NCBI GenBank assembly: GCA_903869825.1 | Contig: CAIQAL010000016.1 | Span: 1-34,268 of the forward strand | Source: an uncultured bacterium | Lineage (GTDB): Bacteria > Patescibacteriota > Minisyncoccia > Phycocordibacterales > UBA9973 | Direction: 5' to 3' | Length of the DNA: 34,268 nt | In this document: positions 1-34,268 of the stretch, piece after piece | Layout of the letters: each line of letters opens with the position of its first letter | Position numbering within the stretch: the stretch's first letter is position 1 | The notes under the pieces: generated by a model | Told to the model about the DNA's origin: nothing | Databases searched by the model: none | Seen by the model: the letters and a program-made list of their open reading frames with translations, nothing else | Translations under genes and position numbers: made by a program

Positions 1-2
1 AA

Positions 3-86
3 GTAGACGTTCGAACCCTAATAATTCTTACAACTGGTTATATTGGTTATATCGCACTTTTTATTGTATTATTAGCTAATAGATAA
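3..86 (+). CDS. C-terminal fragment of a membrane protein (truncated by window edge)
   Basis: Open frame from the window start: VDVRTLIILTTGYIGYIALFIVLLANR*, hydrophobic tail, same strand as the next gene. Confidence 0.4.
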   Translation, partial: VDVRTLIILTTGYIGYIALFIVLLANR

Positions 87-125
87 AGGCAAAGTAAGAA
101 AGAGTGAGCCGATACGTCTCATTAT

Positions 126-635
126 ATGGAAGATAATATTAATTATACATTCAAAAAAATATACGCTTTACATTCGGATGGAATATTCCGATTTTGTTTG
201 GTTCGAGTATCAAACCGGGAACAAGCACTGGACATAACCCAAGAAACTTTCTTGCGTTTGTGGCAAACATTGCTTGAAGAAACAGAACTAAAAAACAATC
301 GCGCATTTTTGTTTACTGTTGCCCATCATTTGATCATTGATTATTATCGAAAAAAGAAATCACTATCGCTCGACAAAATGTTGGGTGATGACAATACTTC
401 TTTTGACCTCCCGGATGAAAAAGGAAATGTGGAATTTGGGGCCGAAGGAAGATTTGTCTTGAATAAAATCAATTCCCTGTCCCCTACCTACCGTGAACCT
501 GTCTATTTGCGTTTTGTGGAAGATTTGTCCCCAGAAGAAATAGGCAAGATATTGGATATTTCTGCCAACGCTGCTTCAGTCCGAATAAACCGCGGTTTAG
601 AAGAACTAAGAAAAAATACGGGTTATAATACATAA
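126..635 (+). CDS. RNA polymerase sigma factor, sigma-70/ECF family
   Basis: 169 aa; region 2 pattern (FRFCLVRVSNREQALDITQETFLRLWQ) and region 4 HTH (LSPTYREPVYLRFVEDLSPEEIGKILDISANAASVRINRGLEELRK). Confidence 0.92.
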   Translation: MEDNINYTFKKIYALHSDGIFRFCLVRVSNREQALDITQETFLRLWQTLLEETELKNNRAFLFTVAHHLIIDYYRKKKSLSLDKMLGDDNTSFDLPDEKGNVEFGAEGRFVLNKINSLSPTYREPVYLRFVEDLSPEEIGKILDISANAASVRINRGLEELRKNTGYNT

Positions 636-642
636 TAAATTT

Positions 643-1452
643 ATGGAAAACGAAAAAATAGGAATCGAAAATTTAAAAAAAATAACAATGACTCCTGAAG
701 AGAAGAGCCAAGTATTTCAAAATATCTTAAACACTCCCCTCATAGCCAAACCCCCAATCAAAAGCCCTTATTCTTTTATCTCTGTATTTACTCGACACAA
801 TTTGTCTTATTCCCTGGCTTTTTGCCTTCTTCTTATTTTCTTTGGTGGAGCATCTTATACTTATTTTCAAAAACAAAGTTTGGAAAATGGAAGGGTCGCA
901 ATGATAAACAAAGGAGGAATAAGTGACAATAATTCTTTTCGAGCTTCCAATTTTAATCAAAAAGCTCTGCCAAATAATTTAAACAATACCGGGTCAACGA
1001 CAGAAAATTCAATTCCTACTGATACCAAAACTGGCGCTAATGCCAAAATGTCTGCTTCAACTATTTCTGCTCCTAGTGCTACAATGATGTCTCCAAACGA
1101 TCTTAAAAGTGCAAGGGCAAGTCAAATAATTTATCAAGGAACCGGATTTTCCTTCAATTATGATTCCAGCGCAAAAATCACATCTGGAACACTCTCTGGT
1201 GGCGGCTCTTATGTAGAAATAAGCAGCACTGACAAATACAACTCTATTCATTTTTATCCGGGAACCTTGCCAAATAATTTCCGTCCTGAATTTTTCGCTA
1301 GTACAACCCTCATTAACGGAAAAACGTTTTATCACGGAGATGTTCAAACAGAAAACGGGATCCAGCGTTCCTATATGTATAAAAAGGGCGGTAAAACCAT
1401 TGTTATCCAAAACGATACTCTGATTGATTTAGGTTCCATCGAAATTAACTAG
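643..1452 (+). CDS. Single-pass membrane protein, putative anti-sigma factor partner
   Basis: Starts 7 nt after the sigma gene; short cytoplasmic N-terminus (MTPEEKSQVFQNIL), one TM segment (YSLAFCLLLIFFGGASYTYF), extracytoplasmic low-complexity region and C-terminal domain. Confidence 0.6.
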   Translation: MENEKIGIENLKKITMTPEEKSQVFQNILNTPLIAKPPIKSPYSFISVFTRHNLSYSLAFCLLLIFFGGASYTYFQKQSLENGRVAMINKGGISDNNSFRASNFNQKALPNNLNNTGSTTENSIPTDTKTGANAKMSASTISAPSATMMSPNDLKSARASQIIYQGTGFSFNYDSSAKITSGTLSGGGSYVEISSTDKYNSIHFYPGTLPNNFRPEFFASTTLINGKTFYHGDVQTENGIQRSYMYKKGGKTIVIQNDTLIDLGSIEIN

Positions 1453-1462
1453 ACTGAAAAAT

Positions 1463-1486
1463 AAAAATGCCCTCTCGGGCATTTTT
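1463..1486. terminator. Bidirectional intrinsic terminator between convergent genes
   Basis: AAAATGCCC-TCTC-GGGCATTTTT hairpin with T/A tracts. Confidence 0.85.
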
Positions 1487-1510
1487 ATTTTTAATCTTTA
1501 ACTAATGAGA

Positions 1511-2206
1511 TTATTGTCGGTGCGACATTTCTTCTCCCAATTTTGAAATCCAACGTGCTGCCGCATCTTTTCCCCCTAGTCCGAAAGCCAAAGCTCCAGC
1601 TACAGCAAACATTCCAATGATTCCGGCAAAAAGAATTTGCATATAAGCTGCGGCAATTCCAAGTTGTCCGAAAGCAACAATAAAGGCAAATACCCAAACG
1701 GCATATTTGGCGATTGCTCCAAGCATATTTGCTGAACGGAGATTCATTGTTTTTGCTCCAGCGGTAATTGCCTTAGAAATTGCATCAGCCACGATAGTAG
1801 CAATAATTAAGATCATTGCAGCGACGATAACTCGAGGTAAAAATCCCAATACATCAGTCTGCAAGAATCCAGAAATGTAATCCAAACCAACCAAATTTAG
1901 GGATGGCAATAAGAATACGATGATGATAAACCATCGGACAACTTGTCCAATAAAATATCCGGTATTCAAATTGAGCCCTGCTCGGTGCAGGAAGTCATCC
2001 AACTTGATCGACTGGAAAAGTTTGTCGATCTTAAGAGAAGCAAAAACTTGTTCGAATGCTTTTGCCACAAGAGATCCAAGTACCCAACCAACAATAAAAA
2101 ATACAATTGCGATTATCAATTTTGGTGCGAATTGAATAAAGCCCCACCATAGACTTTGAAGTGAAGTATTAAAAACATCACCCCAAGTAAACCAAATATT
2201 GTTCAT
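1511..2206 (-). CDS. Small-conductance mechanosensitive channel-like TM helix protein
   Basis: 231 aa, several TM helices, repeated conserved TM-helix pattern with GxxxG/glycine-rich final helix (GMFAVAGALAFGLGGKDAAARWI). Confidence 0.75.
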   Translation of the reverse strand: MNNIWFTWGDVFNTSLQSLWWGFIQFAPKLIIAIVFFIVGWVLGSLVAKAFEQVFASLKIDKLFQSIKLDDFLHRAGLNLNTGYFIGQVVRWFIIIVFLLPSLNLVGLDYISGFLQTDVLGFLPRVIVAAMILIIATIVADAISKAITAGAKTMNLRSANMLGAIAKYAVWVFAFIVAFGQLGIAAAYMQILFAGIIGMFAVAGALAFGLGGKDAAARWISKLGEEMSHRQ

Positions 2207-2285
2207 ATAATAATAAATCTATTAATAATAAAAACTTCTAAGTTTCGACCTTATAAAGTTCAATAATTATATTATAGCAATTTTA

Positions 2286-2867
2286 TTAAGCCTTTTTTAA
2301 GGTTTGTGTGGATAACTCTTTAGTCTCTAAAATGACATCATGGGGAAAATCAAGGATATCCCGAACTAGCTTGTCATACATATTTATTCTATAGATAAAC
2401 TCTTTCGTTTCAAAGACAGAATAAGTAAGCTCCGCCCCGATTTCTGCCTCAAGTTTTCGCATTCCATCTTCGATCTTACTCTTACGCAATTTGTCTCCAA
2501 CAATCAACAAATCCACCCTGGAATCCTTTTCCTTAATAAAAATACCGGAAACAACCAAAAGCTTGATTTTCCCGACTTTTTTGAAAGTCTCGAGAATGAT
2601 ATTTTTGTCCAGTGAATCTGAATTTATCAAAAGATCTTCGACTTCAGTCGCATATTTGAAAGCAGTATTAAAGTACCAGTCCTGGTTTCGTTTTTTTGTG
2701 AAATTAATAGAAGACAATAATTTGAGCTCTTTATTTACGAGAGCTTTATTTACTCGACTTCGTTTTTCAACTTCTTGGCTGGTAAAACCGATGGTGGGAT
2801 TTAGCAAAAAGAGCCTCATTATCTTTACTCTAGCCTGGCTTCCCAATATTTTACCTAGAATTTCCAT
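2286..2867 (-). CDS. Winged-helix transcriptional regulator with C-terminal nucleotidyltransferase-like domain
   Basis: N-terminal wHTH (GSQARVKIMRLFLLNP..FTSQEVEKRSRVNKALVNKELKLL) and C-terminal SRVDLLIVGD..KIEDGMRKLEAEIGAELTY pattern. Confidence 0.7.
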   Translation of the reverse strand: MEILGKILGSQARVKIMRLFLLNPTIGFTSQEVEKRSRVNKALVNKELKLLSSINFTKKRNQDWYFNTAFKYATEVEDLLINSDSLDKNIILETFKKVGKIKLLVVSGIFIKEKDSRVDLLIVGDKLRKSKIEDGMRKLEAEIGAELTYSVFETKEFIYRINMYDKLVRDILDFPHDVILETKELSTQTLKKA

Positions 2868-2873
2868 ACATAT

Positions 2874-2902
2874 GTTATATCGCTTTATTAATAAAAAGGC
2901 AA
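2874..2902 (-). promoter_or_regulatory. Sigma-70-type promoter, leaderless arrangement
   Basis: TTGCCT -17 nt- TATAAC -6 nt- ATG (minus strand). Confidence 0.6.
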
Positions 2903-2926
2903 GGAATTTTTGCTATTGAAAATCAA

Positions 2927-4303
2927 TCAAAAGTTCCTATTTCCAATGTAATTTTCGGGAGTGATTTTTTTAAGCCTTATTATAATTTCCTTGGAAACAT
3001 TATGTTTTTCAGCAATTTGGTCGATAAAAGAATGCATTGCCTCTTTATCTACCACCTTCCCTCGAGTGAACTCTTTTAGAAGTTCATAACCTTCCGGCAC
3101 CCCGGCACTTCGAAGGATAACCTGGTAAGCTTCGGAGACAACTTCCCAATGGTCTCCTAGTTCTTTTCTCATTTCCATTTCATCCACATTTATTCGTCCT
3201 AATCCCATCAAGATATAAGTAAGCGCCACTTTTGAATGACCAAAAACCAAACCAAAATTACGCTCCACCGTCGAATCAGACAAGTCGCGTTGTAGTCTTG
3301 AGATGGTAAGTTTTCTACCAAAAAATTCACAGAGAGAATTTGCTAGCCCAAGATTTCCTTCGGAATTTTCAAAATTTATCGGATTAACTTTTTGCGGCAT
3401 CGCCGAAGAACCCACTTCTCCTGCTTTCGGGATTTGCACTATCACTCCACGTGAAATATAACTCCAAATATCTTGATTAAAATCAATCAGAACCAAGTTT
3501 AATCCGCGAATAATATCAAAAAGTTCCCGGTAAGTATCATGCGGTTCGATTTGAGTGGTAAAAGGATTATTAGCAAATTTCAAGCCCACTTCACTTTTAT
3601 TAAAACTAGTAATCAAATCGTTTGAGAATTTTCTCCAGGCAACTTTCGGGTAAGCGGCATACAGGGCACTATCTCCTCCAGTTGCCCCATTTAATTTAAC
3701 GGCTAATTCAAATTTTTCAAGCATTTTTAAACCTTTTTTTAGACGATTAGAAAATACATTCATCTCCCAGCCAAAAGTGGTCGGGCTGGCTGGTTGCCCA
3801 TGAGTAAGAGCCAACATCGAAGTTTTCTTATTTTTCTGTGCCAGCTCCGCGATGGCATTTTCTACTTCTCGATATTTTGCCGATAAAATTTGAAGCCCAT
3901 CTCGCAAGGCAAAAGCGTGGGCTAAATTATTGATGTCTTCCGAAGTTCTCCCCAAGTGAACGTATTCGACAGTGGACTTCATTTTATTTTCTGCCATTTT
4001 TTCTTTCAAAAAATACTCCACCGCTTTTACGTCATGATTGGTTACCCTTTCAAGGGTTTTTATTTTTTCAAAATCTTGCGCGGAAAAATTTTCCGCCAGC
4101 GATTCGAGGTATCCGATTTCCTTTTTGGACAACTTTCCAGGCAAAATTCCAACACTGGAAAGTGCCAAGAAAAATTTCACTTCCACCAAGAGTCGATATT
4201 TCATCAGTCCAAACTCGCTAAAAATCAAGCCGAAATCATTTATTTTTTCTTGATATCGCCCGTCGAGCGGCGAAATTGCAAACATTGGATCATTTTTATT
4301 CAT
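2927..4303 (-). CDS. purB: Adenylosuccinate lyase
   Basis: FAISPLDGRYQ start, GEVGSSAMPQKVNPINFENSEGN signature; start reassigned from the ORF-track 4336 to MNKNDPMFAISPLDGRY at 4303. Confidence 0.95.
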   Translation of the reverse strand: MNKNDPMFAISPLDGRYQEKINDFGLIFSEFGLMKYRLLVEVKFFLALSSVGILPGKLSKKEIGYLESLAENFSAQDFEKIKTLERVTNHDVKAVEYFLKEKMAENKMKSTVEYVHLGRTSEDINNLAHAFALRDGLQILSAKYREVENAIAELAQKNKKTSMLALTHGQPASPTTFGWEMNVFSNRLKKGLKMLEKFELAVKLNGATGGDSALYAAYPKVAWRKFSNDLITSFNKSEVGLKFANNPFTTQIEPHDTYRELFDIIRGLNLVLIDFNQDIWSYISRGVIVQIPKAGEVGSSAMPQKVNPINFENSEGNLGLANSLCEFFGRKLTISRLQRDLSDSTVERNFGLVFGHSKVALTYILMGLGRINVDEMEMRKELGDHWEVVSEAYQVILRSAGVPEGYELLKEFTRGKVVDKEAMHSFIDQIAEKHNVSKEIIIRLKKITPENYIGNRNF

Positions 4304-4322
4304 ATAAATATATTTTTTACTT

Positions 4323-5963
4323 TTAATGCCAAGCAAAACCTCGAGCTATTTTATCAGGGAAAAGAACTAGAGTTGCTCCTTCATTTTTACAAAAATCTAT
4401 CACAATCCCGTCATTCACCGAGCCAGAAGTGGCAAATATCGTTTTAATTCCTCGATCAATCAACGTTTTGGGGCCATCCGAAAAAGGAAAAAAACTATCA
4501 CTATATACTACCGCTCCGGACAAATCAGCCGAGGAAGCCTTTTCGTCCAAAGAGTGCGCTGCGTCGTCCGCCCTAGAAATGGCAAGCTTTGCTGCTCCCA
4601 CTCGGTCTTGTTGTCCCACTCCGTTTCCGAGCAATTTCCCATCTCGAACAATACTGATAGTATTTGAGTTCCCAGTGGAACCGATAGCCCAGGCTAAAAT
4701 CAAATCAAGCATCGTCGAGTCGGATAATTTATTATCGGAATTTGTCGTTTCAATTCTTGCTTCTTTAAAATCTGGAACAAAAGTATAATTCGGTTGAGTT
4801 AGAAATCCATCTCGAACATATCTAACCCTTTCACTCAGATCAAGCATACCAGGTGCTAGTTTTCCTAAATTTTCATTCACCACTATTCGGCATTTCCCTT
4901 TTTTCCTGGCTAAAATTTCAACTGCTTCCGAACTAAAAGCAGGCGCGGTCACCGTATCGAGTAATCGGCGACCATCCGGCGCCATTTGGAAATGAATCAA
5001 CGCTTCCGCTTCTTTTTCTCCTATCGGAAAATTTGTAAAAATAGAGCCCCCATGGATTGCTCGGACATCCCCTTCAATCATCCGCTCGAGTGCTTTCATT
5101 TTATCTTCTGCCATCCCTACTCCGCAGGCATTACCGTGTTTCACCGCAATTGCTACACAGGGCATATTCTTTTTAAAATTTAACTCATAGCCGGCACAAA
5201 TGTGAGTGAGGGTTTGAATTATTTTATCCCGATCACAAAAATTATTATAAGAAAGAGGCGTTTCGGTTAGAAGTTTAAATTTATCAGGAGCAAGATCGCT
5301 ACTGCTTGTTTGATATAAATAGGAAGGAGTTTGGTAAGCATTTTCTCCGTAAGTGCATTCGGAACTTTTTTCTCCAAAAATTCCCTTCACTTCCCTCCCG
5401 CTTAAATATTCTGAAGAGGCGAGCGCATATTTTGCTACCGCATATTCCGCTTTCGCAGCCAAGATTCTTTTAAACGAAATCTCGCCCGGCATTCCACTCT
5501 TCAACCAATCGATCACTCTTGTTCTATCTTCTGTATCGCAAATTACAATTCGTCCGCCTTTTGCGGCTGCTCTAAGCATTGTCGGTCCACCAATGTCTGT
5601 TTTTTCAATTACGGACTCTATTGTCGCTCCTTCTTTTTTTATTTCTTCTTCGAGTGGATACATATCGCAAGCGACGAGTGAAATCACTTCTAAATTTAAT
5701 TTCTTAAGTTCTGCCATGTCTTCCGTATTTTCCGGCCTGGCTAAAAGTGCAGCATAAAACTCCCGAGACAAGGACACTACTCGATGTCCGAGAATCGGGG
5801 CACCGACTAAATCAGTTAAATCAGTGCAAAGAATATTATTTTCGCGTAAAAATTTGGCTGTGCCCGAAGAAGATATTATTTTCCAACCTAAAGTGACCAA
5901 TTCTTTTGCGAACTTATCTATTCCTTCTTTATTGTAAACCGAGATAAAAGCGACTTTCTGCAT
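4323..5963 (-). CDS. purH: Bifunctional AICAR formyltransferase / IMP cyclohydrolase
   Basis: N-terminal MGS-like domain (ISVYNKEGIDKFAKELVTLGWKIISSSGTAKFL), KHGNACGVG, SDSFFPFSDG and C-terminal LFPDKIARGFAWH. Confidence 0.95.
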   Translation of the reverse strand: MQKVAFISVYNKEGIDKFAKELVTLGWKIISSSGTAKFLRENNILCTDLTDLVGAPILGHRVVSLSREFYAALLARPENTEDMAELKKLNLEVISLVACDMYPLEEEIKKEGATIESVIEKTDIGGPTMLRAAAKGGRIVICDTEDRTRVIDWLKSGMPGEISFKRILAAKAEYAVAKYALASSEYLSGREVKGIFGEKSSECTYGENAYQTPSYLYQTSSSDLAPDKFKLLTETPLSYNNFCDRDKIIQTLTHICAGYELNFKKNMPCVAIAVKHGNACGVGMAEDKMKALERMIEGDVRAIHGGSIFTNFPIGEKEAEALIHFQMAPDGRRLLDTVTAPAFSSEAVEILARKKGKCRIVVNENLGKLAPGMLDLSERVRYVRDGFLTQPNYTFVPDFKEARIETTNSDNKLSDSTMLDLILAWAIGSTGNSNTISIVRDGKLLGNGVGQQDRVGAAKLAISRADDAAHSLDEKASSADLSGAVVYSDSFFPFSDGPKTLIDRGIKTIFATSGSVNDGIVIDFCKNEGATLVLFPDKIARGFAWH

Positions 5964-5995
5964 ATATTCTTACTATATCATTTATCTAGTAAAAA

Positions 5996-6022
5996 GAAAA
6001 AACTCCCGAAAGGGAGTTTTTT
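5996..6022 (-). terminator. Intrinsic terminator downstream of rplL
   Basis: AACTCCC-GAAA-GGGAGTT hairpin with flanking A/T tracts. Confidence 0.85.
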
Positions 6023-6028
6023 CTTTTA

Positions 6029-6394
6029 TTATTTCAATTCTACTTTTCCACCGGCATCTTCGATCTTCTTTTTCAAATCTTCCGCTTCGGCTTTCTTCAA
6101 TCCTTCTTTCAAAGTGGCTGGAGCACCGTCTACCAAGTCCTTGGCATCTTTCAGCCCAAGACCGAGTACTTCTTTCACGACTTTCATCACAGCAATCTTT
6201 TGTTCTCCGGCATTAGCCAAGACAACGGTAAAGGAATCTTTTTCTTCTACTGCTTCTGCTCCAGCAGCTGGCCCAACGGCTGCGACAGCAGCGGCGGAAA
6301 CTCCAAATTTTTCTTCTATCGCCTTTACGAGATCGTTCAGTTCTATAACTGATGCGCTCTCAAGGTCTTTCATAAATGCATCGAATTTTGACAT
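6029..6394 (-). CDS. rplL: 50S ribosomal protein L7/L12
   Basis: 121 aa; [70 protein letters not shown]. Confidence 0.98.
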
Positions 6395-6419
6395 AATATT
6401 TTTTAATTTAAACTAATAA

Positions 6420-6899
6420 TTATTTTTGTTTTGCGACTTCATTCACCGCTAAGGCCAAACGTTGCATAGGAGATTTGAGTAAGTATGCAATTTTTGAAAG
6501 CAAAACTTCTCGTGATGGGATTGTAGCAATCTCCATCATCCCGGCTCCTCCAATAAATTTCCCTTGAAAGATTCCGCCTAAAATAACGAGCGGACTTTTA
6601 TGGGCTTTTTGGAAATTATAAACTTCTCTGGCACTCGCTGTCTGGTCTTTGGAAAAAGCCATTGCGACTTCTCCGGAAAGCTCCGGTAATTCGCCTTCCG
6701 CTTTTCCTTTCAAGGCTCGAGCAATCAATGTTTTTCTTCCGATTTTGTAGCCAACTCCACTATTTCGAAGTTCGCGACGAAGCATTGTTTCTTCAGAGAC
6801 TTTCATTCCATGGAAATTGACAAAAACAACGGACTCCGAGCCCTTGATGGTTTCTTCAAAACCTTTTATCATTTCTTCCTTTTTTGATTTTAATAACAT
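6420..6899 (-). CDS. rplJ: 50S ribosomal protein L10
   Basis: SESVVFVNFHGMKVSEETMLRRELRNSGVGYKIGRKTLIARAL; likely start MLLKSKKEEMIKGF at 6899, since the ORF-track start would lie in the leader terminator. Confidence 0.93.
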   Translation of the reverse strand: MLLKSKKEEMIKGFEETIKGSESVVFVNFHGMKVSEETMLRRELRNSGVGYKIGRKTLIARALKGKAEGELPELSGEVAMAFSKDQTASAREVYNFQKAHKSPLVILGGIFQGKFIGGAGMMEIATIPSREVLLSKIAYLLKSPMQRLALAVNEVAKQK

Positions 6900-6927
6900 A
6901 ATTGATTTTCTGTTTTTATTTTTCAAT

Positions 6928-7045
6928 AAAAAAAACGGCTTTCGCCGCAAGATTTTCTGCCTCATCGGCAGTCGACCCACTAAATAGGGAAATTTTTACT
7001 ACCCACCAAAGGCGGGGAAACCTACTTTCTTTGCGGTATTAGAAG
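6928..7045 (-). promoter_or_regulatory. Candidate ribosomal protein L10 leader (attenuator) upstream of rplJ
   Basis: Minus strand AAAGAAAGTAGGTTT...TAGTGGGTCGACTGCCGATGAGGCAG, then CGGC-GAAA-GCCG-T tract terminator just before rplJ; position and CUGCCGA-like segment resemble known L10 leaders. Confidence 0.6.
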
Positions 7046-7060
7046 TATAACATACTTAAC

Positions 7061-7198
7061 CTATTTTGCAACATTGGCAGTCTGAGTCTTTATTTCTCCA
7101 TCTTTATCAAAATAATTTATGAGGTAGACACCCAAAAGCCCTACAGCTATCATCCCGGTAAATATTAATAGTGTTTTGATAAAGTGTTTTGAATACAT
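7061..7198 (-). CDS. Small single-pass membrane protein (45 aa), absent from the supplied ORF track
   Basis: MYSKHFIKTLLIFTGMIAVGLLGVYLINYFDKDGEIKTQTANVAK*; one clear TM helix, same strand as neighbours. Confidence 0.55.
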   Translation of the reverse strand: MYSKHFIKTLLIFTGMIAVGLLGVYLINYFDKDGEIKTQTANVAK

Positions 7199-7219
7199 CC
7201 TACTTCAAGTATAGCAGAT

Positions 7220-7411
7220 TTAATGATATCCTTCCAGCCACAAAACAATGAAAGTAAAAATAAGTATTCCAAGCAAGATGTTCGGGGTACGCCAAAGCCA
7301 TTTGTTCCAATCAAGATCTTCCGTCGCTTCAGATATCATCGCTAAGGCCGCCTTAATCATAAGTAAGGGTAGAAAAAATATCATAAAAATAATAGCTTGA
7401 AACGGAGTCAT
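7220..7411 (-). CDS. Small membrane protein (63 aa), two predicted TM segments
   Basis: MTPFQAIIFMIFFLPLLMIKAALA...WRTPNILLGILIFTFIVLWLEGYH; AT-rich promoter-like sequence before ATG. Confidence 0.55.
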   Translation of the reverse strand: MTPFQAIIFMIFFLPLLMIKAALAMISEATEDLDWNKWLWRTPNILLGILIFTFIVLWLEGYH

Positions 7412-7482
7412 AACACTATATTATAACATATATAATATATATTGCAACAATTATTTCTACATATTTAACCCTACCGAAAAAC

Positions 7483-7511
7483 AAAAAACCACCCGCGAAA
7501 GGGTGGTTTTT
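7483..7511 (-). terminator. Intrinsic terminator downstream of the S-layer-like gene
   Basis: AAAAACCACCC-GCGAAA-GGGTGGTTTTTTT hairpin. Confidence 0.85.
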
Positions 7512-7555
7512 TTGCAATACTTTGTAAGGCGTATTAGACCAGAAGTTTCAAAAGC

Positions 7556-9562
7556 TTAGGCCTGAATGTTTGCAGGCAAAGTTCGGAAGCTTTGAGTAGG
7601 AACAAGGTCTTGATTTGCTCCAGTAGTTATTGCACTAGTGGTGTAAGTTCGAACCTTGGTCAAGCGAACATGGTAGTAACCTGCTGCTGCGGTTCCTTTT
7701 GTCAAGGTAACTGAAACAGTAAAGTGTTTAGCACTATCACTATTTAGCAAGTAACCTGAACCAACAGTTGAAGCATCAGATGTTGACAAGGCTGCACTGG
7801 AAACTCCAGTAGCGATTGAGACATTTGATGAATCTTCAATAACATATTCGAAGGCTGCGCCGTCAGCTGCTGTAAGCAATGAAGTTGTACCAGTATAAAG
7901 ATCACTTCCGAATGAAGTAACAGTAACTGGAATGTTCCAAGTTGCAGTAGTTACTAGACCTCCTGTATTGGAAGTGGTAGTAGGAGCAGCTTGAGTCATA
8001 GCTACGTTAACACCAGATGCACGCAAGGTCATGATATTTCCAATAGCCGAACCAACTCGGTATGAGCTAGTTGTAGGTAGTTGATCACCATTGACATCTT
8101 GTACACTGAAATATGCTGGAGCTGCGAAATCAGCATAAGTAAGGGATGTTGTAAGAGTTTCTCCATCAGCATACACTCCTGTGCTTTCTGCTTTAAGATC
8201 AGCCTTTACTACAAATTCTGCAGTTGTTCCTGCCGGAATTACGTTGTAAGGAGATGCCAAATTGTCAAAGGTGTATCTGTATGTAGGTGATACTATTCCA
8301 CCAACACCAGTAACGCCAGATGAACCATCAACTGATTGCATCACATTTGTTCCACTGTACAAGTACAATGTATTGATGATGTTACCAATTGCAGCTGTTC
8401 CTTTTGTAATTTGAATAGGAACTTTTCTAAGAGTTAAATCAGAGTTTGTAGCTTTAACTGTAAATCTTAGTAATTCTACTCCATTAGTTGCAGAAGTAGA
8501 ACTTACTGCTAGGGTAGATGCAGCTGGATTAGTTGAAGAAATACCAACTGTAGCTTTTACGCCATTAGCTGAGAATTTTCCAAATTGTAATCCTGTCTGA
8601 GCAATTGGACTTCCTGGGTAAGTGTCATATGAACCATCTGGTGATGTTGCACTGATTCCTCCAGCGACAAATGAAACTGTCCAATTTGCGGCTGAGTTTC
8701 CAGTATCAATTGAACTGGCTACATCAACAGTAACATAGAAACGACCGATTTGGTCTTTTGCAATTACTGAATTTAAACCTGCAAAGTTGAAAGTGTACAA
8801 ATCAGTTGAAGTATTGCGGTCAGCCATTGATACTGGCATGGTTGCAAGTTTGGTTGAACCTAGCCATAGAGTAGCGCCGGTAATATACTTTGAAAGATTT
8901 GTTGAAGAACCTGTTGTGTCAGCATTTAAGAAAGTGACACGAACGCGATTAACTGTCTGATCAGCTAGTCTGGCGGTCAAACGAATACCAGCAACTACTT
9001 GATCGGTTTCTGATTCATAAGCTGTTGAAACACGACCTGTTGAATCTAGATTTTCGTCAGCTAAGTATCCGTTAGTTCCAGTACTTGCAGGTGTTCCAGT
9101 TCCAAGTGCGCATGCTGCGAAAGTTGGAGCAACTGGAGTTACTGCGACATATCCGGCTGGACATGAACCTTGAGCTGGAGTTGCAACTACGCATGCTGCG
9201 AAAGTTGGAGCAACTGGAGTTGTGGAAACATATCCTGCTGGACAATTTCCGGTTACTGCTACTGCAGTTCCGTTGATAGCAGCTCGGGTCATAGGACCAA
9301 CAACGCCATCAGCTGTTAATGCAGGAACTTGACTTGCTTGAAAAGCCATAACTTTAGCTTTTGTGATTGAGCCAAAATATCCGGTTGCTGGAGTTACTCC
9401 AAGCTTTGCTTGAAGACATGAAACATCAGCATTTCTCATTCCTTGTTTCAAGGTCATTGTAAGTGTGCAAGTATTGTCGGCTTTCGCAAATGAAACGCCA
9501 ACGAGTACCATAGCAACAACCACAAATCCAAGAATGAATTTTGATTTTAATAAATTACTCAT
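7556..9562 (-). CDS. Secreted S-layer-like protein with N-terminal peptidoglycan-binding domain
   Basis: 668 aa; signal peptide (FILGFVVVAMVLVGVSFAKA), PG_binding_1-like LKQGMRNADVSCLQAKLGV...TADGVVGPMTRAAING, then Thr/Ser-rich beta-type extracellular repeats. Confidence 0.75.
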   Translation of the reverse strand: MSNLLKSKFILGFVVVAMVLVGVSFAKADNTCTLTMTLKQGMRNADVSCLQAKLGVTPATGYFGSITKAKVMAFQASQVPALTADGVVGPMTRAAINGTAVAVTGNCPAGYVSTTPVAPTFAACVVATPAQGSCPAGYVAVTPVAPTFAACALGTGTPASTGTNGYLADENLDSTGRVSTAYESETDQVVAGIRLTARLADQTVNRVRVTFLNADTTGSSTNLSKYITGATLWLGSTKLATMPVSMADRNTSTDLYTFNFAGLNSVIAKDQIGRFYVTVDVASSIDTGNSAANWTVSFVAGGISATSPDGSYDTYPGSPIAQTGLQFGKFSANGVKATVGISSTNPAASTLAVSSTSATNGVELLRFTVKATNSDLTLRKVPIQITKGTAAIGNIINTLYLYSGTNVMQSVDGSSGVTGVGGIVSPTYRYTFDNLASPYNVIPAGTTAEFVVKADLKAESTGVYADGETLTTSLTYADFAAPAYFSVQDVNGDQLPTTSSYRVGSAIGNIMTLRASGVNVAMTQAAPTTTSNTGGLVTTATWNIPVTVTSFGSDLYTGTTSLLTAADGAAFEYVIEDSSNVSIATGVSSAALSTSDASTVGSGYLLNSDSAKHFTVSVTLTKGTAAAGYYHVRLTKVRTYTTSAITTGANQDLVPTQSFRTLPANIQA
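9109..9250 (-). repeat. Tandem 81-bp duplication encoding Cys-containing repeat
   Basis: CGCATGCTGCGAAAGTTGGAGCAACTGGAGTT occurs at 9109 and 9190 (offset 81 bp = 27 aa); protein CPAGYVSTTPVAPTFAAC / CPAGYVAVTPVAPTFAAC. Confidence 0.9.
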
Positions 9563-9768
9563 AATATATTCTAATGCTCGCTTACTAATTCCTCATCTAT
9601 CCTCTTTTAAGAAGAGATAAAAAATATGGATGCGAGTTTTTATATGCCATTAATTAGTTTCGACAAAACTAAAAGCACATAATTTTTTCTATCATTATCT
9701 TTCTCCACCAATAATTAATAAACACTAATAATGAGGTTTCGAAATGATAACGAACAGATATAAACTAA

Positions 9769-9835
9769 ATTGAAAACACATGTTTATCCAACTCAGAATA
9801 AATTCCGATCAGGATAAAGCTATTTTGTTTTCAAT
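9769..9835. other. Nested inverted repeat in the 535-bp intergenic region (candidate structured leader or operator)
   Basis: ATTGAAAACA (9769-9778)...TGTTTTCAAT (9826-9835), with internal TTTATCC (9783-9789)...GGATAAA (9812-9818). Confidence 0.5.
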
Positions 9836-10097
9836 GACCTAGCCAATTTTCCTTCAAGATTTTTTCGACGAAATCGTGAACGAAAATGAACGCGGTTTTA
9901 TGCCTGTGATGCAAGTAAAGCATCTACCTCTCGATAGACACCTAACTCTCCCACAAACATAATATCATTATAATATAGAGTCGTAAAATACGGCAATATA
10001 TTATGTGGATAACCTCATATCTATCCAATAGATACGACGTATCACATATAGGATTATTACATATAATTGAGTAAAAAGCAACCTGAGAATACGGTCT

Positions 10098-10985
10098 TTA
10101 TTTTAGAGAGTACTTGCTCCATCTTTTCTCTCCTTTTTTCTTAAGGACACCATCTCGGACCATCGCCACGAGTTCCCGCTGGAGAGTCTTTTCTCCTGTC
10201 TCTTTACCCTTACTTTGGAGAGCCAAAGCTATGTCCTTTATACTTGCTCCATCAAAATTTATTGAGCTATTTTTTTTGTCCTTTATGGTTGAAAGTATCT
10301 CTTCTCGTCTGTGGTTTTTTGTCCCTTCGTTAATATGGGAGATTGAAGTTGCTGGCTTTGTCCGTGATAGATCTGACACCCTATCGGACAAAACTTTTCC
10401 CTCGACTTTGCTCAGGGCATGCAATAATGTTCCGCCTTTCTGAACACCGATTCGAGTACTTGATTGTCCTTTAGAAAAACTTCTTCCAGGAAGATTTCCT
10501 CCTAAAAAAGTCATCAAACTTCTTCCATTGTTGTCTCTCGCTAAACCTTCTTCTTCTGTCAATAATCCAGTAAGCCATTTGGGATCATTCTCCGGTACTT
10601 GTGGAGTAGATTCAATCACAGATTTCTTTAATTCAAAAAACTCATTTTTTAAAATGCTGGAGTTCATCTGTGAGATTAGTCCTATCCCAGATGCAATTTC
10701 TAAAAAGGACAAAACTTCACTAACGCAGGCTTCTACTTTGTGATAGATAGCATTTGTCCGATAGGACAAGCGTCCAATGTCCGAGATGATTTCCACTCCC
10801 AAGGCTCGAAGTTTGTTGCGGAGAGGTTCTTCTTTGTCCATTATGTCCGTTACCATATACAAGGCAGTTATAAGCTTGTTCGTCTTACTGTAAGACAGAA
10901 AGACAGCTCCTCGAACCTCTTCAGAAGAGACAGACAAATTTGTGTCTTTTACTTCGTTTCCCTGACTTTTAGTTTCACCCAACAT
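10098..10985 (-). CDS. Hypothetical protein with C-terminal winged-helix-like region, probable DNA-binding regulator
   Basis: C-terminus RREEILSTIKDKKNSSINFDGASIKDIALALQSKGKETGEKTLQRELVAMVRDGVLKKKGEKRWSKYSLK reads as a wHTH; start placed at MLGETK (10985) because the upstream ATG overlaps the -10 box. Confidence 0.65.
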   Translation of the reverse strand: MLGETKSQGNEVKDTNLSVSSEEVRGAVFLSYSKTNKLITALYMVTDIMDKEEPLRNKLRALGVEIISDIGRLSYRTNAIYHKVEACVSEVLSFLEIASGIGLISQMNSSILKNEFFELKKSVIESTPQVPENDPKWLTGLLTEEEGLARDNNGRSLMTFLGGNLPGRSFSKGQSSTRIGVQKGGTLLHALSKVEGKVLSDRVSDLSRTKPATSISHINEGTKNHRREEILSTIKDKKNSSINFDGASIKDIALALQSKGKETGEKTLQRELVAMVRDGVLKKKGEKRWSKYSLK

Positions 10986-10992
10986 GCTGTCC

Positions 10993-11020
10993 ATTATATA
11001 TAAAAGACATAGCATGTCAA
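10993..11020 (-). promoter_or_regulatory. Near-consensus sigma-70 promoter, leaderless
   Basis: Minus strand TTGACA (11020-11015) -16 nt- TATAAT (10998-10993) -7 nt- ATG (10985). Confidence 0.85.
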
Positions 11021-11175
11021 CAGATAAAAGGACAGAAATAACAAAAAAGAGGTATTGTTTTTAGGGAGTTTCAAAGCTGACGAACCGAGAACTTAAGAAT
11101 TTTTTAAGTTTAAAAAAATTCGTACTCTAGAGAGTAACACCTTTTTTTTATTAAAAAAAAATTTCATTTTTATGT

Positions 11176-11181
11176 TAAAAT
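11176..11181 (+). promoter_or_regulatory. Extended -10 promoter of ftsK, leaderless
   Basis: TGT-TAAAAT then 6 nt to ATG at 11188. Confidence 0.55.
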
Positions 11182-11187
11182 ACCTAA

Positions 11188-13392
11188 ATGGCAAAAAACG
11201 AAAAGAATCAAACTAAAAAAAATAAAAGTAATGGAAAATCTTCCGGTGGAAGTAAATTAAAAACAGAAACAAAACATGGAATTCTAGCAGTAATATTTTT
11301 TGTTTTAGCTCTCTTTCTTTTGATGGCCTACTTCGACATCGCTGGCCCAGCCGGAAAAATGTTTAAAGATTTTTTTTCTTATATGCTGGGAATTGGCTAT
11401 ATCTTATTACCGATTCTTTTTGTTTTAATCGGATCATCTTTTGTAAAATCGGAACGACCAAATATCGGATTTACCCGCACGATCAGTTCCTTTCTTTTTT
11501 TGCTCTCAAGTTTGGGAATAATCAACATCGCTTCAAACAACTCCGGTGGATTTTTAGGAAAAATTTTATCTATCCCATTCGTGTATCTTTTTGATCTCTA
11601 CGCCAGTGTTATTTTCCTCGGAGCAATTTTAATAATTTCTATTTTAGTGATGTTTGATGCCAAGCCGGCTCTCATTCCATTCTTCACAAAACTTTGGGCA
11701 ATGCTTCGAAAAAAACCTGCCCAAGATCAAGAAGAGGAAGAAGTAGAAACAACAGAAGAAATCCCGGAAGCGATTGAGGAAAATAAAGAGAAAAAAGAAA
11801 GCACGGGAGATAAAATAAAGAAAGCCTTGGGAGTAAATAAAAAAGAAGAAGTTAGTGAAGAGGAAGAAGAAATTCCAATCAAAAAAAGACGCGGCGGTCT
11901 TGTTTCCGACTACATCCCTCCTCCGCTTTCTCTCCTTGAAGAAGATCAGGGGAAACCAAACACAGGAGACATCAAAGCAAACGCAAATATTATTAAAAGA
12001 ACTTTGGCCAACTTTGGAATAGAAGTTGAGATGGATGAAATAACCATCGGACCAACCGTCACCCGTTACGCTCTCAAGCCAGCGGAAGGAATGAAACTTT
12101 CTCGGATCGTTGGACTGCAAAATGATTTGTCCCTTGCGCTCGCTGCCCACCCGATCCGAATCGAAGCCCCTATCCCAGGAAAATCTTTGGTCGGAATCGA
12201 AATTCCGAATAAATCAAAATCAATCGTTGGGCTCGCCACAATGCTCTCCGATGAAAAGTTTAGTCATTCAACAAAAGTTCTCACCATCGCTCTTGGCCGA
12301 GGAATTTCCGGAAAAGCGATGTTCGGAAATTTGGCGAAGATGCCTCACTGTTTGGTCGCCGGAACAACCGGTTCCGGAAAATCTGTCACCATCCACTCGA
12401 TGATCACTTCCCTCTTGTATCGGAACGGTCCGGATGATTTAAAGTTTATTTTGATTGATCCAAAGCGAGTGGAGCTCACGATGTACAACAAAATCCCTCA
12501 TTTGCTTACTCCGGTAATTACCGACGCCAAAAAAACAATCCTGGCCTTGAAATGGGCCGCGAAGGAAATGGACCGTCGCTACGATATTTTAGAAGCGGAA
12601 TCCCTGCAGAACGTCGAGTCTTACCACACGAACGTACTCGGAAAAACCCCAAAGAGAACCAAGAAAGCGGAAGATGGAGCCGAAACGGAAGTATCTGTCG
12701 ACCGAATGCCTTATATTGTGATCGTTATTGACGAACTTGCCGATATTATGAGTACTTACCCACGAGAACTTGAGTCTGCTATTGTTCGACTCGCTCAAAT
12801 GTCTAGAGCAGTTGGTATCCACTTGGTTCTTTCAACTCAGCGGCCGGAAGTAAATGTTATTACCGGGCTCATTAAAGCAAATATCCCAGCCAGAATTGCT
12901 CTTAAGGTGTCTTCTCAAATCGACTCCCGAACAATCCTTGACGCCGGTGGGGCGGAAAAGCTGCTTGGCGCTGGAGATATGCTTTATTCTTCAGGCGACG
13001 CTCAGCCGGAGCGATTGCAGTCTGCTTACGTTTCAGAAACAGAAGTGAAGAAGGTGGTAAAATATTTAGCTGATACTTACCGAGATGAAGTTATGGAAGA
13101 AATATCCCTTTCAAGTGGCTCCATCTCCGCCGATAAAAGTATTTTTGAAAGTACTCTCGATGGTGATGAAGAGGACGATGAATTGTATGAAGACGCCAGA
13201 CAATGTGTCATTGAGGCCGGAAAAGCTTCCACTTCCTACTTGCAAAGAAAACTAAAGTTGGGTTATGCCCGAGCCGCTCGACTGATGGATATCTTAGAAG
13301 AACGTGGAGTAATCGGCCCCGGAGACGGAGCAAAGCCGAGAGAAGTCTTGGAAAAGATCAACCGAACGGAAACTGGTGAAAATATCTTATGA
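11188..13392 (+). CDS. ftsK: DNA translocase FtsK/SpoIIIE
   Basis: N-terminal TM helices, Walker A (VAGTTGSGKSVTIHSMI), Walker B (YIVIVIDELADIM), C-terminal gamma-like winged helix (STSYLQRKLKLGYARAARLMDILEERGVIGPGDGAKPREVL). Confidence 0.97.
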   Translation: MAKNEKNQTKKNKSNGKSSGGSKLKTETKHGILAVIFFVLALFLLMAYFDIAGPAGKMFKDFFSYMLGIGYILLPILFVLIGSSFVKSERPNIGFTRTISSFLFLLSSLGIINIASNNSGGFLGKILSIPFVYLFDLYASVIFLGAILIISILVMFDAKPALIPFFTKLWAMLRKKPAQDQEEEEVETTEEIPEAIEENKEKKESTGDKIKKALGVNKKEEVSEEEEEIPIKKRRGGLVSDYIPPPLSLLEEDQGKPNTGDIKANANIIKRTLANFGIEVEMDEITIGPTVTRYALKPAEGMKLSRIVGLQNDLSLALAAHPIRIEAPIPGKSLVGIEIPNKSKSIVGLATMLSDEKFSHSTKVLTIALGRGISGKAMFGNLAKMPHCLVAGTTGSGKSVTIHSMITSLLYRNGPDDLKFILIDPKRVELTMYNKIPHLLTPVITDAKKTILALKWAAKEMDRRYDILEAESLQNVESYHTNVLGKTPKRTKKAEDGAETEVSVDRMPYIVIVIDELADIMSTYPRELESAIVRLAQMSRAVGIHLVLSTQRPEVNVITGLIKANIPARIALKVSSQIDSRTILDAGGAEKLLGAGDMLYSSGDAQPERLQSAYVSETEVKKVVKYLADTYRDEVMEEISLSSGSISADKSIFESTLDGDEEDDELYEDARQCVIEAGKASTSYLQRKLKLGYARAARLMDILEERGVIGPGDGAKPREVLEKINRTETGENIL

Positions 13393-13760
13393 GGCAAGAC
13401 ACAAAAAAAATACTCAAGATGTTTTTAGTTTCGATTCTTTTTATCATTATCACCACTTTTGCTTTTTTTAATTCAAAAGATTTGATTTTCGGAGTAAAAA
13501 TAAAGAACGTCGACCTCGTAGACAATATGAAAGTCTCCGGCAGTATCTTGAAAGTTACCGGAGTTGCCAAAAATGCAATAAAGTTAACCCTCGATGGACG
13601 AGAAATCTCCATTGACGAAGCCGGTAATTTTGACGAGACAATTATTCTTTCTTTGGGTTATAATCTAGTTAATATCAAGGCCGAAGATAAATTTGGACAC
13701 CTTGATGAAAAGAATTATAAATTAATATACGTTGCGGAGGACAACCCCGCCGCACAATAA
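13389..13760 (+). CDS. Membrane-anchored Ig-like/glucodextranase-B-like domain protein
   Basis: 123 aa, N-terminal TM then VSGSILKVTGVAKNAIKLTLDGREISIDEAGNFDETIILSLGYNLVNIKAEDKFGH; overlaps ftsK stop by 4 nt. Confidence 0.6.
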   Translation: MRQDTKKILKMFLVSILFIIITTFAFFNSKDLIFGVKIKNVDLVDNMKVSGSILKVTGVAKNAIKLTLDGREISIDEAGNFDETIILSLGYNLVNIKAEDKFGHLDEKNYKLIYVAEDNPAAQ

Positions 13761-13766
13761 TAGACT

Positions 13767-14807
13767 ATGCAAAAGAAAAAAGAAAAAGCCGAAAAAGGAG
13801 CCATTGGAACAACCTTGCTCGATGACACTTTGAAAGCAATCCAAACAAAATTTGGCGAAGGATCAATTATGAAAATGGGAGATACTCCGAGAGTTGATTT
13901 GAATGTAATCCCTACCGGATCCCTTGGTCTTGATATGGCACTCGGCGTCGGAGGTGTCCCCCGAGGACGGATCATTGAAATTTTTGGACCGGAATCTTCC
14001 GGAAAGACAACCTTGGCTTCCCACATCGTAGCCGAAGCCCAAAAGCTCGGCGGCATTTGTGCTTATATTGATGCGGAACATGCCATGGATCCGGAATATA
14101 CCAAGAGGCTCGGAGTGAAAATAAATGATTTACTTATTTCTCAACCAGATACAGGCGAACAAGCACTTGAGATCGTCGAGAGTTTAGTGCGCACTGGGAA
14201 AATTGACGTCATCGTCGTTGACTCAGTCGCTGCGCTTACTCCAAAAGATGAAATCGAAGGTGATATGGGAGCATACCACGTCGGAAAACAGGCAAGACTT
14301 ATGTCTCAAGCGCTTCGCAAGCTCACTGCCATAGTTGCTAAATCAAAAACTCTTGTCATTTTTATCAACCAAATCCGCATGCAAATCGGAGTAATGTTCG
14401 GCAATCCGGAAACTACTCCGGGAGGAAAAGCTTTGAAATTTTACACTTCTATCCGTCTTGATATAAGAAAAATCGCTCAAATTAAAAAGGGAGAAGAAGT
14501 GGTGGGTTCCCGCACTCGAGTAAAAGTAGTCAAAAATAAAGTGGCCGCTCCATTCAAGCAGACGGAATTTGATATCATCTACAATGAAGGTATTTCCAGG
14601 GAAGGTGAAATAATCGCGCTCGGTGAGAAATTCAACATTCTTGAAAAAAGTGGAAACTCTTATAACTATAGTCCCAAAGGTGACGCAAAAGAAAAGATAA
14701 CCTTGGGCCGAGGCTATGATTCCACCCGAACCTTCCTAAAAGAAAACCCAAAAGTCACCGAGCAAATCTTGAAAGAAATAAAAAAGAAATTTGCCGAAGA
14801 GATTTAA
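13767..14807 (+). CDS. recA: Recombinase RecA
   Basis: [58 protein letters not shown]. Confidence 0.99.
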
Positions 14808-14811
14808 CTTT

Positions 14812-14853
14812 TAACAAAAGAAACACCTTTTAAAAAGGTGTTTCTTTTGTTTT
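14812..14853 (+). terminator. Intrinsic terminator of the ftsK-recA unit
   Basis: AAAAGAAACACCTTTT-AAA-AGGTGTTTCTTTTGTTTTT. Confidence 0.9.
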
Positions 14854-14863
14854 TATATATGAT

Positions 14864-14892
14864 TTGCCTCTAAATATTTTTTCTGGTAATAT
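14864..14892 (+). promoter_or_regulatory. Promoter of efp, leaderless
   Basis: TTGCCT (14864-14869) -17 nt- TAATAT (14887-14892, preceded by TGG) -6 nt- ATG at 14899. Confidence 0.65.
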
Positions 14893-14898
14893 CAAAAT

Positions 14899-15480
14899 AT
14901 GGCTACATTAGAATATAGTGAAATAAGAAGTGGAAAAATAATATTACACGACGACGAACCGTGTGAAGTCATTGACTCTCACGTGGCCCGGACCCAGCAA
15001 CGAAAACCTCAAAACCAGGTCAAGCTCAGAAGTTTGATGTCTGGGAAGGTATTTCCTGCTACCTATCACGTTTCAGATAAGGCCGATGAAGCTGATATTG
15101 AAAAAAGAGATGTTAAATTTTTATATCAAAATAAGGGTGAATTTTGGTTTTGTAATCCCACCAATCCAGCTGACCGTTTCAAACTTGATGAAAATCTGCT
15201 CGGGAATACAGCCAAATTTTTAAAAGCAAATGAAACTGTCGCAGCTTTGATCTGGACCAATGATGATGATGAAGAAAAAACTATTGGTCTCAAGCTACCA
15301 ATCAAAATGGAATTCAAAGTAAAAGAAGCTCCGCCGGCTGTTCGGGGAGACACTTCCAAAAGTGGAAACAAAACTATTACTCTTGAAAACGGAACTACTT
15401 TATCCACCCCAATGTTCATCACCGAAGGTGACACTATCCGTCTCAACACTGAAACCGGCGAATACGTCGAACGAGCCTAA
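14899..15480 (+). CDS. efp: Elongation factor P (atypical loop)
   Basis: 193 aa; EIRSGKIILHDDEPCEVIDSHV...VKLRSLMSGKVFPATYHVSDKADEADIEKRDVKFLYQNKGEFWFCNP and C-terminal VRGDTSKSGNKTITLENGTTLSTPMFITEGDTIRLNTETGEYVERA. Confidence 0.95.
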   Translation: MATLEYSEIRSGKIILHDDEPCEVIDSHVARTQQRKPQNQVKLRSLMSGKVFPATYHVSDKADEADIEKRDVKFLYQNKGEFWFCNPTNPADRFKLDENLLGNTAKFLKANETVAALIWTNDDDEEKTIGLKLPIKMEFKVKEAPPAVRGDTSKSGNKTITLENGTTLSTPMFITEGDTIRLNTETGEYVERA

Positions 15481-15492
15481 ATAAGGATTAAC

Positions 15493-15520
15493 AAAAAAAT
15501 CCCCAATCGGGGATTTTTTT
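15493..15520. terminator. Bidirectional intrinsic terminator between efp and rpsR
   Basis: AAAAAAATCCCC-AATC-GGGGATTTTTTT. Confidence 0.88.
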
Positions 15521-15533
15521 AGTTTAAATTTAT

Positions 15534-15734
15534 TTATCTGGCTACGAATGGCAGAAGGCCAAGAAAACGAGCATGCTTAATAGCAAGAGCTAACTTCCGT
15601 TGATTCTTGGAAGTAACCCCGGTACGCTTGTGACTCACAATTTTTCCGTTCGGATTCAAAAACTTCTTTAGGATTGAGACATCCTTGTAATCGATATATT
15701 TAATGTTGTTGGCTGAAAAGTAATCTTGTTTCAT
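15534..15734 (-). CDS. rpsR: 30S ribosomal protein S18
   Basis: [51 protein letters not shown]. Confidence 0.97.
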
Positions 15735-15748
15735 ATATTTTTTATTAA

Positions 15749-16204
15749 TTAAAATGGAATGTCTTCCGGATTAATGTCTTCTTCTGGATACTCGATGGAA
15801 TCCAATTCTTCGGACTTATTTTCTTTTGGAGCACTTGCACTACTTGCGGGGGCTCCGCTTGCCGGTCCGCCGTTTCCTTTTGGACCAAACTGGGTACGGT
15901 CAGCGACGATTTCGGTGCGATATTTTTTCTCTCCACTTGTCTTGTCATCCCAACTCCTAGTCTGCATTCTCCCCTCCACTAACATTGAACTTCCTTTCTT
16001 CATATATTGGGCAACTGTCTCTGCTTGGCGTCCGAAGACTACTACATTGTGATAATCCGTGTTCTCTTGTCTTGCTCCATTCTTGTCTTTCCAGACACGA
16101 TTGGTGGCTAAAGAAAATGAACATATTTTTATTCCAGATGGAAGAGATCTGATTTCCGGATCACGGGTCAAGTTTCCTATTACAATTGCTTTGTTTAAAT
16201 ACAT
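15749..16204 (-). CDS. ssb: Single-stranded DNA-binding protein
   Basis: [36 protein letters not shown]..., acidic C-terminal tail ending EDIPF. Confidence 0.97.
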
Positions 16205-16228
16205 AGTTTAATAATTATTTTTATAATA

Positions 16229-16783
16229 CTATGCTACCATCGCATCGATTTCTTTGTCGATTTCTTCTTTATTGATCGGCGCTTCTTCTTTGCCCTCTTC
16301 TTTTTCGCCTAAGGTTGGAGTCTTTCGGCGAGGAACTTCTCTTTGAATAAACCTCTTCGAAGCGATAGTATTTTCTTTTACTGTTTTCAAAATCAAAAAT
16401 CTGACGATAGTAGGGTCCAAGTCCATTTTCTTTTTAAGTTCCAATACTTTTTCCGGATCCATAAAGAATTTTATCCAACCAAAGTAAGCTGTATCGTAAT
16501 TGTGATGCACGTTTTGGATTACTTTTTGCATTGAATAAGCCAAATTTATCATTACTGGCATTTCATCCGAAATACTCTGGCCTCCAAATGTGCTTATCAA
16601 TTCCTTTAAATTGCCGTAAATAGTTGGCGTTTCTTCTTCACTTAAGGTTGGTACTAAAAGATATCCGACCTCGTATACTCGTGGGTCAGTTCCTTCCGCT
16701 TCCTCAAATGACAAATAATTTTCTTCTTTATTTTCCTTTTCTTGCATAGGCTTCATACTAGCAAAATTTTTAGATTGCGTCAA
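16229..16783 (-). CDS. rpsF: 30S ribosomal protein S6 with N- and C-terminal extensions
   Basis: YEVGYLLVPTLSEEETPTIYGNLKELISTFGG...AYFGWIKFFMDPEKVLELKKKMDLDPTIVRFLILK; located in rpsF-ssb-rpsR order. Confidence 0.9.
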   Translation of the reverse strand: MTQSKNFASMKPMQEKENKEENYLSFEEAEGTDPRVYEVGYLLVPTLSEEETPTIYGNLKELISTFGGQSISDEMPVMINLAYSMQKVIQNVHHNYDTAYFGWIKFFMDPEKVLELKKKMDLDPTIVRFLILKTVKENTIASKRFIQREVPRRKTPTLGEKEEGKEEAPINKEEIDKEIDAMVA

Positions 16784-18449
16784 ATTCTACATAGAATACT
16801 GAACCATAGCCCGCCCCCTCCGATTCCACCCAAACTTTCCCCTTATGTGCTTCAACGATCAGTTTTACAGAGTATAGTCCGTAGCCGGTCGAGTTTACGT
16901 TTGTTTTGACTGATTCCTTCCCTCTCCCCCCTTCGGTAAATAGATTTTTTTTGTCTTCTTCTGTTATGCCCACTCCTGTATCTTTTATGCTGAATAATAT
17001 TTTGTTTCCCCCGCCTGCGCTGGCGGGTATTTTTTCTAACCAAATCATTATTTTTCCTTCTTTGGTGTAGTCTAAAGCATTTTCGATTAAGTTATTTACC
17101 ACTTCTTTCAGCCAAAAAGCATCCCCGACCACTTTATACTCCCCTTCCTCTATTTTTGTTTCAAGCTCCAATCCTTTTTTTGAGATAGCGTCTTTTTTCT
17201 CTCCGGCAGTATCAAGAACTATTTTTTTCAAATCAACCTCTTTCATCTCATAGTTAATTGTTCCTTTTTGCAAATTTGCCGCATTCAAAATGAGGTCCAC
17301 CGTCCGGATACCCATAACATCCGAATCAAGTCCTGTCTGGGAAACCTTTTTCACTTCAGGCGAAATCTCCCCAAACATTCCGTCGAGCAAGGCCGCAAAA
17401 ATGTATTTCGTGCGAGTAAACGAACCCTTCACTTTGTGATTGATGAGATGCATCAAACTCTCTCTTTGTCTGATAACATTTTGCAAATCGATGGTTAGTT
17501 TCAACAACTCTTCTTCTTGCCTAATTTCTTTTTTGACATTTCTAATCAATATGCCACTCAATACTGTAGCGAAAATGAGAGAGACTGTATTCAAAATAAT
17601 TGCCACTGTGTTATCTAAGAAAAAGTATTGAAAAAAGATAAGCGAGAATATTCCAATGACAAAGATTTCAGAAGGAATAAGTTTTGTCTCGAATGTTTTA
17701 TATTTGATTATAAGGTAAGCCAGAAAAATAATCAGAATTGGCATCCCAAAGAAAGCGTACAAGAAATAATTATAATTAAAAACTCCTCCAAAAATGAAAC
17801 CGGTAAAAATATATTCCATACTGAAAAATACACCCATAAACAAACATATTCCGACTGAGATGATAGAAATTTCTTTTCTGTTGCCCTTCCCTCTAATGAC
17901 GGACCAACTTGCAAAGATCACCCCCGAAACCAAATAAAATAAATCCATGTAAAATCCGTAGGTAGCTACGATGCTACTTTCGGAAACTTCACAGATATCC
18001 CAATTATAAGATATCAAATTTTTGCTATAGGAATACACTAAAGTACTTGCATAAGCCACAATCGGCACGAGCCAAATAATTTTATAAAGAAAACCAACAT
18101 CTCTCTTTTTAAGCAAAACAAACAGAAAATATAAGGATAAAACAAAAAGTGCAGGATCAGCCAGTTCTATGATTGACCGCGCAAAAATTATGGTTCCCCT
18201 TCCAAAAAATACAAACCACTCGGTCAAATCTCCCAAAGTAAACAAAAAGAAAGTTAAGGTTAAAAAGAAAAATATTTTCGTCTCCAGTTTTTTATTTTTT
18301 AATAGGAGAAAAGAACCAACTACCAAACTAACAATCGCTGTCGGCAAGTGAGAATACAGAAGAAGTGGAATAGAAACATAAATCTGATTGACAATCAGTT
18401 GACTGTAACAATATGCGTCTCTGATAAAAAAAGAAAATATATTTATCAT
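16770..18449 (-). CDS. Membrane sensor histidine kinase (no adjacent response regulator)
   Basis: Multiple N-terminal TM helices; H-box-like LMHLINHKVKGSFTRTKYI; HATPase N box NLIENALDYT, G boxes DTGVGITEEDKKNLF and STGYGLYSVKLIVEAHKGKVWVESE. Confidence 0.9.
   Translation of the reverse strand: MINIFSFFIRDAYCYSQLIVNQIYVSIPLLLYSHLPTAIVSLVVGSFLLLKNKKLETKIFFFLTLTFFLFTLGDLTEWFVFFGRGTIIFARSIIELADPALFVLSLYFLFVLLKKRDVGFLYKIIWLVPIVAYASTLVYSYSKNLISYNWDICEVSESSIVATYGFYMDLFYLVSGVIFASWSVIRGKGNRKEISIISVGICLFMGVFFSMEYIFTGFIFGGVFNYNYFLYAFFGMPILIIFLAYLIIKYKTFETKLIPSEIFVIGIFSLIFFQYFFLDNTVAIILNTVSLIFATVLSGILIRNVKKEIRQEEELLKLTIDLQNVIRQRESLMHLINHKVKGSFTRTKYIFAALLDGMFGEISPEVKKVSQTGLDSDVMGIRTVDLILNAANLQKGTINYEMKEVDLKKIVLDTAGEKKDAISKKGLELETKIEEGEYKVVGDAFWLKEVVNNLIENALDYTKEGKIMIWLEKIPASAGGGNKILFSIKDTGVGITEEDKKNLFTEGGRGKESVKTNVNSTGYGLYSVKLIVEAHKGKVWVESEGAGYGSVFYVEFDAI
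17010..17027. repeat. Short GC-rich palindrome inside the kinase gene
   Basis: CCCGCC-TGCGCT-GGCGGG, translated on minus as IPASAGGGN. Confidence 0.75.
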
Positions 18450-19213
18450 TTAAATTTTTTAATATGGTTATTTACAATTTCCTTAGCTCTCTCGGAGTAC
18501 GAACACCAATAAGGATCTTTCTCTTGCTCGCCTTCTTTCGATATCCTGACAATAATGGGTCTTACCCCAAATTCATTTTCCACTTCATGGAAAGCTGGTA
18601 AAATAATTTCTTTTACAAAATCCTCTTCCGACTTAAGTAAGTCTAAGTCATCAAACAAGACAACGTGACACAAAGTTAAAGACAAAATATGAAAGTAATA
18701 ATTTTTTGGAGCACCACCATTTCTTTTTACCCAATCGGAAATGTCAACAATATTACTTTCCATTCCTGGAAACATCTCTTTCATAAAAGAATGGTGAAAA
18801 TCAACCAAATTTTCTCCCCAAAGAGTTTTTAATTCGCACATTTTTTTCTTTTCTGCATCTTTAAAATCGATAATTTTTTCTTTTTCAACAAGGGTCTCAG
18901 ATTTTTTATTGCAACCTTTTTTAAATGAAAGTTTAGCTAGTCCAAGTTTCGTGAAATTCCTAGCAGCAAATTTGTCATGAATATATTCCAGACAAAGGGG
19001 GTTTAAATCAGCTTTTTGACATAATTCTAAAAATCTTTCAAACTCACCGTCTGGAGTACCAATATGCCGCCAAATCATTCCATGAGGTCCTTTTCTGAGA
19101 ATTTCAGGAATATCTCCCTCCAATTTTTCTTCTACCGCTTTACGTAATTTTTCATCTGCCCATCTATCTCGGATAAGTCTCCCTGCTTTTTCAATTTGAG
19201 TATATATATCCAT
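18446..19213 (-). CDS. Hypothetical protein, 255 aa, translationally coupled to the histidine kinase
   Basis: Complete ORF overlapping the kinase start by 4 nt; no family recognised. Confidence 0.7.
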   Translation of the reverse strand: MDIYTQIEKAGRLIRDRWADEKLRKAVEEKLEGDIPEILRKGPHGMIWRHIGTPDGEFERFLELCQKADLNPLCLEYIHDKFAARNFTKLGLAKLSFKKGCNKKSETLVEKEKIIDFKDAEKKKMCELKTLWGENLVDFHHSFMKEMFPGMESNIVDISDWVKRNGGAPKNYYFHILSLTLCHVVLFDDLDLLKSEEDFVKEIILPAFHEVENEFGVRPIIVRISKEGEQEKDPYWCSYSERAKEIVNNHIKKFK

Positions 19214-19223
19214 AATTAGAAAT

Positions 19224-19565
19224 CTATTTAAAACACTTTTCTCCGGACACTACTGTCGAATCATCACAAGTTATAATTTTACAAAGTGTACTATCTTTAA
19301 TACAAGAGAGGCTGTCATAGTCGGTCCCAGCAAATTTTGAAGGAACTTCAATTTTTAGATAAGTAGTTTTCGGATCACAAGTAGAATCATTCGATTTACA
19401 GTCCGAAACAAAACACGAATCAACTGCAGGGTCGCAGGAAATTTGTTTTGATACGATATAATCATTTTTAATAAAAAAAGTGTAGTAACTAAAAAAAATA
19501 ACAAATACAAAAATCAAACAAATGGTCAAAAAGAAATACCTTGACTGTTTATCATTCTTATTCAT
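19224..19565 (-). CDS. Membrane-anchored Cys-rich extracytoplasmic protein
   Basis: 113 aa; N-terminal TM (FFLTICLIFVFVIFFSYYTFF) followed by eight Cys in a short ectodomain. Confidence 0.6.
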   Translation of the reverse strand: MNKNDKQSRYFFLTICLIFVFVIFFSYYTFFIKNDYIVSKQISCDPAVDSCFVSDCKSNDSTCDPKTTYLKIEVPSKFAGTDYDSLSCIKDSTLCKIITCDDSTVVSGEKCFK

Positions 19566-19609
19566 AATCTTGTATCTATATTATACTACAATCCTATGCC
19601 TCCTCCAAA

Positions 19610-20527
19610 TCACCTGAGTACAAAATAACTTCCAATAAAAACAATAACAATAGCAAGTATTTTTGGAATCAAGTTTCTCCAGCCCATTTTTTCCTGAAGA
19701 ATTCTGGGAAACATCTTGGTAATTATTATCCCAAAAACTAAAACAAATATGGGCTGATACCCTTCTACCACCCGCACTAGAGCAATCGGGGCTAATAAAA
19801 ACGCGTAATTTAAAGAAACGTTACCGCCCAAGGTGAAAAACTCACTCAAGAGGACTGCCAAGGTAATTTTATATTTGTGTATTTTTATTGAAGAAAAAAA
19901 TGACTTTCTGTCTTTTCTTCGAAAAATAAAAATGGAGCAACCAACCAACGCAAATCCGAGGGTTTCCCAAAAATTAGAAAGCCAGAAATTGTTTCCAAGA
20001 GCCACCAATTTAAACAAGACTCCACTTATGGCCATGAGGAAAGCCATGATAATCATCGACAAAATCACAAAGTGTCTAAATTTAATTTTTTTTCCTTCTT
20101 CGATTTCAACACTCAAAAGAGCCGCTCCCAAAATAATCACAATGGAACCTATAATCTGTTGAGCGGAAAGAGTTTCCTTTAAAATAAGTCGGCTTAGAAT
20201 AAAGCTCACAACCGGAATTAGTTGAAAAAAAGGGACAACAACCGAAGCATCTTCCCGATATAGCGCAAAAAGATAAAAATATATAGCTACCGCTTCGCAA
20301 ACCCCAGCCGCAACCAAGAGAAAAATATTATTAGAGGAAATCTGTAAAACTTCTATTCCTCCCAAAAAAAGAAAAATCGGCAACATGATTATAGAAGTAA
20401 CTGCCGAATAGATGATGAAAACAAATAAATTAAAATTGCGAAAGTATTTCGAAAGTAATATCTTGTCCACAAAATTCGCAATGCTGTGCACTACCGGAGC
20501 TATAAGCGCAATAAAAAACCATTGCAT
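19610..20527 (-). CDS. EamA/DMT-family transporter
   Basis: 305 aa, about ten TM helices, duplicated EamA pattern (FFQLIPVVSFILSRLILKETLSAQQIIGSIVIILGAALL). Confidence 0.85.
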   Translation of the reverse strand: MQWFFIALIAPVVHSIANFVDKILLSKYFRNFNLFVFIIYSAVTSIIMLPIFLFLGGIEVLQISSNNIFLLVAAGVCEAVAIYFYLFALYREDASVVVPFFQLIPVVSFILSRLILKETLSAQQIIGSIVIILGAALLSVEIEEGKKIKFRHFVILSMIIMAFLMAISGVLFKLVALGNNFWLSNFWETLGFALVGCSIFIFRRKDRKSFFSSIKIHKYKITLAVLLSEFFTLGGNVSLNYAFLLAPIALVRVVEGYQPIFVLVFGIIITKMFPRILQEKMGWRNLIPKILAIVIVFIGSYFVLR

Positions 20528-20534
20528 AATACTG

Positions 20535-20540
20535 ATTATA
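20535..20540 (-). promoter_or_regulatory. Extended -10 promoter of the EamA gene, leaderless
   Basis: Minus strand TGA-TATAAT then 7 nt to ATG at 20527. Confidence 0.55.
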
Positions 20541-20554
20541 TCACAAAAGTAACT

Positions 20555-21430
20555 CTAAATTCCAAAGAGTTTCTTTGCGTTCGCAACGACAGCGCTTGCC
20601 ACTTCGCTCTCCGGTAAATTTTTTATTTCGGCAATTTTTTTTACGATCTCCCGTACAAAACTCGGCTCGTTTCTTTTCCCCCGGTACGGCATCGGTGCCA
20701 CATACGGAGAATCGGTATCGGTGAGAATCATCTCAAGTGGAGTTTCTTGTATGACTTTTACATAATCGGCAATTTTGAGATTAGGCTTAAAAGTAATTGG
20801 TCCGGCAAACGAAACATAAATCCCCATCTCAACAAATCTCTTCATATCTTCCACCCCCCCGGCAAAAAAATGAGATACTCCTTTTACTCCGGCATTTTCT
20901 GGATGAGTTTTAAGAAAATCTTTTATTAATTCACACGTATCAGAATACGGGTTACGACTTTGGTCTTCTGGGTTATTGCGGATATGGAGCATTAGAGGCT
21001 TCCCTGTCTCGCTTGAAAGTTCAATCTGTTCCATAAAAGCTTTTTTTTGTTTTTCAATTGACTCCGGATCCAAGTGAAAATAGTCGAGCCCACATTCCCC
21101 AATCGCTACCACTTTCGGATCTTTCAGTAATTCCCGATAAACTTCCTTATCAAAAATTTCTCCTCGAGAAGTAAATTCCTTCCCGCCTTCCCCAAGTTCT
21201 TGTTCATCATGGAATGATTTATCGGTGTGGATTGGATGGAGCCCGATGATGGCATATACCCCTTCAGGATATTTATGTGCAAGCTCTATCGCCTTTTTTG
21301 AAGTGTCTATCTGAGTTCCCACATTCATAAGCCAAGTGTCGTTGTCGAGCACCCGACGAATAACCGCGTCCCTGTCCTCATCAAAGACTTTAAAATTTAC
21401 GTGACAATGGATATCGATATATTTCGGCAT
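20555..21430 (-). CDS. TatD family metal-dependent hydrolase/DNase
   Basis: YIDIHCHVNFKVFDEDRD, IGLHP, AIGECGLDYF, LMLHIRN, LTDTDSPYVAPMPYRGKRNEPSFV. Confidence 0.95.
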   Translation of the reverse strand: MPKYIDIHCHVNFKVFDEDRDAVIRRVLDNDTWLMNVGTQIDTSKKAIELAHKYPEGVYAIIGLHPIHTDKSFHDEQELGEGGKEFTSRGEIFDKEVYRELLKDPKVVAIGECGLDYFHLDPESIEKQKKAFMEQIELSSETGKPLMLHIRNNPEDQSRNPYSDTCELIKDFLKTHPENAGVKGVSHFFAGGVEDMKRFVEMGIYVSFAGPITFKPNLKIADYVKVIQETPLEMILTDTDSPYVAPMPYRGKRNEPSFVREIVKKIAEIKNLPESEVASAVVANAKKLFGI

Positions 21431-21431
21431 A

Positions 21432-22877
21432 TTATTCTTTTCTCAAAAAAAGTGGGGATTCAGGTTTTTTGTTTTTAAGTATCAACTCTTGGAGTTTTTC
21501 AGCTGTTACGGGGAGAAATGGTTCGAGACTTTTTGCTATATCAAAAAGTCTGGCCACATATTCTTTTATTAATTCCTTCCCTAGTTTTTCATCTGTTTTT
21601 ATAATTTTGAATGCTTGGGTTTCTTGAATATACTTATCGAGGACATCGATTAAATTCCAAATGGCACTTACAGCATTTTGAATTTTAAAATTATCCATAA
21701 ACTCAGGTATTTGTGGAACAGGGATAAATTCTTTTTTCGAATCAAAACAATCTAAATATTTTTCCGACAGTGTCAAAATTCTAGAAGATAAATTACCCAA
21801 GCCGTTTGCAAGGCCTGCGTTATAGGCATCTTTAAATCTTTCAACGGTGAACGGGCTATCTTCAAAGCTCGATACTTCTCGAAGCAAAAAGTATCGAAGT
21901 GTGTCGGTGCCATATTCATTTACTATTTCACGTGGATCTACGACGTTGCCAAGAGACTTAGACATTTTTTCTCCACCTGAAGCAGTAATAAAGCCATCTA
22001 CCACGATTTGATACGAATTTGATACACCAGCCGCCATAAGCATCGCTTGCCAAATTACCCCTTGAAAACGGGTATTATCCTTTCCACAGTATTGAGTGGG
22101 GGTGCCGTGCATCCAATATTTTTCAAAATTTTCTAATTGATTAGGCCAACCAAGGGTCGAAAGATAATTTACTAAAGCATCAAACCAAACATACATAACA
22201 TGATTGGAATCACCTGGCACTTCTATCCCCCATGGCATTTTTGATTTCAAACGGGAAATGGAAAAATCTTGTAAACCATTATTGACAAAAGCTTTCATTT
22301 CATTAAAACGAAAATCCGGCACAATAAACTTCGGATTTCTTTCGTAAAATTCCAACAACTTTTCTCCAAACGCCGAAAGTTTAAAAAAATAATTTTCTTC
22401 TTTGATTAATTCGACTGTTTTCCCGGGATGCAACACACATTCTCCTTTCTCATTCAATTCTGAATCAGTTTTTTCGCTCTCACAAGAAACACAATACTTT
22501 GCTTCGTAATTTTTTTTATAAATATAACCATTTTTCTCCACTCGGCTCCAAAATTCCTGAGCAGAAGCTTCGTGATGCGGGTCAGTCGTCCGAACAAAAT
22601 GAATTTCATCGCTCACTCCAAACATATGCAACTGTTCTTTGAATGTTTCAAAACCATCGTCAATAAATTTTTGGACCGGAACTCCTTTTTCTTTCGCCTT
22701 CTCGTAAATTTTCATTCCATGTTCATCTGTTCCAGTATTAAAATACACATCATACCCTGTCAATTTTTTATAGCGAGCAACCGTATCTGCTCGCACTAAT
22801 TCAAGCGCATGCCCCATATGAAGCGGTGCGTTAACGTAAGGAAGAGTAGTGGTAATGTAAAAACTTTTTTTATCCAT
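21432..22877 (-). CDS. metG: Methionyl-tRNA synthetase
   Basis: FYITTTLPYVNAPLHMGHALELVRADTVARYKKLTGYDVYFNTGTDEHGMKI, KMSKSLGN. Confidence 0.97.
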   Translation of the reverse strand: MDKKSFYITTTLPYVNAPLHMGHALELVRADTVARYKKLTGYDVYFNTGTDEHGMKIYEKAKEKGVPVQKFIDDGFETFKEQLHMFGVSDEIHFVRTTDPHHEASAQEFWSRVEKNGYIYKKNYEAKYCVSCESEKTDSELNEKGECVLHPGKTVELIKEENYFFKLSAFGEKLLEFYERNPKFIVPDFRFNEMKAFVNNGLQDFSISRLKSKMPWGIEVPGDSNHVMYVWFDALVNYLSTLGWPNQLENFEKYWMHGTPTQYCGKDNTRFQGVIWQAMLMAAGVSNSYQIVVDGFITASGGEKMSKSLGNVVDPREIVNEYGTDTLRYFLLREVSSFEDSPFTVERFKDAYNAGLANGLGNLSSRILTLSEKYLDCFDSKKEFIPVPQIPEFMDNFKIQNAVSAIWNLIDVLDKYIQETQAFKIIKTDEKLGKELIKEYVARLFDIAKSLEPFLPVTAEKLQELILKNKKPESPLFLRKE

Positions 22878-23943
22878 TTTTTATTCTTAGAGTAGCTTTG
22901 TGCTTTTCAAGATCATTCATTATCTCCATAAAGAACATAGCTCCGGGAATAGACAGAATCAATCCCCAGAAACCACCAAGTTCCACTCCCACCAAAACTG
23001 CCAAAATAATAATAAGAGGAGAAAGCCCAGTAACTTTTTTTATCACCAATGGTGAAAACAAATAAATTTCAAATATGTGAATAATTAAATATGAACCTAG
23101 TACCCAAAGAGCACTAGACATGCCACCGGACAAATATGAAAACGATACCGCAGGGACAAGCGCAATCAAAATCCCGTAAGGAATAAGCTCCATCATACCA
23201 GCGATTATTGCCAAGAGAAGGGAGTATTGAATGCCCAGAATGGACAGAACTAAATAAGTTAAAATCGCAATGAGCACTCCTAAGAGCATTTGTCCCTTCA
23301 TCCAAAGGCCAATTTTTACTCTTGTTCTACTCCACAAATCTACCACGTACTCTTCATGTCTAATGGGTAAGATAATCCGTAAAAAATTCTCAATACCCCG
23401 CTCTTGGACCGAAAGATAAAAAGAAATTATTACAATCAAAACAACGTTGAAAATACTTCCGAAAGCGACAGAGAGCGTTGTAAAAAATCCATCCGAGAGA
23501 CTTGTAATAAACGCGCGAGAAGTTTCGAGCAAACTTCCAATAGACATCCCGTGCGATAAATTATTGACAACATCTTTTGCCCCGGAAAATGCCGCGTTGT
23601 TGAAATAATTCAGAAAATCTATCCCCGGAGCATAGTGTGAAATAAACGTTGCAAAGTTATAAATTTCAGTAATCAAAAGTGGCGCAAAAAGATAGAAGAT
23701 GAAAGCCAGAGAAGAGATAGAAAGAACATACATAATAACTACGGCAAAAACTCTGCCAATTTTTATTTTCTTGAAACTAGGGACAGCAGACTCGATAAAG
23801 GAAGCGATTACGATAGAGGTCAAAATAACCAAAATCAAATCTTTCAATATCCACATCAGATAAACCAGAAACAAAATCAAAACTACCCGGACTATCGTAC
23901 TGGTTGAGATGGAAATAGAGTTTTTATTATTTTCTCCGAACAT
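22870..23943 (-). CDS. AI-2E family transporter-like membrane protein
   Basis: Multiple TM helices; PF01594-like LLGVLIAILTYLVLSILGIQYSLLLAIIAGMMELIPYGI...; start reassigned to MFGENN at 23943. Confidence 0.88.
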   Translation of the reverse strand: MFGENNKNSISISTSTIVRVVLILFLVYLMWILKDLILVILTSIVIASFIESAVPSFKKIKIGRVFAVVIMYVLSISSLAFIFYLFAPLLITEIYNFATFISHYAPGIDFLNYFNNAAFSGAKDVVNNLSHGMSIGSLLETSRAFITSLSDGFFTTLSVAFGSIFNVVLIVIISFYLSVQERGIENFLRIILPIRHEEYVVDLWSRTRVKIGLWMKGQMLLGVLIAILTYLVLSILGIQYSLLLAIIAGMMELIPYGILIALVPAVSFSYLSGGMSSALWVLGSYLIIHIFEIYLFSPLVIKKVTGLSPLIIILAVLVGVELGGFWGLILSIPGAMFFMEIMNDLEKHKATLRIKNG

Positions 23944-23982
23944 AGCTATATGATAACACTCGAAGATAAATTTTGCCAACCT

Positions 23983-25251
23983 TTAGAATTTTAAGATTTT
24001 TTGAAAATCAGCCTTCTTTTCAAACGGACCAATCAGGGCGAGATTTAATTTTTCGTTTTTGAAGATTTCGTTCACCAATTTTTTTATATCTTTGGCAGTC
24101 ACTTTGCGGATAGCTTTTGCTTTTTCTTCCACGTTCTTTATTTCACGCTTCAAAAGTTCTTGTCCGCCGTAAAAATTTGCAATATCGTCACTTGATTCAA
24201 GTGATAGTTTCATATTGCCTATCAAACATTCTTTCACTTTATTTAACTCTTCTTCACTCACAAGCTCTGTCATTAATTTTCTGCATTCGTTCAGTACCGC
24301 TTCAATAACTTCCTCGATTCTTTTATTATCCACCCCGGCAGAAATTTGGAAAAAACCATGGTCAGTGTAAGCATCATCATAAGCGCGGACATAGTAAGCC
24401 ACCCCCATTTCTTCCCGTAATTTTTGGAAAAGTCTCGAGCTCATCCCGCCTCCCAGGACTCCTCCTAGAACTGAAAGCACATCATTTTTTTTACTAAACA
24501 AATCGTATGTACGCACTCCTAACACAAAATGCGTCTGGTCTGTTTTTTTAAATTTAATTAGTATTTCAGGTTTATTTTGTTTCTCAATGACTTTTAATTT
24601 TTTGTCTTTCTTTGCCTGCTCCAATTTTCCAAAAACTTTCTGAACCTCCTTTAATACTTCTTTTTCGGTCACTCGTCCGGCTACGACGATAGTCGTTGCC
24701 TCCGGCACATAGTGAGTTTTTTTGTAAGCAACAAAATCGTCCCGCTTCATTTCTAAAATATTTTTCTTTTCTCCCGCAATATTCCATCCGGCTGGTTGGT
24801 CACCGTACAAGAGCCCCATAAATAAATCTTGCACGTGGCGCGGTGGCATGTCTTCGTACATATTTATCTCTTCGATAATCACTCCTTTTTCTTTTTGCAT
24901 TTCCGTATTCGGGAAAGTAGAATTCAAATAAATATCGGAAACAATATCAAATATTTTTTTGAAATGTTTCGCATCGGACTTGGCATAGTAACCGGTATAT
25001 TCTTGTGCAGTAAAAGCATTATATTGACTCCCGATAGCATCGAGCTCACGGGAAATATCAATCGCTTTCGGTCTTTTCTCTGTTCCCTTAAAGCACATAT
25101 GCTCCAAGAAATGTGAAATACCATTTACTTTTTTGGTTTCATACTTTGAGCCAGCTTCTACTAACACCAAAACCGTCGCAGTCGGATTGTCCTTCATCGG
25201 CACAGTCACCACTCGCAAACCATTCTTTAAAACTTTTTTTATGTATTTCAT
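23983..25251 (-). CDS. M16 family (insulinase-like) zinc peptidase
   Basis: HFLEHMCFKGT (HxxEH) with downstream E, GGGMSSRLFQKLREEMGVAYYVRAY. Confidence 0.95.
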   Translation of the reverse strand: MKYIKKVLKNGLRVVTVPMKDNPTATVLVLVEAGSKYETKKVNGISHFLEHMCFKGTEKRPKAIDISRELDAIGSQYNAFTAQEYTGYYAKSDAKHFKKIFDIVSDIYLNSTFPNTEMQKEKGVIIEEINMYEDMPPRHVQDLFMGLLYGDQPAGWNIAGEKKNILEMKRDDFVAYKKTHYVPEATTIVVAGRVTEKEVLKEVQKVFGKLEQAKKDKKLKVIEKQNKPEILIKFKKTDQTHFVLGVRTYDLFSKKNDVLSVLGGVLGGGMSSRLFQKLREEMGVAYYVRAYDDAYTDHGFFQISAGVDNKRIEEVIEAVLNECRKLMTELVSEEELNKVKECLIGNMKLSLESSDDIANFYGGQELLKREIKNVEEKAKAIRKVTAKDIKKLVNEIFKNEKLNLALIGPFEKKADFQKILKF

Positions 25252-25255
25252 AATT

Positions 25256-25687
25256 TTATTTTAACTTATCCTTAAACTTTTCTAATATCGTTGGCACGGC
25301 TGAGTGAAGAGGACTCGGGAGATTATCTAATCTAAACCATCCTATTTCATCAAATTTGTGCGGTTCGCCATTCACTACTTTATTACGATCAACCAACACT
25401 AAAAATTCCAATGCCAACCAATGAGTATCCACACCATTAAAATTGCGGAAAACATCATGATAACCCAAAAATGAATACTGGATTGGTGCAACTCCAAATT
25501 CTTCTTTGATTTCTTTTTGGAGACACTCTTCAACACTTTCGTCCAACTCTAACCCTCCTCCTCCAAAATCCCAATTTCCGTGCTCATCTCGGCAATTCTT
25601 GCCTCTCTTGTTCATCAAATAATTCCCTTTGCCGTCGTGGCAAACGTAAGAGACAGTAACTGCAACAAAATCAACTCCTTTTTGCAT
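25256..25687 (-). CDS. NUDIX hydrolase
   Basis: Nudix box GGGGLELDESVEECLQKEIKEEFGV. Confidence 0.93.
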   Translation of the reverse strand: MQKGVDFVAVTVSYVCHDGKGNYLMNKRGKNCRDEHGNWDFGGGGLELDESVEECLQKEIKEEFGVAPIQYSFLGYHDVFRNFNGVDTHWLALEFLVLVDRNKVVNGEPHKFDEIGWFRLDNLPSPLHSAVPTILEKFKDKLK

Positions 25688-25688
25688 C

Positions 25689-27029
25689 TTAGATTTTATT
25701 TTTTATAAAGTTAATTAGTTCCGAAACCTCCACTCTTTCTTGCTGCCCAGTATCCCGATCGCGGATGGTCACGGTATTGTCAGAGAGAGTATCAAAGTCT
25801 ATTACAATACAGTATGGGGTACCGATTTCATCCTGTCTGCGATAGCGCTTCCCAATATTGCCATTGTCATCCCAGATTACTCGGCCGAATTCTGCTTTGA
25901 GTGGCGCGAAGACTTTTGTATTCGCATATTCCACAAGTTCTGGTTTGTTTTTAAGAAGTGGGGAAACCGCGCAAATGACTGGCGCAATGGAAGGTTTAAA
26001 TTTCAAATAAGAACGAATTTCTCCTTCTTTTTCATCTTCTGAATAAGCTGAAAGCAAAAGGGATAATATCGCTCTATCAACTCCAAAGGTCGGTTCAATC
26101 ACATGCGGGACAATCTTTCCTCCTATCTCCTCATCAATGTATTCAAGCTTATGGCTTTTTAAATCAAAATCAGTTCGGTAAGCCAAACCAAAAAGTTCTT
26201 TTTGCCCAAAAGGATATTCAAATTCAAAATCAACGGTCCGACTCGAATAGTGTGCTCGCTCTCCGTCCGGAATTTCTATTTCGTGAATTTTTGCCATATC
26301 AATACCGACTTCTTCCATCCAATCGAGCATCTCGCCACGCCAGTATTCAAAATATTTCTCCCAATCCTCAGCACGAATAAAATATTCTATTTCCATTTGT
26401 TCAAACTCCCGCACCCGAAAAATAAAATCTCTTGGAGTTATTTCATTTCGGAATGCTTTTCCGATTTGAGCCATGCCAAAAGGAAGCTTCGGGTGAAAAG
26501 CGTCCACTGTGTTTTTAAAATTAACAAACATTCCTTGGGCTGTCTCCGGACGTAAATATGAAATAGCCGAAGAATCCTCCGATGCTCCGATTTTCGTCTG
26601 GAACATCATATTGAACTGACTAGGTAATCCAAGTACTTCCCCGTCGTTCGGACATAATTCCATATTCCCATGTTTTTTAAAATTTTCTAACTGATCTGCT
26701 CTAAATTTAGATTTACATTTGGGACATTCCACCATCGGGTCTGCAAAATTCTCTACGTGCCCGGCATTTTGCCAAACTTCTTGCCGCATTAAAATTGCCG
26801 CATCAATGCCATACATATCCCGACGAGAATCCACAAATTTTTTCCACCAAGCTTGCTTAACATTATTTTTAAGGGCTACTCCAAAATGCCCCCAATCATA
26901 TGTTCCCGCCAACCCACCATAGATTTCGGAGCCAGGAAAAATAAAACCGCGCCTTTTACAAAGCGAAACAATTTTCTCCATTAGCTCATCAGTTTTCTTT
27001 GCATTTTCTTTTTTATTATTTTCCACCAT
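25689..27029 (-). CDS. glyS: Glycyl-tRNA synthetase (single-chain dimeric type)
   Basis: RRGFIFPGSEIYGGLAGTYDWGHFGVALKNN, LRPETAQGMFVNFKN, RNEITPRDFIFRVREFEQMEIEYF. Confidence 0.96.
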   Translation of the reverse strand: MVENNKKENAKKTDELMEKIVSLCKRRGFIFPGSEIYGGLAGTYDWGHFGVALKNNVKQAWWKKFVDSRRDMYGIDAAILMRQEVWQNAGHVENFADPMVECPKCKSKFRADQLENFKKHGNMELCPNDGEVLGLPSQFNMMFQTKIGASEDSSAISYLRPETAQGMFVNFKNTVDAFHPKLPFGMAQIGKAFRNEITPRDFIFRVREFEQMEIEYFIRAEDWEKYFEYWRGEMLDWMEEVGIDMAKIHEIEIPDGERAHYSSRTVDFEFEYPFGQKELFGLAYRTDFDLKSHKLEYIDEEIGGKIVPHVIEPTFGVDRAILSLLLSAYSEDEKEGEIRSYLKFKPSIAPVICAVSPLLKNKPELVEYANTKVFAPLKAEFGRVIWDDNGNIGKRYRRQDEIGTPYCIVIDFDTLSDNTVTIRDRDTGQQERVEVSELINFIKNKI

Positions 27030-27033
27030 ATTT

Positions 27034-28956
27034 TTATTCGGTTACCTTTGCTCCGTCGGGAGTAAAGGTCGGATCATCAAGAAGTAAAGTAGAGAGCGCT
27101 CCTCTATTTACTCTCACATCAACCTTAGCAAAATCATCGTGCCCAGTCAAAACTGTATCGTTAATGATTGTCGGCATCATTCCTAATTGCGAGAGCGATG
27201 GGATAAACCCGATTTGGAAACTTACTTCTCGGTCCGTATCGGTAATGCCGGTTCCTCTTGGAACTCCTCCCACTTTCCATAAAATTTGTCTTGAGGTAGC
27301 ATCATAAGTTAGATCTTCGGTTGGAGGAGATATTGGTCCGACGAAACTAACCCAAGACGGCAGTGTTGAGCGAACCTCAGTATTTGAAACATTATTGGCT
27401 GTATTAGAGAGTGCCCAAACAATGGTATAAGTGGTCTCTTTTTCAATTTTTGGAGGAATTGTTCCGCTATTTTTGAAGGCCCCAGAATAATATAAGGCTT
27501 TGGTGGAAAGACCCACGTTTGAAATTACCCGCACAATTTTAGTTTCAGAATTAACTAAGTTTTGAACAGTATTTCCTTCAAGCGGTTGCTTGGCTGAAAT
27601 AGAAACGTCTATCTGGATAGTTGGGCTTTGTAACATGCCCCCTGCAGCAGAGAAAAGTGAAAGTGGCGAAAGAGAGAAATTAACCGAACCGGAATCTCCA
27701 GGATTAATTTCTGAAAATTTTGTTTCAGAGTTTTTGTCCCAAGAAATAGTATCGGTGGAAGAATTGTAGTAACCTTGTTGGCTTACAATTGTTTTTCGAT
27801 CCACTGCATTGCCGGAAATTTTTGCAGTGATAACCATATCGTTCACTTTAGTATCCAAATTATTTACCCAGTTTATTTCACCAGACACGTCGGTACTAGA
27901 ATCAACAGCATATTCGCTTTGATACACTCCGTTTATTACTAACCTGGCATCGATGAAAGGTTTTTTTATTGTTACTGTTTGTCCTAAGGAATTAAACACA
28001 ATCCCAATCATTGATTTGTCTGTGTTGCTCTCCGAACCGGAAAATACATGAAAGGTTTTTTCTTCCCCATCCGAAACATCTACCATCCGACCTGTTATTT
28101 CTATTTCTCTTTGTGTTCCTGGAAGCATATCTCCCAAACTCCAAACATTATTGCCATTCGTCGGAGTTAAGTTAGAAGATTTATACTGAAAACCTATCGG
28201 GTAATCAAGCTTCACTAAAATATTGGACAATGGTTTCGTAGCATTTAATACCGCTTTTACTTTCAAAGTCATGTCCTGATTTTGGCTGACCTCGGTCGGA
28301 GAATCTATTGAGAGGTCAATCGGAGCGGAACTAATTGAAACATCATAGAGTTTTTCTTTTTGGAAAATAGAATTTGATTTTTCAATTCGATATTCGAGTG
28401 TGATTTTGATTTGCCTGGAACTTCCTTGTTCTCCAAAAAGCACCACTTTCATATTGTCAGTCTTTATCCCTCCGGAAGGAATGGTTCCCAAAGATTCTCG
28501 AAGTCGTTCTACCCCTCCAGCTAAATCGCCGGATGAACTTTTTGGATATTCAACCAAAAGGTCTGCTAACACTAAAGCGGAACTATTTTTATTGGTGATT
28601 TCAATCTGTAAGGGCAGATCTTCCCCCCCAGCCGTAAAAGTATTTCCAAGTACTTGAATGTCAATGTTGTTGTTGGAGACGGTATTACCACCAGCAAAAA
28701 ACATATATGAAGCATATCCGAGAGCCAAGACAAAAACGATTATTGAAAATATAAAGAATTTTTTAAACATAGATGATTTTGTTGAAAATATTTTTTCTTG
28801 CTCAAAGTCTCTTTTTTCTTCATTCCAAGACTCTGGAACTTCCTCCTCATGCTGGTACTCAAAATTATTGTGATACTGCATTTTAGCTTCGTAGTTCTTG
28901 CTATTCAGCTTTGTTTTCATTTCTTCTATTCGGTTTAATCTCTCATTTTCTTGCAT
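27034..28956 (-). CDS. Large single-pass surface protein with repeated beta-sandwich (DUF11/CARDB-like) domains
   Basis: 640 aa; cytoplasmic acidic N-terminus, TM (FFIFSIIVFVLALGYASYMFFAGG), long extracellular beta-rich region. Confidence 0.6.
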   Translation of the reverse strand: MQENERLNRIEEMKTKLNSKNYEAKMQYHNNFEYQHEEEVPESWNEEKRDFEQEKIFSTKSSMFKKFFIFSIIVFVLALGYASYMFFAGGNTVSNNNIDIQVLGNTFTAGGEDLPLQIEITNKNSSALVLADLLVEYPKSSSGDLAGGVERLRESLGTIPSGGIKTDNMKVVLFGEQGSSRQIKITLEYRIEKSNSIFQKEKLYDVSISSAPIDLSIDSPTEVSQNQDMTLKVKAVLNATKPLSNILVKLDYPIGFQYKSSNLTPTNGNNVWSLGDMLPGTQREIEITGRMVDVSDGEEKTFHVFSGSESNTDKSMIGIVFNSLGQTVTIKKPFIDARLVINGVYQSEYAVDSSTDVSGEINWVNNLDTKVNDMVITAKISGNAVDRKTIVSQQGYYNSSTDTISWDKNSETKFSEINPGDSGSVNFSLSPLSLFSAAGGMLQSPTIQIDVSISAKQPLEGNTVQNLVNSETKIVRVISNVGLSTKALYYSGAFKNSGTIPPKIEKETTYTIVWALSNTANNVSNTEVRSTLPSWVSFVGPISPPTEDLTYDATSRQILWKVGGVPRGTGITDTDREVSFQIGFIPSLSQLGMMPTIINDTVLTGHDDFAKVDVRVNRGALSTLLLDDPTFTPDGAKVTE

Positions 28957-28962
28957 TTAGTC

Positions 28963-28968
28963 ATTATA
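28963..28968 (-). promoter_or_regulatory. Extended -10 promoter, leaderless
   Basis: Minus strand TGA-TATAAT then 6 nt to ATG at 28956. Confidence 0.6.
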
Positions 28969-29003
28969 TCATTCTAAACAAGATTTTTAAATGATTAAAC
29001 AGA

Positions 29004-29585
29004 CTAAAGATGAGTCTCCCCGAGAGCTTTATTTATCTGAAACAATATCTGCCTTCTTTTCTTTTTGGCTTCGATTATTAAACCTTCTTCAAAAGGCAAC
29101 TCCATTATTGTCTTTATATCTTCTTCGTTTCCCAAGTACCCCAGATTGTTTAAAATCCGAAGAACAATTATAAGTTCAACACTTTCAAGCTCGTCTGTAC
29201 CGTTAGTTTTTTCCAAGAAAGAAAGCCCCTTCATCAAATCAGCAAAAAGCATTCCGTTTGCTTCTTCTCCTGCCAATAGTCTTTTTAATAAGCTAGAAAG
29301 ATTGCTCACAATTATCAGTTTCTTTTCGTGGTCTTTTATTCCATCCAATTTATTTGTTTTTGAAGCGCTCGTTATCCGCCAGAAATCTTTTCCACGGATA
29401 AAATCTATCTTCAGATAAGAAAAATCCTGCAAGATGAAACGGAGTTTGGAAGAAAGTTTTCTTACTCCCTGGGCGCTGGCATAAATCATCCCCAAGTCCC
29501 GAGTAAAAATAAAATAATATTTTCCCGCTTCGCCGTAATTTTTACTTCCCAAGATTATTCCTTCCGTATGGTAAATATGGTGCAT
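29004..29585 (-). CDS. recO: DNA repair protein RecO
   Basis: YHTEGIILGSKNYGEAGKYYFIFTRDLGMIYASAQGVRKLSSKLRFILQDFSYLKIDFIRGKDFWRITSA. Confidence 0.88.
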   Translation of the reverse strand: MHHIYHTEGIILGSKNYGEAGKYYFIFTRDLGMIYASAQGVRKLSSKLRFILQDFSYLKIDFIRGKDFWRITSASKTNKLDGIKDHEKKLIIVSNLSSLLKRLLAGEEANGMLFADLMKGLSFLEKTNGTDELESVELIIVLRILNNLGYLGNEEDIKTIMELPFEEGLIIEAKKKRRQILFQINKALGETHL

Positions 29586-29980
29586 TAATTTAGGTTTTCA
29601 TCCAGAAACTTCTTCAGGCTTATTAAGTCTTTCTTTTCGTTATCATAAAAATATGTACTTATCCCTATTGACAGCGCACTTTTTACAGCATTTTCATCGT
29701 GTTCAAAATATATTACTTCATTTTTGCTTAGATTATATTTTTCTAACAAGAGTTTGTAATACTCTCGATCTTTTTTCTCAGGATTGTGTTTTTGGGTAAA
29801 AAAATCATAAGGTAAATTTTCCATACCATATTTCTTTTGTTGTTCCTCATTTGCTCCCGTCAAAATTATTTTATTGTTTGGATATGTTTCAAGCAGTTTA
29901 AACATATCCTGAAAAACCTCGAACTTAGTATCATTTTGTATAATAAAACAATAGACTGCATCGACTAAAATGTTTTTCAT
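29585..29980 (-). CDS. HAD-superfamily-like protein
   Basis: 131 aa; NKIILTGANEEQQKKYGM, YKLLLEKYNLSKNEVIYFEHDENAVKSALSIGISTYFYDN resembles HAD motifs II-IV; motif I is degenerate. Confidence 0.55.
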   Translation of the reverse strand: MKNILVDAVYCFIIQNDTKFEVFQDMFKLLETYPNNKIILTGANEEQQKKYGMENLPYDFFTQKHNPEKKDREYYKLLLEKYNLSKNEVIYFEHDENAVKSALSIGISTYFYDNEKKDLISLKKFLDENLN

Positions 29981-29984
29981 TTCT

Positions 29985-30641
29985 CTATTCTATCACGAAA
30001 TTTTTTAGCTCGAGAATTATTGAAACTACGGCTTTATCGGTAATATCTTCAGGTTTTATTTGGCATTTGGAAAAAATCTGCTTTTCAACATTCTTGATGG
30101 AACCAACCAAAGACTCGAAACTGTCTGACGTAACAGCATGCTTCCTCCCTGCATATCTTTTGTTTCCTTCTAGAATACGATCTTCGAGGGAAAGAACTCC
30201 AAAAGGTCCCACCCGGAGGTCAGAATAGTTGCATATTTTATTTTCATATGACTTTTCAAGTTCGTTTTTTCTGCAATTAGAAAATCCAATGCGTTCAATC
30301 ATGCCAATAATCTGTTTCGGCAAATTTAATTCTTCCGCAATTTCTTTAGTAGCAACGTTTTCGTCTTCTCCGTACTTCTTTATATATTCTTGCTTAATTT
30401 TTTGCCAATATTCTATCCCAAGTGAGCCATAAAATTCTTCTGGAAAAGACGGTGAATCAAAATCAACTTTGATAATATTCCCCATATCATGAAACAAGCA
30501 TGCAGTGATAATTTCTTTTTTTGGTAATACTTCGTCAAAATTATCACAAATAAGATATGCCACAGCCGCTACTCGCAACATGTGTTCCTGTAAGTTTGGC
30601 AATATCTTATATTCTTGGTAAATCTCTAAGATATTTTTCAT
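29985..30641 (-). CDS. HD-domain phosphohydrolase
   Basis: HMLRVAAVAYLICDNF...ITACLFHDMGNI HD pattern. Confidence 0.8.
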   Translation of the reverse strand: MKNILEIYQEYKILPNLQEHMLRVAAVAYLICDNFDEVLPKKEIITACLFHDMGNIIKVDFDSPSFPEEFYGSLGIEYWQKIKQEYIKKYGEDENVATKEIAEELNLPKQIIGMIERIGFSNCRKNELEKSYENKICNYSDLRVGPFGVLSLEDRILEGNKRYAGRKHAVTSDSFESLVGSIKNVEKQIFSKCQIKPEDITDKAVVSIILELKNFVIE

Positions 30642-33600
30642 TTACTTTTGGATAGTTATTTTGAAAACCAAATCATTTATCTTCGTTTCTTCCCCGCTGT
30701 TTGATTCAAATTTGATATCCTTCGCTAAAACAGTTTTCTTCATTTCTGTTTTAAATTGCTCAACCAACTCTTTCCCATCCTCGCTGGTCTCAAGAATAAG
30801 AGTTATCACATCGCTCGGGGTCAACTCTCCTTTTTTACGGATATCTTGGATGGCTCGCGCAAGTTCACGGTAATTTCCTTCAGCTTTCAGTTTCGGATCA
30901 ATCTTGATATCAAGCTCGATTTCTTTTTCTAAATTGGGATTGGTCATAATAATTTTGACATTTAATTCATCTTTGATGATCGCGGTATATTCTTTTTCAA
31001 GCACGTATTCTTTAAAGGTCAAAATACCAAGGGGCTGACGAACTTTAATCCCCGCTTTCTGTCTTGCTTCAAGTCCTAAGGAAACGATTCTGCGAACTTC
31101 TTCCATTTTTTCTACCACTTCCCTGTTTCGGGTATCAAACTCTGGCCATTCTACAAAATGGATACTCTCGGAATCATTGTCATTTTTTAACTTCAGCCAA
31201 ATATCTTCCGCAGTAAACGGAGCAAATGGTGCCATTATTTTTACCAGAGTCTTCAAGACAAAATACAAAGTTTGTTTTGCTTCTTTGTCACCATCTTTGA
31301 TTCTGTCTCGCGAACGCCGTAAATACCAGGTGGACAAGTCTCCGATAAAATCTTTGATTGCCCGAGTTGGTTCCAACAATTTATAATTGTCCAGATTCTC
31401 TACCGTAAGAACATTTAGTTCATCAAGTCGAGCAATAATCCAAGCGTCCAAAATATTTTTGGATTTTTTGTATTCTAATTTTTCCAATTCTTGGTCCCGA
31501 TAAAGCTCATAGAACGCAAGTACGTTATAAAGCAAGCCGAAATATTGACGATGAAGTTCAAGCACTGTTTTCTCATCAAAGTTTTTTGACTCACCTGGTT
31601 GGTTGACCGAATACATCCAAAGCCGAAGTGTATCCACTCCATATTTATCCATCATGCTCCAGGGGTCCACGACATTTCCGACAGATTTAGACATTTTTTT
31701 ACCGGCGGCATCCAAAAGAAGTCCTAGGCAAATAACATTTTTATATGCTTTCCCTTTGCCCATCAAAACTCCCACCGCATGTAAGGTGTAGAACCAACCA
31801 CGAGTTTGATCGATCGCCTCGGAAATAAAGTCCGCCGGATAGGCTAAATCTTTATTTTCAAATGGGTAGTGGTCTTGCGAAAAAGGCATCGTTCCTGAGT
31901 CGAGCCAGACATCCATCACTTCTTTGGTTCGAACAAGACTTCCCCCGCAAGCTTGCCCCGCCGTGGCGTGGGTGCAAACAAGTTTCACTTCATCAATGTA
32001 TGGCTTGTGCAAATCAAGTTCGTAGTTTTCATTATGAGGAAGCGGAATAAAATTCAATTCTTTCATTTCGGCATTTTCGAAAGATATTTTATTGTTTTCC
32101 AATTGTTGTGCTGTCTCTAAATCATTTAATCCCTCTGCCCCCAAGAAAAGCACTTTGGCAGGACCTTCGTGCGTGACAACTAGAATTTTTTTATTTTTAT
32201 ATTTTTTTTCAAGGTCATAAAGAAAACTAGTCATTCTGAACTTCATATCTTTACAGGATTCTCCTTTTTCAGGTTTGAAATCATACCAATCTTTTTCATT
32301 ACGGAGAGCAAAATACTCTTTCCAAGTTTCTCCATCGAAAACACCAGTGCACAATTCACGAATTCTTTCATCTAAAACATAATTTTCATCAGAGATTCCG
32401 AGATCTTTTTTTATTATCTCGGCAGTTTCTTTTGTTCTCATAAAATCCGACGCGATAATCAAATCTATTTTTTTATCTTTAAGGACACTCAACGTAGCCA
32501 AAACTTCTTTCTTTCCTTTTTCCGTCAAGTGATCAACATCGCCAACTATTGAACTTATTTTCCCTTTTAGATTGCTGTCCGTTTCTCCGTGCCGGATTAC
32601 AAAATACTGATTACCGGATTTTTTTGTTTTAGCTTTTAAATCTTCCACGCTCCCAACCACTTCCACTTTTTTACATTTCTCGCATGTCCAAACTGGAAGT
32701 GGACTTCCCCAATACCTTTCTCTTGAAATTGCCCAATCTTTTATTTCACGCAACCATTCTCCAAAACGCCCATCTTTGATGTAGTCCGGTTCCCAATTTA
32801 TTTCTTTATTTTCGGCAATCATCCCCGCTTTTATTTTTGGATCGGACATCCTGATATACCAAGAATCTCGCGCATAATAAATAAGCGCCGTATGACAACG
32901 CCAACAATGCGGATATGAGTGCTCATATTTTTCTTTTTTAAGTAATAAACCCCGGTGCGCTAAATTTTTAATAATATCTACTGCCACGGCTTCGTCTCTG
33001 ACAAATCTACCTTCCAAAAAATCGGTACCGGGTAGAAACTTCCCGTCGAGTCCTACCAAGTGATGCTTCGGTAAACCAATTTCAGTTCCTAATACAAAGT
33101 CATCTTGACCATACATCACCGCGGTGTGTACCACTCCGGTGCCGTCTTCTGTTGTCACAAAATTCGCTGGATAAACCTTAAAAGCTTTTTCCATTTTCCC
33201 CTTTTCGCTTTCAAAAATTGTATTTTGTAAATATGGATACAATGTTTCATATTCAATTCCGAGTAAATCTTTGCCTTTTAATTCTTCCAAAATTTTGTAT
33301 TCTCCTTCAATGGTGACAAGTCTCGCTTTAGCTAAAACGAAAATTTCGTTCTCCTTTTCTATTTTTACATATTCAATATCCTTCCCAACAGCAAGCGCCA
33401 CGTTCCCAGGCAAAGTCCAAGGAGTAGTAGTCCACGCCAATATATATGTATTATTTTGTCCTTTCACTTTAAATTTCACATACACCGACAAATCTTTTAC
33501 ATTTTCATACCCTTGGGCAAGTTCATGCGAAGAGAGCCCAGTGCCACACCTGGGACACCAAGGCACCACTTTGTAATCCTTATAGAGCAACCCCTGTTTA

Positions 33601-34103
33601 TTGGTTTCCTTTATTACATTCCAAACCGATTCAATGTAATCATTGTGGTAAGTGACATACGGATTTTTTTGATCCACCCAAAAACCAATCCGCTCAGTAA
33701 ATTTCTTCCACAAGTCCACATAGATCCAAACGCTTTCTTTGCACTTTTGATTGAAATTCGCAACGCCATATTCCTCAATTTCTTTTTTTGATTTTAGCCC
33801 GAGTTCTTTTTCTACTTGGAGCTCCACTGGGAGTCCATGAGTATCCCAGCCACCCTTCCGGCGCACATGATATCCCCGCATTGTTTTGTAACGAGGAATA
33901 ACATCCTTAAAAGCTCGGGCTTCCAAGTGGTGAATACCGGGTTTGCCATTCGCGGTTGGCGGACCTTCGTAAAAAGTAAACTCGCCCTTTGGTGCTTCTT
34001 TTTCCAAAGATTTCTCGAAAATTTTATTTTCTTTCCAAAATTCAAGAATTTTTTCTTCTCGTAAAGCCGATTCGCGTTTGTTTTTTGTTTCTTCTTTTTC
34101 CAT
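30642..34103 (-). CDS. ileS: Isoleucyl-tRNA synthetase with inserted histidine-phosphatase domain
   Basis: GPPTANGKPGIHHL (HIGH-like), GWDTHGLPVE, TTPWTLPGN, DQTRGWFYTLHAVGV, KKMSKSVGNVVDP; internal QYFVIRHGETDSN...SDFMRTKETAEII...LVVTHEG at about residues 491-695. Confidence 0.97.
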   Translation of the reverse strand: MEKEETKNKRESALREEKILEFWKENKIFEKSLEKEAPKGEFTFYEGPPTANGKPGIHHLEARAFKDVIPRYKTMRGYHVRRKGGWDTHGLPVELQVEKELGLKSKKEIEEYGVANFNQKCKESVWIYVDLWKKFTERIGFWVDQKNPYVTYHNDYIESVWNVIKETNKQGLLYKDYKVVPWCPRCGTGLSSHELAQGYENVKDLSVYVKFKVKGQNNTYILAWTTTPWTLPGNVALAVGKDIEYVKIEKENEIFVLAKARLVTIEGEYKILEELKGKDLLGIEYETLYPYLQNTIFESEKGKMEKAFKVYPANFVTTEDGTGVVHTAVMYGQDDFVLGTEIGLPKHHLVGLDGKFLPGTDFLEGRFVRDEAVAVDIIKNLAHRGLLLKKEKYEHSYPHCWRCHTALIYYARDSWYIRMSDPKIKAGMIAENKEINWEPDYIKDGRFGEWLREIKDWAISRERYWGSPLPVWTCEKCKKVEVVGSVEDLKAKTKKSGNQYFVIRHGETDSNLKGKISSIVGDVDHLTEKGKKEVLATLSVLKDKKIDLIIASDFMRTKETAEIIKKDLGISDENYVLDERIRELCTGVFDGETWKEYFALRNEKDWYDFKPEKGESCKDMKFRMTSFLYDLEKKYKNKKILVVTHEGPAKVLFLGAEGLNDLETAQQLENNKISFENAEMKELNFIPLPHNENYELDLHKPYIDEVKLVCTHATAGQACGGSLVRTKEVMDVWLDSGTMPFSQDHYPFENKDLAYPADFISEAIDQTRGWFYTLHAVGVLMGKGKAYKNVICLGLLLDAAGKKMSKSVGNVVDPWSMMDKYGVDTLRLWMYSVNQPGESKNFDEKTVLELHRQYFGLLYNVLAFYELYRDQELEKLEYKKSKNILDAWIIARLDELNVLTVENLDNYKLLEPTRAIKDFIGDLSTWYLRRSRDRIKDGDKEAKQTLYFVLKTLVKIMAPFAPFTAEDIWLKLKNDNDSESIHFVEWPEFDTRNREVVEKMEEVRRIVSLGLEARQKAGIKVRQPLGILTFKEYVLEKEYTAIIKDELNVKIIMTNPNLEKEIELDIKIDPKLKAEGNYRELARAIQDIRKKGELTPSDVITLILETSEDGKELVEQFKTEMKKTVLAKDIKFESNSGEETKINDLVFKITIQK
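32019..32633 (-). other. Histidine phosphatase (phosphoglycerate mutase-like) domain embedded in IleRS
   Basis: RHGET catalytic motif, FMRTKET, RELCTGVFDGETW, VTHEG; lies between VWTCEKCKKVEVVGSVEDL and LDLHKPYIDEV, which are normally near each other in IleRS. Confidence 0.88.
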
Positions 34104-34124
34104 AAAAATATTTGTTAATAATTA

Positions 34125-34268
34125 AAAAAACTCGTCCCCGTACAACAATATTAAAATTGTTATACAAGGACGAGTTTCCCCGTGGTACCACCTTGATTAC
34201 TTCTCATTTTATTAGGTTCTACTGGTTTGCCACGCCCATTGCGAGATAAACTTTCTTCCTAAGGCTCT
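34125..34268 (-). promoter_or_regulatory. T-box riboswitch leader of ileS (5' part beyond the window)
   Basis: Minus strand AAGGTGGTACCACGG T-box at 34192-34180, followed by ACTCGTCC...GGACGAGTTTTTTT terminator and then ileS. Confidence 0.9.

Follow-up and report, generated by a model that had tools for sequence, protein, structure and literature searches.

Why would a protein-coding gene of an ultra-small bacterium carry many copies of one short DNA word on both strands, and which protein would recognize them? The question was raised by a stretch of DNA, here called the window, that covers positions 1 to 34,268 of contig C16 (34,268 bp, 38% GC) in the 774-kb draft genome G000. Between 10145 and 11034, the words TGTCC and GGACA were found 15 times, at every position listed in the original prediction, vs 1.4 expected from the rest of the window, in agreement with the one or two estimated beforehand. 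Counted in 1-kb bins, the array bin held 14 words and the best other bin of the window five; the density elsewhere was about 1.1 per kb. The coding sequence alone contained 14 words, compared with 3.2 ± 1.4 in 20,000 shuffles of its synonymous codons (shuffle maximum 10, P ≤ 5e-5).

A motif model was built from 29 orthologues, with at least 12.5 bits taken as a strong match, and all 11 of the 11 strong matches in the 34-kb window fell within the gene and its promoter (10137–11000). Because the window gene is among the 29 sequences of the model, counts in orthologues are the cleaner test. The consensus across the family is T[AC]T[AT]A[AC]GGACA on both strands, with GGACA as the most conserved core; the TTTGTCC(T/G)(T/A)TA originally described is its reverse complement. 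The 13-mer reported in both orientations and the inverted repeat TTGTCC-GATA-GGACAA were also correct. Spacings between the sites, which are given below with their scores in the motif model, are periodic near 11 bp.

10844–10856, minus strand: array site ATGGTAACGGACA, 13.0 bits
10835–10847, minus strand: array site GACATAATGGACA, 13.0 bits
10778–10790, minus strand: array site ATCATCTCGGACA, 11.3 bits
10754–10769, no strand assigned: array inverted repeat TTGTCCGATAGGACAA, minus-strand site 13.0 bits
10699–10711, plus strand: array site TCTAAAAAGGACA, 15.0 bits
10465–10477, minus strand: array site TTTCTAAAGGACA, near-perfect consensus, 17.4 of 17.5 bits
10378–10390, plus strand: array site ACCCTATCGGACA, 12.8 bits
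10359–10371, minus strand: array site TCTATCACGGACA, 13.9 bits
10320–10324, plus strand: core word TGTCC alone with weak flanks, from the word count
10277–10289, minus strand: array site ACCATAAAGGACA, 15.7 bits
10232–10244, minus strand: array site AGTATAAAGGACA, 15.7 bits
10137–10149, plus strand: array site TTTCTTAAGGACA, 15.4 bits

Conservation of the array spans the order and reaches outside it. A single-sequence search found the encoded protein in 132 of 148 genomes of the order, apparently as a single copy (two partial matches per genome usually represent one gene), and a profile search of a class-wide sample of 238 genomes detected it in 146, some of these matches being weak. Relatives with the protein include Candidatus Nomurabacteria and the Kaiser-, Zambryski-, Taylor-, Yonath-, Lloyd-, Wolfe-, Vogel- and Campbellbacteria. 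The coding sequences of 80 orthologues (69.6 kb) contained 746 words vs 254 after synonymous codon shuffling, and the extended motif 333 times vs 41; since the genomes are related, such counts are not independent, and the genomes are mostly drafts in which some orthologue start codons were guessed. Words per kb amounted to 10.7 in the coding sequences, 5.2 in the upstream 300 bp, 1.0 downstream and 1.1 in the flanks. The original impression of near-background neighbours holds at these loci: 822 kb of neighbouring open reading frames contained the extended motif 16 times and the words without excess (893 vs 965). Neither an equal density elsewhere, nor shuffled genes with matching counts, nor orthologues lacking the motif were found. 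One record with 46% identity and a full array is titled Burkholderiales (L107); it holds a Patescibacteria gene and is probably a mislabelled genome bin.

Selection on the DNA itself, which had been suspected from the different peptides encoded by the motif, is further indicated by the registers of the sites, as five of the six combinations of frame and strand are well used and the avoided one would encode Cys-Pro. Two congeners at 87% identity have only 8 of 15 sites in common; thus, individual sites turn over while the array and its density persist. The sites probably explain why KG[QH] and KD[ITN] abound in the variable linker of the protein. The array is a clear case of DNA-level selection shaping a protein-coding sequence.

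The surroundings of the gene, including its promoter, are as follows.

11188–13392, plus strand: ftsK (Pfam), divergent, sharing the intergenic region with the gene
11022–11034, plus strand: weak motif site just upstream of the -35 element, 10.1 bits
11015–11020, minus strand: -35 element TTGACA, part of a 12/12 sigma-70 match with a 16-bp spacer
10988–11009, no strand assigned: candidate self-operator over the -10 element, TGTCT-TTTATATATAAT-GGACA, from promoter comparison with orthologues
10993–10998, minus strand: -10 element TATAAT of the same 12/12 promoter
10098–10985, minus strand: gene for a four-helix-bundle/linker/winged-helix protein (open reading frame and structure model; in 132 of 148 genomes)
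10004–10012, minus strand: DnaA box TTATCCACA, downstream of the gene, upstream of and adjoining the -35 element of the next promoter

The open reading frame opens at 11015, and the geometry of the promoter points to ATG at 10985 as the probable start of a leaderless message. In the window, TATAAT is followed by GGACA (10992–10988) and then by the ATG. GGACA directly follows TATAAT in 22 of 39 orthologue promoters (those scoring at least 10/12), and in many orthologues a TGTCC starting 9–11 bp before the -10 element completes an inverted repeat over it; the left half is imperfect in the window (TGTCT) and is TGTCC in many orthologues. Often, about 6 nt separate the end of the -10 element from the ATG, which makes a leaderless transcript probable, and since the inverted repeat overlaps the -10 element just before the start, it looks like an operator for self-repression. 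The layout looks like the anatomy of a self-repressor, and the autoregulatory operator array that had been proposed is well supported by the conserved position at which the motif overlaps the gene's own -10 element.

Around the gene, ftsK was divergent on the upstream side at 76 of the 78 orthologue loci that could be tested, and a perfect DnaA box of the same orientation lay within 450 nt of the gene's stop in 69 of 80. In the window, at 9967–10012 (minus strand), the DnaA box precedes a TTGC...TATAAT promoter that faces a surface-protein gene with a PG_binding_1 domain (7556–9562, minus strand). The conserved box upstream of that -35 element suggests that DnaA may control surface-protein expression. 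An Rfam search of the window from 9 to 12 kb gave sub-threshold matches only. Elsewhere in the window, a class I tRNA synthetase, probably isoleucyl (30642–34103, minus strand), has its catalytic domain interrupted at residues 501–669 by a histidine-phosphatase domain (His_Phos_1, E 2.3e-30), and an ECF-like sigma-70 factor with regions 2 and 4 only (126–635, plus strand) is followed by a possible membrane-anchored partner (643–1452).

The window protein has no Pfam or NCBIfam match above cut-off, and sequence-only PDB searches gave nothing useful. Its structure model (mean pLDDT 73) comprises a four-helix bundle (residues 31–136, pLDDT above 95), a disordered linker (about 160–228) and a winged helix (230–305, about 75–93). 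Both the model and profiles bear out the winged helix-turn-helix (wHTH) that had been predicted: HTH_DeoR, tested as a BlaI/DeoR-type profile, matched 20 of 29 members (best E 8.6e-7), and the window protein's own best such match was HTH_12 (E 0.012). The bundle may share the S23/bAvd fold (PDB 2gsc, 2rld; Avd 4dwl), with a best Foldseek E-value of only 1.5e-3 and a TM-score of 0.83 to 2gsc; the 23S_rRNA_IVP profile matched 2 of 29 members, and a viral fold library gave weak Avd-like matches only. Unlike in the S23/bAvd proteins, a disordered linker joins the bundle here to a winged helix. Avd, a relative of the S23/bAvd proteins, is pentameric. The N-terminal bundle probably oligomerizes, and a flexible, multi-headed oligomer would suit half-sites scattered in both orientations.

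The motif is also found away from the gene. Of the 148 genomes of the order, 96 had close direct pairs of the motif, and 62 and 33 had inverted ones; a reversed-pattern control gave none except once. Besides the gene, the main locus is xthA-cca-yraN: some sites occupy the interval in which the 3' ends of xthA and cca converge, some fall within cca, frequently at a spacing of 24 bp, and others are found in the gap from cca to yraN. A third set of sites precedes genes, in the valS/tsaD neighbourhood, for large secreted proteins that carry peptidoglycan-binding or Ig/DUF11 domains. At seven loci (L244, L256, L258, L259, L269, L270 and L272), the valS/tsaD clusters are often 100–200 bp upstream of the likely promoter of the surface gene. 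Another family (f120) also has sites in comF beside pilM-N-O-B. In four loci of other families (L235, L237, L240 and L242), motif clusters lie in comF, and a DnaA box lies near the comF start.

Across the class, motif pairs occurred in 26 of 146 genomes with the protein vs 3 of 92 without it, a correlation confounded by phylogeny. Outside the order's own family such pairs often fall within the gene or next to it, and many genomes of other families have the protein and lack the exact pair. Motif variants at the gene and at the probable origin described below were correlated among 11 genomes too weakly to be of use (rho 0.63, P 0.04); the second position was not significant. Recognition of the motif by the encoded wHTH protein, as had been proposed, is likely, on the indirect evidence of the co-occurrence and of the wHTH domain.

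The xthA-cca-yraN locus is the probable origin of replication of the order, as DnaA boxes, parS and GC skew agree in most genomes tested. Perfect DnaA boxes had a motif site within 80 bp in 45 of 76 cases at these loci vs 6 of 152 elsewhere. The spacing is fixed, either as GGACA-N-TTATCCACA-N4-TGTCC or with TGTCC 26–27 bp before the box. An exact parS, TGTTNCACGTGNAACA, was present once each in 11 of 24 genomes; in 10 of the 11 it lies a few kb from the motif cluster on the same contig, and in G085, on another contig, it is 2.7 kb away from a motif pair. Words like parS (at most two mismatches) occur at the cca loci of G000 and G087 and are absent from 758 kb of control DNA; in G000 they accompany motif sites at 85.4–87.6 kb of C16. 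In the closed genome G002, as in G003, G109, G119 and G121, the GC skew switches at this locus or close by; in G002 and G003, dnaA is about 30 kb away. The skew is broad but compatible in G087, and broad and ambiguous in G015; the sequence of G065 is part-masked with N. In a counter-example, G036, the skew minimum is at dnaA (C2, 68–70 kb), with the motif locus at 120–129 kb and parS at the motif locus. The 50–60 kb between dnaA and the motifs with parS in this genome may reflect a move of the origin, a rearrangement or an assembly fault. Another genome (G106, a single contig, 99% complete) has the array gene and no Bac_DnaA match; its dnaA is possibly frameshifted, lost or missed. The genes yraN and comM lie near the origin locus.

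No paper on the control of replication origins in Patescibacteria was found among the open-licence papers searched, and an earlier paper places the origin at dnaA by gene proximity only (PMC12102498). The present analysis offers a testable origin for one order, together with a candidate regulator and its operator.

About ten copies of the signal lie in the coding sequence and promoter of this gene of an order of ultra-small Patescibacteria, and the same signal adjoins DnaA boxes at the likely origin; the gene product is therefore probably a regulator that represses itself and is linked to chromosome replication. From the array, its conservation, the position of the operator, the co-location with the origin and the fixed spacing from DnaA boxes, all of which were observed, we infer the following scheme. 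The words would be half-sites of the TATAAAGGACA type for the gene's own protein, whose predicted targets are TTTATAAAGGACA and the self-operator. The protein, as an oligomer, would repress its own, probably leaderless, promoter through the inverted repeat over the -10 element, and half-sites in the coding sequence would recruit more of it for deeper repression or for buffering of free protein. It would also occupy the origin region (xthA-cca-yraN, with parS) beside the DnaA boxes, where it would most likely limit or time DnaA-driven initiation, in competition or cooperation with DnaA, and it may act upstream of large surface-protein genes and perhaps ftsK. We consider it likely that a self-repressing regulator of this kind binds its own half-sites, at the origin as well as at the gene, and limits or times initiation. 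A bolder and rather doubtful version makes the protein a replication gatekeeper of the Paceibacteria, of an unnamed family, that counts chromosome copies by sitting on DnaA boxes at the origin and being titrated by its own array; the array in the coding sequence would then be duplicated a set time after initiation, and the newly located origin would be xthA-cca-yraN-parS and not dnaA.

Several other explanations share part of this evidence. The protein may regulate itself and a small regulon only, the sites at the origin merely serving cca, yraN and xthA without a role in replication. The operator over the -10 element and the motif clusters in front of surface genes and, in another family, at comF/pilM are what such a regulon would predict, but the origin sites also lie between the convergent ends of xthA and cca and within cca, not only at promoters, and they are locked to DnaA boxes at fixed spacing; we regard this as possible though doubtful. 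Rather unlikely as stated, but a refinement of the preferred reading, is that the intragenic array serves as a decoy similar to datA or crtS, whose duplication, some time after the origin has fired, lowers free protein and gates the next round. Its distance of about 70–180 kb from the origin locus wherever both are on one contig (G000, G002, G003, G087, G109, G119 and G129) and the turnover of sites at constant density would fit a sink or timer, but conserved gene order may be all that the distance reflects. Deeper repression and titration of the protein are both conceivable roles of the array and both compatible with the data.

The iteron-like array in the coding sequence and the conserved DnaA box shortly downstream would suggest that replication starts at the gene itself and that the iterons lie in the initiator gene, as in phage lambda. 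However, it is at another locus (cca) that the GC skew switches and parS is found, and the downstream box sits at the -35 element of a promoter and therefore looks transcriptional, so this idea was dropped as highly improbable. Also dropped was a ParB-independent centromere, since ParB was present in 20 of 20 genomes and parS is a separate motif at the same locus. It is still less probable that TATAAAGGACA is no repressor site and that an alternative sigma factor reads it as a -10 element with its discriminator; TATAAA is similar to a -10 box, and one such box is overlapped by the self-operator, but GGACA is the most conserved core, a fixed -35 partner is missing, and the sites occur on both strands, in inverted pairs around DnaA boxes and with periodic spacing. 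The DNA uptake or processing signal of the original prediction, a short motif on both strands with yraN and comM near the origin locus, was rejected as scarcely credible because each genome has few exact matches, which gather at a few loci and are not dispersed genome-wide. Chance, or an artefact of codons and amino acids, has a negligible probability: KD, KG and GQ residues favour the word and shuffled genes still average 3.65 per kb, but synonymous shuffles fall short three-fold for the words and eight-fold for the motif, and neighbouring genes show no such excess.

Among known systems, CtrA, Spo0A, AdpA, MtrA and HP1021 are transcription regulators that bind origins and compete or cooperate with DnaA (PMC4285127). 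As with CtrA of Caulobacter, Spo0A of Bacillus, MtrA and HP1021, the predicted sites lie beside DnaA boxes of the origin and at promoters of other genes. Unlike in these systems, the motif is different and a dense array lies inside the regulator's own coding sequence; a receiver domain of the CtrA/Spo0A/MtrA type was not found in the 29 members, which gave HTH-type and weak other matches only. The RctB and iteron initiators of plasmids and Vibrio chromosome 2 combine origin repeats, self-repression and a distal control site (PMC11711613), and by analogy RctB would be the closest parallel for this combination, as the sites predicted here recur at the origin and include an operator for self-repression in the promoter, with a possible crtS-like distal site. 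Unlike in RctB systems, DnaA boxes and dnaA are present in nearly all genomes tested, with a single main chromosome, and no Pfam, NCBIfam or PDB match to the Rep or RctB families was obtained. Phage lambda O similarly has repeats, in our case presumably recognized by the protein, inside the gene that encodes it, ori-lambda being within the O gene (PMC5043065); here the sites span the whole gene and its promoter, whereas skew and parS place the origin elsewhere. As in the chromosomal titration of DnaA in Escherichia coli (PMC12371093), a site cluster remote from the origin could serve as a buffer for a replication regulator, although these sites are not DnaA boxes and are located in the regulator's own gene. 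The ParB/parS centromere is not matched either, with a separate ParB gene in all 20 of those genomes and separate parS sites. Because defining features tested for CtrA, Spo0A, RctB and lambda O were not found in it, the protein is not placed in any of these families; on the best reading, which draws on analogy, it would work like CtrA, Spo0A or RctB while standing outside their families.
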